From contig JABDCB010000002.1 in the NCBI GenBank assembly GCA_013288325.1, positions 53,453 through 117,452 on the forward strand: DNA of 64,000 nucleotides. The letters are read 5' to 3'. Numbering within the stretch: the stretch's first letter is position 1; each line of letters opens with the position of its first letter. The translations under genes and the position numbers were made by a program. Positions 1 through 64,000 of this stretch are shown here, piece after piece. The notes under the pieces are model-generated. The model saw nothing but the letters and a program-made list of their open reading frames with translations. It was not told the DNA's origin and did no database searches. Source of the stretch: Bacteroidota bacterium (lineage in GTDB: Bacteria; Bacteroidota; Bacteroidia; Palsa-965).

Positions 1-1104
1 AGCCTTAAGTCGGATTATCAGTGGAATCCGCTGAAGGGAAATATTGTAGGCTTCGGGGCTTTTGTTTCGTATTATGATATAGCGTATAACTACAGTCAGA
101 ATGACACATCTACAATCATTGACAGAAGGAATTATGGCCTCCTGGGCGGGGGATATTTGCAGGATAAAATAAAACTCTTTAACGACAAGTTGCAGTTAAC
201 ACCGGGTATCCGTTGGAGTTATTTCAATGTGACAAACAAAACGTATAACGAACCGCGGTTCTCTGCCATTTATAATTTCAACGATAAATGGTCATTTAAA
301 GCCGCTACCGGCAGTTATTACCAGTTTGTAAACCGGGTAACGCGTGAAGATATCCTGTCGGGTAGCAGGGATTTCTGGATTCTTTCCGATGGAAATCGTA
401 TTCCGGTAAGTAACGCCCTTCATTATATTTCAGGAGTGTCGTATGAAACATTGGGTTACTTGTTTAGTGTGGAAGGGTATTATAAAGTACTGAGCGATCT
501 GACAGATTATACGCAGCGTTTCAATGTCAGTCCTACCCGAATCAATTACAGCGAAAATTTTTACACCGGTTCCGGAACAGCACAAGGGGTAGAGTTTCTC
601 GCTCAGAAGAAATTCGGAAAGCTTACCGGCTGGATCAGCTACACACTGAGCAAGACCAGGGATCATTTTTCCGTGTATTCCAATTCGGATTATCCTTCCG
701 ATCAGGATGTGCCTAATGAGTTTAAGATTATATTATTGTATAAATGGAAGCGCTGGGATTTTTCTACCACCTGGGTGTATGCCACCGGCCGACCATATAC
801 AGCGCCTTCAGGAGCTTATGGAGTAACTTTGCTGGATGGAAATACAGCTGATTTTTTCACCGTTACTTCTCAGAACAGCCTCCGTTTACCGGATTATCAC
901 CGCATGGATATTTCGGCCAACTATAATCTCAAAACACCAGAGGGAAGAAATATTGGTTATATAGGATTCTCCATCTTTAATGTATACAACAGAGCTAATG
1001 TATGGTATAAAACATACCAGATTGTGGGCTCGCAGATTGTGGAAACAGATGTGGATTATCTGGGAATAGTTCCAAACATCACTTTGTCATTAAAGCTTCG
1101 ATAA
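1..1104 (+). CDS. TonB-dependent receptor, C-terminal part (truncated by window start)
   Basis: Frame is open from base 1 (SLKSDYQWNPLKGNIVGFGAFVSYYD...), so the ORF-track start at 157 is internal. Alternating beta-strand outer-membrane barrel pattern, ending in NITLSLKLR. Confidence 0.85.
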   Translation, partial: SLKSDYQWNPLKGNIVGFGAFVSYYDIAYNYSQNDTSTIIDRRNYGLLGGGYLQDKIKLFNDKLQLTPGIRWSYFNVTNKTYNEPRFSAIYNFNDKWSFKAATGSYYQFVNRVTREDILSGSRDFWILSDGNRIPVSNALHYISGVSYETLGYLFSVEGYYKVLSDLTDYTQRFNVSPTRINYSENFYTGSGTAQGVEFLAQKKFGKLTGWISYTLSKTRDHFSVYSNSDYPSDQDVPNEFKIILLYKWKRWDFSTTWVYATGRPYTAPSGAYGVTLLDGNTADFFTVTSQNSLRLPDYHRMDISANYNLKTPEGRNIGYIGFSIFNVYNRANVWYKTYQIVGSQIVETDVDYLGIVPNITLSLKLR

Positions 1105-1105
1105 C

Positions 1106-1930
1106 ATGCAAATGAAACAGTTGAAAACAGGTTGTTTGCTGCTGCTGCTACTTTCTTTTTGCTCATGTAAAAAAGAAGTAGCGGATCCTTCTTTTACGGA
1201 TACGCCTGTTGTACAAGGTTATCTGGAACCTGGTACAACCCCAATACTTAATATATCGCGACAAGTGGCATTTTCAAGCACCGCTACCTATGCTCCTGAT
1301 AATATCAATGCATTGAATGTTCAGATCATTTATAACGATACAGTCTATACGATGAAGCCACTTGGCAATGGCAATTATGTGGACAGCAATCTGTTTATCT
1401 CGAAAAATGGCACCTATGGGTTGCGGTTTGCCTACAATGGAAAAACGGTAAGTGCCACTACCAGCATACCGCCCAAACCAACCGGGTATTCAGAATCGAC
1501 TGATACGATGTCAATCGTGCAGGAAGGAACAGGTGCAACAGGTGGAGGAGGCGGGTTGGGCGGGTATCGTCCGAATCCTTTTATCATGAGCTGGTCCAAT
1601 CCGGATGCATCCTATTATATAATTGTTGTGGAAAATATCGAGGTGAACCCGGTTGCCATCAATTTGAATGAAACAGCTCCTCCCCGGATTTTCCGAAACC
1701 AGCCTACTCAAAGTAATCAGTATCAGATCAACTCGAGAGAATTTCATTTTTACGGGCGTCATCGTATGATTCTTTATCATCTGAATCCGGATTATGCTTC
1801 GTTATACAATAATGATGGTAGCAGCTCGCTGAATCTGACCAACCCTCAGACCAACCTGACGAACGGGCTGGGCATCTTTACCGGACTCAATGCAGATACC
1901 CTGATGGTTACCATTTATAAGCCTTTATAA
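1106..1930 (+). CDS. DUF4249-like lipoprotein, partner of upstream TonB receptor
   Basis: Lipobox LLLLLSFCSCKKE; 'PVVQGYLEPGTTPILNISRQVAFSS' resembles DUF4249. Starts 1 nt after the receptor stop. Confidence 0.7.
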   Translation: MQMKQLKTGCLLLLLLSFCSCKKEVADPSFTDTPVVQGYLEPGTTPILNISRQVAFSSTATYAPDNINALNVQIIYNDTVYTMKPLGNGNYVDSNLFISKNGTYGLRFAYNGKTVSATTSIPPKPTGYSESTDTMSIVQEGTGATGGGGGLGGYRPNPFIMSWSNPDASYYIIVVENIEVNPVAINLNETAPPRIFRNQPTQSNQYQINSREFHFYGRHRMILYHLNPDYASLYNNDGSSSLNLTNPQTNLTNGLGIFTGLNADTLMVTIYKPL

Positions 1931-1990
1931 AAAGAAGTAGCATTCCTTTTATCCCCCTGATTTTGTACCTTTGGTGTAGCAACATCCAGC

Positions 1991-2464
1991 ATGAAAACGG
2001 CTTTCAGAACATCAGGAATAAGTATTTTTCTTGTTTTATTCCTCCTTTCAGGTGATTCCTGTAAAAAAGAGCCGACTGTTACCTATGGTTCCGTCACCGT
2101 TCACATCTCCTTGATTGATTATAACTACGCTCCTTACACCGCAGGCACCTGGCTCAGCTCAACCAAGATCAAGATACGTTATGCAGGCGTGTATCTGGAT
2201 AGCCTCGTCAATCTGTACGGAGCTTTTAATCTGCCTCAAAGCACCCCCATTGCCAGTCCATGCACGGCTCATCTGAATGAGTTGAGTCACACGTTCCGGA
2301 TTCAGAATAATGTTCTCAATTCACTTGAAATATCGGACCCTTCCGGGCTCAGAATCTCGTATCAGATCAATAATACTACGTCTTACTTTTCCACTGTAAG
2401 CGATAGTACCACCTCCTATTTGTCCAATACGGGTTGTCAGCTCTATCTGTTTCCGGTACGATAA
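1991..2464 (+). CDS. hypothetical lipoprotein
   Basis: Signal peptide with lipobox (LFLLSGDSCKKEP); no family recognised. Confidence 0.6.
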   Translation: MKTAFRTSGISIFLVLFLLSGDSCKKEPTVTYGSVTVHISLIDYNYAPYTAGTWLSSTKIKIRYAGVYLDSLVNLYGAFNLPQSTPIASPCTAHLNELSHTFRIQNNVLNSLEISDPSGLRISYQINNTTSYFSTVSDSTTSYLSNTGCQLYLFPVR

Positions 2465-2545
2465 TCTATTTTCACCCTCTTCAGAATTATTCAGTATTTT
2501 TGAATTCAACCCACTAATGCAAAACAACAACTATACCCCTCGATC

Positions 2546-3073
2546 ATGAAAAAAGCAAATCTGTTTCTATTTATAATATTGGCATTTACTGTTTCAGTGC
2601 CTAAAGCACAAACCGTTTATAAAGAATATAAGGTGGGTCATCCTATCTTTCTAAGTCTGCCTGACTATATGAGCAAAACTGCCGGTATCAATGCTGCTGC
2701 CGCTGTACAATATAAAAGCGTAGTAAAAGATGTATACGGTTTCGTGATTGAGGATAACAAGGAAGAGATGGGGTATGTGGATATGAATTACAGTAATATA
2801 AATGAGTTTTATGATGACTTTATAAAAGGCTTTACCAAGGATCTTGAAAAAGCAGTTGTTTCTACCCCGTTGGCTCAGAAAAAGGGCGAAACCAATTTTA
2901 TAGAAGCTGACCTGAGTTATTATGATACCGATGCCAAGGCAGATATCTATTATCTGGTAGGGATTGTAGAAACAAAAACTTCCTATTATAAAGTTCTTTC
3001 CTGGGCCGCCGCCGAAAATAAAGATAAGTTCAAAGCTGATTTCCAGAAGATACTTTACAGTCTTAAGGATTAG
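2546..3073 (+). CDS. hypothetical secreted protein
   Basis: N-terminal signal peptide MKKANLFLFIILAFTVSVPKAQ; 175 aa. Confidence 0.65.
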   Translation: MKKANLFLFIILAFTVSVPKAQTVYKEYKVGHPIFLSLPDYMSKTAGINAAAAVQYKSVVKDVYGFVIEDNKEEMGYVDMNYSNINEFYDDFIKGFTKDLEKAVVSTPLAQKKGETNFIEADLSYYDTDAKADIYYLVGIVETKTSYYKVLSWAAAENKDKFKADFQKILYSLKD

Positions 3074-3097
3074 GCGGGCAGGATAAAAGCGGTATTG

Positions 3098-3492
3098 TTA
3101 ACGGACGGGCCATTGTTTATCCAATGCTACGGCTTCTTTAAGCAGTTTACGAATGGCTTTTTCATCAATCTCTTCCGGGGTGGTATAGATCTTGTAAAAG
3201 ATCTGTTTGTTGCTTCCGTGTTTCAGATAATTGTCGACGTCTTCCAGTTTGCAGCCATACCAGAACCCGATCAATACACCTTTTTTGATACCTCCTCTGG
3301 GAACAGTAGAGGGCCATATAATACAGATTCCTTTATGGCCATAAAAGAACGGAACGCTATACGAGATTTTTTCGCGGCAATAGGCGGGCAGTGTTTCTTT
3401 TACAATTTGTCTGAGAATATCCACGATGATGCGTTCCTCTTCCGGAAGCAGATCATAGAGTTCGGGCAGAGAAGTTATTTTGTAGCCCATTA
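3098..3492 (-). CDS. DUF1801 domain-containing protein
   Basis: 'REKISYSVPFFYGHKGICIIWPS...KGVLIGFWYG' typical of DUF1801. The MGYKITSLPELYDLL start overlaps the upstream stop as TAATG, which is more plausible than the longer ORF to 3574. Confidence 0.75.
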
Positions 3493-4194
3493 CATCCAGC
3501 CATTTAGTTTGTAATATAGGATCGCAGTGAATTCGCGCAGGCAATTGATTTCCAGTTTCAGGTAGTTCCAGCAATTGTAGCGTAGACCCAGGTTGGAGCT
3601 TACATCGGGAATATATTTTTTTCCTCCCAGCTTTTTATAGTCAAATTCCAGATCAGCAAACATGGCATTCTCGAACGATGCCTGACCGCCCACATGTATA
3701 AAACCCGCTTTGCGAAATGTGCTCACCGTTCTTCTCATGTTTTCGGCACTGGTAACAAGGACAAGATTGGTAGAAAGCAGTTCCGGAAAGTCCTGAGCCA
3801 GGCACAAAGCCTGCTCACGGGTATTGGTACCTCTTTTTTCTATCCGGATAAGACAGGAGTCTGCTTTACGCAGGATCAGCTCTTCCCGCATATCACCGAT
3901 AACGGCGGTATCTTTTGGATGTACAATAAAGATCTTGCTTTTAGGATATTTTACCGAGAGCGCTGCCGTATAATACAGACGAATCAGGTTTGCTTCACTT
4001 GGCATACCACTTCCTCCCAAAAAAACAATGGCATCGGGTTTAAAGATATACTTACTGTTGCTGGTGCCCAACCAGGCTGTTACATCATAAGGGATACGGG
4101 TAAAGGAAAAAACAAGGAGGAGAAAGAAAAAAATGCCCAGCATCAGAAAGATCCAATGGAACACCTTTTTTATGGTATGTAATATGGCCTGCAT
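3490..4194 (-). CDS. YdcF-like (DUF218) membrane protein
   Basis: N-terminal TM, then PDAIVFLGGSGMPSEANLIRLYYTAAL...EKRGTNTREQA, characteristic of YdcF/DUF218. Confidence 0.75.
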   Translation of the reverse strand: MQAILHTIKKVFHWIFLMLGIFFFLLLVFSFTRIPYDVTAWLGTSNSKYIFKPDAIVFLGGSGMPSEANLIRLYYTAALSVKYPKSKIFIVHPKDTAVIGDMREELILRKADSCLIRIEKRGTNTREQALCLAQDFPELLSTNLVLVTSAENMRRTVSTFRKAGFIHVGGQASFENAMFADLEFDYKKLGGKKYIPDVSSNLGLRYNCWNYLKLEINCLREFTAILYYKLNGWM

Positions 4195-4306
4195 CTTACC
4201 ACGAATATAACGGAATTCCCTTTAACAGAATTGTCGGTGGTGGAAGATGCAGGAGCCGGTGCCGACATTAATTTTCATAGCTTTGAGTTGTCATCTTATC
4301 AGGTAA

Positions 4307-5446
4307 ATGAAAAGCATTTTTCTCCTATTCTTTTTTCCCACATGGGTGTTTGCCCAAAGCATACGGCTGGAAAGTCTGCGTCAGGAGGTAAAACAGGATG
4401 TACGTCAGGGGAGGTATGAAAAGGCCGTCTCGATACTGAGCAACAACCTTTCTAGCATAAACAATGACACAACGGGTTTGTTCGACGCATTGATCAATCT
4501 TTGTCTTTTTGAAAAGCGATGGAAGGAGATAATCGGAGCTTATTCGGGGCATCATTGTGCGAAAGGAGAAGATACCACTTCCTTGTCCCTCGCCCGATAT
4601 TATACCCAATATCCGGCTGAGCAAATACAATTAAATAAGTCGATTGATGTTCCGTATAAGCCAAGTCCTTCGGGAACCCCTATTGTCGAGGTTCGGATAA
4701 ACAGGAAGACTTATCATTTCTGGTTTGATACGGGTGCGGGCATTACAGTTCTTTCGGAAAGGACGGCTGCACAATGCGGAATAAAAGAAGAAAAAGGTCA
4801 AGCAGGCCAGGCCTTGGCAGCAACAGGCAAAACAGTTTCGGTTTCTCCCGGGGTGATTGATTCCTTACAGATTGGAGAGATGAAAGTATATCATCATCCG
4901 TGCATCATCCTCAGCAACAGAAGTCTTGAAATAAGAGTACTGGGGATACGCATTCTGAAGATAGATGGTATCATAGGCTGGAATATTTTGCAGGAACTGG
5001 ATGTGACTATCCATGGCAAGGAAAAAGTAATTTCATTAGGGCTGTCGTCCAGTCATCAAAGTGATGAGCATAATTTTTTCTGGTATGGTACACCTCTTAT
5101 TGCCTGTAAAGATTCAGCAGGAAAAGGCTTTTTTTTCTTTATCGATACCGGAGGCGATCAGCCAGGTTTGTATGAGACAGCTTTGACAAAAATAGATACA
5201 AGCAAGGCGAAGAAGAAAACAATTGTGTTGGGTTCTGCAGGAGGAGTGCGGAAAATCAACTCCTTTCTGTTTCCCCGTTTCAAGATTATCGCCGGCGGTC
5301 ATACTTTTATTTTGGAGAATGTTTCCGTATACCCTAACAACCCTGAACTGCTTTATGCTCCTGATGGTGTATTTGGGATCAACGAGTTTAAGAATACCAC
5401 TCTTCGTTTTAATGTGAAACAGGGATATCTGATTGTGTGTGATTAG
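4307..5446 (+). CDS. secreted retropepsin-like aspartyl protease
   Basis: Signal peptide; FWFDTGAGITVLS motif and a second FFIDTGGDQPG motif. Confidence 0.75.
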   Translation: MKSIFLLFFFPTWVFAQSIRLESLRQEVKQDVRQGRYEKAVSILSNNLSSINNDTTGLFDALINLCLFEKRWKEIIGAYSGHHCAKGEDTTSLSLARYYTQYPAEQIQLNKSIDVPYKPSPSGTPIVEVRINRKTYHFWFDTGAGITVLSERTAAQCGIKEEKGQAGQALAATGKTVSVSPGVIDSLQIGEMKVYHHPCIILSNRSLEIRVLGIRILKIDGIIGWNILQELDVTIHGKEKVISLGLSSSHQSDEHNFFWYGTPLIACKDSAGKGFFFFIDTGGDQPGLYETALTKIDTSKAKKKTIVLGSAGGVRKINSFLFPRFKIIAGGHTFILENVSVYPNNPELLYAPDGVFGINEFKNTTLRFNVKQGYLIVCD

Positions 5447-5462
5447 AACTGATCTGAACGGT

Positions 5463-5987
5463 TCAGGGCCGGAATGTCTCTCTGTCAAGTATCATAAAAC
5501 GTTGCCCCAGATAGGTTGTACCTGATTTGAAAAAATGGGGAATGCGACCATATTCCCTGAATCCTATCCTTTCATATACCTTGATTGCTCTGGCATTCTC
5601 ATTTACGACCCCCAGTGTAACAAGTTCTATTTCGGGTTTCAGAAAGGCTTTTTCTATCGCTTTTCTGAGCAGTGCGGGGCCAACGTGTTTGCCAGCATAG
5701 TCTGGCTTAACATACATCTGTACAATATCTCCGCGATGTTTAGTCTTCAGACGACCTTCTGAATGAAAACCACATAATCCTATCAGTTGTTCCCCGTCAA
5801 AGGCACCCATCATAAAACAATCTTTATCTCCCTTTTTTATAATTTGTTCAAACTTGAGTTCAGTTTTTTTACTTTCTTCTTCATAGGTGGATCCAAAGTT
5901 GTCAGGAAAAGATCGAAGGCATTCAAGTCTTGTTTTCCGATATGCCAGGGCATCCGATGGCTGAAGGTGACGAAAGATAATATCCAT
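5463..5987 (-). CDS. GNAT family N-acetyltransferase
   Basis: DIIFRHLQPSDALAYRKTRLE ... VQMYVKPDYAGKHVGPALLRKAIEKA ... NENARAIKVYERIGFREYG, GNAT motifs. Confidence 0.88.
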   Translation of the reverse strand: MDIIFRHLQPSDALAYRKTRLECLRSFPDNFGSTYEEESKKTELKFEQIIKKGDKDCFMMGAFDGEQLIGLCGFHSEGRLKTKHRGDIVQMYVKPDYAGKHVGPALLRKAIEKAFLKPEIELVTLGVVNENARAIKVYERIGFREYGRIPHFFKSGTTYLGQRFMILDRETFRP

Positions 5988-6018
5988 ACTAAAAAAAGGG
6001 TGTGAAGGTTATACGGAC

Positions 6019-8571
6019 TTACTGTGGCGGCTCTGTCAGATTGGGATCTTCGGCCTCTTTCTGTTTTTTGAATTCGAGCTTGCCGAATTTATAGGTGAGG
6101 TTGATACCGAACGAACGATAGGGTAACTGACGATCGGTGAGCAAGCTGAAATTAGTTCCCGATAATACCGTTTGCTGATCAATGTATTTATTAAACGGAT
6201 TTGTCGCTGTTGCTGCAATACTGAACTTTTTATGAAAGAACTGTTTGCGGAATGCAAAGTTATAAGTAGCAAAGGCTGGCATTGTTCCCTGAGCATTTAT
6301 CCTCAGGGAATTGTAGTTCCCAAATATTTCCACACTCAGGGAGCTGCTTACTTCATACGATGCATTTAAATTAACACGGTAGTTGAAACCATGCACATCT
6401 CCACCGGAAGAAAGTCCGGTGATGATATATCGCTCAAATGCAGAAATATTCGAGCGAAGCGTAAGTTTTGATTTAACAGGCACGGAGAAAAACAAATTCC
6501 CTCCCAGATTGTTTTCATGCCCGATATTTTCACGGGTGGTTACAGCCACATTTGCATAAGTGGAATCTCCGATTTTGTAAGTCGGATAAAAACGGGTGTA
6601 GGATTGAATATCATCTGTATTCAGTCTTGCAAACAGGGTTGCCACAAAGGTGGTACCCTTATCAAAGGTTTTATTATAACCGAGTTCTACCTTGTCGGCT
6701 TGTTCGGGAAGAAGGGCAATGTTACCGGTAGTAATATTTCGTGGATCGCTTGCATTCAGGAAAGGATTCAGGTCATTGTATCCGGGTCGTTGAATCCGGT
6801 GAGAATAACTAATCTTGAGTGTCTGATTGCCGGCAAAGGTATGAGACAATACAGCCGAAGGGGCAATGGTTCCATAAGGATTGATGGTGGTGTTACCCAC
6901 ACCCGAAAAATCGGCTTTTGCTGTGGTGTATTCATAGCGCCCTCCGGCTTTCACATCCAGAAACTGAAATAATTTGAATGTAGCGGAGAGATAACCTGCA
7001 TAAATATTCCGGTCGTAGGTAAGTGAAGAGGATTGAGTTGTATTATAATCATAATTACCCGTGCTAGTATTGAGCAGATATACATCCGATGTACTGCTGA
7101 TCTGATCAAGGACTGTTTTTACTCCCGCTTCCAGAATCACGTCTTTCTTCAGGGGCTGGGTATAATTGATCTCCACATTGGTTTCTTTGGAAGTGCCAGG
7201 GTTATTACCGTACGATCCATTGTACACTGATTCGGGAGACAAATATTCCTGTGTCTGTTTATAATAAGAGAAATTGGATCCGTAGGATGAATTATACAGT
7301 ATATCCAGCTGAGGGCCATCTTTCTTAAATACTCTTTTATAACTCAGGTTATAGTCATAGGACTGCACGGAGGAGTTGCTGGCTGTATTGATTCCATCGT
7401 TCACGTTGGAAAGCTGGTTGCCATAAGCATCTGTCAATACAGTCTGTCGGCCGGCTGTGCCCGAATTGCTGCTGCCGAATGAATTGTAGTTAAAACCTCC
7501 GGTGATATTGTCTTTGGAAGTAGGTTCCCAGTCGAAACCGGCTCCTGCCTGATAGCCGTTTCGCATAAAATCACTTTGTCCGTTCTCTATGAGGCTCGTG
7601 TTTTGTAAGGCCACCGGATCCTGTGATTGCCGGTTCATGGTATTGATAGTAGTGGATGTAAGCTGAGCATTGCCACTTACAAAAGCGTGAGCTCCAAATT
7701 TTCCTTTACGTGCATTCAGGTTAAACGAACCGTTTTCCAAACGGGTACCGGCAGAAAGAGAAAGATTTCCATTTACGCCCTGGGCCGTCACCTTTTTTAG
7801 AACAATATTGATGATGCCTCCTGTTCCTTCCGCATCATATTTAGCGCCTGGGCTGGTAATCACTTCTATGCTTTGTATCTGACTGGCGGGAATAGATTGT
7901 AATACATCGGTCAGATTATTTCCAAAAATGCTGGACGGTTGTCCATTAATCAAAAAGCGGATGTTGGAATTTCCCTGAAGCTCTACATTACCATCCACAT
8001 CAACAGAAACCTGAGGCACTTTCTTAAGGATATCTGTAGCTACTCCGCCTTGCGATGTAAGATCGTTTTCCGCATTGTAAACCATTTTATCAATCTTGTT
8101 TTCAATCAGACTTTTGTCGGCGGTAATGGTTACTTCTTTTAAGGTTGCCTGGTTGTTACGCAGTCTTATTTTATCAAGTACCACCTGGGTATTTGACGCG
8201 CTGATAACGATATTGGTTTTGTAACCGGTTTGGTATCCCACAAAATAAATCACAAGACGATACGTTCCGAAGGGCACATTGGCAAGGGTGAATTTTCCGT
8301 TTTCATCGGTAGAGGTACCATTCACTTCCTTTTTTGATTCCATTTGTTCCAGCCCGATGGAAGCATACCCAACAGGTTGCAGGGTGGCCGAATCAAGTAC
8401 AGTTCCTGATATTTTGCCCGTGTTTTTATCATCCTGTCCCTGAGCATTGGCTGAAATAGCTGCCGCCACCAGGAAGAGGAGGAAAAGGGCAGTTCTTATA
8501 AAACCTGCAAAACGGGAAACAGAAGCAAGAGAACAATCGCGCATGAATACAGAATTGATGAAGAGGACCAA
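6019..8571 (-). CDS. TonB-dependent receptor / outer membrane beta-barrel protein with carboxypeptidase-regulatory-like domain
   Basis: GKISGTVLDSATLQPVGYASIGL (CarboxypepD_reg), plug region 'VQLDGNSNIRFLINGQPSS-like' (VELQGNSNIRFLINGQPSSIFG) and C-terminal barrel LTYKFGKLEFKK. Confidence 0.88.
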   Translation of the reverse strand: MVLFINSVFMRDCSLASVSRFAGFIRTALFLLFLVAAAISANAQGQDDKNTGKISGTVLDSATLQPVGYASIGLEQMESKKEVNGTSTDENGKFTLANVPFGTYRLVIYFVGYQTGYKTNIVISASNTQVVLDKIRLRNNQATLKEVTITADKSLIENKIDKMVYNAENDLTSQGGVATDILKKVPQVSVDVDGNVELQGNSNIRFLINGQPSSIFGNNLTDVLQSIPASQIQSIEVITSPGAKYDAEGTGGIINIVLKKVTAQGVNGNLSLSAGTRLENGSFNLNARKGKFGAHAFVSGNAQLTSTTINTMNRQSQDPVALQNTSLIENGQSDFMRNGYQAGAGFDWEPTSKDNITGGFNYNSFGSSNSGTAGRQTVLTDAYGNQLSNVNDGINTASNSSVQSYDYNLSYKRVFKKDGPQLDILYNSSYGSNFSYYKQTQEYLSPESVYNGSYGNNPGTSKETNVEINYTQPLKKDVILEAGVKTVLDQISSTSDVYLLNTSTGNYDYNTTQSSSLTYDRNIYAGYLSATFKLFQFLDVKAGGRYEYTTAKADFSGVGNTTINPYGTIAPSAVLSHTFAGNQTLKISYSHRIQRPGYNDLNPFLNASDPRNITTGNIALLPEQADKVELGYNKTFDKGTTFVATLFARLNTDDIQSYTRFYPTYKIGDSTYANVAVTTRENIGHENNLGGNLFFSVPVKSKLTLRSNISAFERYIITGLSSGGDVHGFNYRVNLNASYEVSSSLSVEIFGNYNSLRINAQGTMPAFATYNFAFRKQFFHKKFSIAATATNPFNKYIDQQTVLSGTNFSLLTDRQLPYRSFGINLTYKFGKLEFKKQKEAEDPNLTEPPQ

Positions 8572-8745
8572 AATTAGGGATGAATTCTGGATAAATGTTG
8601 AATAACAGGATGTTTTCGACCAGTGACTTGATGAGTCCTCCGGATTGATGTACAGCCGAGTATGATTTCTTTAACACCTTTTAACAGCGCAAACAAAGCA
8701 GTCCCATTGTTTTCACGCTATGGCCCTTTACCTTTGGTTCAGGAT

Positions 8746-9102
8746 ATGAAACAAATAGCACACTTGCTCCTTCTCTGGATTTTCCTGCTTAATACGGCCC
8801 CGGCTGTAGCAAGCATGTTGCCGGTTGTACAAAAGAATGAGCATTGTATTACGTCCTGTTGTGAAAAGAAACATACCTGCCATACAGGTAAAAATCAAAA
8901 GAAGGATAACCGTGAAAATTGTTGCGATAACGGAATATGTACTTCGGGTAACTGTTGTGTCTGTTGTTTTTATTTCAACGAGCATGAATTGAGCATGAGG
9001 TTTGCAGAGCAGAAAAACAAAACAGCCCCTTTCGTTCATAAAAATGAAAATGCCCTTTCTTCATATCTATCCAATACCTGGCAACCTCCCAAGACAGTTT
9101 AA
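8746..9102 (+). CDS. Cys/His-rich small exported protein (HYC_CC_PP-like)
   Basis: Preferred start MKQIAHLLLLWIFLLNTAPAVA at 8746. Cys-rich body (CITSCCEKKHTCHTGK...NCCDNGICTSGNCCVCC) and C-terminal WQPPK. Confidence 0.6.
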   Translation: MKQIAHLLLLWIFLLNTAPAVASMLPVVQKNEHCITSCCEKKHTCHTGKNQKKDNRENCCDNGICTSGNCCVCCFYFNEHELSMRFAEQKNKTAPFVHKNENALSSYLSNTWQPPKTV

Positions 9103-9161
9103 GTATGTCCATTTCTTCGGAAACAATACTATTCTATACTTAAACTATAAAAACCTATAAC

Positions 9162-9332
9162 ATGAAAAAGACAATTGTAGGCATGGCAACCATGCTACTT
9201 ATTGCCGGGACGTCCGTATATGCCGGTAATGACAAGACAGATTCAAATACCAAGTCGAACAGCAAATCCTGCACATGCACGAAAGATTGCTGCAAAAGCT
9301 GTGGTTCTAAAGAGTGCACTTGCTGTAAGTAA
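9162..9332 (+). CDS. small exported Cys-rich protein (56 aa), not in ORF track
   Basis: Read directly: MKKTIVGMATMLLIAGTSVYAGNDKTDSNTKSNSKSCTCTKDCCKSCGSKECTCCK*. Signal peptide plus 10 Cys in the last 20 residues; followed by a rho-independent terminator. Confidence 0.7.
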   Translation: MKKTIVGMATMLLIAGTSVYAGNDKTDSNTKSNSKSCTCTKDCCKSCGSKECTCCK

Positions 9333-9350
9333 GTGATGTCTGAGTGATTA

Positions 9351-9387
9351 AGCGGCTGTTTCCGGAAGGGACAGTCGCTTTTTTTTT
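9351..9387 (+). terminator. rho-independent terminator
   Basis: AGCGGCTGT - TTCCGGAAGGG - ACAGTCGCT (9-bp stem with one G-T) followed by a run of T. Confidence 0.85.
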
Positions 9388-9528
9388 GGAGATAATGAGC
9401 TGTTTATTAAAGGCTTTCCAATACTTAGTATCAGCACTATTGTTAACTGCAAGTAACTACTAATAGTGTATCATAAGGGAAACACCAAAAATATTTGAAA
9501 AAAAATTAGGAGATAATATTTTTATCCC

Positions 9529-9554
9529 TACATTTGTCTACCAATTTAGTAGAC
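9529..9554 (+). promoter_or_regulatory. Bacteroidota -7-like element (TACATTTG) abutting near-perfect 19-bp palindrome GTCTACCAATTTAGTAGAC
   Basis: TAnnTTTG match at 9529-9536. GTCTAC(9536-9541)/GTAGAC(9549-9554), with 8 of 9 symmetric pairs complementary; probable operator. Confidence 0.5.
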
Positions 9555-9631
9555 TATTAGGTTTGCTTTCATTGGAACCTCCAAAACCGCTTCGTGGTAA
9601 TGGATAAGGAGGCTTGGATTTCAAGTATTAA

Positions 9632-9742
9632 ATGAATGAAATGAAAAAGTTTTATAAAATATCAGTATTCGAGACCTTGATGTTCCCAAGCATTCAACCT
9701 CCTGAATTGACGACAAGACCCTTTTCTTGTTGTTGTTGTTAA
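9632..9742 (+). CDS. putative leader peptide with C-terminal tetra-cysteine
   Basis: Read directly: MNEMKKFYKISVFETLMFPSIQPPELTTRPFSCCCC* (36 aa); four consecutive TGT codons then TAA. Lies in the 5' leader of the PstS-like/SusCD operon. Confidence 0.5.
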   Translation: MNEMKKFYKISVFETLMFPSIQPPELTTRPFSCCCC

Positions 9743-9920
9743 TATCTCTCACTTCCCATTAAGTAGTTAAGGATTACACTTTCCTGCTATTCAATTGCAT
9801 CCGAAATAACCTTTGGTTCAAGGTGGCGCTTGCGCTGACTGCCAACTTCGTTTGCTCTTGAATGAGCTGCATGGGCTTCCTCTGTAAACAAATCAAAAAA
9901 TTAATTTAAAAACAATAACC

Positions 9921-10877
9921 ATGAACCTATCAAAAACAATTACAGCGATTGCCTTCCTGACAGCGCTGTCTCCTGCTGTCTTTTCGCAGAACACGGAAAA
10001 AGCAAAATCGGATTATGTGTATTTAACAGGTACCCGATTTACGTATCCACTTATTGAAAAATGGATAGCGGAATACAAAAAGGAAAACCCATCAGCGCGA
10101 ATAGGGCTCCTGAAAAAGGGCGAAGTGACTGACAGTGCGAATGTGTTTATCGTCTCTCACAAGCTCGACGACGCGAAACAGAAGGAAACCGATGCATACG
10201 TGCAGGTTGCAGAATACGCTCTGTTACCTATTGCCAACGAAGCAAATCCCATTGTTAAGAAAACGGCAAAGACTGGAATTGATGGGGCCAAGTTCAAAGA
10301 GTTGTTCATAAAAGGAAAAGATGACGAGTTGTTGACACAGGAAGAGAAGACCCAAAGACAGGCAAAAAATCCGTCGCTTGTCTACACCCGCGCAACGGCA
10401 TCTTGCGCTTCCATCTCCTTTGCCGATCATTTTGGATATGTATGGGAAGACATCAATGGGAAAGGTGTAAGCGGTGATGACAAAAATCTGTTGCAAGCGG
10501 TACAGAAAGACACGAATGGTCTTTCTTACAATAATTTGGGATATATCTATGACCTGAAGACGCGCTTGCCGGTAAAGGGAATTGCAATAATTCCGATAGA
10601 TCTGAATCAAAATGGGAAGTTGGATCCTCAAGAACAGATTTATGGGAACCTGGATCAGGTGATCGGATATCTGGAGAACAATCCGGATGAAAAAGGAATA
10701 CCTACAGCCTATGTAAATCTGATTTTCAATAAGAGCCAACCCAATGCAGCCTTGCAATCATTCCTGTCGTGGGTATTGACCAAAGGACAAAAATATAACC
10801 ATGAAGTGGGTTTTTTCAATGCTCCTCCCAAAGCATTGGCCAAGCAACTAAAGTCGCTCCCGATCATACCAAACTGA
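9921..10877 (+). CDS. PstS-like periplasmic substrate-binding domain protein
   Basis: Signal peptide; 'YVYLTGTRFTYPLIEKWIAEYKKENP ... KGVSGDDKNLLQAVQKDTNGLSYNNLGYIYDL', PBP-like fold. No ABC permease or ATPase follows. Confidence 0.7.
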   Translation: MNLSKTITAIAFLTALSPAVFSQNTEKAKSDYVYLTGTRFTYPLIEKWIAEYKKENPSARIGLLKKGEVTDSANVFIVSHKLDDAKQKETDAYVQVAEYALLPIANEANPIVKKTAKTGIDGAKFKELFIKGKDDELLTQEEKTQRQAKNPSLVYTRATASCASISFADHFGYVWEDINGKGVSGDDKNLLQAVQKDTNGLSYNNLGYIYDLKTRLPVKGIAIIPIDLNQNGKLDPQEQIYGNLDQVIGYLENNPDEKGIPTAYVNLIFNKSQPNAALQSFLSWVLTKGQKYNHEVGFFNAPPKALAKQLKSLPIIPN

Positions 10878-10900
10878 ACCTGGAATAAAAATAAAATCTT

Positions 10901-13900
10901 ATGCCATACCCCATATTGAAATTTCAAAAAAAGATTATTTCACTCTTATTGTTCACGGGCGGTTCTTTATTCTCCTACGGACAAACTCCGCTTATCTTGA
11001 AAGGAAGGGTAATGGCGGAGCTGTCACGGGAGCCTTTACCCGGTGTTATTGTGCACATAAATGGAACCAAGGTGGGTACCACTACGGACACTGCAGGGAG
11101 GTTTGAATTGCAAACCACGCAACCTATACCATTTACACTGTTTATTGACTTCATCGGTTTTCAGACCAAAGAGATTGATGTGTACGAAGCTTCCGAGCCC
11201 CTTGAAATCATGCTTCAAACAACTAATTCCCTGAAACAAGTGGTAGTAGTGGGCTATGGAGAGCAAAGCAGAAAAGACATCACAGGCTCTATCTCCTCTG
11301 TACCAGCGGAATTGAAATCCCAACCCGTTTCTTCCGTCGAAAGGCTTTTAGAGGGATCAACTGCTGGAGTTGCGGTTACGCAAACGTCCGGGCAGCCAGG
11401 CGCAGGGGTGAGTGTGCAAATCAGAGGCAACAATTCCATCACTGCCGGCAGCGATCCTTTGTATGTGATAGACGGGTTTCCAATCAATAATGATTATGGA
11501 GTAAATGATGCCGGAGTGATAGGCGGGCCTAAGATAGATCCGCTTTCTACCATACCTACTTCCGACATAGAATCTATCGATGTATTGAAAGATGCTTCTG
11601 CCACCGCCATTTACGGTAGCCGGGGCGCAAACGGAGTAGTTATCATCACCACCAAGAAGGGTAGCAGAGATCAATCCTTGGTTACTTATGATGAATACAC
11701 CGGGGTTTCCGAAGTGACAAAGGAAATTCCGTTGTTGAATGCAGGGGAGTGGTGGCAGTTGCGTAAAGATGCTGCAATCAATTCTGGTACGTCAGGGGCA
11801 TTGGAAGGGAAAAATGCATCCATCCTGGCGACTGCAAAAAATCAGGGTTATGCTATCGATACTTCGGGTCAGGGTACGGACTGGCAAAAAGCAGCCTTCC
11901 GTAGCGCAATCACTCAGAATCATAATTTATCGATTCTCTCCGGTACGGATAAAACCAGGTTGGCAATCGCATTTAACTATTTGAATCAGGATGGTGTGCT
12001 AATAAATACGGGATTTGTGCGATATGCGGGTAGAGTAAATGTGGAACACAAATATAGCCGTAAATTTAAAGTATCTGCCAATATCAATGGGAGTATATCC
12101 AGTGCGAATGTGGCTCCGGCAAATGTGGTCAGCAATTTATTACTGACTCCTCCCGGTCTGCCAATTTATAAAAGCGATGGTACTTTCGTTCTTCAAAGTC
12201 CGTTCGAATCGGCTAATCCGGCAGTAGTAAACCCGATTAATACGCTTACGAATGAGATTAACCAAAGCAAGACAAACCGCCTTCTGGGAAACACGGCTCT
12301 GGAATATGCCATCCTCGATCATTTGACTGCAAAAGTTCTGTTTGGGGCAGATATTCTCGATAATAAGCAAAATCAATACCTGCCTCTCACCACAGCCGAA
12401 GGTCTTGCTTTAGGGGGGTATGGGGCTGTAGGGTCTCAATTTACAATCAATTGGCTGAATGAGAATACACTTTCCTATTCCAGAATTCTGAATGGTGTCC
12501 ATTCACTGAATGTATTGGCCGGATTCAGTGCCCAGCATTCGGCTACAGAGGGTGAAATAACATCGGCAGCGGGTTTCCCGAATGACTTACTTACTTATAA
12601 TAATCTGGGAGTAGGAGTGACTCCTCGTCCGGTCACCACCTCATCCGACGAATGGGCATTGGCATCCTGGTTGGGAAGGATCAATTATGGGTTTAAAGAA
12701 AAGTATCTCGTTACCCTGACGCTGCGCGCTGATGGATCATCCAAGTTCGGACCTGACAACAAATGGGGATACTTTCCATCCACTGGTCTGGCCTGGAATG
12801 CGAATCAGGAACATTTCCTCCGGGATGTAAAATGGCTTTCTAACCTAAAGGTAAGAGCCAGCGTAGGGAATACAGGTAACCAATCGATCCCATCTTATTC
12901 TTCGCTGGCGCAATTAGCATCTTACCGTTATAACTTTTCGAATACCACCGTTTCCGGGTATGCGCCTCTAACCGTGTCAAACCCTAATTTGGGATGGGAG
13001 AAAACAACTCAGACGGATTTTGGAACGGATCTGGGTCTTTTTAAAAACAGGATAAACCTGACAGCCGACCTGTACTACAAACTAACCACCAATCTACTGT
13101 TGAGTGAACCGGTGTCCGGCACCTCTGGTTTATCATACTATGATCCGAATGCAAACCCTGGTCAGCTTTCAACAGTGTATCAAAACATCGGAGCCGTAGA
13201 AAACAAAGGTTATGAAGCCGGTGTTGTCTCACAAAATCTCATAGGTCGTTTAAAGTGGAATACCATTTTTATCCTTTCTCAGAATTTCAGCAAAATTCTG
13301 TCGTTGGGTAACGGTATCAATCAGACTGTTCCCGATGCCAATGAGCCCTCCGTTCTGCAAGTTGGGGCTCCTTTAGGCTCCTTTCTGGTATATGAAACCA
13401 ATGGCCTGATTAAAGCCGGAGGTCCTGCACTGACACCACAGCAAGATAAAAATCCGGGAGGTCAGAATTATGTGGATGTGGACGGTGACGGAAAAATCAC
13501 ATCCAACGATCGGGTCCTGATTAAGAATAATCCTCCCGTTGTTTTAGGACTCACTAACACCGTCCAATTTGGAGGATTTGATCTGACTATATTTTTTCAG
13601 GCTTCTATTGGTGGCAAACTTTACAATGCAAACAGAGCCGCACTTGAATTGGGTACAGGCTATACAAATGCTTCGGCCGATTTCCTTAAAGCCTGGACCG
13701 GGACCAATGCCGATGTAAAAGCGCCTTATCAGGATCCGGCCATTGTGGTATCCGATCGCTTTATCGAAGACGCTTCCTATTTGCGTTTGAAAAATATTAC
13801 TATTGGGTATACATTGCCTTCTAGGCTTACGGAAAAAGTGAAGATAAAAAAATTGCGTTTGTATGTGTCAGCTCAAAACGCATTTACATGGACCCGATAT

Positions 13901-14017
13901 ACAGGTTATGACCCCGAAGTCAGTCTCAACGGACAGAGCCTGATAGAGAAGGGATATGATCAGGGAGTATATCCCAACAGCCGAACGATCCTTGGAGGCA
14001 TCACCGTTACCTTTTAA
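10901..14017 (+). CDS. SusC/RagA family TonB-linked outer membrane protein
   Basis: VVVVGYGEQSRKDITGSISSV, RGNNSITAGSDPLYVIDGFP, DIESIDVLKDASATAIYGSRGANGVVIITTKKG. Confidence 0.97.
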   Translation: MPYPILKFQKKIISLLLFTGGSLFSYGQTPLILKGRVMAELSREPLPGVIVHINGTKVGTTTDTAGRFELQTTQPIPFTLFIDFIGFQTKEIDVYEASEPLEIMLQTTNSLKQVVVVGYGEQSRKDITGSISSVPAELKSQPVSSVERLLEGSTAGVAVTQTSGQPGAGVSVQIRGNNSITAGSDPLYVIDGFPINNDYGVNDAGVIGGPKIDPLSTIPTSDIESIDVLKDASATAIYGSRGANGVVIITTKKGSRDQSLVTYDEYTGVSEVTKEIPLLNAGEWWQLRKDAAINSGTSGALEGKNASILATAKNQGYAIDTSGQGTDWQKAAFRSAITQNHNLSILSGTDKTRLAIAFNYLNQDGVLINTGFVRYAGRVNVEHKYSRKFKVSANINGSISSANVAPANVVSNLLLTPPGLPIYKSDGTFVLQSPFESANPAVVNPINTLTNEINQSKTNRLLGNTALEYAILDHLTAKVLFGADILDNKQNQYLPLTTAEGLALGGYGAVGSQFTINWLNENTLSYSRILNGVHSLNVLAGFSAQHSATEGEITSAAGFPNDLLTYNNLGVGVTPRPVTTSSDEWALASWLGRINYGFKEKYLVTLTLRADGSSKFGPDNKWGYFPSTGLAWNANQEHFLRDVKWLSNLKVRASVGNTGNQSIPSYSSLAQLASYRYNFSNTTVSGYAPLTVSNPNLGWEKTTQTDFGTDLGLFKNRINLTADLYYKLTTNLLLSEPVSGTSGLSYYDPNANPGQLSTVYQNIGAVENKGYEAGVVSQNLIGRLKWNTIFILSQNFSKILSLGNGINQTVPDANEPSVLQVGAPLGSFLVYETNGLIKAGGPALTPQQDKNPGGQNYVDVDGDGKITSNDRVLIKNNPPVVLGLTNTVQFGGFDLTIFFQASIGGKLYNANRAALELGTGYTNASADFLKAWTGTNADVKAPYQDPAIVVSDRFIEDASYLRLKNITIGYTLPSRLTEKVKIKKLRLYVSAQNAFTWTRYTGYDPEVSLNGQSLIEKGYDQGVYPNSRTILGGITVTF

Positions 14018-14041
14018 TTTTTTATCATACAAAAACTATTT

Positions 14042-15610
14042 ATGAAAAAATTAATACCCCTATTGTCCTTTGTATTAATCATATCTACCTCTTCCTGCAA
14101 AAAATTTCTAGAAGAGAAACCGAAGAGTATTATTACGGAAGATAATTTTTATAAAACAGAAAGCGATGCCATTTACGGCATCAATGCAATCTATTCCATG
14201 CTTAATGCAGGAGGCTCTTCAGAGCAAACACCTTATAATACCTTGTTTAGTACAGGGATGGATATGGCTACTGACGATGTGGACCCGGGGCCAGGTGCTG
14301 TCAATGGGGATGTGCGGTCGCTCTCCGTGCTGGCGCAAACCTCTTCCAACCGCACTATATTTCAGCTCTGGCAACAACATTACGCAGCGATTGTAAAGGC
14401 GAATGTGGCGTTAACCAAAATTCCGGGCATCAGTTTTGATGCTGTTCTTAAAGCAAGGCTACTAGGAGAAGCCAGATTTTTAAGAGCACTATACTATTTC
14501 AATCTGGTGAGGTTATGGGGAGATGTTCCATTGGTTCTGGAATATAATCCCACAGGAATCACAGCATCCGACTATGCAAATGCAAGAACCTCCTCCACAT
14601 TGGTGTATGCACAGATTGAAAAGGATTTGGGAGAAGCCGTAACGGTGCTCCCTGCGAGCTACTCGAGTCCTGATGTAGGCAGGGCAACTAAAGGAGCCGC
14701 ATTGGCTCTGCTGGCCAAAGTTTATCTGACAGAAGCTTCTCTTCCTCTTAATATTACCAGACAGTATGCACTGGCTGTGAGTACAGCTTTGCAAGCGATG
14801 TCACCGTCGGAAGGAGGCACAGGAACATTCGGCTATGCGCTTCAGACAAACTATGCCAATGTATTTCTGCCCGCGTATAAAAACAATTCCGAGCATATCT
14901 TTTCTGCTCAGTTTAAGTCAAACTCGCAGTCACAGGGTAACAACCAATGTGCAAGAGCCATTTTCAATGGTGTGCCTGGATTGAGCGGGTCTTATTCCGA
15001 ACAGGTGCGCTTTTACAAGAATGGAGCAGATAACTATTTCAGTATTTATAAACTATACCATGCAGGCGATAAGAGGAAGCAGGCCACTTTTGTGACCAAG
15101 TTTACAAGTCCATCTACGGGTCAGGCTATCGCTTTAAAAATTACAAACCCTGCAGTGCCCAATGATTCTACTCCCTTTTTCAATAAAGCATGGGATCCAT
15201 CATCTATTTCCCTCACGAGTGAGTCGGCAGCCAATGTATCTATCCTCCGGTATGCCGAGCTTTTACTCATCCATGCAGAAGCAGAGAATGAGTTAAGCGG
15301 GCCTACCGGTACAGCCTATAATTCCATTAATAAAGTAAGGAACAGAGCGGGACTGCCAGCTCTTACTCCCGGTTTGTCAAAAGATCAGTTTCGCGATTCG
15401 TTGTATCTTGATCGCAGGCTGGAACTGGTATGGGAATACCAAAGGTGGTTTGATCTGATCCGCCAGAAAGATGCATCAGGCCAATCCATTTTTGTTGCAA
15501 GCCTTCATACGGTTGGGAAAACCAATGCAAAGGATTATCAGCGTCTGTATCCCATTCCGCTCAACGAATTGGCCGTTAATCCGAATATTAAGCAAAATCC
15601 GGGTTGGTAA
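14042..15610 (+). CDS. SusD/RagB family nutrient-binding lipoprotein
   Basis: Lipobox SSCKKFLEEKPKS; ARFLRALYYFNLVRLWGDVPLV; C-terminal RLYPIPLNELAVNPNIKQNPGW. Confidence 0.97.
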   Translation: MKKLIPLLSFVLIISTSSCKKFLEEKPKSIITEDNFYKTESDAIYGINAIYSMLNAGGSSEQTPYNTLFSTGMDMATDDVDPGPGAVNGDVRSLSVLAQTSSNRTIFQLWQQHYAAIVKANVALTKIPGISFDAVLKARLLGEARFLRALYYFNLVRLWGDVPLVLEYNPTGITASDYANARTSSTLVYAQIEKDLGEAVTVLPASYSSPDVGRATKGAALALLAKVYLTEASLPLNITRQYALAVSTALQAMSPSEGGTGTFGYALQTNYANVFLPAYKNNSEHIFSAQFKSNSQSQGNNQCARAIFNGVPGLSGSYSEQVRFYKNGADNYFSIYKLYHAGDKRKQATFVTKFTSPSTGQAIALKITNPAVPNDSTPFFNKAWDPSSISLTSESAANVSILRYAELLLIHAEAENELSGPTGTAYNSINKVRNRAGLPALTPGLSKDQFRDSLYLDRRLELVWEYQRWFDLIRQKDASGQSIFVASLHTVGKTNAKDYQRLYPIPLNELAVNPNIKQNPGW

Positions 15611-15733
15611 ATCTGTTTAGCTTTCAGACGTTTTAAATATGCTCCTGTTTACGGTAACAGAATTATCTGTTTTTGTAACTATTGTCGTAGGTCTCCCCAT
15701 CAGTTCTTGCGTATTATGCAGCCAAGGCGCGTT

Positions 15734-15760
15734 TGTATACTTTCTTTTAGATAGTATACA
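15734..15760. promoter_or_regulatory. 8-bp inverted repeat TGTATACT-N11-AGTATACA between susD and katG
   Basis: Perfect arms at 15734-15741 and 15753-15760; role unknown (operator or weak hairpin). Confidence 0.35.
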
Positions 15761-15831
15761 CAACGGAAGGAAATCCCTGTGTAGCAAATTGCGTTTTGTT
15801 TATTATATTTAGGTGTGATTAAAAGAATTAA

Positions 15832-18114
<2,283 letters not shown>

Positions 18115-18158
18115 TTTCTATTCAACGGCGCTCTGGCATTTTCTGAATCGTGTGATAG

Positions 18159-18518
18159 TCAATGTGAATTCATCTTTAGAAATTCCATGGCCTTATCCAG
18201 CGATACATCTCCGTGCGAGGTATTGTACAGACATTTGCGGTGATGAATCAGCAAAAGCTGGGGCGATTGATGCTGAATCTGATAACGTTCGGCAATAGCG
18301 TTGCTCAGGTTGCGATGCAGGAGCAGATCCAGATAATAAACATCCACGATCCCTTCATTCGTGTTTCCCATCTCCCGAACCAGGCTTTTCTTGGCCATGC
18401 CGCTTATATAACAGCTTGTGCTATGTTTGAAGATGACCTGTGGTTTAGTATCCGACAGCACATCTATTTCTTCCAGTTGATTTACTACTTTAAGTACGGT
18501 GAATTCCATAGTATACAT
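18159..18518 (-). CDS. monothiol bacilliredoxin BrxC/YtxJ-like
   Basis: 'VIFKHSTSCYISGMAKKSL...DVYYLDLLLHRNLSNAIAERYQIQHQSPQLLLI' matches the YtxJ/BrxC pattern. Confidence 0.75.
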   Translation of the reverse strand: MYTMEFTVLKVVNQLEEIDVLSDTKPQVIFKHSTSCYISGMAKKSLVREMGNTNEGIVDVYYLDLLLHRNLSNAIAERYQIQHQSPQLLLIHHRKCLYNTSHGDVSLDKAMEFLKMNSH

Positions 18519-18551
18519 TGTTTGTAATATTGCCGGAAGATACTTGTTGCT

Positions 18552-18974
18552 TTATTTATTTAGCGCTTCCTCTTCTTTTTTGATTACCCCGACTAATGTT
18601 TTGATGATGACTATTTCAATCAGCAGAAATGTGAGCGGCAGAACCAGCATGATATTTATGTTTCCCTGCACAAAGGATATAATAATGGTTTGAATTTCTA
18701 TAAGGGCCCTTACAATCGTTAATATGACAAGGGCTTCCGGAGCACCTTTAATAATGGTTACAAAAGCCAGCGCTAAACCGATGGCCATGTTTCTGGCGGC
18801 AAATTCATAATTGGCATGTTTAAGGATGGCATTGCTAAGATCAAGTCCTGACCCGTTTTTAAAAAGCAAAGACATGTCGATATAACTCATCACTCCAAAC
18901 CCAAGGTTTACAAGTGCTAAAATACCTACCGTTATTCTTACCCATTTAGGGACATTGTCAATATGTGTGCTCAT
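18552..18974 (-). CDS. hypothetical membrane protein
   Basis: Four predicted TM segments by hydrophobicity; no family recognised. Confidence 0.6.
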   Translation of the reverse strand: MSTHIDNVPKWVRITVGILALVNLGFGVMSYIDMSLLFKNGSGLDLSNAILKHANYEFAARNMAIGLALAFVTIIKGAPEALVILTIVRALIEIQTIIISFVQGNINIMLVLPLTFLLIEIVIIKTLVGVIKKEEEALNK

Positions 18975-19057
18975 GTCTTTTATATTAATAAATAATTATA
19001 GCCTGGACCAGAGAGGAGGCTGACACCTTTACAGTTTCAGAATCCCTAAAATTAAAA

Positions 19058-20791
19058 TCAATTACCGACAACAATCCGTGTTGTTGCAGTTTCGGTCAAC
19101 CCTCTTAAAACAGCAATATAAACTCCGGATGGCAATGCCGCTGCCTGATAAGTATATTGCCCGCTCCCTTTTGGGAGACTTCGGTTATTGAACAAGGTCG
19201 CAATTAGTTTCCCACCTAAATCATAAATTTCAAGGGAAACACTCGGGTCATCATTGGAAGTAGTATAGACGAACTCTGTATATTCCCTAAAGGGATTAGG
19301 GGCATTTTGAAGTAGCCAGGGCTTTTGACAAATTACGCAAACTCCTTCTTTTCCTGATGAGAATGGCATTGTGTTTTTAAGTTTAGCCACAAAGGGAGCA
19401 CTGCCATATCCATTACCTTTCACAAATGCAGCATCGAACCAGGATACCTGAGATTTTAGGGTATAAAACATTTCTCCGGAGATGTACAGATTTCCGCAAT
19501 GATCAAAAGATATGACCGGATTCTCCCCGCTCATTGGAATACTGCTTGTTTTTACCCATCTGTATTTGCCTTCAGAAGAGAAGCTGGCAATAAGGAGAGA
19601 CATGTATGATTTTTTAATGGTATCGGTCTCCAAAATAAGCGGTGCCATATTTTGCTTTGAACTAACAGATGCATAAATATTATCTTCCTGATCTATTCCG
19701 ATTGCATTTACCATTTCCGCCTTACTTGTCTTTGCCCATTTTAAAGTACCTCCTTTGGAAAAGCAAGCGAGAAGCATCTTTTTCTTTTGAGTCGTATCAA
19801 TCTTTTCATCGAAGAAAGTACCATTGTTCTGAATATACCCTCCGATTACTACTTCATTATCGGTTACTTTTAGGGCGTTCATCCTTGACTCTCCTCCGGA
19901 AGTTTTCACCCATTTTAATTTCCCGGAGGACGTATAAGCAGCCAGGTACATTTCGTAGGGCTGGCTGGATTTTGTTTCCTTCTCCAAAACAGGTGCATCA
20001 TAAGAACCACCGTTGCTGAAAACGCCGCCAATTTCAAATTCCCCGGCCATATAAATATCGCCTGCAGGAGTTACATCAGCTTTTGCATCATACAAGATGC
20101 AACAGCTTTTGGATTTATATTGAACATTCTGGCCCCATAAAGGTTTCATATCCTTATCCATGCAGAGAAGATAATTGGCTCCACCCACACCTGCTGAAAG
20201 TTTAATATTTCCAACTATTTTGTCATGCTCCATATGACCTGCAATAAGGAAATTTTCATCCGGAGTTATACAGAATGAAGTTGGCCGGGTAATAATGCCT
20301 GAAGTATCTTCTTTAATCCAAAGGGGTGTTCCATCAGTTTTCAGGCAGTAGATAAAACAATGGTGATAGCCAATTTTCTGCTTTAGTTCAGGAAAGAAGG
20401 CGGATTCTGAAGATGATCCAAGCACATAGATTTTGTTGTCAGATCCTCTGACTATTCCATGTACTTTAGCCGGGTACCGACCGCCAATAACTCTACGCAT
20501 CCAATTTATGTGACCGGATGGATTATAGCTTACAATGAGCAGTGGGTTTTCAAAAACATTTACTTTTATGGAATCGCCATTTGAACTATGGAGCCAGGAA
20601 TCACCAACTACAAAGTTCGGGAGAGCAGCTTCACCTGCTACAATAATATTTTCAGATTGATCAACAACCGCAACCTTAAAACCGGAATATAGATTGGAAC
20701 TTGTTGAGGCCCATTCGAAATGCTGAGCAGAGGCTTTCAATACGGTGAGAAATAGAAGTAAGGAAAAAAGTATTTTCACGACCGTCTTCAA
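19058..20791 (-). CDS. T9SS type A sorting domain protein with beta-propeller-like repeats
   Basis: Signal peptide; repeated 'GxxxWxKTxxG' blade-like segments; C-terminal QNAPNPFREYTEFVY...LEIYDLGGKLIATLFN...GVYIAVLRG. Confidence 0.8.
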   Translation of the reverse strand: MKTVVKILFSLLLFLTVLKASAQHFEWASTSSNLYSGFKVAVVDQSENIIVAGEAALPNFVVGDSWLHSSNGDSIKVNVFENPLLIVSYNPSGHINWMRRVIGGRYPAKVHGIVRGSDNKIYVLGSSSESAFFPELKQKIGYHHCFIYCLKTDGTPLWIKEDTSGIITRPTSFCITPDENFLIAGHMEHDKIVGNIKLSAGVGGANYLLCMDKDMKPLWGQNVQYKSKSCCILYDAKADVTPAGDIYMAGEFEIGGVFSNGGSYDAPVLEKETKSSQPYEMYLAAYTSSGKLKWVKTSGGESRMNALKVTDNEVVIGGYIQNNGTFFDEKIDTTQKKKMLLACFSKGGTLKWAKTSKAEMVNAIGIDQEDNIYASVSSKQNMAPLILETDTIKKSYMSLLIASFSSEGKYRWVKTSSIPMSGENPVISFDHCGNLYISGEMFYTLKSQVSWFDAAFVKGNGYGSAPFVAKLKNTMPFSSGKEGVCVICQKPWLLQNAPNPFREYTEFVYTTSNDDPSVSLEIYDLGGKLIATLFNNRSLPKGSGQYTYQAAALPSGVYIAVLRGLTETATTRIVVGN

Positions 20792-20895
20792 ATTACTGCA
20801 GGTTTAGGGATGAGGTTTCTTAGAAACGTTACAAAAGGTAGTGATTCAGATCGAATAAATACCTTATCAGCCCATCATTGAAACAAGATGTGAAT

Positions 20896-22227
20896 TTATA
20901 GAGAAGGAGTAAAAACAATTTTCCCCGCATTTCCGCTGGGGCCATTCGATCCTGAAAGTCCATTGGAGCCTTGAAGTCCGGAGCTTCCCGGAGGGTTTCC
21001 GGAACCGCCACTTCCTCCCTGACCTCCGTAACCTCCTCTGCCTCCTAATCCCCCCGATCCCGGAATACTAAGCGCTTTGATCAGATTCAGGTAAGGTTTA
21101 GCTCCCGGTGAATAGACAACGGTAATGTTTCCTCCGTCATATCCCCGTCCGCCGTCTCCACCATTGCCTCCATCTCCTCCGTTACTCCCGTTACCTCCGG
21201 GACCCTGAGTTGTTACAGTCGTAGTGGTCATGGTGCCATCACTTGCCGGCACCATCTGCACGTCGGTGGAAGTAGAGCCGGACGATCCTGACATTCCCTG
21301 AGAGCCATCACTTCCGGAATTTCCACTGATTCCATTTCCACCCCGGCTTGAAATGGATAAGGATCCACCCTGTGTATTAATACGGTAATTGTATATTTTG
21401 TTGTTTGTGTTATCCACCACTTTCACGTCTAATAGTCTGGCATGAATAACAGAATCGGAATAAAGATCAGCCGTTACTTTAAGATCGTGGCCTCTTCCAT
21501 TGGATACGATATCGCATTGATAATTCGCAATGTAATCGAGGATAATCTGGAGTGTGTCTGTAAAGACTGGATTTTTAGCGAGGCTGGCTATGAGTTTCAC
21601 TTTGTCTTTCGTAATCTTCAGCGGATTGTTGTCAATTTTCAAATCTCCTTTTGATTTGGAGATATGACTGCCATCGGATGCAAAAACAAAATCCTGAAGA
21701 TTCTTGCTCGCCGGGGCCCATTTGTCAATAAAAGTGTTGTTATCAAAGCTCGTTCTGATTCCAAATTGAACATGATTTCCGGGGGCTTTTGAGAAAGACC
21801 CACTGGTCAGAATTTTTATTCCGGTCTCATAATTATAAGGTATCTGTTGAGTAAGGAGGAACTTATCTTTTTTTCCCAGGAACCATTTTCTGGTATAAAC
21901 AGCAACCCTTACAGAATCTCCTTTTTTATAATCATTATTGCCTTTAATATGGATTTTGCCATTGAAGTAAGTGCCGCCGGTTACTTCTAATTTATATTTG
22001 CCCCAGCCTTTATCCCCTTTCAAATATCCTTTTGTTTTCAACACTTCCCCTTTGCTCGTGGTGGTTGTGATTCCCATGGACAATGATTTTCCGGGAATGC
22101 GAAGAACCGTTGTGTCATACTGAAGGGTGATTTTATCAGCGGGGGTATTAATCACCGGGTGTTTATCAGCCGATTGTCCGCAAACATGGATCGTTATTAA
22201 TGTCAGTAGTAAAAATGCTAATCTCAT
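20896..22227 (-). CDS. secreted protein with glycine-rich collagen-like C-terminus
   Basis: Signal peptide; GGNGISGNSGSDGSQGMSGSSGS...GGDGGNGGDGGRGYDGG...GPSGNAGKIVFTPSL. Confidence 0.7.
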   Translation of the reverse strand: MRLAFLLLTLITIHVCGQSADKHPVINTPADKITLQYDTTVLRIPGKSLSMGITTTTSKGEVLKTKGYLKGDKGWGKYKLEVTGGTYFNGKIHIKGNNDYKKGDSVRVAVYTRKWFLGKKDKFLLTQQIPYNYETGIKILTSGSFSKAPGNHVQFGIRTSFDNNTFIDKWAPASKNLQDFVFASDGSHISKSKGDLKIDNNPLKITKDKVKLIASLAKNPVFTDTLQIILDYIANYQCDIVSNGRGHDLKVTADLYSDSVIHARLLDVKVVDNTNNKIYNYRINTQGGSLSISSRGGNGISGNSGSDGSQGMSGSSGSTSTDVQMVPASDGTMTTTTVTTQGPGGNGSNGGDGGNGGDGGRGYDGGNITVVYSPGAKPYLNLIKALSIPGSGGLGGRGGYGGQGGSGGSGNPPGSSGLQGSNGLSGSNGPSGNAGKIVFTPSL

Positions 22228-22450
22228 AAACAGGGGTATGAATCGTGTATAGTTGGCAAATATCCACCGGTTAAATTCTATTGTGGGAAGATATATTGTA
22301 GGGTAAGACTAAGATATTGATAAGTAGTTGAGGATTTAGGCTTTTTTAACACAATAGCTGGGACCTGAGTGTTAGCATTGTACGAACCCCTTGACGGGTA
22401 TTTATTTTTCTGCTCTGTTTTGAGTGACCATTATTTCTCGATAACTCAGT

Positions 22451-23578
22451 TTACTTGTAAAAGTCTGATATGCCCCTGCAAATCAGTCTCACCTGTTCTG
22501 GCGTTAGCCCAAAAAAGAGAGGTAACCGTACGAGACAATCTGAATATCTATCTGCATGGGCCAATGTACGTCCGTCGTGCTTATCCTGGTAATAGGTACT
22601 TTTATGGAGTGAGAGATAATGAAATACAGAGTTGATATCCATTTGCTTTAGAAAAAGAATCAACTTGTCCCGTTCTTCTGCATTCTGGCATAGAAGGTAA
22701 AACAAATGAGCATTATTTGTATCGCCTGCAGGGATCGAGGGTAAAACAATGCTCTTCTTCGCTTCCAGGTGTTTCAAGGAATCCATGTACATGTTCCAAA
22801 GAAGTATACGTTTTTCCTGGATTGGTTTCTTATTTTCCAATTGGGCATAAAGGAATGCGGCAAGGATATCTGAAGGGAGATAACTGGAACCGATATCCAC
22901 CCAACTGTATTTGTCAATTTCTCCGCGAAAGAAAGCAGATCGGTTGGTTCCTTTTTCACGGATTATTTCTGCTCGTTTGATGAAGCGTTCGTCATTGATG
23001 ACCAACATGCCCCCTTCGCCACAAATTATGTTCTTTGTTTCGTGAAACGAGAAAGCCGCGAGATGGCCAAAACTTCCGGCAGGCTTTCCCTGGTAATAGC
23101 TGTCGATAGCCTGGGCGGCATCTTCAATCACATAGAGATTATAGCGCAAGGCCAGTTCAAGGAGTGGCTTCATATCGCAGCAAAAACCGGCATAATGAAC
23201 GGGTACAATAGCTTTGGTTCGCTTCGTAATTAAAGGCTCTATTGCGGAGATGTCCAGATTTGGATTGTCGGCACAGCTGTCTGAAAAAACAATATGAGCT
23301 CCGCGGAGAACGAAAGCATTCGCTGTTGAAACGAATGTATATGAAGGCATAATGACCTCATCTCCCGGTTGAATGTCAATCAGCATTGCGGCTATTTCCA
23401 ATGCCGCGGTGCATGATGTAGTTAACAGGACTTTACGGAATCCATATGTCTCTTCAAAGAAAGAGTGACATTTCTTTGTGAAGAGCCCATCTCCGGATAT
23501 TTTGCCGGATTCGACGGCAAGCCGAATGTAATCGGCTTCTTTTCCGGTCAAATAAGGTTTGTTAAAAGGAATATGCAT
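22451..23578 (-). CDS. rffA: dTDP-4-amino-4,6-dideoxygalactose transaminase-like (DegT/DnrJ/EryC1 family)
   Basis: IPFNKPYLTGKEADYI...GDGLFTKKC...TTSCTAALEIAAMLIDIQPGDEVIMPSYTFVSTANAFVLRGA...EDAAQAIDSYYQGKPAGSFGHLAAFSFHETKN. Confidence 0.85.
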   Translation of the reverse strand: MHIPFNKPYLTGKEADYIRLAVESGKISGDGLFTKKCHSFFEETYGFRKVLLTTSCTAALEIAAMLIDIQPGDEVIMPSYTFVSTANAFVLRGAHIVFSDSCADNPNLDISAIEPLITKRTKAIVPVHYAGFCCDMKPLLELALRYNLYVIEDAAQAIDSYYQGKPAGSFGHLAAFSFHETKNIICGEGGMLVINDERFIKRAEIIREKGTNRSAFFRGEIDKYSWVDIGSSYLPSDILAAFLYAQLENKKPIQEKRILLWNMYMDSLKHLEAKKSIVLPSIPAGDTNNAHLFYLLCQNAEERDKLILFLKQMDINSVFHYLSLHKSTYYQDKHDGRTLAHADRYSDCLVRLPLFFGLTPEQVRLICRGISDFYK

Positions 23579-23581
23579 GAG

Positions 23582-24493
23582 TTAGTTTTTACGAAGTATA
23601 GCTAGTCCGAAACCAGTTTTTCCATATCCATTGCCATTGTATAACATATACCGTTCTCCCTTATGATCGAAAATAAAAGGATATTCAACCGATTCGGAAT
23701 CCCACCCGCTCGGAGAGATATTTATTCCCGACAATTCATCTTTTCGGATCCAGTTTAATGCATCGGAAGACTCTGCATATCCGATCCGGTAAGACAAGCC
23801 GCGGTACGAATACCACATCTTATAGATTCCTTTTTCTTTGATCACAAATGGTCGGCTCATGGCATACTCTGCTTCATTCTTGAATGGAATAGCGATGCGC
23901 CCGGATCGATTCCAGTGTAAGGCGTCAGTCGATTCGGCATATTTGATCAGATGTGCCATATCTTCAATTTTCGAACCCCAGCCCAGGTTGGATCCGTACC
24001 ACATCCTGTATAAGCCGCTATCTTCAAATACAAAGGGGTATGAGATGGAAAAAGGATCCACATGCCCCCGGTCCATCAGCGGGGCTTGACTGTAACGTTC
24101 GTAACGCCCCGTCGTTTCATTCAAAATAGCCAGACCGATGCTGTTTCTCCAGGGAACAGTAACCCCGAGATTCCAGCCTAGATAGTAGAGAAATTTTTTA
24201 TTATTTACTGTCAGCATACAAGAAAGGGATACTCCGCTATCGTCGAAGGTTCCGATTTCTCCCGGGCAAAGGACCGGCTCATCGGAAATAGCCAGGACGG
24301 TGAATGGAGGCTTGAGTTCAAGGTCGATATAGCCGATGTGAGCCCGGTTTTCTTTGGTCCGTGTGCTGAAATAGATACGAAATACGTCCCCATGCAGGTT
24401 TTCTGCCACACAGTTGGCTGCATGGCTTTGCATCCAGGGGTGGATGGCATGTGGTTCGAAGAGTTGTCCAAGTTTATCCCAGTACATGTTCAA
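23582..24493 (-). CDS. glycosidase-like five-bladed beta-propeller protein (GH43/GH130-like)
   Basis: Repeated 'GxYRMWYGSN', 'GIYKMWYSYRG', 'GERYMLYNGNGYG' motifs typical of glycosidase-like propellers in polysaccharide loci. Confidence 0.65.
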   Translation of the reverse strand: MNMYWDKLGQLFEPHAIHPWMQSHAANCVAENLHGDVFRIYFSTRTKENRAHIGYIDLELKPPFTVLAISDEPVLCPGEIGTFDDSGVSLSCMLTVNNKKFLYYLGWNLGVTVPWRNSIGLAILNETTGRYERYSQAPLMDRGHVDPFSISYPFVFEDSGLYRMWYGSNLGWGSKIEDMAHLIKYAESTDALHWNRSGRIAIPFKNEAEYAMSRPFVIKEKGIYKMWYSYRGLSYRIGYAESSDALNWIRKDELSGINISPSGWDSESVEYPFIFDHKGERYMLYNGNGYGKTGFGLAILRKN

Positions 24494-25158
24494 GATATGG
24501 TTAGTTCGTCACTCCGCTTGTCGAAAACGGAAGAGCGGGCCGGGAGTATCACCTCCTTCGGATTCGTATTTTTCATAATAATGGCGCCTGCCGCGATCAA
24601 GGTTTCCGGAGCAATTTCGATGTTGTCACGAAGAGTGGCGTTGACACCAATAAAGCAATGGTGCGTAATGCGGGTAAAACCGGATACGACCACATGAGAA
24701 GTCAGAAAATTATGATCTCCAATAACTCCGTCGTGGCCAATGTGATTCCCACTCCACAATACGTTGTTGGAGCCTATTTTCACGAAAGGCTGAATCGTAT
24801 TGTCTTCCAGGATAAAATTATTGTCTCCGATCGGTTCCTCGGTCAGGAACGAGCAGCGAGGGCTGATATAATTCGGAAGCGTATATCCGAGGCCTTTCAT
24901 TTGATGGTACAGATTTTCCCGTACTTTGTTCATCTGATTGTACCCCACGGCAACAAACGCATCGCAAGTGGCTGGCGGGAAAAGTTTCTGCAGATCCTCG
25001 ATAGCGTATACAGTTCGGTCGTCAAATGTAGGAGTATTCAGGTAAGCTCTGTTAACCGCATATCCCACCACTTCGTAGCCCTTGTCTTTTTCGAAATAAA
25101 ACCGGGCTAAGCGGGAATTGGGAGAATTTCCTATGATGATGATTTTTCGTTTACTCAT
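24490..25158 (-). CDS. NeuD/PglD-like sugar O/N-acyltransferase (left-handed beta-helix)
   Basis: KIIIIGNSPNSRLARFYFEKDKGYEVVGYAVN then hexapeptide repeats (IGDNNFILEDNTIQPFVKIGSNNVLWSGNHIGHDGVIGDHNFLTSHVVVSG). 4-nt ATGA overlap with next gene; MSKRK start at 25158 preferred. Confidence 0.8.
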   Translation of the reverse strand: MSKRKIIIIGNSPNSRLARFYFEKDKGYEVVGYAVNRAYLNTPTFDDRTVYAIEDLQKLFPPATCDAFVAVGYNQMNKVRENLYHQMKGLGYTLPNYISPRCSFLTEEPIGDNNFILEDNTIQPFVKIGSNNVLWSGNHIGHDGVIGDHNFLTSHVVVSGFTRITHHCFIGVNATLRDNIEIAPETLIAAGAIIMKNTNPKEVILPARSSVFDKRSDELTIS

Positions 25159-25165
25159 GATCCTG

Positions 25166-25933
25166 TTAGTTGAATTTTTTGGTGTAGGAAGGATATGCAT
25201 CTCCGGTATTGAAAATAAGATCGAGAACACTCACCCCATGCTCAAAGGGCGGAAAAAGTTGCGGATATTCAGGATAATTACTGTAGTCAAAATAATGCAC
25301 TCCAATATCTGCAGCTACGAAGAGCTCCTCCTGCATGTAATTTTTCGCCGCAGGCCCAGAGTAATAATCCGTAGCCCTTCTTTTTTTGCAAAGATCTACT
25401 AGACATTCTGTTTTTCCGGTTGCGAGTTCGAAATCGCTGGACCAAAGCATAGGTGTATGAATGTTCAATAGATCGCAGATGCCTTTCAGGAAAAGGTAGT
25501 TTACTTTGCTCAGAAAGACCTCTTCCGCCGCTTGGGCATAAAGATTCTGAAAATGCGATTTGTGTTTCTCGAAATGAGGAGCTCTCGAATAATAATTCAC
25601 GATAGTGGCCCAGTGGTTTTTTGCCCAGGTGGGGTCTGAGATCCGGGTCTCATTAATCTTTTGATGGTATTTTCCTTTAACTTCTACAGGAATGGTCAGC
25701 CACTGTAGGCCGTTGTTCGTTTTTATATAATTCCGGTTTCTCCAGTCACGTCGTGTATACTGCATGTCGTCATACAGGATGAATTCATCTACCGACCGGA
25801 TGGCGTCGAAGTAGCCTTTCCAGGGAATGTAGTTTGATTGAGTGATGATTATTTTTTTACTCACGATATTCGCAATAGCGTTCAAATAGAGTTTGTTCAG
25901 TGGGAATTTTTTTTGATCCGATTTATTCTCCAT
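25166..25933 (-). CDS. WbqC family protein
   Basis: KIIITQSNYIPWKGYFDAIRSVDEFILYDDMQYTRRDWRNRNYIKTNNG, WbqC signature. A GTG start at 25864 (VSKKIIIT) would avoid overlap with the upstream gene. Confidence 0.88.
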   Translation of the reverse strand: MENKSDQKKFPLNKLYLNAIANIVSKKIIITQSNYIPWKGYFDAIRSVDEFILYDDMQYTRRDWRNRNYIKTNNGLQWLTIPVEVKGKYHQKINETRISDPTWAKNHWATIVNYYSRAPHFEKHKSHFQNLYAQAAEEVFLSKVNYLFLKGICDLLNIHTPMLWSSDFELATGKTECLVDLCKKRRATDYYSGPAAKNYMQEELFVAADIGVHYFDYSNYPEYPQLFPPFEHGVSVLDLIFNTGDAYPSYTKKFN

Positions 25934-26706
25934 GCAACCACACTTTCCGGAACCTGGGATTCATATCCCAGGAAGCGGCGCAGGGCCGGATCATCAATAT
26001 ACTTTTCACCCAGGAATTTGGGTATGTCAATTTGCTGCTTTAGCAGGGGTTTAACATACACATGATTCACAGCGCGGCGGATATTGGGCGACCGGTTAAA
26101 CCCTGCTTTGTGCAAAATCATTGAGTCGAAAACCACTACAGATCCGGCAGGGGCATTTACCTGCTTTTTATGTGATTCCATATATTTTGAAGAAGGAACG
26201 GTTTCCAGTTTGTGTGAAAAGGGGAGCACGATGGTGCCACCGGTATCTTCTGAAAAATCATCAATGCAGTATAAGGCGCCTATGGCAAGAGGGCTGGAAA
26301 TCGAAAAATTCTGATAGGGCAAATCGCGGTGCCAGGAGCTCTGGTGGTGCTCTTCCTCCGGTTTGTTGATGATTCCGTTCTGTAGATGTAATATGTAGTA
26401 ATCACCAAGCAATTGTCTAACCACATCATTCACGCTGGGATGTGCGGCAAGTTTCAGGAAATAGTCGTCGTAAGCCAAAGGCAGCCTAACCGTGTTCAGT
26501 TCGTTGATGCCAGCAAGTTCTTCCCGTGAAAACTCACGTACTTGTGCTTCGTTCAATACATCCAGACGTCGTCGGATTTCAATCAGTTCTTCCCCATTTA
26601 AGACATCTTTCAGGATTGTATATCCATTAATGCGGATCTCTTCCAGATGCAATTCCTGGTCTGATCCGACCCTTGTCTGATGTGTGATACCGTAGGATTT
26701 TTCCAT
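25897..26706 (-). CDS. phytanoyl-CoA dioxygenase (PhyH) family protein
   Basis: YTILKDVLNGEELIEIRRRLDVL...QSSWHRDLPYQNFSISSPLAIGALYCIDDFSEDTGGTIVLPFSHK...AGSVVVFDSMILHKAGFNRS; HxD...H Fe(II) triad visible. Confidence 0.85.
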   Translation of the reverse strand: MEKSYGITHQTRVGSDQELHLEEIRINGYTILKDVLNGEELIEIRRRLDVLNEAQVREFSREELAGINELNTVRLPLAYDDYFLKLAAHPSVNDVVRQLLGDYYILHLQNGIINKPEEEHHQSSWHRDLPYQNFSISSPLAIGALYCIDDFSEDTGGTIVLPFSHKLETVPSSKYMESHKKQVNAPAGSVVVFDSMILHKAGFNRSPNIRRAVNHVYVKPLLKQQIDIPKFLGEKYIDDPALRRFLGYESQVPESVVAWRINRIKKNSH

Positions 26707-26716
26707 GGAGGGGTGA

Positions 26717-27484
26717 TTAAGCAAGTGTATATTCACAATAGACTACGAGGTTGCCGGTATGATTTTTATACAAGCGCTGCAACACATAAAACGGATAAAG
26801 TACCCACTGATTCAAAAAGATTTTCAGGTACCAGGGGAATACCGTTTTAAAAGGAGTACCCCGGTTGCCGGATAGGATCGTTTGCTCCTGCATAGACAGA
26901 TTTTTTTTATACCCTTCATTCTTAGCCACAAGTCTGTTTGAAAGACCGAGGAGCCAATTGGAGAGGGGAAAAGTGAGCCCTGATAAATCAGTGATTCTTA
27001 GTCCGTATTCTTTTGCAATCGTTTTCAGATCTTCAAACTCATAACGTTTGTAATGCCCAGCTATCTCATCTTCAATACCCCAGTGCTTTTTTGAAGAGGG
27101 AACAAAAATGGCAATAGTCCCTGCTTTGTTTAACAGCTTTCTGCAAGAGGTAAAATATGCCTCAACCTGTTTTTCATCCAAGTGTTCAATAACCATGCTT
27201 GAAAAAATCAGATCATACTTTTCTGTGTGTGGGAAGCTAAGGAAATCCTCGTTAATGACTTTGTAGTGGCCTTCTTCTACGAAGCGGCTGTTTCGTTGTA
27301 GATTGTTGCGGCAAGCTTCCGCATTCAGGTCAAAGCCTATCCCTGTGTATCCATTGTGCAAGAGAATAGCAGACAGAATTCCATTTCCGCTGCCGATTTC
27401 GCAAAATCGTTTTGGCTTCAGCCGGGCTATCCGTTTCTTGAAATACATGCGCTGAAGAATAGATCCAGGGGCTATTTCTTCCAT
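26717..27484 (-). CDS. class I SAM-dependent methyltransferase
   Basis: RFCEIGSGNGILSAILLHNGYTGIGFDLN ... YDLIFSSMVIEHLDEK. Confidence 0.85.
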   Translation of the reverse strand: MEEIAPGSILQRMYFKKRIARLKPKRFCEIGSGNGILSAILLHNGYTGIGFDLNAEACRNNLQRNSRFVEEGHYKVINEDFLSFPHTEKYDLIFSSMVIEHLDEKQVEAYFTSCRKLLNKAGTIAIFVPSSKKHWGIEDEIAGHYKRYEFEDLKTIAKEYGLRITDLSGLTFPLSNWLLGLSNRLVAKNEGYKKNLSMQEQTILSGNRGTPFKTVFPWYLKIFLNQWVLYPFYVLQRLYKNHTGNLVVYCEYTLA

Positions 27485-28419
27485 GTGAGATTCAGTTTTT
27501 TATCTACAAAATAGAGGGGGCGGTTCTTGGACTGGTCGAAAATTTTTCCGATGTAGATGCCAGCGATTCCTATGGACATCAGAATGAGTCCGGTAGAAAG
27601 AAGTACTAGCATAGCCAGGGAAGTATAACCTGCCAGGGCGCCGTTTGCAAAATAGTTAAATACAAGGTAACCGGCCAGCAGAATAGCCACCAGACAGATA
27701 AAAAATCCCAACGAAACAGAAATCCGAAGAAGTTTATCTGATTGGGAAGTAATTCCGTTTAAAGCATGTTTGATCAGTTTGGAAAACGTGTAAGAGCTTT
27801 TTCCCTCAGGCCTTTTGCGGTGCTCGATGATTACTTCGGTGTACGAAAAGCCCAGGACACGAAGAATCATAAGATAGTGGCGGTGTGTATCTTTGATCGA
27901 AAGAAAGGCGTCTACAACTTTTCGGGATAACATGGAAAAGGAGCCAACAGCACGGCTTGCTGCCTGATTTTCGGACAGATAATTAAAAATTCGAAAGAAA
28001 ATAGCAGCGGTCATGTTTTTAAAAAACGAATGTTCTCTCGTTTTCTTGATCGTGTAAACGATATCATAACCTTCCTGGATTTTCTTATATAGCTCCCTGA
28101 TATACTTCGGGTCATCCTGCAAATCGCAATCCATCACCACCACATAATTCCCCGAAGCTTCCTGCAACCCGGCTGTAATGGCAAAATGCTGTCCGAAATT
28201 CCGGCTCAGTTTAACACCTTTCACCAAGGGGTTACGCAAGCAATTTTCTTCTATTTTGCGCCAGCTGTTATCGGGACTTCCATCCTCAACGAGAATAATT
28301 TCATAGTTAGGGGTAATCTGTGATAGCTCGGCTTGAATCGCTTCTACCAATTTGTCGACAATTCCTTCTGCTCCGTATACAGGTGATACCACTGAAATTT
28401 CTACGGTAGAGTTGTTCAT
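27472..28419 (-). CDS. glycosyltransferase family 2, GtrB/DPM1-like with C-terminal TM segments
   Basis: EISVVSPVYGAEGIVDKLVEAI...EIILVEDGSPDNSW...KGVKLSRNFGQHFAITAGLQEASGNYVVVMDCDLQDDPKYI; two C-terminal TM helices. Confidence 0.92.
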   Translation of the reverse strand: MNNSTVEISVVSPVYGAEGIVDKLVEAIQAELSQITPNYEIILVEDGSPDNSWRKIEENCLRNPLVKGVKLSRNFGQHFAITAGLQEASGNYVVVMDCDLQDDPKYIRELYKKIQEGYDIVYTIKKTREHSFFKNMTAAIFFRIFNYLSENQAASRAVGSFSMLSRKVVDAFLSIKDTHRHYLMILRVLGFSYTEVIIEHRKRPEGKSSYTFSKLIKHALNGITSQSDKLLRISVSLGFFICLVAILLAGYLVFNYFANGALAGYTSLAMLVLLSTGLILMSIGIAGIYIGKIFDQSKNRPLYFVDKKLNLTWKK

Positions 28420-28542
28420 AAAGGAGCTTGCATGTGCTGGTGAATACGGCTTGTAAATATAGGTTTTTTTTTAAAGAAATGGCTTGCTAATGGGGTTGTA
28501 AATCGTTGCCAATATCAGAGATTATAGAAAAAAGAGGCGAGA

Positions 28543-29373
28543 TTATGGTTTGGTAGCGATAAAAAAGCAGCTCCCACCAAACGGAATGCGACGACCTTTT
28601 TGCAGCCGGGATCGTTCCTTGTCCCAGATTGCATCCATCATCCGGGTAAGAAGACCTTTGTCGTGCTGGTGGTCTTTTAATTGTTTATTCAGATCATGAT
28701 TTTTTGTTTTGATTCCCAACCAGCTTGGAATACAACGGGCAAATAAGATCGGCAAAGGCAAGATGGAAAAAAAATAGGTGGAATAGACCGGCTGAAACCC
28801 TGCATTTTTCAGAACACGCCGCATACTACGCAAGGTATAGCGACGAAAATGCCCGGCATAAACATCTTCAGAAGACCAAAGTAGTTTATAAGCGGGGACA
28901 GTGATGAAGACCAATCCGCCTGGCTTCAGGTAGCGATGAACCTCCTTCAGAAAACCCAGATCGTCCTGGATATGCTCGACCACATCAAAGAGGCCTACCG
29001 AACCGAGCGAAGATTCGCGAAAACCGGCTCCGTTGAGCGTTGAGCAGATTACCCAGGGGAGTCCACTCTTTTTTGCATTTTGGGTTCCACTTCCGGGTTC
29101 CACAAGTATGGCTTCAATGCCAGATTCCGTCAGACCTTTAGCTACAAAACCGTTACCTCCGCCAACGTCGAAAAAAACGTTGTCAGGACAATGATGTTTC
29201 ACAGCATCAATGATGATGTTATTTCTGTGCTTGAACCAAAAGCTATTCTTTTCAATCTGGAAACAATGGTCGTTCCCTTCAGAAGGATACGAAATGGATT
29301 CAGTACCCCCTTTGGGATAATAGATGCCGTCATCCTGCAATTTTATATTTGTCGCAATTGAATTAATGTCCAT
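28543..29373 (-). CDS. class I SAM-dependent methyltransferase
   Basis: NVFFDVGGGNGFVAKGLTESGIEAILVEPG ... VGLFDVVEHIQDDLGFLKEVHRYLKPGGLVFITVPAYKLLWSSED. Confidence 0.87.
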   Translation of the reverse strand: MDINSIATNIKLQDDGIYYPKGGTESISYPSEGNDHCFQIEKNSFWFKHRNNIIIDAVKHHCPDNVFFDVGGGNGFVAKGLTESGIEAILVEPGSGTQNAKKSGLPWVICSTLNGAGFRESSLGSVGLFDVVEHIQDDLGFLKEVHRYLKPGGLVFITVPAYKLLWSSEDVYAGHFRRYTLRSMRRVLKNAGFQPVYSTYFFSILPLPILFARCIPSWLGIKTKNHDLNKQLKDHQHDKGLLTRMMDAIWDKERSRLQKGRRIPFGGSCFFIATKP

Positions 29374-29511
29374 ATGCTTACCAGATTATGCGTTATGCAA
29401 ATGAACGAAATTTCACGAATTCTCTTCACTGGTTCAGCTCGGTTTTGTACCGGGAGGGCGAAACTAAAGGAATTTGGGAAAAAATGTAATTTTACAAAAA
29501 AATCAACCAAT

Positions 29512-30948
29512 ATGCTTCAAACACAGGAATCTGCAAGGGAAAAGTATATCTGGCGCATTTCTCTTTTCCTGCTCCTTATCCCCTTTTTTATCTGTTATTT
29601 ATATTTCGCATTCTGTAGCCGGTTCACCGCTGACGATTACAGCCTGATGGCACTTCACCGTCAGCTCGGTATCTTTCGGTTTCCGGTTTGGTTTTACATG
29701 AATCAGGAAGGATGCTTTTCCGGTTGGATTTATTCAACTTTCATGGTCAAATTTATGCTTTCCCTGAGTCGACCCCTGATCTATCTGATTCTCTTTTTCA
29801 TTTTTTCTGCCTGGTGTCAATATAGAGCTTTGCGACGCATTTTTTTGCATTACATTGGAGGATTCAGTGTTCAAACAGGAGTATATGTGGTAGCAATTAT
29901 CCTCGCATCATACTACCTGACAAGCTACGGCACCGCGGAAACTTTTTATTGGTGTGTCGGTAGTGGATATTTGGTGTATGGCAGCCTTTTTCTGTACGCC
30001 TTTAGTGTCTTTATAACGACAGATAACAGATGGCAACTTGGAATTTGTTACCTGGCCTTCTTTGTCTTTGGTATGTCGCGGCTAAATTTTATCAGTACGG
30101 CCGGCACGCTTTTAGGCTTTTTTATTTTGTATGAATTAATATGGAAGAAAACATGGAGCTGGAAATACGTTCTGGCATTGATTGTCCTTTGTGCCGGACT
30201 TGTAATTTACGTGGTTGCTCCGGGTAATTACATTCGTCGAGGAAGCTCCGATTTACCTTCATTCCAAATATTTTTCTCCAATATATCGCATGTATTCGCG
30301 CATTTTTTTCTTATTAAATTTAAATTGCGACCACTGTTGCAATACCTCTGCCTGGTTGCTCCGGCTTATTTCATTGGCAGCCATTACCGCGAAAGGATTA
30401 CGAAGATATACCCTCATGCACGTCGAATGATCCAGATGCAATTGTTATTTGGAGCTCTTTTGGGTGTCATCGTGCTGGTGAATTCGGCAGCCATGGCGGT
30501 TGCTGAATCCGGTATTGCACACGATCGCGTCAATTTGTTGGTTGATATAATGTTTGTGGTACTTCTTGTGAGTGCTTTCCTGCATGCGGGAGCTTATTGG
30601 CCCATTCCTTCGCGTTTTTTGTGGCTGGTTCCTGTATGTGGCATTCTTTCATCAGCTTTCTTTCTCATTCGATTGGAAACATACCGCGAATCTGCCCGGC
30701 AGAATGCGAAAGCGGATGATTTACGTATCGAGCAGATTAAACAGACTCTGGTCAACATGAAAACAACTCCGGTAGATACGCTATTCCTGGAGCCTTTGCC
30801 CACTTGCGGAATGCTTTATGATTGGGATTTGAAAAAACTGGATGGAAAATCTGGCTGGGGTGGCTTAAATAACGGTCTGATGCTATTTTTCCAAACTCCG
30901 TTTAAGATCGATAGCGGCTCTGTGAACCGGAACCATGGTCAGTATTAG
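29512..30948 (+). CDS. multi-spanning membrane protein, DUF6056/GT-C-like
   Basis: Many TM helices; early acidic motif 'FCSRFTADDYSLM' followed by TMs as in GT-C-like proteins. MLQTQESAREKYIW start at 29512 preferred. Confidence 0.65.
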   Translation: MLQTQESAREKYIWRISLFLLLIPFFICYLYFAFCSRFTADDYSLMALHRQLGIFRFPVWFYMNQEGCFSGWIYSTFMVKFMLSLSRPLIYLILFFIFSAWCQYRALRRIFLHYIGGFSVQTGVYVVAIILASYYLTSYGTAETFYWCVGSGYLVYGSLFLYAFSVFITTDNRWQLGICYLAFFVFGMSRLNFISTAGTLLGFFILYELIWKKTWSWKYVLALIVLCAGLVIYVVAPGNYIRRGSSDLPSFQIFFSNISHVFAHFFLIKFKLRPLLQYLCLVAPAYFIGSHYRERITKIYPHARRMIQMQLLFGALLGVIVLVNSAAMAVAESGIAHDRVNLLVDIMFVVLLVSAFLHAGAYWPIPSRFLWLVPVCGILSSAFFLIRLETYRESARQNAKADDLRIEQIKQTLVNMKTTPVDTLFLEPLPTCGMLYDWDLKKLDGKSGWGGLNNGLMLFFQTPFKIDSGSVNRNHGQY

Positions 30949-31156
30949 GCACTTTCGCATGCCACCGATGTAGCTAACAGATCTGCCAAAGTTATTGGAT
31001 TTTCCAGACTGGAGTCCTCTTAATCCAACACAGTGAGAATTTTTGAATGAAATGGCCGGGATTCTGAAAAGTTCAATTTTGAATCGGGCTACTAACAGCT
31101 ATATTTTAAGTGCCAATTCGCTGGACTTCTTGAGTAAAAGGACCTTAATATTCATG

Positions 31157-31444
31157 CTATACAGATTTCTTAAACCATTTCTTAGCACTGAGTCTCCGAT
31201 GCGGGCAGCCTGGCCAGCAACAGGGTCTGCGCTTTCCTTCGAGAAGCTCTTCACCCAATCGTTTTATATGCCCTTTTCTTGTTTCTGCTTTTTTGACAAT
31301 TGTGGTCCAGCATATCCATTCGTTACGTGCCAGTGGAGTCAAATCGTTCCATTTTTCCAATACATCCGGATTGGAAACCAACGCTTTCCTTAAATCATCT
31401 GGCACTTCATGTACCACGCCTTGAGCGATTATTGGTTTAGACAT
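31157..31444 (-). CDS. YdeI/OmpD-associated family protein
   Basis: VPDDLRKALVSNPDVLEKWNDLTPLARNEWICWTTIVKKAETRKGHIKRLGEELLEGKRRPCCWPGCPHR. Confidence 0.75.
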   Translation of the reverse strand: MSKPIIAQGVVHEVPDDLRKALVSNPDVLEKWNDLTPLARNEWICWTTIVKKAETRKGHIKRLGEELLEGKRRPCCWPGCPHRRLSAKKWFKKSV

Positions 31445-31538
31445 TGGAGTAGACTTTCAGAGTGGAAAAGGTAAGAATAAGGATTGAATTAGTGTGAAAG
31501 GAGATAAAGACAAGGAAGTGTGAGGGTGGGTGTGGAAG

Positions 31539-31592
31539 AAAAAACAGAGCGAATGCTTTTTCGCACTCGCTCTTCGTTCTCGCTCTGTTTTT
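31539..31592 (-). terminator. terminator downstream of tRNA (inverted repeat AAAACAGAGCGA/TCGCTCTGTTTT)
   Basis: On the minus strand: AAAACAGAGCGA...TCGCTCTGTTTTTTC. A second internal TCGCTC copy (31567-31572) gives an alternative stem. Confidence 0.7.
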
Positions 31593-31595
31593 GGG

Positions 31596-31669
31596 TGGGC
31601 CCACTTGGGATCGAACCAAGCACCCACAGATTATGAGTCTGTTGCTCTAACCGACTGAGCTATAGGCCC
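31596..31669 (-). tRNA. tRNA with CAT anticodon (Met elongator or Ile2)
   Basis: Minus strand GGGCCTA TA GCTC AGTCGGTTA GAGC A ACAGA CTCATAA TCTGT GGGTG CTTGG TTCGATC CCAAG TGGGCCC A; all four arms pair. Confidence 0.93.
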
Positions 31670-32079
31670 TATTATTTAAGGAATGCAAAAATAGACAATC
31701 AGCGTTAATCTGCAAACGACTTCTTTTAAAGAGCTTAAATATCTTCCTTGTAATTCATTATCAGGGAGATATGTGGACGGCTGTGAGATTGACAGGAATA
31801 CATCATGTAAAACGGCCTGCTCAGACATACCCTCATCCAATCCCTATCCTTACCTTTTGGATTCTGAAAGTGTAGAGTTTTGTAAAGACCGGCCGAATTC
31901 AGTTATCACAAACCTGACAATAGTCCTTTTAAACCAGATCCTGCACACGGAAATTTAACTCCCATTGTAAAGACGCTGGTTATTGGGAAAGTGGAATATT
32001 CTTTGGTAAAGGTGGAGTGAGCCAGCATGGCTATCGCCTCTCACTTTAAAAGAAGATAAGATTATGGAGAATATTAACC

Positions 32080-32814
32080 TTAACGATGACGCCCTCCGCC
32101 ACCTCCTCCATGAGGTGTTGACATCCTACTCGGTTGTTGTCTGCTTGGGGCAGACCGGGCTGGAAAAGAAGGGCGACCATTATTCACCGAAGCCCGTTTA
32201 TTCACATCCCTGCTCGCTGCTCTTTCGTGGTTCTGCTGAGTTCTGGTAGGGGTTGCATGTCTCTCTGCGGCAGCTGCCTGGTGCGCTGATGATGGTTGCG
32301 AACTAGTACCTCTGGGTCCGTTATAGCTGGCTCCTCCAGGTTTTCGACTGTTAACCATACTTCTATCTTCATAGGTATTGTGAACAGTACGCCGGTTGAT
32401 ATTACTCACTGCCGTATTGTATCGGAAATGTCCTCCCTCCCATCGCCCACCGTAATATCCATCTCCGTCATATCCATGACCGTAATGAACACCACCATAA
32501 TAACCTACATGATTTCCCCAGTAACCTCCATGCCAGCGGTAAAAACCTCCTTCATAACCCCAGTATCCTGGAGTCCACAAAAAACCTACTTCAGCCGGCA
32601 GCAGCCATGCTCCTGGAATCCAGTAATACCCTGCAGCCCCATAACCCCAGTAACCTGGTGTCCACAGATAGCCGTCAACAGGACACGGAGGCTGTTCGTA
32701 TTCGGGTATCGGAGGAGGTGCGATTTGAACATCTACAACCACCTGTGCAAAACCATCGGGCTTGCCGCTTAAGACAAAAACTAAAATAAAGATTAGCGCT
32801 GCAATTTTTTTCAT
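32080..32814 (-). CDS. YXWGXW repeat-containing protein
   Basis: Repeats WTPGYWGYGAAGYYWIPGAWLLP, FLWTPGYWGYEGGFYRWHGGYWG; signal peptide. Confidence 0.88.
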   Translation of the reverse strand: MKKIAALIFILVFVLSGKPDGFAQVVVDVQIAPPPIPEYEQPPCPVDGYLWTPGYWGYGAAGYYWIPGAWLLPAEVGFLWTPGYWGYEGGFYRWHGGYWGNHVGYYGGVHYGHGYDGDGYYGGRWEGGHFRYNTAVSNINRRTVHNTYEDRSMVNSRKPGGASYNGPRGTSSQPSSAHQAAAAERHATPTRTQQNHERAASRDVNKRASVNNGRPSFPARSAPSRQQPSRMSTPHGGGGGGRHR

Positions 32815-32829
32815 GATCTGCTCTATTTA

Positions 32830-33729
32830 TTATTCAACGGTTACAATAACCAGGTATTTCGAATCCTTCCAGAAATGGTCTGTGTCGAGGATGGTGAGTG
32901 CGGTTACCCGTCCTTTATCATCATGCTCAAAGCGATAGGAATCGGAAGGATGCGTAGATACAAGCTTCGCACTTTTGCAGTTTACATCCAGCGACTTGGT
33001 CTGGCTAATGTCCACCTTCGTAAAATAGTCGGCATTGAAATCCTTTTTAAGTTCCTGCTCTTTCCCCATGCCCAGGAAACCACCTTCCTTATTCAGGACA
33101 TTATGAGCTTTCAGGGTTTTGTAAGTACCGATAGCATAAAAGGCAGTATTCAATTTGGATTCCTGATCTGAAATAACTTTCGACTGGCTTGCGTTATGGA
33201 CACCTAAAGAATCTATTTCCGTAAAAAGAGATTCGACCTCTAAATTCAACCGGCCCAGTTGCTCCCGTAATCCATCCAGCTCACTTTGTTTCTCAGCCAG
33301 CTGTATGTTTAAACTCTCCACCAGTTTATTGAGGGAAGCTATTTTATTTCCTGAAGCTGAAATCCGGGCATTCAAAACAGAAATCTTTTTCATATTATCC
33401 GACATCATGGAATTGATGGCCTTGATATCTTCATTGATCCTCTCTTTGGAACCCGATTTGCCTTCCAACCCTCCGGTCGAATTCAGAACAATGGCCGATT
33501 GCATTTCCCGAATGGAAGCCAGGTTATTTTCAATATCTGTAAATGATTCCACATAGTGGTCGATCGTTGTATCTCTGATCACCAGTTCCTGGGTCAGGGA
33601 ATCTTTTTGAAGCTGGAGTTTTTTCACTTCCTCTTTGTTGCCATTGCAGGAAGTCATCAGAACACCTGTTGCAAGAAACAACACGGTGTACTTATATAAA
33701 TAGTTTATCATTTTCTTTTTTTTGAACAT
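32830..33729 (-). CDS. coiled-coil lipoprotein, function unknown
   Basis: Lipobox LMTSCNGNKEE followed by long heptad-rich segment (IASLNKLVESLNIQLAEKQSELDGLREQLGRLNLEVESLF). Confidence 0.7.
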   Translation of the reverse strand: MFKKKKMINYLYKYTVLFLATGVLMTSCNGNKEEVKKLQLQKDSLTQELVIRDTTIDHYVESFTDIENNLASIREMQSAIVLNSTGGLEGKSGSKERINEDIKAINSMMSDNMKKISVLNARISASGNKIASLNKLVESLNIQLAEKQSELDGLREQLGRLNLEVESLFTEIDSLGVHNASQSKVISDQESKLNTAFYAIGTYKTLKAHNVLNKEGGFLGMGKEQELKKDFNADYFTKVDISQTKSLDVNCKSAKLVSTHPSDSYRFEHDDKGRVTALTILDTDHFWKDSKYLVIVTVE

Positions 33730-34097
33730 TTCACATAAAATGTATCCTTTGCTATCCGGATTCTTTCACAAAGGTATAGGAAACTTTGAATGCTTATTCC
33801 TTTCAAGTGATTAATAATTTTAGTTTTTGGAAAACTATATAAATGTGTAACGATTAGCGTGTAAAGTGTAAGAAACTTTAACTATTTGATCTCAAGGAAC
33901 GCTATATAATTTGCCTTTCCTGTTAGCTTTTCCGGAGATTATTTATTATTCTCACTCTGGAATACAGTGATTCCGTTATATTTACCTTCAGAAAGGTCGG
34001 TTATAAAAGAGGATTAGGTTCTCATTTTAAATCGTCACTGTTCTGAAATCCTTTGGAATCATAAACCAGGAAACTAATTCTCCTTTAACAAAATCCG

Positions 34098-35888
34098 ATG
34101 AAGGCCCTCTACACCATTATTCTATTCTCCTGTTTCACGCTAGCCGGTTGTTCTGATACTACAAAGACTCTAAAAGTTAAACCGAACAAAGCATTACATG
34201 ACTTATTCGACCGGTACTACCAGGAGCGTCTGAAACTTTTTCCTCTGGAAGCAACCTCCATCGGTGACCCGCGGTACAATAATCTGCTTCCGAATGATGA
34301 GTCGGCTGAGGTTCTCTCAGAAGAACATAATTTCTTCACCAAATATTTAACGGAGTCAAAAGGGTTCAAACCGGAAGAACTTACGTTAGAAGATAAAATA
34401 TCGTTTTTGATTTTCCAGGATATCCTGAAGACTGCCCTGGATGGGGAGCAGTATCATTACGAGATGATGCCGTTTAACCAGATGAGTTCACTGCCTCTCT
34501 CCATGGGTCAGATGGGAAGCGGAAAAGGGAGCCAGCCTTTTGAAAATGTAAAAGATTACGAAAACTGGCTACAGCGGATAGATGCATTTGCAGTATGGAC
34601 CGACAGCGCCATTGCTAATTGCAGGAAAGGAATGAAGGCTGGAATAGTTATGCCTAAGAAGCTGGTTCTTAAAATGATTCCCCAGATGGAAAGTCTTACT
34701 CACAATGATACAGCAACACTGATCTTCTATGGGCCCCTTAAACAATTTCCTGCCTCTTTTTCTGCGAATGATAAAAAGCGATTGACGCAGCTATATGTGA
34801 CTGCCATTACAGAAAAGCTCATCCCCTCCTATAAAAAACTGGCCGTTTTCTTCAGCGGCGATTATCTCCTTGCTTCCCGATCTACCGATGGAATTAATGC
34901 CCTGCCGAACGGAAAGGCTATGTACAACTATGCGATTTATGTCTCAACAACCTGCCATAAAACACCGGATGAGATTTATCAAAATGGTTTATCGGAAGTA
35001 GCACGCATTACTACAGAGATGGAAAAGGTAAAAGAGAAAATCGGCTTTAAAGGTACGCTGAAAGAACTTTTCGCTTTTATGCAGACTGACAAACAGTTTA
35101 TGCCCTTCAAAACCGAAAAGGAAGTTATAGAGAGTAATAAGGCTATTCAGAATAAAATCACTCCTCATCTCAAAACGCTTTTCAGTGTGGTTCCCAAAAC
35201 ACCTTTTGAAATAAGGGCCGTGGAAGCTTTCCGGGCTTCAGCTGCTTCCCCCTCTTATCAGCAAGGTTCAGCCGATGGCTCGCGGCCAGGAATTTATTAT
35301 ATCCCCATTGTTGATCCAACAAAGATCAATGTAACCAGCTGCACAAACGAATCTACCTTTTTGCACGAAGCCATACCGGGGCACCATTACCAGATCTCCC
35401 TCTCTCAGGAAGATACTACACTTCCAACCTTCAGGCGATTTTCAGAATATTCAGCATTTGAAGAAGGCTGGGCTCTGTATTCCGAATCACTCGGCGAACA
35501 ACTAGGATGCTATACCGATCCTTATCAAAGGATGGGCGCTTATGGTGATGAAGTGCTCAGAGCAATCCGTCTCGTGGTGGATGTAGGTATTCATACTGGA
35601 AAAATGACCAGGGAAGAAGCGATAGCTTATATGATGGAACATGAAGCCATTACACAAGAAAATGCGGTTGCTGAAATTGAACGGTATATGGCATGGCCCG
35701 GACAAGCACTGGCTTACAAAACAGGTGAGCTCAAAATAAAAGAACTCAGGGATAAATACATGAACCAATTAGGCCCGAAATTCAGTTTGCGTGATTTTCA
35801 TGATGCACTCCTGAAAGGAAGTGCTATGCCTTTAAGCGTTTTAGATCTGTATATGGATGCCTGGGCCAAAGCATCCGCAGGAACTTGA
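34098..35888 (+). CDS. DUF885 family lipoprotein (putative metallopeptidase-like)
   Basis: Lipobox TLAGCSD; FLHEAIPGHHYQISLSQED (HEAxPGHH) and EEGWALYSESLGEQLG, characteristic of DUF885. Confidence 0.93.
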   Translation: MKALYTIILFSCFTLAGCSDTTKTLKVKPNKALHDLFDRYYQERLKLFPLEATSIGDPRYNNLLPNDESAEVLSEEHNFFTKYLTESKGFKPEELTLEDKISFLIFQDILKTALDGEQYHYEMMPFNQMSSLPLSMGQMGSGKGSQPFENVKDYENWLQRIDAFAVWTDSAIANCRKGMKAGIVMPKKLVLKMIPQMESLTHNDTATLIFYGPLKQFPASFSANDKKRLTQLYVTAITEKLIPSYKKLAVFFSGDYLLASRSTDGINALPNGKAMYNYAIYVSTTCHKTPDEIYQNGLSEVARITTEMEKVKEKIGFKGTLKELFAFMQTDKQFMPFKTEKEVIESNKAIQNKITPHLKTLFSVVPKTPFEIRAVEAFRASAASPSYQQGSADGSRPGIYYIPIVDPTKINVTSCTNESTFLHEAIPGHHYQISLSQEDTTLPTFRRFSEYSAFEEGWALYSESLGEQLGCYTDPYQRMGAYGDEVLRAIRLVVDVGIHTGKMTREEAIAYMMEHEAITQENAVAEIERYMAWPGQALAYKTGELKIKELRDKYMNQLGPKFSLRDFHDALLKGSAMPLSVLDLYMDAWAKASAGT

Positions 35889-36018
35889 TTATTGATTTCC
35901 CCTGGATTAATACGGCAGAGCTCAGCTCCGGTTTTCCGGATTTATTTGATTAACTCTGCCCACCCAATCCATTGTCTGGAATTCATGAAATTGGTAGTGG
36001 TCGAATTTGCACCTTGTC

Positions 36019-36063
36019 ATATCTTTTATGTATACTATATAAGGTATCTCACATATAAGATAT
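36019..36063. repeat. AT-rich nested inverted repeat ATATCTTTTATGT...ACATATAAGATAT
   Basis: 13-nt arms with one mismatch at 36019-36031/36051-36063, inner ATAC/GTAT arms. Confidence 0.5.
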
Positions 36064-36386
36064 CACAAACCGGATCCTTAGTCCGCGAGGCGTCAAAATA
36101 GCCAAATAATCAGTCAATCCTACCGTCCACTCAGTCAAAACGATCTTTTGCTCAATCTAATCTGCGACACATTGTTTCAATAGTATATTTACCTCCCGGA
36201 AATGTTCATATATATGTTTCCTTATATGTATCATGTATGTCAGGAGTCAATTAACTAAATTTCATTTATATATATCATATATACTATACGATACAAATTT
36301 TTGTTTAAAAAACTATATTTGTTAATACCAGTGAAGGTTGCATGCTATACATGATTGGGTTGGATTGTTGCATTGATTTTGTAGTG

Positions 36387-36824
36387 TCAGAGGAGCTTTA
36401 AGTAATTGGTTTGCTTTCCTTTATGCTTACAGATCAAAATAAATTTATTTATTCCATAAAACTGGCATCGGACAGCAAAGATGCCCGGCTCCTTAAACTG
36501 CCCTAAGTATTTATATACAAGGTTTAATGACTCATCGGTTTGACTCATAGTATCCCGAAAGACAGTATTCCGGGGAATGGTAGGTATAATAAGCTGAGGC
36601 CCTCTTTTTGAAATGGAAGTGGTATCGGCAGAAAAACTGTTTCGGTAATGGGATGCAACCGAATCATACGTTTGGGATGAAATAACAGTTATAAGACAGG
36701 TGGAATCTGCTTTTTGTTTTACAGATGGAGTCTTGGCGGATTTGACATCTTCGGTTTGATCTCCGGAACATCCGAAGAATAGGGTAAGCATCAAAGCGGC
36801 AAGTGCTGAGGATATGTTTTTCAT
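36387..36824 (-). CDS. hypothetical lipoprotein
   Basis: Signal peptide/lipobox MLTLFFGCSGDQTED. Confidence 0.6.
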   Translation of the reverse strand: MKNISSALAALMLTLFFGCSGDQTEDVKSAKTPSVKQKADSTCLITVISSQTYDSVASHYRNSFSADTTSISKRGPQLIIPTIPRNTVFRDTMSQTDESLNLVYKYLGQFKEPGIFAVRCQFYGINKFILICKHKGKQTNYLKLL

Positions 36825-36922
36825 CTTGGATGATAGGAAACCGAAAGGTAAGCGAATTAGAGGAAAAAAATACTTTTTATCTGCCTACCTTTGCCTATAT
36901 CATCTACCTGATAACTTATCGC

Positions 36923-37486
36923 ATGGCCGATTTTCTTCAATTCTGTAATGAGTTTTCTCCGCTTGATGAAGCAGCTAAGGATGAACTGTTCAAAAACCTG
37001 AAAACAAAGACAGTTAAGAAGGGACAGTATCTGCTAAAGACAGGTGAGGTATGCCGGCATTTGTTTTTTATCAATGAAGGTCTTGCCAAATTGTTTTTTA
37101 TCAAAGATGGAAAAGAGTTTATCAATGTCTTTGGGGTGGAGAATCGCTTGTTCTCTGCTTTTGAAAGCTATCTTACCCAAACACCGTCTAATTTTAATCT
37201 GATAGCGCTGGAACCGACAACAGTTACATTGATCAGTTATACGGATATGGAAAGGCTTTGTAAGAAGCATCATTGTATGGAGACCTTCTTTCGGAAATTA
37301 GTTTCCATTGCTGCCACTAAAATGACGCGGAGAATAAGTGAGATGCTGGAAGAAAATGCCACCAAACGATACAACCAGTTTGTAAAGGAAAACAAGCAAA
37401 TTCTGCAGCGTATCAGTCTGGGCGATCTGGCCAGCTATCTGGGCATTACGCAACAATCATTAAGCAGGATACGAGCTAAGAAGTGA
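36923..37486 (+). CDS. Crp/Fnr family transcriptional regulator
   Basis: cNMP-binding-like domain and C-terminal HTH 'ISLGDLASYLGITQQSLSRIRAKK'. MADFLQF start preferred over the ORF-track start at 36803. Confidence 0.88.
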   Translation: MADFLQFCNEFSPLDEAAKDELFKNLKTKTVKKGQYLLKTGEVCRHLFFINEGLAKLFFIKDGKEFINVFGVENRLFSAFESYLTQTPSNFNLIALEPTTVTLISYTDMERLCKKHHCMETFFRKLVSIAATKMTRRISEMLEENATKRYNQFVKENKQILQRISLGDLASYLGITQQSLSRIRAKK

Positions 37487-37556
37487 TTTTTTACCAAATG
37501 GTAAAAGATAGGTGAGCAGTCGTGTGTACGTTTGTATAAACAAAAATACGACGAAC

Positions 37557-38087
37557 ATGACAAAAGTAAAATGGAAAATTGACAGTGGCCACTCCGAAGT
37601 TCAATTCAAGGTAAAACACCTGATGATCTCCAATGTTTCCGGAACATTTAAGGGATTTGGCGGAGAGGTGGAAAGCGAAAGCGATGATTTCTCGAATGCG
37701 GGCATTGCTTTTGAAATTGATACCACCACGATCGACACCAATCAGAAAGAAAGGGATGAACATCTTAAATCGCCTCTGTTTCTGAATACGGAGAAGTTTC
37801 CAAAAATCACATTTAGCGGTACATTACAAAAGAAGGACGGGGATTATGAACTCCGTGGCGATCTTACTTTATGTGGCGTAACCAAGAATGTAAGTATGGA
37901 AGTTGACTATACGGGCACAGGGCAAGGCCGCTTTGGAGATACAAGAGCGGGATTTGAAGTAAGGGGAAAGATCAATCGCAAGGATTTCGGTCTTAACTTC
38001 AGTCTGCTTACCGATACGGGAAGCGTAGTGGTGGGTGAAGAAGTAAAATTGCACTTTGATATACAGCTTTTAAAACAGGCGGTATAA
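37557..38087 (+). CDS. YceI family protein
   Basis: KVKWKIDSGHSEVQFKVKHLMISNVSGTFKGFGGEVESESDDFSNAGIAFEIDTTTIDTNQKERDEHLKSPLFLNTEKFPKITF. Confidence 0.95.
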   Translation: MTKVKWKIDSGHSEVQFKVKHLMISNVSGTFKGFGGEVESESDDFSNAGIAFEIDTTTIDTNQKERDEHLKSPLFLNTEKFPKITFSGTLQKKDGDYELRGDLTLCGVTKNVSMEVDYTGTGQGRFGDTRAGFEVRGKINRKDFGLNFSLLTDTGSVVVGEEVKLHFDIQLLKQAV

Positions 38088-38096
38088 ACGACAAGA

Positions 38097-38310
38097 TCAT
38101 TTGATCTTTACTTGCAGATATTCCACATCCGCTGAGGTAATGGGAAGACCCGGGGGAGCGTTATCAATTAAGGCTTTGATGTGCAATATTGGGGTCGGGG
38201 TAGGGATCATCTGTATTCAGCTGATAGGCCAGATAGGTGCCTTAAGGCAACTTTTTACGATCCTGTACGTCTGTTAAGTAAGAACCTGTCGTATATTTGA
38301 TCTGACCCAT
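38097..38310 (-). pseudogene. decayed ~71-codon gene: one in-frame stop and one frameshift
   Basis: Conceptual product MGQIKYTTGSYLTDVQDRKKLP*GTYLAYQLNTDDPYPDPNIAH(fs)KALIDNAPPGLPITSADVEYLQVKIK*; length 214 nt is consistent with a 1-nt indel. Confidence 0.5.
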
Positions 38311-39310
38311 GATTGATAAGAAAACCTATCTCCTTTCTCTTGGCATAACCCTGAGTGCTTTTCCGGTTCACGGGAAAGAGCCTGTTCTCAAAATCGATCC
38401 GGAAGCATTAAAGATCAGAGCAGATTCAGACACCGAGGATAGTCTGTTTTTAAAATCATTCCATAAGCAATGCATCTACAACGATGATTTTGTTCGGAAT
38501 ACCTTCTATACCTGGACTACTACCGATCAGATAGAAGAGCTGAGACAGAAAAAGAGTCTGCTGAGCCGCTCTAAAAGTAAGAACAATGAATGGTCGCAAT
38601 TTGATCAGGCATTGAGGGATACTACTTTCTCCAAATTGCCCATCGCCAAGCTACTGCAGGATGATATGTTTAAAAACAAACGCTTTGGCTGGACAAATTC
38701 CTGGGCCACGGTGATGGGATGGAAAGATGAGCAATACGGAGATCAGTTGCTGAAAATAGTATTGGACGAAACGGCTATTATCGGAATCTTTAATGAAGAA
38801 GACAAAGCCCACCCGTTCCGGTTTTATTATATGAATGGAAAACCGGCTGAAGAAAGCGCGGTGATCCGAAGCAAGAATAAGCTGGCAGCCGTCTATCATA
38901 TAAGCGAACGTAAAGTAAAAAAATCGCAACACGTGATGCAGGGGTATACCACTTACCGGAAAGGAAAGCGAAATGAGGTGCCATTCCGCGAGTTTGTCAT
39001 CCTCAATGAATCCATGATTAAATCCTGGTCATACGGAACCCCAGATGTCCTTTCCGAGCTGGATGCAGAGATTAGCTTGCTGAAATCGGCATCTTCCAAA
39101 CTGGCCAAAAACCATTACAAAACAAAGTATCACATGTGTTCATATGTTGAATTCGAAAAATTTGAGCACGACAATTTTGAATTCGAATGGTTCCTGCCGG
39201 CTACTTGTTTCGAGAATGATTATTACATCAAAAAACAGGCCTGTGTGGATCGGATCATCCGGAGACTGGAGCAAGTGAAAAATAAACAAGGTTTACCTTT
39301 AACGAAATAA
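38309..39310 (+). CDS. hypothetical protein
   Basis: 333-aa ORF with possible N-terminal signal; Cys-containing C-terminal segment; no family recognised. Confidence 0.6.
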   Translation: MIDKKTYLLSLGITLSAFPVHGKEPVLKIDPEALKIRADSDTEDSLFLKSFHKQCIYNDDFVRNTFYTWTTTDQIEELRQKKSLLSRSKSKNNEWSQFDQALRDTTFSKLPIAKLLQDDMFKNKRFGWTNSWATVMGWKDEQYGDQLLKIVLDETAIIGIFNEEDKAHPFRFYYMNGKPAEESAVIRSKNKLAAVYHISERKVKKSQHVMQGYTTYRKGKRNEVPFREFVILNESMIKSWSYGTPDVLSELDAEISLLKSASSKLAKNHYKTKYHMCSYVEFEKFEHDNFEFEWFLPATCFENDYYIKKQACVDRIIRRLEQVKNKQGLPLTK

Positions 39311-39318
39311 CAAGCACG

Positions 39319-39804
39319 ATGCCTTATGTGATTTCAAGGGAAGAGGCTTTGCTGCAGATCGAAAAGCAGATTCCGCGTGGTGAATGTCTGATTTGTCATT
39401 TGGTTGAAAAAAGAGAGGAGTTTATTCTTCATAAAGGCATATACACCACGGTAGTGTTAAGCCTTTATCCCCGAACCTGGGGACAAATCATGGTCATGTC
39501 GGATAAGCATATAACCTCTTTCAACGAGTTGGATACTGCGGCCTGGAGCGAAATGACCGAACTTCTGTTGAAAGCAACAAAGGCGGCAGAATCTGTTCTT
39601 CGTCCCCTGCGTTGCTATGTAGCTGCAACCGGATCCTTAAGCAATTACCCCATGACATCGCCCCATCTGCATTTCAATATTATTCCCATCTATGCCGAAA
39701 GTGATAAGCCGTCCACCATCTTCACCTGGGAACAAGGTATATCTGCAGGATCTGAAAGTGAATGGGAAGAATTGTATCGTTCTCTGAAAGGGGAGTTTGA
39801 GTGA
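39319..39804 (+). CDS. HIT family protein
   Basis: GECLICHLVEKREEFILHKGIYTTVVLSLYPRTWGQIMVMSDKHITSFNEL and SPHLHFNIIP. Confidence 0.75.
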   Translation: MPYVISREEALLQIEKQIPRGECLICHLVEKREEFILHKGIYTTVVLSLYPRTWGQIMVMSDKHITSFNELDTAAWSEMTELLLKATKAAESVLRPLRCYVAATGSLSNYPMTSPHLHFNIIPIYAESDKPSTIFTWEQGISAGSESEWEELYRSLKGEFE

Positions 39805-40007
39805 GGCCGTTTCGAGTTTTATTCACCCGTTACCCTGATTGCATTTATCCTTAGTATCCCCCCTTCTCATCCCTTGCCTTACATTCCCCTGATCGGGCAT
39901 AAATACCGGAATTGTGTAAGTTATTACCACTGTTTTGTAAGAGATAGCTGGACGAAAGCCCTCAATTTTGCACCGTGAAAATGAATTCACAACCTAAAAG
40001 AAAAGCG

Positions 40008-40442
40008 ATGAAAAAATTAATTCTTCTACTAGCGGTTGTTTTAACAGCCGGTATAGCTCAAGCGCAAGATGTTAAGGCTACATCCGTTCCGGATGTGGTT
40101 GTTTCCAAATTTACCAGCCTATACCCAGGCGCTAAAGCGGAGCAGTGGAAAAACACTAATGGCAATTATGAAACAAAATTTACCCAAGGCGGTTCCAAAA
40201 TGTGTGTTGTGATTAATACCAGCGGAAGCGTGGTAGAAACATCTACGATGATCAAGGAGTCGGAACTACCTAAACCGGCAACCGATTACATAGCCAAAAC
40301 CTATGTGAAGAAGAAAATAAAAGACGCCTGTAAAACAACAGAGTCCGGTGGAAAAGTTAAATACGAAGCGGTAGTGGAAGATTATCGCCTGTGTTTTGAC
40401 AACAACGGAGCCTTTGTTAAGTCAGAGAAATGTAAGAAGTAA
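40008..40442 (+). CDS. PepSY-like secreted protein
   Basis: MKKLILLLAVVLTAGIAQAQ signal; 'VPDVVVSKFTSLYPGAKAEQWKNTNGNYETKFTQGGSK' typical of PepSY-like/BLIP-like proteins. Confidence 0.75.
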   Translation: MKKLILLLAVVLTAGIAQAQDVKATSVPDVVVSKFTSLYPGAKAEQWKNTNGNYETKFTQGGSKMCVVINTSGSVVETSTMIKESELPKPATDYIAKTYVKKKIKDACKTTESGGKVKYEAVVEDYRLCFDNNGAFVKSEKCKK

Positions 40443-40534
40443 AAAGTATGGATGTTTACAGAAAGCCTCTTGTAGTTACTACTCGGGGCTTTCTCCCATA
40501 CATAAAATCACGCACGTCTTAAAACAGCAATCTC

Positions 40535-40750
40535 ATGTTCAGCAAACCATTTGGAATCATTCTCATTGCCTTAGGGGTGGTTATGATGATCTATACAGGC
40601 TTTACTTATGTAACAACCGAAAAGGTAGTTGATTTCGGAGCCTTGCAGATAAACAAGGATAAAAACCATTTTGTGCATTGGCCACCCATAGCCGGAGCTA
40701 TTTTACTGGTAGCAGGTATTGCGATAGTAGTAACAGCTAAAAAGAAGTAA
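40535..40750 (+). CDS. small two-TM membrane protein
   Basis: MFSKPFGIILIALGVVMMIYTGFTYVTTEK...IAGAILLVAGIAIVVTAKKK. Confidence 0.65.
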   Translation: MFSKPFGIILIALGVVMMIYTGFTYVTTEKVVDFGALQINKDKNHFVHWPPIAGAILLVAGIAIVVTAKKK

Positions 40751-40832
40751 ACGGTGAGAATGAATATACAGCTATCGCCATCCTGCATATATGCAAGATG
40801 ACTGATAAGTTTTACGGAATGATTTACAGGGC

Positions 40833-41183
40833 TTAGGCTTTATCGTCCTCTAAATCTTCGTGATCATCGCCTCCCAAGCTGTAATAATTATTTTCTTCGT
40901 CTTCACTGCCAATATTTTCCTGCACGTCATCCAGTTCCGATCCAGGAACATCCAGATCGCCTCCGGATACATCGTCTGAAAAATCTTTTTCATTACGGCT
41001 TCCCTCTTTTTCATTTTTGCTCTTCCTCCTGGATGTATCTTCGGGATTTACATTTTCCAGTTCTTTGCTTTGATTGTAAATATCATCTTTGGCAGGATAG
41101 GAGGGATACCCGGCAAGGTCTTTTTTAGTCTTATCCTCTTTGTTGTCATCTGGAGGACCGGTTTTATTTGCTTTGTTTTTCAT
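40833..41183 (-). CDS. highly charged hypothetical protein
   Basis: Low-complexity D/E/K-rich 116 aa; preceded by a plausible intergenic region. Confidence 0.5.
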   Translation of the reverse strand: MKNKANKTGPPDDNKEDKTKKDLAGYPSYPAKDDIYNQSKELENVNPEDTSRRKSKNEKEGSRNEKDFSDDVSGGDLDVPGSELDDVQENIGSEDEENNYYSLGGDDHEDLEDDKA

Positions 41184-41283
41184 GGCATTGGTTTTTAGGG
41201 TAAAACGAATTCTTTATACGATACAAAATTAAGTACTTTACTGGGTAAAATGGTTACATAATTGCTCTTTCCTATTATATGAT

Positions 41284-41733
41284 TCATAGCCCGGGTGCAA
41301 ATTTCATGTTCCCCATCTTTGATCTTCGTTTTTTGCTCTCTATCAATGAATTAACGCCTGATAGCAAGTAATAAACCCACTCCATAAGTGCTTGGACATA
41401 CTGCATCGATGCCTGGAGTATGTGCATCAAGTCTCGGACATAGTACATCGATGCCTGGAGTATGTGCATCAAGTCTCGGACCTGGTACATTGATGCTTGG
41501 AGTATATGCATGAAATCTCGGACAACATACATCGATGCTTGGAGTATGTGCATCAAGTCTCGGACAACATGCATCGATGCTTGGAGTATGTGCATCAAGT
41601 CTCGGACAACATGCATCGATGCTTGGAGTATGTCCATCAAGTCTCGGACAATGTGGATCGATGCTTGGAGTATGTGCATCAAGTCTCGGACAATATGCAT
41701 CGATGCTTGGAGTCTATGCATCTGTACTTGCAC
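41284..41733 (-). CDS. putative heptad-repeat (coiled-coil) protein
   Basis: (MHILQAS)(MxxVRDL) alternating heptads continuing into non-repeat MEWVYYLLSGVNSLIESKKRRSK; start is GTG at 41733 or ATG at 41721. Uncertain because several + frames are also open. Confidence 0.4.
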   Translation of the reverse strand: MQVQMHRLQASMHIVRDLMHILQASIHIVRDLMDILQASMHVVRDLMHILQASMHVVRDLMHILQASMYVVRDFMHILQASMYQVRDLMHILQASMYYVRDLMHILQASMQYVQALMEWVYYLLSGVNSLIESKKRRSKMGNMKFAPGL

Positions 41734-41739
41734 TATGTG
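41404..41739. repeat. 8 tandem copies of a 42-bp unit (each two 21-bp halves)
   Basis: Starts of CATCGATGC-type units at 41404, 41446, 41488, 41530, 41572, 41614, 41656, 41698, exactly 42 bp apart; degenerate 21-bp halves flank both ends. Confidence 0.95.
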
Positions 41740-41849
41740 CCTCTACACTTGTAGTGTGGATGAGCTTGTTTGCGGAACAGGCTTATAAAAAGAGAGGATG
41801 GTCGAGTGTGCGTGCAACAGGTGGAAGAAACGACGTATGCTATAGCTCT

Positions 41850-42425
41850 TTACTTCTTAGCTATGCGTTTACGGATGCGGCTCAGGGATTCGGGTTTTAC
41901 GCCTATATAACTGGCTATCTGGTATTGGGGAATACGCTGGGCCAGATCAGGTCGTGATTTGATCAGTTTGCTGTAACGTTGTTCGGGAGTGTCGGTGGTA
42001 TAGGAGGTGATCATCTCTTGCTGTTCGGCGAATACCTTTTCCATTACTTTGCGGGAAACTGTTTCCAGATTTGGGAAACGCTTATACAGATCTTCTTCTT
42101 TTTTTCGGTTGCCTACCACCAGTACACAGTCTTCAGAACATTCCAGAAAATAACCGGCAGAGCTTTGCCCGGCCGAGGTATTGACCGATACAACCCATTG
42201 TTCTTCGGTATAAAAATTATTTGTTTTCTCGTCTCCGTCAATCAGATAGTACTGCCGCACACAACCTTCCAGCACAAAATAGACTTCTGACGACTGCTGT
42301 CCTTCTTTTAGCAGGATGGTTCCCTTTTTATAAGGCTTACTATGCATGGTTTGGGTAATTGCTCTCGCTTCCTCTGCCGAAATGGGCATAATGGCCGAGA
42401 AATAATTGAAAAGCTTGTTTTCCAT
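41850..42425 (-). CDS. Crp/Fnr family transcriptional regulator
   Basis: KGTILLKEGQQSSEVYFVLEGCVRQYYLIDGDEKT and 'QYQIASYIGVKPESLSRIRKRIAKK'. Confidence 0.92.
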   Translation of the reverse strand: MENKLFNYFSAIMPISAEEARAITQTMHSKPYKKGTILLKEGQQSSEVYFVLEGCVRQYYLIDGDEKTNNFYTEEQWVVSVNTSAGQSSAGYFLECSEDCVLVVGNRKKEEDLYKRFPNLETVSRKVMEKVFAEQQEMITSYTTDTPEQRYSKLIKSRPDLAQRIPQYQIASYIGVKPESLSRIRKRIAKK

Positions 42426-42579
42426 TGTTCTAAGTTAGGTAAAAGCCGGGACCCTCCCGGATCGGGCTTTTTTCTCAGATAAGAGGGTATTTGTCTTTCT
42501 TAACCAACGTCAAGCAAATCGGGAAAATTAAGCCTCAGTTTTGTGTCTGTAAATAACAATGTATCTAAAAACCTGAAAC

Positions 42580-43284
42580 ATGATAAACTCAAACAAGAAA
42601 ACAGCAAGAATAGCAGGTATCCTTTATCTGCTGGTGGGTATCTTCGGTGGCTTTGCCGAAGGATTTGTAGATCCTAAGATGTATGTGGCAGGCAATGCAA
42701 GGACTACGGTCGCTAATCTGGTAGCCAACAGTAATATGGTGCGTATGGGTGTGGTGGCCCACCTGCTGGACGGAACCTTCTTTGTTTTTCTGGCTATGGT
42801 TTTGTATAATCTGTTGAAAGAGGTAAACAAACAGGTGGCGAGGGGGATGCTTATCCTGGTAGCACTGGCAACGGGTATTATTTGTCTCAATGCCGTTTTC
42901 CAGTTTGAAGGGTTGAGGGTAGCAACGGAAAAATTGTATGCTACTTCGTTTGGAAAGGAAGGTGCGGATGCGTTGGCCTTGCTGCTGCTGGATATGCAAC
43001 ACTATGGTACCCTCATTGCGCAGGTGTTTTTCGGATTATGGCTCATCCCCCTGGGATATCTTTGTGAAAAATCAGGCCTGTTTGCCAAATGGCTGGGCGC
43101 CGTCCTTATCCTGGGTGGAATATGCTATATCATTGATCTGCTCGCAGCGTTTCTGGTTCCCACTATCAGCCAGGAGATTCATGGTTTCGTAATTATCCCA
43201 TCGGCTGTTGCAGAAATATCCATGGTTCTTTATTTGTTGATTGTGGGCGTGAAGAGAAATGTTGTAAAGATTCAGCATGTTTAG
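42580..43284 (+). CDS. DUF4386 family membrane protein
   Basis: NKKTARIAGILYLLVGIFGGFAEGFV...VVAHLLDGTFFVFLAMVLYNLLKEVNK; divergent from a Crp/Fnr gene as is common. Confidence 0.85.
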   Translation: MINSNKKTARIAGILYLLVGIFGGFAEGFVDPKMYVAGNARTTVANLVANSNMVRMGVVAHLLDGTFFVFLAMVLYNLLKEVNKQVARGMLILVALATGIICLNAVFQFEGLRVATEKLYATSFGKEGADALALLLLDMQHYGTLIAQVFFGLWLIPLGYLCEKSGLFAKWLGAVLILGGICYIIDLLAAFLVPTISQEIHGFVIIPSAVAEISMVLYLLIVGVKRNVVKIQHV

Positions 43285-43367
43285 TAAGGTAGTGAGCAGA
43301 AAAACAACGCTCAATGTCCTCACTAATCTGTATGTCCTAAATTAAATTCTTTGTATAGCTTTGCCTC

Positions 43368-43835
43368 ATGACGCTATACCTCGTCCTGGTCAGCATAATT
43401 TTACTCATTGCCGATTTTCTTCTGGTGAAGAGAAGTAAACGGAAAAAGAAATACGGGAAGTATCCCGGCTTTGTAAGCCTGGGCATGGTTCTTATTTTGC
43501 TGATTGTGGTGTTGATCCTGGAGATCTCTTTGCACAAAGCTGTTATGCCCTCGGTAATTGTTCCCCGGGGAAAAGTATATTCTCAGGTAGACTATGCCCG
43601 GAAAACAATGGAGTATAACCAAACTCAGGCTTATAATGCCGAACAGGAAAAAGCTTTTGAACCCACATTTGTATTTCTCATTCTCGCATTGAGAATTCAA
43701 CTGTGTATTGCTCTCCTTTTCGGATTCATTGCATTTTATCAGGTGTCGGGAAGAAATAAATTCTATTACCTGATTGTTACCTTGAACGCCCTGGGCATCG
43801 GTCTTACCTTTCTATTAAGCGAAATTTTTTATTGA
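43368..43835 (+). CDS. hypothetical membrane protein
   Basis: Four hydrophobic TM segments; 155 aa. Confidence 0.6.
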   Translation: MTLYLVLVSIILLIADFLLVKRSKRKKKYGKYPGFVSLGMVLILLIVVLILEISLHKAVMPSVIVPRGKVYSQVDYARKTMEYNQTQAYNAEQEKAFEPTFVFLILALRIQLCIALLFGFIAFYQVSGRNKFYYLIVTLNALGIGLTFLLSEIFY

Positions 43836-43849
43836 AGGGCACGCTTAAT

Positions 43850-46800
43850 TTAAAAACCTATCCGGAGTCCTACTACGAGAATATCATCTGTCTGTACCTT
43901 GTTGCCTTTCCAGTTGATAATCGTTGTACGTAGCTTTTCTTCCTGCTGGGGCATTGGAAGAGATGAAACAGACTGAAGCAGATCACGGAATGGCTGCATA
44001 AAAAATTTCTTTCCTTCCGGTCCGCCTACCTGATCGGTATATCCATCCGAAAACATATAGAGGGTATCGTTTTTCTGAAATGCAAACGATTGATTGGTAA
44101 ATTCTTTTTGTCCCGGTTTGCTCACACTGCCTACCGAACGCTTGTCTCCTTTCAGCTGTATGCATTCATTGCCACGCACGATGATAAGGGAATTATGCGC
44201 TCCTGAAAATTCCAGCTGTCCTTTTTTCTTGTCGATGGCAATGAGGGCTATATCCATTCCGTATTTGGCCGTCAGGTCCGAACTGTTTTGTTTCAGACTA
44301 TCGAGAATATGCGTATTCAGCGCTTCCAGAATATCGGCAGGGGAATGCGTTTTGGCTTCCGATACGGCATCTTTAAACAAATGGTGTCCCATCACCGACA
44401 TAAATGCTCCCGGTACGCCATGGCCTGTACAATCAGCTACGGCTATGAGAAGACGGTCGTTGGTTTCCTGTATGCGGTAATAATCTCCGCTTACAATGTC
44501 TTTCGGCATATTCAGAGCGAAATGTTCCGGAAAATGTTTCCCCATTTCTTCTTCTGATGGCAACAGGCTGTGCTGTATATTCCGGGCATATTCTATGCTA
44601 TCGGTAATAACGGTATTCTTCCGTTCCAGTTCTTCTTTCTGTTTGCTGATGGTTACAGTACGTTCCGCCACTTTCTGTTCCAGCTGCAAGTTTTTCGCCA
44701 CCAGTTTTTTCTCACGGATACGGATGAAGATAAATATACCGGCAAAAATAACGATGACTAATCCTATATAGAAAGCAGGTGTTTTCCAGAACGGAGGATT
44801 GATGGTAAAGGAAAACTGCACCGGTTCTTTATTCCACACTCCATCGCTGTTACAGGATTGTACCTGGAATGTATATTTCCCAGGCTGAAGATCGGGGTAG
44901 GTGACAGAGTTTTCTTTTACAATGTGAGACCAGTCCTTATCGGCCCCAACAAGCTCATAGCGATACTTTACCCTTTTAGGATTTGTAAGACTGGTACCTA
45001 TGAAATCAAAGGTGATATGATTCTGTCCCCAGGAGAATTCATGATTGGAAGGGATATCCACCGCCTGGAAATAGATACGTGGAGGCTTGATGGATGTAAT
45101 GGGTTCCATTCTGTTGGAGAGACCCTGAAGCACATTGTATTTCACCAAGCCGATCAGTGTTCCGAACCAGATATTGCCATTCTTATCTCTGCATGCCGAA
45201 TTGGGGTTGATTTCTATCCCCAGAAAACCGTCGCCCTTACCATAATGTTTAAAGGTCTCGTCTTTCAGATTCATCTTGTCTATGCCCAAACCGGAACCTA
45301 TCCAGAGGTTGTTTTGTTTGTCGCATATAAGCAGGAAAGAAGAGTTGGAGCTGAGACCGTTTTCCGTGGAATAATTTTTGAATGTTTTGCCATCGTATTT
45401 GTACAGCCCTCTGTCCATAGCTCCGATCCAGATATTGTGGGACTGATCTTCTGTCATACAAAGTGTAATAGTGCCAGGGTAACCGTCGCTTTCGGTAAAG
45501 GTGCGGAACATCTTATCGCCTTTGCCGGCAGCAGCCGGATCATACATACTCAGTCCGCCTCCGATACAGGCAAGCCATAATCTTTTTTGACTGTCGCAGA
45601 AGATGGAATAAATCTGATCGCTGCCCAATCCGTCTTTGGTGGTGTAGCGCACAAAGGTTTCTGTTTGCAGATCAAATTTCAGCAAGCCGCCTTTGTTGGT
45701 GCCAATCCAGATATTGCCCGAAGCATCGTTGGCGATGCAATAGATATCATTCACCGGCAAACCGTTGCTCGTATTAAATACATGTATGGTACCTGTTGCA
45801 GGATCAAGTCGTGAAATGCCTTTGCCGAAATCGCTGAACCAGATATTTCCTTTTTTGTCTTCGCATAAAGAAGAGGTGTTCAGAATCTGTCCTTCTTTTC
45901 CGGTAACATGACGGAAATGAAAACGGCTTTGTACATCGGAGGAGGCTTTTCCTGTCTGCTTAAGAGAAAGCAATGCATCTGAATTTTCATCCGGTGTAAA
46001 CTGTATCAAACCACCTTCCGTTCCAAGCCAGAAATTACCTTTTGTATCCTGTATCACTGACCATACCAGGCTATTGGTGAGTCCTTCGTTTTCGCCGAAA
46101 ATTTCAAATTGCTCATCAAAGTACTGATTCAGGTTCAGGAAGGTTCCAATCCAGATATTCTTTTCACGATCTTGGAGCATACAAAGCACGCGATCATTGC
46201 TCAGTCCCTGGCTGGTAGAGATGGTCTGAAACAAAGAGCCTTTGTATCCGGCTGTTTCCAAACGGGCCAGAAATTTAGATACCCCTCCTCCATAGGTGCC
46301 GATAAAGATGGTTCCGTTTTCTGATTCAAAAATAGTCCGGACATAATTGCTCGACAAGCCGCAGGCTGTATTGTATATCTTCATAGAGCTTCCGCCGGGA
46401 GAGAGCTTCACCACTCCCTGATCGGCTGTGCCTATCCAGATGTTTCCTTTGCTGTCGCAAAACAAGGAACGGATATGCTGACTCGGCATCACCCGGTTAA
46501 AGGATGTGAGTTTTGTATTTCTGGTTACGATTCCTTCATCGGTACCGATCCACAATACGCCTGAAGGATCCATGGCAAGCGAACTTACTTCATCCGATGG
46601 CAACCCTTCGGCAGTGGTGGTGGCATGAAACTGCCCGTTTTCATAACTCAGCAGGCCTTGTCCTTGTGTTGCAAACCAAAGCACGCCTTTCTGATCGCAC
46701 AAAATGGTATTGATCGTCTTGGTTAGTTTCAGTGTGCCGGTAGCAACGGTTGTAAAATGTTTTGTTTTGGAACTATACAGTGTGATACCGCCCGACCAGT

Positions 46801-47119
46801 GCCCGAACCAGATATCTCCGTTTTTATCCATGCAGGAAGAGGTAACCCTGTTTTCGGCAAGACCATCCGTGCGGGTAAAGTTTTCAAAATTCAAGCCGTT
46901 GTATTTCGATACCCCGTTCATGGTGCCTACCCAGATACTTCCGTCTTTATCCTGAAGCATGGTATAGATGCTGGATTGAGGCAGGCCTTCTTCAATTCCG
47001 AATTGATTCAGATTGATGGTTTGAGAAAACAGGGATGGCATGCATGCAAACAGAAAGGCTAAGAGCATCACTGCAAATAGCCTGGAATCAATAGTTCTGG
47101 AGTAAGGTTGATTCCTCAT
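43850..47119 (-). CDS. two-component-regulator-type beta-propeller + Y_Y_Y + TM + SpoIIE/PP2C phosphatase
   Basis: Many 'DKxGxIWxGTxxGGxxxY' blades, YRYELVGADKDWSHIVKENSVTYPDLQPGKYTFQVQ, TM, coiled coil, then LNMPKDIVSGDYYRIQ...VADCTGHGVPGAFMSVMGHHLF...DTLYMFSDGYTDQVGG. Confidence 0.93.
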   Translation of the reverse strand: MRNQPYSRTIDSRLFAVMLLAFLFACMPSLFSQTINLNQFGIEEGLPQSSIYTMLQDKDGSIWVGTMNGVSKYNGLNFENFTRTDGLAENRVTSSCMDKNGDIWFGHWSGGITLYSSKTKHFTTVATGTLKLTKTINTILCDQKGVLWFATQGQGLLSYENGQFHATTTAEGLPSDEVSSLAMDPSGVLWIGTDEGIVTRNTKLTSFNRVMPSQHIRSLFCDSKGNIWIGTADQGVVKLSPGGSSMKIYNTACGLSSNYVRTIFESENGTIFIGTYGGGVSKFLARLETAGYKGSLFQTISTSQGLSNDRVLCMLQDREKNIWIGTFLNLNQYFDEQFEIFGENEGLTNSLVWSVIQDTKGNFWLGTEGGLIQFTPDENSDALLSLKQTGKASSDVQSRFHFRHVTGKEGQILNTSSLCEDKKGNIWFSDFGKGISRLDPATGTIHVFNTSNGLPVNDIYCIANDASGNIWIGTNKGGLLKFDLQTETFVRYTTKDGLGSDQIYSIFCDSQKRLWLACIGGGLSMYDPAAAGKGDKMFRTFTESDGYPGTITLCMTEDQSHNIWIGAMDRGLYKYDGKTFKNYSTENGLSSNSSFLLICDKQNNLWIGSGLGIDKMNLKDETFKHYGKGDGFLGIEINPNSACRDKNGNIWFGTLIGLVKYNVLQGLSNRMEPITSIKPPRIYFQAVDIPSNHEFSWGQNHITFDFIGTSLTNPKRVKYRYELVGADKDWSHIVKENSVTYPDLQPGKYTFQVQSCNSDGVWNKEPVQFSFTINPPFWKTPAFYIGLVIVIFAGIFIFIRIREKKLVAKNLQLEQKVAERTVTISKQKEELERKNTVITDSIEYARNIQHSLLPSEEEMGKHFPEHFALNMPKDIVSGDYYRIQETNDRLLIAVADCTGHGVPGAFMSVMGHHLFKDAVSEAKTHSPADILEALNTHILDSLKQNSSDLTAKYGMDIALIAIDKKKGQLEFSGAHNSLIIVRGNECIQLKGDKRSVGSVSKPGQKEFTNQSFAFQKNDTLYMFSDGYTDQVGGPEGKKFFMQPFRDLLQSVSSLPMPQQEEKLRTTIINWKGNKVQTDDILVVGLRIGF

Positions 47120-48114
47120 GGCTTAGGGGGTGTTTTAGGATGCCGGTTGTATTCATCCGCCGCATCGAGCAAGCTCGTCATGGGGTTATTACTTTCGTAT
47201 TTGGACGAAAGATTGGCACTCTTTTTCTTTTCGGCTTTTATCTGTGCTTCCTGCTGTTTTTTACGGGCTTCCGCAACTTGTGCCTGTTGTACGGGATCGG
47301 TAAGCTGATAAAAATGTTCGAGCGATGCATCGCGTGAGGAAGCTGTTTCTACTATCTTCTTCACTACAGGAGCAGCAGCAGGTGTTTCTGTATTTACTTC
47401 TGCTGCCGGGGTTTGTTTGGGTGCAGGACTAACAGGCGCATCAACCGGAGGCGTTGCGGGTGCTTGTACAGCAGGTTGTACCACCACTTCTTCGGTCTTT
47501 TGTTTTACTACCGGTTCCGGCTTTGGTTCTTCTTTACGTTTATCCAGCTCTTCACTCTTCTTTTTGTCGGCCAGTTCTTTCAGGTATTTGTCGGGATCTT
47601 CTTTCAGTTTTGTTTCCTCTTTTTTGATCATCTTGGCATATACCTGATCCAGGGCAAAAGCTTGCTGATCCGAATACCAGCGAATCTTGCCGAAAGGAAA
47701 TTCAACCACGATATCCGAAACAGTAGTAGGGATCAGCTCTATTTCCAGATCAAAATCGTAGGCAGAAAAGGGATTGGCCAGAAAGTCATTTCTGGGAACA
47801 TAGGTATTGATGTTGAGTGTTTTTGGAACTACTCCATCACGACTTACAGAAAGGAGATATTCGCAGGTTTTGTCAGAATCATCCACACTCATCCGGAGTG
47901 AATACTTCCCGTTGTGTGTGGTGGTCATTTTACGCAGAGACTTTCCGTTCTTCTTCAGTTCCATATTCACCCCTTCGGCAGGTTTGCCATTGAGTTTCAC
48001 AACTCCTTTCAGGATGAATCCGGCATCGCCGTTAATGGTTGTCTGCCCCCGAAGCAGGGGACAGGTAAACAGGATAAGCAGTAGAAAAGTGGATATGCGT
48101 AAAGCAGGCCTCAT
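47116..48114 (-). CDS. secreted protein with carboxypeptidase-regulatory-like domain and Pro/Ala-rich linker
   Basis: Signal peptide; GFILKGVVKLNGKPAEGVNMELKKNGKSLRKMTTTHNGKYSLRMS; 4-nt overlap with the next gene. Confidence 0.7.
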   Translation of the reverse strand: MRPALRISTFLLLILFTCPLLRGQTTINGDAGFILKGVVKLNGKPAEGVNMELKKNGKSLRKMTTTHNGKYSLRMSVDDSDKTCEYLLSVSRDGVVPKTLNINTYVPRNDFLANPFSAYDFDLEIELIPTTVSDIVVEFPFGKIRWYSDQQAFALDQVYAKMIKKEETKLKEDPDKYLKELADKKKSEELDKRKEEPKPEPVVKQKTEEVVVQPAVQAPATPPVDAPVSPAPKQTPAAEVNTETPAAAPVVKKIVETASSRDASLEHFYQLTDPVQQAQVAEARKKQQEAQIKAEKKKSANLSSKYESNNPMTSLLDAADEYNRHPKTPPKP

Positions 48115-48515
48115 TAGTTGGGCAGGAAATCAAATTTGATCTGTACCATTTCGGCAAACTCCTTGCCGGCATCCAGCATATCTTCATCACGCTCGTCATA
48201 ATACCACTCAACCCGTATCGGATAGCCTTTGTCAGCCAGCTTATTCAGGGTAAGAATAATATCCATGATATATTTTGCCGATGTGGAATTGAAATAGTCG
48301 AGACGGAATGCGAAGACCAGCGGCTTCTGATCCATCTTTTGCTCTTTGCGCCAGAAAAGGATGGATTCAAACTGAGTAATCCATTCCAGCAAAGGATTGT
48401 AAAACTTTCCCGCATTTTCAGGTCTTGATTCGCCCGAAAGACTCAACTGCGCTGTAGCCGGGTCGAATTTAACACCGGGAGAATCTTCTGTTTTTTCAAT
48501 AATTAGTGCATTCAT
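48114..48515 (-). CDS. SiaC family (DUF1987) regulatory phosphoprotein
   Basis: EKTEDSPGVKFDPATAQLSLSGESRPENAGKFYNPLLEWITQFE ... FRLDYFNSTSAKYIMDIILTLNKLADKGYPIRVEWYYDERDEDMLDAGKEFAEM. Confidence 0.9.
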   Translation of the reverse strand: MNALIIEKTEDSPGVKFDPATAQLSLSGESRPENAGKFYNPLLEWITQFESILFWRKEQKMDQKPLVFAFRLDYFNSTSAKYIMDIILTLNKLADKGYPIRVEWYYDERDEDMLDAGKEFAEMVQIKFDFLPN

Positions 48516-48524
48516 GACTCTATT

Positions 48525-49073
48525 CTATGAATTGATTTCTATTTCCGTTTGAAAATGATAAAAGGAAGTGGTTTCTGTAAGAGGTTTGAAATTATAATGA
48601 AACTGGTTTCCCGATTTCAGCGCAATATCAATGATTCCCAGTCCGGCATTATTTTCCGTTTCACGTTCCGACATAATCTGTTGGCGGTATAACTGTTTCA
48701 GCTCTTCCCGGCTCATCTTTGAAACGTTTTCCAGCTTCGCTTTCAGAGAAGGAATATCCTTGTTCAGCATCGGGTTTCCGGTAATAACGGTGTATTTGGT
48801 ATCCGATTTGCAAAGCATAAACATGCCATTGCGTGAACTATCCTCATTTCCCGACGAATATTTGCTTACATTTTCAACACATTCAACCAGTATACAATAT
48901 ACCTTTTGTTCAATAGCCATCTCCGGAGAGGTGGTTTTAAGCTTCCCCCGTATGTTTTTCAACAGAATGGTAATCATCTGATGGTCGAAATGCCCGGTAA
49001 ATGCCACAAGAATATCCATCTTGCTCATGAACTTATGCACCTCATACGCATTCAGACTGTTGTTATCCTGCAT
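48525..49073 (-). CDS. SiaB family protein kinase
   Basis: 'KVYCILVECVENVSKYSSGNE...NAGLGIIDIALKSGN' GHKL-like; adjacent to SiaC. Start at MQDNNSLNAYEV (49073) preferred. Confidence 0.85.
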   Translation of the reverse strand: MQDNNSLNAYEVHKFMSKMDILVAFTGHFDHQMITILLKNIRGKLKTTSPEMAIEQKVYCILVECVENVSKYSSGNEDSSRNGMFMLCKSDTKYTVITGNPMLNKDIPSLKAKLENVSKMSREELKQLYRQQIMSERETENNAGLGIIDIALKSGNQFHYNFKPLTETTSFYHFQTEIEINS

Positions 49074-49350
49074 GATATTCTGTGAAAAATGGAGATGTTG
49101 GTGTTTAGTATGGCTAAAGTAAGGTTTTCCAGTTTCATGAGCACCTATCTTTATTACCGGATTGTTAAAGTGTCTCATTTGAAGGGGATTAGAAATGCAA
49201 ATGAGATGGAATTAATACATGAAATAGCCTGATCTCCCGGGCATTTCTTTCAATAATGACATTTCTTATTATATTTACTTTTGTCCCGGCAACTCATTCA
49301 ACTGTTTACGTAACGTTTGCTTTGGTTTTTTATCAACCTGATTACCTTTT

Positions 49351-51864
49351 ATGTCCGAAGTAAACAACCATACAACCAAGCTCCTGAGTGAGATTATTCA
49401 GGAAATTTCTTCGTTGTTATCTGTCGGTGAAATTATTGAAAAGGTATATGAAAATGTAAACAAGCTGATGGATGCTTCTGTATTTGCCATTGGCTTATAC
49501 GATCCGGCTACCGATATGCTGGTGTATCCTTCGGATATTGAAAAGGGCGAAAAGCTTCCTTCCAACTCCACGCCTCTTACCGAAACACATCGTTTTTCGG
49601 TATTGTGCTTTACAAAACAGAAAGAGGTGCTCATCAACGATTTTTATAACGATCATGCCACCTTCTTTCCGGGTAGCGAAGTGCCGGAACCCAGTGCAGG
49701 AGAACAGACAGAATCGCTTATATACCTTCCTCTGCTTATTCGTAACAAGCCGGTAGGGGTGATAAGCGTACAGAGCTTTCAGAAGAATGCGTATACCGAT
49801 TATCACCTCAATATCCTTCGCAGCCTGGGAGTTTCCATTGCAGGCGTATTGGAGAAAGCCCGTATTTACGAAAATATGGAGGAAGAGGTGAAGGCGCGTA
49901 CCATGGAAGTGATACGTCAGAAAGAAGAGATAGAGCATTCGTATAATAATGTAAAAATTCTGCGTGATATAGGAAAACAGATTACGTCGAGCCTCTCGGT
50001 AGAAAAAATCATAGAGACCGCCTATGCCAACATCAATCAGCTGATGGATGCGTCTTCGTTCTGGATAGGGATATATAATCCTGCTACCTCGCGTTTGGAA
50101 TATCCGTTGGGAATAGAACGGGGAAAAACAATCGGCTTTGCTTCATATAACCTCTCCGATGATATGTGGCTTCCGGTATGGTGTTTTAAAAATCAGAAAG
50201 AAGCTTTTGTCAATGATTATCTGAAAGAATACAACAACTATATGCCGGGTAAAAAAGCGCCCGTGCCTGTAGCGGGTGAGATGCCTGAATCATCGATATG
50301 GATACCCCTGGTTTCAAAAGAGAAAGAAACATTCGGAATCCTTACCATTCAGAGTTTTGAAAAGAATGCATATACCGAGTATCATCTGGATATAGCACGC
50401 AATATAGCTGTGTTTGCATCCATCGGGTTGGAGAATGCTTTGTTGTATGAACAGGTGGAACAAAAAGTAAAAGAACGTACTTCCGAAGTTGTCAAGCAAA
50501 AAGAGGAGATTGAACAGACTTACCAGAATATAAAACTGCTAAGCGAGATAGGGCAGCAGGTTACTTCCAGCCTTTCGGTGGAAAAAATTATTGAGACGGC
50601 TTATGACAATGTAAACCGGTTGATGGATGCATCGGTATTCTGGATCGGTATTTATAATGAGGATGAACACCGTCTTGATTTCAGAGGAGCCATTGAAAAG
50701 GCGCAATCGGTTCCTTTCTTCTTCATCGCAGCCGATGACCCCGATCGTCTGGCTTCCTGGTGTTTCAACAACCGCAAACCGATCTTCATCAACGATCTGG
50801 AAAAAGAATTTAAAAAGTTCATTCCTCACCGGGCTACCTATACGGCTGTGGTGGGTGATGTGACTTCGTCCCTTATATATCTGCCTCTGATTTCAAAAAA
50901 CAACAAACAGGTAGGGGTGATTACCGTACAAAGTTTCCGGAAACATGCCTATACAGACTATCACCTGGATATGCTTAAAAGCGTGGCGGTGTTTGTGGAC
51001 ATTGCCCTGGAAAATGCGCTGATGTATGAAGAGGTGGAACAAAAAGTTATTGAACGTACGGCTCAGGTGGTAAAACAAAAAGAAGAACTGGAAGAAAAGA
51101 ATAAAGATATTACGGATAGTATCAATTACGCCAAACGTATACAGGAAGCCATCCTGCCCCCGATGGAAGTAAAAGAACAACTGTTTCCCGATTCGTTTAT
51201 CCTGTTTCATCCCAGGGATATTGTAAGCGGAGACTTTTATTGGTTTGGAGAAAAAAACGGAAAACGGTTGATGGCTGCCGTGGATTGTACCGGTCATGGG
51301 GTTCCTGGTGCGTTTATGAGTATGATCGGAAATTCTTTTCTGAATGAGATTGTACATGAGCGGGGAGTAACGCAGCCTGATCTGATTTTGAATAAACTCC
51401 GGGAGCTGGTGATCCATTCGTTACGGCAAAGTGAAGCCGAGAATAAGGCACACGATGGAATGGATATTTCATTGCTCAGTTTTGAACGCATCGGTACAGG
51501 CTTAACGGTAAATTGGGCAGGCGCCAATAACCCCTTGTGGGTGATACGCGGCGAGGAATGGCAACAATACAATCCGGATAAACGCCCCATCAGCTATTCC
51601 AGAGGAGAAAGCATTTCCTTTACCAATCATACCATTGATCTGGAAAAGGGAGATACCTTATATATATTTTCCGATGGCTTTGCCGATCAGTTTGGCGGAG
51701 AGAAAGGAAAAAAATTCAAATACAAACAGCTTAAGGAAAAGCTTCTTTCTTTTCAGCGCGAAACCATGGCACGTCAGAGCGAACTGTTGCTGGATGCCTT
51801 CCGCTCCTGGAAAGGCACCCTTGAACAGGTAGATGATGTATTGATTATAGGCGTGCGGATATAA
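49351..51864 (+). CDS. triple-GAF SpoIIE/PP2C family phosphatase
   Basis: Three homologous GAF modules ('SVEKIIETAYxNxNxLMDASxFWIGIYN') then FHPRDIVSGDFYWFGEKNGKRLMAAVDCTGHGVPGAFMSMIGNSFLNEIV...DTLYIFSDGFADQFGG. Confidence 0.93.
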   Translation: MSEVNNHTTKLLSEIIQEISSLLSVGEIIEKVYENVNKLMDASVFAIGLYDPATDMLVYPSDIEKGEKLPSNSTPLTETHRFSVLCFTKQKEVLINDFYNDHATFFPGSEVPEPSAGEQTESLIYLPLLIRNKPVGVISVQSFQKNAYTDYHLNILRSLGVSIAGVLEKARIYENMEEEVKARTMEVIRQKEEIEHSYNNVKILRDIGKQITSSLSVEKIIETAYANINQLMDASSFWIGIYNPATSRLEYPLGIERGKTIGFASYNLSDDMWLPVWCFKNQKEAFVNDYLKEYNNYMPGKKAPVPVAGEMPESSIWIPLVSKEKETFGILTIQSFEKNAYTEYHLDIARNIAVFASIGLENALLYEQVEQKVKERTSEVVKQKEEIEQTYQNIKLLSEIGQQVTSSLSVEKIIETAYDNVNRLMDASVFWIGIYNEDEHRLDFRGAIEKAQSVPFFFIAADDPDRLASWCFNNRKPIFINDLEKEFKKFIPHRATYTAVVGDVTSSLIYLPLISKNNKQVGVITVQSFRKHAYTDYHLDMLKSVAVFVDIALENALMYEEVEQKVIERTAQVVKQKEELEEKNKDITDSINYAKRIQEAILPPMEVKEQLFPDSFILFHPRDIVSGDFYWFGEKNGKRLMAAVDCTGHGVPGAFMSMIGNSFLNEIVHERGVTQPDLILNKLRELVIHSLRQSEAENKAHDGMDISLLSFERIGTGLTVNWAGANNPLWVIRGEEWQQYNPDKRPISYSRGESISFTNHTIDLEKGDTLYIFSDGFADQFGGEKGKKFKYKQLKEKLLSFQRETMARQSELLLDAFRSWKGTLEQVDDVLIIGVRI

Positions 51865-51888
51865 ATATCCTTTCTTACCTCTTCCCGA

Positions 51889-52962
51889 TTAAATCGTAAT
51901 CAGTGTGTTCCAGCGGTGTGTGTCGGGTGCGTTTCCGGTACGGATAGCTTCCAGCATGCTTTTAGCCCGGATCATAAAACCGTTTTGTGGAACCGGAGGT
52001 AACAGATATTCTTTCCCCAACATGGTAATACTACCTATAGGAGCGGCCACAGCTGCTGTTCCGGATCCAAAGGCTTCCTGAATGGTTTTGTTTTCAAAAG
52101 CCAGAGCCAGATCTTTCACACCTATTTTGCGCTCTTCCGTTTTGTATCCGAGATCAGCAGCCAGCGTTAAATAAGAGTCCCTTGTTATTCCATCCAGGAT
52201 AGTATCCGACAGAGGGGGGGTTACCAATACATTGTTGATTACAAACAGAATATTCATCATGCCTGATTCTTCTATGTTCAGATCTTTGGAACCGTCGGTC
52301 CATATGACCTGATCAAAGCCTTGCTGACGTGCCAGTTTGGTAGGATAAAAAGCACCTCCGTAATTTCCTCCGCATTTAGCAAATCCGGTGCCACCATGTG
52401 CAGCACGTATAAAGCGATCCTCTACTTTTAACTTCAGTGTTTTGGAATAATAGGGTCCTACAGGCCCGGTGATAATCAGAAAACGATAATCATCGGATTC
52501 ATGAACACCAAAACGTTCTTCGTTGGATGCAAAGACAAAGGGACGGAGGTATAAGGAATGTCCTTCTTTTTTGGGCACCCAGGCCTCATCCAGGTGGATG
52601 AGTTGCTGAAGCCCTTCTGAAAAGAGTTCAAAAGGCAAGGCCGGCATGCTCATCCTTTCCAGTGATTTGGACAAACGCTGATAATGTTTTTCAATCCTGA
52701 AAATGGAAATAGCTCCGTCATTGGTGCGGAACGCTTTCATGCCTTCAAACACGGTTTGTCCGTAATGAAGAGAGAGTGCTGTAGGAGAAAGAACAATGGG
52801 GCCGTAAGGAATAAGTTGAGGTGTGGTCCAGGCTCCTTTGCGGTAATCGGCAGAGAGCATGTGATCGGAAACCGTTTTCCCGAATTCAAGCGCATCGAAA
52901 TTTGTTTCTGCCAAACGACTCTTGTTTGTTTTGTGTACGGAAAATTTGGTGGCTGTTATCAT
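51889..52962 (-). CDS. ilvE: branched-chain amino acid aminotransferase
   Basis: LSLHYGQTVFEGMKAFRTNDG, KCGGNYGGAFYPTKLARQQGFDQVIWTDG, EAFGSGTAAVAAPIG. Confidence 0.95.
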   Translation of the reverse strand: MITATKFSVHKTNKSRLAETNFDALEFGKTVSDHMLSADYRKGAWTTPQLIPYGPIVLSPTALSLHYGQTVFEGMKAFRTNDGAISIFRIEKHYQRLSKSLERMSMPALPFELFSEGLQQLIHLDEAWVPKKEGHSLYLRPFVFASNEERFGVHESDDYRFLIITGPVGPYYSKTLKLKVEDRFIRAAHGGTGFAKCGGNYGGAFYPTKLARQQGFDQVIWTDGSKDLNIEESGMMNILFVINNVLVTPPLSDTILDGITRDSYLTLAADLGYKTEERKIGVKDLALAFENKTIQEAFGSGTAAVAAPIGSITMLGKEYLLPPVPQNGFMIRAKSMLEAIRTGNAPDTHRWNTLITI

Positions 52963-53004
52963 GGTTCATGTTTTTGGTTAACAGTTTATTGAACAATCAT
53001 GTAT

Positions 53005-53910
53005 TCAGGGTACAGGTAATTTCTTGATGGCATATCCTTTGTTTACCCAATACACACCGAATATGGTAAGGGCAAATGCGACACAGGTAAGCAGTGTAAG
53101 TTTTTCGCTCAGCACCAGATATCCGAGTATCACCGCAATTAAGGGATTGATATAGGCATAGGTGGCTACAAGGCCCACCGGCAAGGTGGACAAGGCGTAC
53201 TGATAGGCAGCAAAGGCGGCTGCAGAACCGATCAGCGTGAGATACACTAATGCCAGCAGACTTTCATTGCTGATCACCCCCATGTGGTTCCATTCTCCTC
53301 TGAAAGTTCCGATGCTCAATGATAATACACCTCCGGCCAGCAGCTGAAATGCCGCATTGTAAAAACTATTAGTACCGGATGTTTTAGCGCGAGAGTACAA
53401 AGTGCCCGCCGACCAGCTGATGGTGGCCAGCAAGGTTATGAATGCTCCCAATGCATAATGAGGATTAGTAAGCTCTATCAGATGATCTCTGAAAATAAAA
53501 CCCGTGCCCAGCATGCCGCATACAACGCCTATGCGGATATGGGTATTCAGTTTGTTGTTCTTGCCCATGAGTAAACTAAGCACGATAATATTAAGGGGTG
53601 TAAGCGTGCAAATGAGAGCAGCCAATCCACTGGGAATATATTTCACCGCCCACGTTACCAATCCTGTTCCGAGACCTACAATCAGCATTCCGGAAATTAA
53701 GTTGGGACGGATGGCGGTCCAGGTCCACGGAAATTTATGTTTGCTAAAGGCAAGAAGCATCAGCAATATAACTCCTGCTGATACATTACGTATGCCTGCA
53801 AAAAGAAACGCAGGAAAGCTTACAACGGCTATGCGTGTAAAGAGATAGGTGGTGCCCCATACCAGACAAATAAACACGAGGCATAGATAACCGGTTATTT
53901 TTTTGTTCAT
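53005..53910 (-). CDS. EamA family (DMT) transporter
   Basis: FICLVWGTTYLFTRIAVVSFPAFLFAGIRN and C-terminal ALSTLPVGLVATYAYINPLIAVILGYLVLSEKL; ~10 TM. Confidence 0.93.
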   Translation of the reverse strand: MNKKITGYLCLVFICLVWGTTYLFTRIAVVSFPAFLFAGIRNVSAGVILLMLLAFSKHKFPWTWTAIRPNLISGMLIVGLGTGLVTWAVKYIPSGLAALICTLTPLNIIVLSLLMGKNNKLNTHIRIGVVCGMLGTGFIFRDHLIELTNPHYALGAFITLLATISWSAGTLYSRAKTSGTNSFYNAAFQLLAGGVLSLSIGTFRGEWNHMGVISNESLLALVYLTLIGSAAAFAAYQYALSTLPVGLVATYAYINPLIAVILGYLVLSEKLTLLTCVAFALTIFGVYWVNKGYAIKKLPVP

Positions 53911-54007
53911 CTGACAAGTGATGTTGTTAATGATGCTACAAATTTCCTATGTTTGTACATACAAGAACAGATTCAGTTTATGATTATTTGAGCATAACAG
54001 ATTTGCC

Positions 54008-55459
54008 ATGAAACAGAAACAAGTTATTGCCGAAGAAGATTTTTTATACCTGCAGGTATCGGAAAAGCTGGAAAACCAGATAGAACATAGTGTATTGAAG
54101 ATAGGAGAGAAACTTCCTTCCGTACGCGGCTTAAGCAAGGAGCAGGGCATTAGTATAAGTACGGCTTTTAAGGCCTATTCGGATCTGGAAAACAAAGGAC
54201 TGATAGAAGCGCGTCCTAAATCGGGTTACTATGTTAAATATGTACCAAAAGAATATCCGGTAGCGCCGGTTATAGGTCATGAACACAAGGATCCGAAGAA
54301 GGTAAAGGTGGATGAGATGATTGCAATGGTGTATGAGAATCTGAGAGCGGAAGATGTGGTGCGGTTGTCGCTGGCTGTTCCGGCACCGGAGTTGTTGCCG
54401 GCTGCCAAACTGAATAAGATGATGGCCGAAGCCTTGCGCAGAAGCAGTGATAGCTGTACCGGCTATGAACATATTCAGGGCAATACCTTATTGAGAAAAC
54501 AAATAGCACGTTATTCCTTTAGCTGGGGTGGTAGTTTGACCGAGCAGGATATTGTTACTACACAGGGATGTATGGAGGCGTTGTTCTTTTGTCTGAAAGC
54601 GGTTACAAATCCAGGTGATACGGTCGCGATTGAATATCCTACCTATTTCGGCATTTTCAATGTCATGCAAAGTCTGGGATTAAAAGTGGTGGAGATACCG
54701 ACGAATATTGGGACTGGGCCTGATCTGAATTATCTGGAGAAGGCGCTGGACAAGATGAAGATAAAGGCTTGTCTGTTCGTCACCAACTTTAATAACCCTA
54801 TAGGATCGTGTATGCCGGAGGAGAACAAAAAAAAACTGGTGAAGATGTTAGCGGCAAAAGAGATTCCGCTGATAGAAGATGATATTTACGGGGAGTTGTA
54901 TTTTGGCAAGAAACGTCCTGTAACATGCAAAAGCTTTGACAAAAAAGGATTGGTGCTGTTGTGCTCTTCCGTATCCAAATCGCTGGTGCCCGGGTATCGC
55001 GTTGGATGGTGTATTCCCGGTCGCTATAAGGACGTGATCCTTAAACTGAAGCTTATGCATACCGTATCATCGGCTACACCAACTCAGGCGGCGGTGGGTT
55101 TGTTTATTGAAACAGGACGTTTTGATCTGCATTTGCGCAATCTCCGGAAGGCGCTTTACACGCAATGTCTGCGTTATACCCAGGCAATAGCGGAATATTT
55201 TCCGGACGATACCAAAGTGAGCAGTCCACAGGGCGGATATGTATTATGGCTGGAGCTGAATAAAAAGGTAAATGCCTTTGATCTTTTTCAGGAAGCGATG
55301 GAATATCATATCAGCGTTGCTCCAGGTCAGATATTCAGCACCGATGCCCGGTTTGAAAATTGTGTTCGTATCAGTTTCGGAATGCCATTCACAAAAGAGA
55401 TTGATCAAAGTCTGAAAATTCTGGGACAACTGGTGAGCAAGAAGATTAAAGGAAGGTAA
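54008..55459 (+). CDS. MocR-type regulator (GntR HTH + PLP aminotransferase-like domain)
   Basis: N-terminal HTH LQVSEKLENQIEHSVLKIGEKLPSVRGLSKEQGISISTAFKAYSDLENKGLIEARPKSGYYV; PLP domain FVTNFNNPIGSCMPEENKKKLVKML...SSVSKSLVPGYRVGWCIPG. Divergent from the EamA gene. Confidence 0.95.
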   Translation: MKQKQVIAEEDFLYLQVSEKLENQIEHSVLKIGEKLPSVRGLSKEQGISISTAFKAYSDLENKGLIEARPKSGYYVKYVPKEYPVAPVIGHEHKDPKKVKVDEMIAMVYENLRAEDVVRLSLAVPAPELLPAAKLNKMMAEALRRSSDSCTGYEHIQGNTLLRKQIARYSFSWGGSLTEQDIVTTQGCMEALFFCLKAVTNPGDTVAIEYPTYFGIFNVMQSLGLKVVEIPTNIGTGPDLNYLEKALDKMKIKACLFVTNFNNPIGSCMPEENKKKLVKMLAAKEIPLIEDDIYGELYFGKKRPVTCKSFDKKGLVLLCSSVSKSLVPGYRVGWCIPGRYKDVILKLKLMHTVSSATPTQAAVGLFIETGRFDLHLRNLRKALYTQCLRYTQAIAEYFPDDTKVSSPQGGYVLWLELNKKVNAFDLFQEAMEYHISVAPGQIFSTDARFENCVRISFGMPFTKEIDQSLKILGQLVSKKIKGR

Positions 55460-55468
55460 GCCGTATGG

Positions 55469-58400
55469 CTAGTTAACAATCACCACCAGTTTGCGTCTGA
55501 TGCCTCCCGCTGTGAGTGAGCATTCGTAAATACCTTTGGCCAGCCCATTGGAAGGGGCGATATGGATCTTGTTGTCGTTGATGGAAGCCGAATAAAATTG
55601 CTGGGAGTAGACCATCCTTCCCATCGCATCGTGAATCACAATCTGTACTTCCTGATTGTTTTCAATGCCGGAGAAATTGATTGTAAATGATCCCGTATTG
55701 GGATTGGGAAACACACTGAACAGGATGTTTTTTTCGGAAACAAAATTTACACTTACTACATTAAAGCGGTTATAGAGGCCGTTGTTGTCGGTTTGTTTCA
55801 GGCGGTAATAGGAAGTGCCGTTCAACGGACTCGGATCCGTTACCAGATAACTTAAAGGAGTGGTACTTGTTCCGTTGCTGGCTTTGGAAGGTACGCGGGT
55901 AAGTTCTGCAAAGTCGGTTCCGTCACCGCTTCGCTCTACGGTAAAATAATTGTTGTTCGTTTCCGATGAGGTGGCCCATGCAATATTTACTTTGTTATCC
56001 AATGGTGTGGCGGTAAACGTAAGCAGCTCGATAGGTAATGGGCTGTTGAAATTATCGGTGGTGCCGATGGTATAATACCAGGTGGTGGTGATATTGACAG
56101 AAGGCAAGGTGAAGATAACCCTGTTGCCCGAAACGGTGACCGAGGTGGTGGCGATCACCGTGAAATTAGAAGTAGGATTGGCCCGTCCCCATAACTGATA
56201 ATTGGAAGCTACGCCCGGAGCGCCGAAAGCCGAGACGCCGTAATCGCTGAAATCAAAATAAATTTTCAAATTGCCTCCGTTTCCTCCAACATCTGTTTTA
56301 TTGATAAGCCAATCATTGAGCCAGCGTTCAGAGCCGGCGCCGGCCCCTATAGGCATATATAATGCAGTGGTTACGGCAGCGGTAGGGCAGGTAGTACCCG
56401 AGGTAATCATGTCGCCGCTATTTTGCAAAAAGCCGTTGTCAATAAATCCCATTCCTACCGATTGACGTGTGGCTTGTACACTATCACTGAAAGCGGTGGT
56501 TACACCAATACCGTTCACAAAAAGATTATATCCGTTTGCAGGGGTATATACACTATTGGATACAGTCAATCCATAATAGGCAGCCTGATTAGACTCCATA
56601 ATGGCTTGCTGTGTGGCATTAATATCCGAAGCAAGGACATTGACTTCGGAAATAACACCCTGCCAGTATTCCGATGCATTGGCTGCATAGCCGGTATAGA
56701 ATGCAGTAGCGTTGGAACTATTGGCTGTGCTTGCCGAAGTAACGATTTGTGAGCCTCCTCCATATAATTTACTGCTGGAAGAAGGGTGCTGAATAAGTGT
56801 GATAGGTTCAAAAACAGAAGCAGCGGTGCCTGAAATCATATTGGTAGGGCCGTTGCTGAAGCCACCTGTCCACATAGCGGTATTGCTTCCCCACAATCCC
56901 CACCAGGTGCCGGTATTTCTACCTTGTTGTGCCAGTCCCTGCCATGCGGCGCTGCCTGTATTAGCACCCAGCGCATTAAGCGTTCCTCCTACCGTATTGT
57001 TAAAGGCGGTGGTGAAGGCTGAGGCGGTTAAGTATTGGGAAGCTCCGTCAAAATGAATGGTAGGTAGAACACCCTGCAACTCAATCACCCCTGCATTCAC
57101 AATCAGGGGCTGATTGGCAATAGAAGCCTGGGTAAGATTATTGCCATTACCGCTCTGATCATACCAGGTGGATACATAAGCGCTGGCAGCAGTTACCGGC
57201 ATAGGAGAAGGAGCGGCAATAGCCACGTTATAATACTGACCCTGGCTCCATTCCAAAAATTGCCTGTCGGCAGTAGTCATATTGGTAGCTAACAGTACAA
57301 TTTCATTCAGATATCCGCTGATGAATCTGCCGGCGCAACACATATCTTCTCCAACTACTAAGGAGGTGGTATTATTTCCGGCCGGATTTCCTGCCGTTGA
57401 TGGAGTATTGGTTTGGCCACTATTGTTGTATGATAAAACTCCATTGTAATACATCTGGCTGGCCGTGGCCTGTACCAGGGAAGTGAGAATCTGGTAGGTA
57501 TTATTTGTAACGGTATGTCCGTTAACAGTAGGGTAATCCGATTGTGTGCTCCACCAGCAGATATTCCAGTTATTGGCAGGTCCTACTTCCAATTGACTGC
57601 AGATGGAACCGGCTCCGTCTCTCCAGGAAACAATAGGTGAATAAGCATTGTTGGTGCCAATCGGGTATATAACAGCATTCCATGTGGCGGTTTGACTATT
57701 GAGCAACATATTGTAAGATGCATTGGACATAAAATCAGAAGTGCCGTTGAAAAAGGCAGCTACCGTTCCGTTGGCCCGGTCAATGACTCCTGCATTTATA
57801 ATACGGGGCTGATCGGCAGCGGTACCCTGGGTGAGGTTGTATCCGTTGCCGCTTTGATCATACCAGGTAGCAATGTATCCGCTGGTGATACTGGCCGGCA
57901 TAGCACCAACAGTAATTCCGCTGATGTTGTAGTATTGTGCCTGGCTCCATTGCATAAACTGATTATCAGTTGCCGAAAGTGCAGACGAAAAGAAAACAAG
58001 TTCAGACAGATAGCCGGTAAGGGCAGCATAGGTATTTTGCGCATCTCCTCCGAATGTGATGCCGGTACTTGAGTAGGTGGCTATGGCAACCGGTGCAGGT
58101 TCCGTAGTAGTGACCTGTGATAGCGTGGCGGAAGTAAGATTACGTGTTCCGGTCTGATTTACATTGACAGTATTAACGGCAAACCCTCCCCAGTCGGACC
58201 AGATGGAGAAACCGGACAGAGCAGGGCTTTCTCCGTTTGCCAGAGAACGGTTGGCACCTCCTGTGTTTCCTCCTGTTCGGTAGGCGCCCCACCAATTGCT
58301 TGCGGCATTAGCTGCATCGGCGCTTCCCACCACATACGAAGCGGAAAGTATGAATACAGAAGCCTGTGGAATGAGCAGATACATATTACTACCGGAGATA

Positions 58401-59140
58401 TATCGCATGGCAGGAAGTGTATTCTGCCGGTCAATAACTCCTGCATTCACAATCCTGGGTTGATTACCGGCTGTTACCTGTGTAGCATTTTTTCCATTGC
58501 CGCTTTGGTCATACCAGATGGTCACAAACCCGCTGCCTGCCCCTACAAATGTTTTGAGTGCAGTGGTATCCAGATCGCCGGTAACTGTAAAACCTATATC
58601 ACTGGTGGTGTTATCACTGCTGCGGCGTACATTGATAGCTTTTCCTACATAGGTACAGCTGAGCTGGCGCAGGCCATACGCTGCTGCTGCCGCTGTGCTG
58701 ATATCGCCCAGCGGATTGGATGCGATCACAAATGTTTTTAAGGTATTGGTATCCAGATCGCCATTGGCGGTAAAGCCTATATCCTTGTTAGCATTATCGC
58801 AGCTGCGCCTTACGTTGATAGCATTTCCAACGTAGGTACATTTCAGCTTACGGAGGCTGTAAGCGGCATCTGCCGAGCCACTCATGGCGCTGAGCGGATT
58901 GGATGCAGCTACAAAGGCTGTCAATGCCGCGGTATTTAATGCTCCGCAGGTAAAGCCTATATCCAGCGTTGCATTGTCGCAGGTACGTCTTACTTTGATA
59001 GCGTTGCCTTTGTAAGTAGGATTGATCAGCCTCAGACCATAACTTCCCGCAGCTCCATACGTTGCCTGTGCTACCACAAAACGGGAAGCAACCAGACAAC
59101 AGATAAGAAGAAGAATCCTGAACGGAAACTTAGGGATCAT
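55469..59140 (-). CDS. T9SS type A sorting protein with GH54 (AbfB)-like/LamG-like modules
   Basis: Three N-terminal ~60-aa repeats, three 'TWYDQSGNGxNLTQ...QPRIVNAGVID' modules, C-terminal FSVFPNPNTGSFTINFSG...GIYECSLTAGGIRRKLVVIVN. Confidence 0.8.
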   Translation of the reverse strand: MIPKFPFRILLLICCLVASRFVVAQATYGAAGSYGLRLINPTYKGNAIKVRRTCDNATLDIGFTCGALNTAALTAFVAASNPLSAMSGSADAAYSLRKLKCTYVGNAINVRRSCDNANKDIGFTANGDLDTNTLKTFVIASNPLGDISTAAAAAYGLRQLSCTYVGKAINVRRSSDNTTSDIGFTVTGDLDTTALKTFVGAGSGFVTIWYDQSGNGKNATQVTAGNQPRIVNAGVIDRQNTLPAMRYISGSNMYLLIPQASVFILSASYVVGSADAANAASNWWGAYRTGGNTGGANRSLANGESPALSGFSIWSDWGGFAVNTVNVNQTGTRNLTSATLSQVTTTEPAPVAIATYSSTGITFGGDAQNTYAALTGYLSELVFFSSALSATDNQFMQWSQAQYYNISGITVGAMPASITSGYIATWYDQSGNGYNLTQGTAADQPRIINAGVIDRANGTVAAFFNGTSDFMSNASYNMLLNSQTATWNAVIYPIGTNNAYSPIVSWRDGAGSICSQLEVGPANNWNICWWSTQSDYPTVNGHTVTNNTYQILTSLVQATASQMYYNGVLSYNNSGQTNTPSTAGNPAGNNTTSLVVGEDMCCAGRFISGYLNEIVLLATNMTTADRQFLEWSQGQYYNVAIAAPSPMPVTAASAYVSTWYDQSGNGNNLTQASIANQPLIVNAGVIELQGVLPTIHFDGASQYLTASAFTTAFNNTVGGTLNALGANTGSAAWQGLAQQGRNTGTWWGLWGSNTAMWTGGFSNGPTNMISGTAASVFEPITLIQHPSSSSKLYGGGSQIVTSASTANSSNATAFYTGYAANASEYWQGVISEVNVLASDINATQQAIMESNQAAYYGLTVSNSVYTPANGYNLFVNGIGVTTAFSDSVQATRQSVGMGFIDNGFLQNSGDMITSGTTCPTAAVTTALYMPIGAGAGSERWLNDWLINKTDVGGNGGNLKIYFDFSDYGVSAFGAPGVASNYQLWGRANPTSNFTVIATTSVTVSGNRVIFTLPSVNITTTWYYTIGTTDNFNSPLPIELLTFTATPLDNKVNIAWATSSETNNNYFTVERSGDGTDFAELTRVPSKASNGTSTTPLSYLVTDPSPLNGTSYYRLKQTDNNGLYNRFNVVSVNFVSEKNILFSVFPNPNTGSFTINFSGIENNQEVQIVIHDAMGRMVYSQQFYSASINDNKIHIAPSNGLAKGIYECSLTAGGIRRKLVVIVN

Positions 59141-59480
59141 ATATTCTGTATTCTAAATATATTAGGACTTGCCTGAGTGAGTGGTTCTGGCTGTTAGATT
59201 TTAGCGTAAGTATTATCTGATCGAGTTAAGCTATATCTGCTTACAATATACAAACAAGCATTAGCTTTTTCAGTATAATTCGACCAAGAACAAGCTGATA
59301 CTGATAAGTATGAGGTTTGTTATAGACAAAATAAGCGTTAAGGATAGCAAAACCTGGTCTAACAATAATGACATTGTATATTTTGGAGGATTTGGAATTT
59401 ACCCTTGTTATTGTAGCTTTGATTTCGTGAAGCAGATTCCGCAGATGAGTATGAATACTTAACATGTTAATTTTCTGAAT

Positions 59481-61099
59481 ATGAACAGAAGAAAATTCCT
59501 GAGAAGCACCTCCTTTGCCGGTGTTGCTTTTACTTCCCTCGGAGCAGTATCCTGCCGGTCTGATGTAGGTGAAAAAAGCAAGGGTGACCTGCCCAAAGAA
59601 CCTGAATCCCTGCTGAATGAACTGAGTATACAGCAGCTACAGGATAAAATGAATAGCGGTGTATGGACCTCTCGTATGATTACCGAAAGCTACCTGAAAC
59701 GCATTGCTGCCATTGATAAAAAAGGCCCTCATCTGAATTCCGTTATTGAACTCAACCCCGATGCCCTATCTATTGCCGATGCTCTGGACAAAGAACGCAA
59801 AAACGGAAAGATACGCGGGCCCCTGCATGGCATTCCCGTACTAATCAAAGATAATATCGATACAGGTGATGGGATGATGACCACAGCCGGCTCTCTGGCT
59901 TTGGAAGGGCACCGGGCCGCTAAAGATGCTTTTATTATTAAACAGTTAAGAGCTGCAGGCGCTGTGCTTCTGGGCAAGACCAATCTGAGCGAATGGGCGA
60001 ATTTCCGGTCGATACATTCCACCAGTGGATGGAGCAGCAGAGGAGGACAGACACGAAATCCTTATGTGCTCGATCGAAGTCCATGTGGTTCCAGTTCCGG
60101 ATCGGCTGCTGCCGTTGCTGCCAGCCTATGCACCGTAGCCATTGGTACGGAGACAGATGGTTCTGTTACAGCCCCTTCTTCCTGTTGCGGTATTGTAGGC
60201 ATGAAGCCTACTGTTGGCCTTCTCAGCCGCAGCGGCATTATCCCCATTTCAAAAACACAGGATACTGCCGGCCCCATGACACGAACGGTATTTGATGCCG
60301 CTGTTCTGTTAGGAGCGCTTGCCGGAATAGATGAAGACATAAGGCAACAACCAACACTCCCGACAAAGTAGGGAAAGATTATACCACCTTTCTGAAGACA
60401 GATGCGCTGAAAGGAAAAAGAATAGGTATTGAAAAATCCTTTCTCGCCGGTCAGGAAGGAATTGTAGCTCTTTACAAAGAAGCATTAGAGCTATTGAAAA
60501 AGCAAGGTGCGGAGCTGATTGAACTGGATATGCTGAAAGAGTTTGCAGCACCAGGCTCTGCAGAACTTACCGTGCTTCAATATGAATTTAAAGAGGGGCT
60601 TAATGCATATCTCTCTGCTGCCGGTACTCCCGTAAAATCACTGGCAGGGGTAATCGCCTTCAATAAAGAACATGAAGAAAAAGCGATGCCTTACTTTAAA
60701 CAGGAAATTCTGGAGCAGAGTGAAGCAAGAGGAGGACTGGATGAGAAGGCGTATAAGGATGCGCTGCATCAGACCCTGCACTGCCGGAATTTGCTCGATT
60801 CATTATTTAAGACACATCGTTTGGATGCCTTATGTACCACTACCCTGGGTACTGCCTGCGCCATCGATTTGGTGAACGGGGATTACGATACAGGATTTTC
60901 ATTCACACAGCCTGCAGCCATGGCCGGCTATCCTCACATCACCGTACCGATGGGCAAAGTGCATGAGTTGCCGGCGGGTCTTTCTTTTACCGGACCAGCG
61001 TGGCATGAAGGGGAGCTGCTTGCATTGGCTTACGCCTATGAACAGGCTTCTCATAAACGCTGCTCACCGGCTTTTACCCCTTCTCTCATTCCATCCTGA
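59481..61099 (+). pseudogene. amidase (glutamyl-tRNA amidotransferase A-like) interrupted by a frameshift near 60338
   Basis: N-terminal half (59481..60371) has GKTNLSEWANFRS...DRSPCGSSSGSAAAVAASLCTVAIGTETDGSVTAPSSCCGIVGMKPT. The C-terminal half continues in another frame (DKVGKDYTTFLKTDALKGKRIGIEKSF ...) through 61099. Confidence 0.85.
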
Positions 61100-61158
61100 T
61101 TTCATTTGCGGGTTTAAGCGCGTTTCTATACTTTGCATGCTGAATCAACATCCATTTC

Positions 61159-63516
61159 ATGTTCAGGCGTCTCTTCGTTATCGGGCTTATGTTGTTTTCT
61201 TTCCAGGGCTTTGCCCAGCAAATGGTGCTGCAGGGATTCTGGTGGGATTATTGGAATACGAACTACCCCAATGAATGGTCCAACTATCTGGCCGATCTGG
61301 CTCCTCGTTTGCAACAAATGGGTATCAGCGATGTATGGGTACCACCCAATATCAAGAACGGTAATCAGGGTGATGGCTATGCTCCTTTCGATGATTATGA
61401 TTTGGGAGATAAATACCAGAAAACTATTTTAAGAACCCGATCGGGTGATAAAGATGAATTGCTGCGTATGGTGGCTGTGCTGCATGCCAATGGAATAGGC
61501 GTGGTACAGGATATCGTGCTCAACCATCTGGATGATGCAGGTAGTGCCAGCGGAGCAGGTGGTCAGGATCCTGCCGCATGGGATGATAATGTAACGAACC
61601 GCTATAAGAACTTTCGTTTTTCCTGTTTTGCCACTCCTGCTACAGATGAAAGCGCTTCGGATTATCTGAGCCGCAAAGGACGTTTTTCCAAGAACTGGCA
61701 GAACTTTCATCCGACACCTGCTGACAATTCCGTTACCGGAGATTGGAATGTGGTTCTGTTTGGTCCGGATATTTCTTATGTGGATGGAGCCTATGGACAA
61801 AGCTCCAATGCAATTTATAATCCTTTGCAGGATTCGGGTTATATGCGTACCAATACCCGGCAATGGTGTGTATGGTATAAAAAGCAAATGGGTTTTGACG
61901 GAGGCCGCTGGGATGCCGTGAAAAATTATCCTTACTGGGCCGTCGAAGATTTTCTGTACAACCTCCAGCACAACGCAGGATGGGCAACCGGAGGAGATGC
62001 CATGTTTAATGTGGGAGAGTGGGTGGGCAGTGCGTCGGATGAGGATACCTACGAAACCAATGTGAACAACAGGGAAGGAACGTTTGATTTTGCTTTGAGA
62101 GACGGTATCTATCAAATGGTATCGGGTGGAGGAAGTTTCGATATAGGAACCATTCCCGGTTTTCAGCAAAACAATCGCTTTATTACCATCGGCTCACAAC
62201 TCATTTACCGAACCTGCCCTTTTGTAAACAGTCATGATTCGTTCCGCCCACAGCTGGATGCCAACGGTAACATTACCGGATGGAACACAAGCAGCGAACT
62301 CATTCCGCATATCGATCCTTCTGACGTTCGTTTGTCTGCGGCCTATGCCATTGCTTTTGCCGTGGACGGAAATCCGGTAGTGTTTTTTGAAGATCTGTTT
62401 GATGTGGAAAGTACGGGAAAGCGGTTTTCTCATCTTCCTACGAATGCCGCCGATCTTCCCATACGAAGCGATATAGCTAATCTGATCTGGTGTCATCAGC
62501 ACCTGAATTTTAAAGGAGGAGCCTATAAAGTGCGGTACCAAGCTACCGATCATCTCGTCATCGAACGTTCCGGAAAAGCAGTAATAGGGATCAATGATAA
62601 TTACACCGCGTGGCAAAATAATTATGTACTCACCGATTTTGCTCCCGGCACACAACTTAAAGATTATTCAGGAGCCAATGGTACTTCTGTACTTACGGTG
62701 GATGGCAGCGGAGGATTTAATATCAATACCCCTCCCTGCAATGGTACCGCGGCACAAGGTCGTAAAGGATATTCGGTATGGGCTCCGGTATCGGCAGCAA
62801 CAGGTTTTTCATTGCCTGCATATTCCACCACACAGGAATGGGATATGGCCGATGATCTGGGCGATAGTCACGCAAGCTCCCTGGGTCAGGGAGGAGCGCT
62901 GCCGGCTAACAGTACTGCCTGCCGTATTGTAGGCAATATATTTGCTTCGGCCGGAAGTCCTGTAACTGTAAATGTATACCCTACCGATACCACGCAGAAT
63001 GTGACAGTGGAATTGCTGAAAAATAATGTAGTTGTGTATACATTGCAGGGAACAGGTTTCCTGAGCGGTAATTATACCGCTACCGATACAAGCTGGTATA
63101 CAGCTGTAATAAAAAACACCAGCGCCGCCAATCACACACAGGAAGTATATGTGAAGCTGAATTACAATGCACCGGTTGTTGCTTCCACATTGCGTCATCC
63201 TTCTCCCGGAAATATAGCTTGTGCGGATATCCTTACCAATGCAGGCACGCAGCAGCCCGTAAAAAACAAAGGGTCTGTATATCCCAATCCTGCTCCGGCA
63301 AACGGAATTCATCTGGTTTTGTCATCAGGAGAGGAAAAAAATATTTCCATACATATATATAACACTCTTGGACAGCCTGTTTATTACGAAAACATAAACG
63401 TATATCGGGGAAGTACGGATAAACAAATCATTTTTCCTCAGCCTCCCGCAGCGGGATTATATGTACTCTCTGTTCCCGAACTGGGAATCAATATCCGGTT
63501 TATCGTGGAGAAATGA
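61159..63516 (+). CDS. secreted alpha-amylase (GH13) with T9SS sorting domain
   Basis: GVVQDIVLNH, GFDGGRWDAVKNY, FNVGEWVG, FVNSHD (four GH13 regions); C-terminal VYPNPAPANGIHLVLSSGE...GLYVLSVPELGINIRFIVEK. Confidence 0.93.
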   Translation: MFRRLFVIGLMLFSFQGFAQQMVLQGFWWDYWNTNYPNEWSNYLADLAPRLQQMGISDVWVPPNIKNGNQGDGYAPFDDYDLGDKYQKTILRTRSGDKDELLRMVAVLHANGIGVVQDIVLNHLDDAGSASGAGGQDPAAWDDNVTNRYKNFRFSCFATPATDESASDYLSRKGRFSKNWQNFHPTPADNSVTGDWNVVLFGPDISYVDGAYGQSSNAIYNPLQDSGYMRTNTRQWCVWYKKQMGFDGGRWDAVKNYPYWAVEDFLYNLQHNAGWATGGDAMFNVGEWVGSASDEDTYETNVNNREGTFDFALRDGIYQMVSGGGSFDIGTIPGFQQNNRFITIGSQLIYRTCPFVNSHDSFRPQLDANGNITGWNTSSELIPHIDPSDVRLSAAYAIAFAVDGNPVVFFEDLFDVESTGKRFSHLPTNAADLPIRSDIANLIWCHQHLNFKGGAYKVRYQATDHLVIERSGKAVIGINDNYTAWQNNYVLTDFAPGTQLKDYSGANGTSVLTVDGSGGFNINTPPCNGTAAQGRKGYSVWAPVSAATGFSLPAYSTTQEWDMADDLGDSHASSLGQGGALPANSTACRIVGNIFASAGSPVTVNVYPTDTTQNVTVELLKNNVVVYTLQGTGFLSGNYTATDTSWYTAVIKNTSAANHTQEVYVKLNYNAPVVASTLRHPSPGNIACADILTNAGTQQPVKNKGSVYPNPAPANGIHLVLSSGEEKNISIHIYNTLGQPVYYENINVYRGSTDKQIIFPQPPAAGLYVLSVPELGINIRFIVEK

Positions 63517-63549
63517 TAAACAGATCCGATTTATTTCCGATAGGCGGTT

Positions 63550-63930
63550 ATGAAAAAGAAAATACCATTTGAATTTGTGCTGGAGGAGTTGACGGCCTTA
63601 TCGCCGGTTGTCAAACCCATGTTCGGATGTCATGCTGTTTATATCGGAGAAAAGATTATGCTGGTTCTACGCGACCGGAGTGATCATGTTTCCGACAATG
63701 GGGTATGGGTAGCTACTTCCAAAGAGCATCATGAGAGTTTGAAAGTAGTATTCCCCTCGCTTCGCTCCATCGATTTGTTAGGCAACGGACAAACCAACTG
63801 GCAGGTATTGCCGGCTGATGCCGATGATTTTGAAGAAGCAGTGAATAAAGCCTGTGATCTGATCAGAAAGGGCGATAACCGAATCGGCAAAGTGCCTGTG
63901 CCCAAAAAGAAAAAAACCAAGAAGGGGTAA
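63550..63930 (+). CDS. TfoX N-terminal/YjbR-like hypothetical protein
   Basis: 'LSPVVKPMFGCHAVYIGEKIMLVLRDR' resembles TfoX-N-like proteins; Lys-rich tail. Confidence 0.6.
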   Translation: MKKKIPFEFVLEELTALSPVVKPMFGCHAVYIGEKIMLVLRDRSDHVSDNGVWVATSKEHHESLKVVFPSLRSIDLLGNGQTNWQVLPADADDFEEAVNKACDLIRKGDNRIGKVPVPKKKKTKKG

Positions 63931-64000
63931 ATAAATTATCTTTCTTTTATAACTACCACCTGGTAAGCATACGCAGACAAGGCATGGTGATCATTCTTTC

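Follow-up and report, generated by a model that had tools for sequence, protein, structure and literature searches.

Leader-peptide attenuators of the trp, his and ilv type carry control codons for the end product of their operon in a short open reading frame (ORF) of the 5' leader. An example from an amino-acid operon is described in PMC13236596, and two systems built on Cys codons come closest to the locus considered here. Mycobacterial polycysteine leaderless short ORFs (sORFs; Canestrari et al. 2020, doi 10.1111/mmi.14498) place contiguous Cys codons before cysteine or sulfur genes, and cysteine-responsive attenuation was proposed for them from the speed of ribosomes on Cys codons, according to PMC9031893, PMC9094748 and PMC13236596. 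In Rhodobacterales, the uORFC-8-2 motif has a short ORF with Cys codons in tandem upstream of cysS, and ribosome-mediated attenuation was proposed for it (PMC8632094). The literature searched, mostly papers available without subscription, held no description of poly-Cys or SusCD leaders in Bacteroidota, and a cysteine-codon leader appears to be undescribed in this phylum.

In the window (the whole 64,000-nt stretch of Bacteroidota DNA analyzed), a Bacteroidota-type -7 promoter element, TACATTTG (TAnnTTTG; 9529-9536, + strand), was joined by the palindrome GTCTACCAATTTAGTAGAC (9536-9554), for which 0.01 matches with up to three mismatches were expected from shuffles of the window and which would lie over the transcription start as the probable operator of a sulfur regulon. 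Some 95 nt behind the -7 box was the ATG of the 36-codon leader ORF MNEMKKFYKISVFETLMFPSIQPPELTTRPFSCCCC (9632-9742, + strand), which had counterparts in other families and whose four Cys codons, TGT TGT TGT TGT (9728-9739, + strand), stood directly against the stop codon TAA as the proposed stalling site. The RNA from this stop to the next gene (9743-9920, + strand) is the proposed attenuation region, and the three genes that would be controlled, all on the + strand, encoded a PstS-like periplasmic binding-fold protein (9921-10877; weak matches to PF12849 and TIGR00975, below cut-off), a SusC/RagA TonB-linked outer-membrane protein (10901-14017; TIGR04056, 840 bits) and a SusD/RagB lipoprotein (14042-15610; PF07980, PF14322). 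An earlier note on this DNA had listed the promoter-like element, the palindrome, the ORF ending in four TGT codons and TAA, and the start of the binding protein at 9921, and each was present at these positions. The leader from 9540 to 9742 folded unusually well compared to shuffles (z -3.09), in part because its Cys codons form a hairpin with the nucleotides immediately 5' of them. A search of the window leader against Rfam returned nothing above gathering score, only four sub-threshold matches that were all chance-like, and found neither a T-box nor a SAM-I riboswitch (RF00162), which likewise controls sulfur and methionine genes.

The window ORF has its contiguous Cys codons in common with the mycobacterial sORFs. 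However, the latter are leaderless, belong to a different phylum and have no sequence homology to the window ORF, and in Bacteroidota the Cys tail differs in standing at or next to the stop and in being partnered by a palindromic operator or a SAM-I riboswitch. The uORFC-8-2 motif includes a stem formed by its Cys codons and an intrinsic terminator that carries a U run (PMC8632094), neither of which was general in the Bacteroidota leaders; it precedes cysS, whereas the Bacteroidota leaders mostly stood before other genes. The window ORF was considered as a member of either system and filed under neither, because it is not leaderless, shows no sequence homology and has no uORFC-8-2 terminator. 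As in other leader-peptide attenuators, a conserved run of Cys codons lies in a 5' leader ORF, with genes of cysteine supply or use downstream in related leaders; unlike the trp, his and ilv type, the Bacteroidota leaders have no conserved terminator/antiterminator, and several are too short and unstructured for one.

No orthologous locus with the leader was found in 12 genomes of the window's own family (and order), where the sole other PstS-like relative had 32% identity and a different context. TGYx4-TAA occurred 12 times in these genomes; only the window copy formed an ORF that began with ATG and did not lie within a long one, and the other matches in this GTDB family were rejected as leaders and attributed to chance. 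Since the genome bin of the window was 60% complete, transfer or mis-binning of its contig is conceivable. The PstS-like protein had its best relative among named genomes in Dyadobacter bucti (35% identity), where MKAMNFNSSGKKTTTMVAKSKDLPHSKSCCCCC, ending in SKSCCCCC before the stop, sits between the PstS-like gene and the palindrome TTTGTCTATCAATTTAGTAG; genes for sulfatases (PF00884) lie downstream. The D. bucti palindrome TTTGTCTAYCAATTTAGTAG, followed by this Cys-tailed ORF, was the same as that of the window. Close orthologues of the PstS-like gene were present in 37 genomes of the D. bucti family (71-100% identity to the D. bucti protein), and 34 of the 37 were preceded by a short ORF in which two to five Cys codons stood at the stop or next to it, thus retaining the codons whose conservation in orthologous leaders the earlier note had set beforehand as its refutation test; a recognized Cys tail was absent in the other three. 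The nine residues before the tail had a mean pairwise identity of 14%, and the tail itself was kept while being spelled in 12 different TGT/TGC combinations. Low identity before the tail and synonymous spellings within it argue for selection on cysteine, not on nucleotides, and the Cys tail is, judging by these alignments, conserved as protein sequence. More distant relatives had leaders ending in MQMRCCCCTL with sulfatases downstream (locus L105) or in CLTDSCC with SusC and SusD downstream (L107), and two others (L104 and L106) had no Cys-tailed ORF. Across loci the leader peptides were 11 to 42 residues long.

A search that used the palindrome with its TTTG only, in 399 genomes of another family (f36, probably Chitinophagaceae), gave 26 matches versus 0 for the reversed control, and the TTTG directly 5' of the palindrome was kept in both D. 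bucti-family and f36 loci. Of the 25 usable f36 loci, nine had, within 330 nt, an ATG-initiated ORF of up to 65 codons whose tail was CC, and in six the tail was CCC, compared with per-locus rates of 1.9% and 0.1%, respectively, in dinucleotide shuffles (p about 5e-10 and 2e-13); one such ORF was found in the upstream region and none on the antisense strand. Behind these palindromes were mostly SusC-type TonB receptors, as well as cysteine desulfurase-type aminotransferases, a formylglycine-generating enzyme, redoxins and a PIG-L deacetylase. Similar palindrome sites preceded sulfatases in D. bucti, where single weak sites mean little because a one-mismatch search gave 27 matches versus 24 in the control. 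In a class-wide sample the palindrome was found in 6/395 genomes and is thus confined to some families. Taken with the shared palindrome, the sulfatases, formylglycine-generating enzyme, cysteine desulfurase and SusC/SusD genes suggest a role in sulfur acquisition, in line with the earlier suggestion that the uptake system perhaps serves a sulfur source.

Starting instead from the Cys codons, a census of TGYx5-TRA only, in 390 genomes of the class, yielded raw TGYx5 matches in 152 genomes, most of them inside genes in other frames. Among 130 loci read (30 chosen automatically, 20 chosen by hand, mostly for TGT-rich or TAA-ending tails, and 80 in list order), 23 ORFs ended in CCCCC, nine of which were not inside a long ORF and had a gene no more than 400 nt away; as eight of the nine came from the 20 hand-chosen loci, they give no rate. 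The genes behind them encoded CysH (L173, L189), CysS (L175, L205), MetX (L181) and MetY (L186) and, less clearly, a TonB-receptor-like protein with a carboxypeptidase regulatory domain (L176), an ATP-grasp protein (L179) and one (L188) that matched nothing in Pfam and resembled the product downstream in L110. No unrelated well-known gene followed any of these nine. By eye, L176 and L188 had palindrome-like sites, and in five loci (L173, L179, L181, L186 and L189) a SAM-I riboswitch (RF00162, above gathering score) lay directly upstream of the poly-Cys leader. A SAM-I riboswitch followed by a poly-Cys ORF would amount to tandem methionine/SAM and cysteine control.

A third search started from cysS, with the L175 sequence as query in 120 f36 genomes, and the best 30 loci by score were read, of which 29 were readable. 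A tiny Cys ORF (e.g., MFFLSHTCCCCCCC, MPIQLSIVCCCCC and MKNYITYQYNCCC) lay 52-110 nt before cysS in 11 of the 29, one of them (L270) being the query locus again, compared with 1.0% in shuffles (p about 4e-15) and 0 on the antisense strand. The other 18 had no Cys ORF and, as the tail was also missing in three of the 37 orthologues and in L104 and L106, the device is easily lost. In most cysS leaders with a tiny ORF, a TAnnTTYG box ended 4-8 nt before the ATG, so these ORFs are probably leaderless or nearly so, which the window ORF is not. Six cysS leaders (L282, L286, L291, L296, L298 and L299) had a second TAnnTTTG-like box between the leader stop and cysS, as if the gene had two promoters, of which only one would include the Cys leader.

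From these comparisons, the window ORF is in all likelihood a cysteine-responsive leader that controls the PstS-like/SusC/SusD operon. As the same device recurs before sulfur, cysteine and methionine genes in the sampled Bacteroidia, stalled ribosomes are very probably how the leader senses a shortage of cysteine; with Cys codons placed at the stop, before such genes and in otherwise dissimilar peptides, ribosome stalling when Cys-tRNA is short would be the best explanation. The earlier proposal that Cys-tRNA supply gates the uptake system thus gains support from the conservation of the Cys codons and their placement before cysH, cysS, metX and metY. A sulfur-linked regulator would probably act at the palindrome over the start site, and in the resulting transcript the short ORF would be translated first. 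With Cys-tRNA plentiful, the ribosome would read the four Cys codons and release at the stop, leaving C-rich, weakly structured RNA bare, and expression of the operon would end early; with Cys-tRNA scarce, it would stall beside the stop and shield this RNA, and the uptake operon would be made. We infer the stalling, the direction of the response and the last step. Beyond the window, it seems reasonably likely that Bacteroidota have a widespread cysteine-codon leader system without an intrinsic terminator, placed before cysS, cysH, metX/metY and SusCD/sulfatase operons in tandem with a sulfur-regulon operator or a SAM-I riboswitch; it would have arisen by convergence with the mycobacterial device, and its output would be Rho-type or translation-linked. 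Such a system would be a testable coupling of outer-membrane scavenging and of cysteine and methionine synthesis to charged Cys-tRNA in Bacteroidota that rely on SusC/SusD, and its ORFs of 11-42 codons are an example of genes that annotation misses. A short ORF with a poly-Cys end could serve as a signature to predict sulfur-responsive operons and the substrates of orphan SusCD systems.

For the output step we tentatively favor Rho-type attenuation, in which a stalled ribosome would shield the loading site, although we hold this with less than even confidence. The choice was made on composition, the post-stop RNA being rich in C and poor in structure: C exceeded G after the leader stop in 40 of 46 leaders, in 17/21 outside the D. 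bucti family (p 0.0016), in all 11 cysS leaders and in the window region 9743-9920 (41 versus 28, counted from the stop codon), and outside the D. bucti family this RNA was less structured than control upstream regions (p 0.025). Transcription attenuation through an intrinsic terminator and mutually exclusive stems such as the earlier note had drawn seems improbable. The window has a terminator-like hairpin, TGACGACAAGA/TCTTGTTGTTG (9708-9735, + strand), whose 3' arm is the Cys codons, paired with the sequence immediately 5' of them, and L110 and L107 each have one good terminator candidate after the stop. That hairpin was particular to the window and may be due to chance, however, and intrinsic terminators after the Cys tail numbered 8 against 7.6 expected in 46 leaders. 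The competing stems of the earlier note, CCTT/AAGG versus AAGGTGGC/GCCAACTT, can be drawn as letters but were no better than chance, the region 9743-9920 folding no better than its shuffles (z -1.38; 13/200 as good), and in several cysS, metX and other leaders the gene is preceded by just 42-60 nt of unstructured RNA. The mode of attenuation in leaders that have no terminator, and hardly any structure, is the question that this raises.

A translational output, with the Cys codons or nearby RNA pairing with RNA 3' of the stop and a stalled ribosome opening or closing the downstream start, is a possible though less likely reading. It matches the mycobacterial counterpart, whose described output is translation attenuation (PMC9031893, PMC13236596), and complementarity between Cys codons and post-stop RNA was mildly higher than in shuffles in cysS leaders (Fisher p 5.6e-4) and in D. 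bucti-family leaders, the latter value being inflated by related sequences. Yet the remaining 19 leaders, including that of the window, showed no such elevation, and no excess was found for pairing between the leader and the 40 nt immediately 5' of the gene, for pairing of the ORF or 5'UTR with the gene start, or, among leaders in general, for pairing of the Cys tract with the ORF body or 5'UTR. The peptide itself might instead act as a metal- or thiol-binding miniprotein that is merely co-expressed with the operon; short Cys clusters can bind metal, but the unconserved remainder of the peptide, its variable length and the position of Cys-tailed ORFs before cysS, cysH, metX and metY make this very unlikely. 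A chance ORF in a TTG/CTG-rich stretch would fit the abundance of raw TGYx5 matches in the census, but is contradicted by conservation and by three independent enrichments, and we give it next to no weight.

Related leaders contained additional RNA structures. At 36 of 37 D. bucti-family loci (L067-L103), a hairpin with the conserved loop AACCACC and a changing stem lay right behind the palindrome, 20-70 nt after it, with a mean of -8.4 versus -3.8 kcal/mol for shuffled flanks. In this family CCACC was invariant, as was a GGTGG within the ORF that lay at a distance of 38 nt to the conserved ATG in 34/34 leaders and mostly 34-40 nt from the first Cys codon of the tail. RNAalifold paired the two motifs, a pairing without covariation support because the pairs are invariant; as a suggestion only, a loop contact of this kind could re-form behind a stalled ribosome. 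The window does not share these elements. The leader of L117 had TCAACCACCGG and UCGGUGGUUGA together. A very long hairpin (-46 to -58 kcal/mol per 135 nt), its apical UCGGUGGUUG invariant and its stems dissimilar, was reached by two independent routes, the palindrome or the PstS-like gene, in 5' leaders of sulfur-linked genes (L060:1608; L104:1665; L105:6607-6616, - strand; L106:6841-6850, - strand; L107:1227; L117:1791; L139:1392-1401, - strand). Rfam gave no match for it at the five scanned loci, and it is a candidate new RNA motif.

The poly-Cys leaders of L110 and L188 lay close to genes for two proteins of about 270 aa that resemble each other and, by eye, look like phytanoyl-CoA-type dioxygenases; the scanned part of the L188 protein matched nothing in Pfam or NCBIfam, and both are possibly organosulfur oxygenases. 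In the window, two small Cys-rich ORFs lay just 5' of the leader on the + strand (8662-9102, 146 aa; 9162-9332, 56 aa), without a Pfam match and possibly metal-binding, the shorter of which looked secreted. On its other side, the operon was adjoined by genes for catalase-peroxidase KatG (15874-18114, + strand) and the monothiol bacilliredoxin BrxC (18159-18518, - strand), placing oxidative and thiol stress genes beside a putative sulfur-uptake locus.
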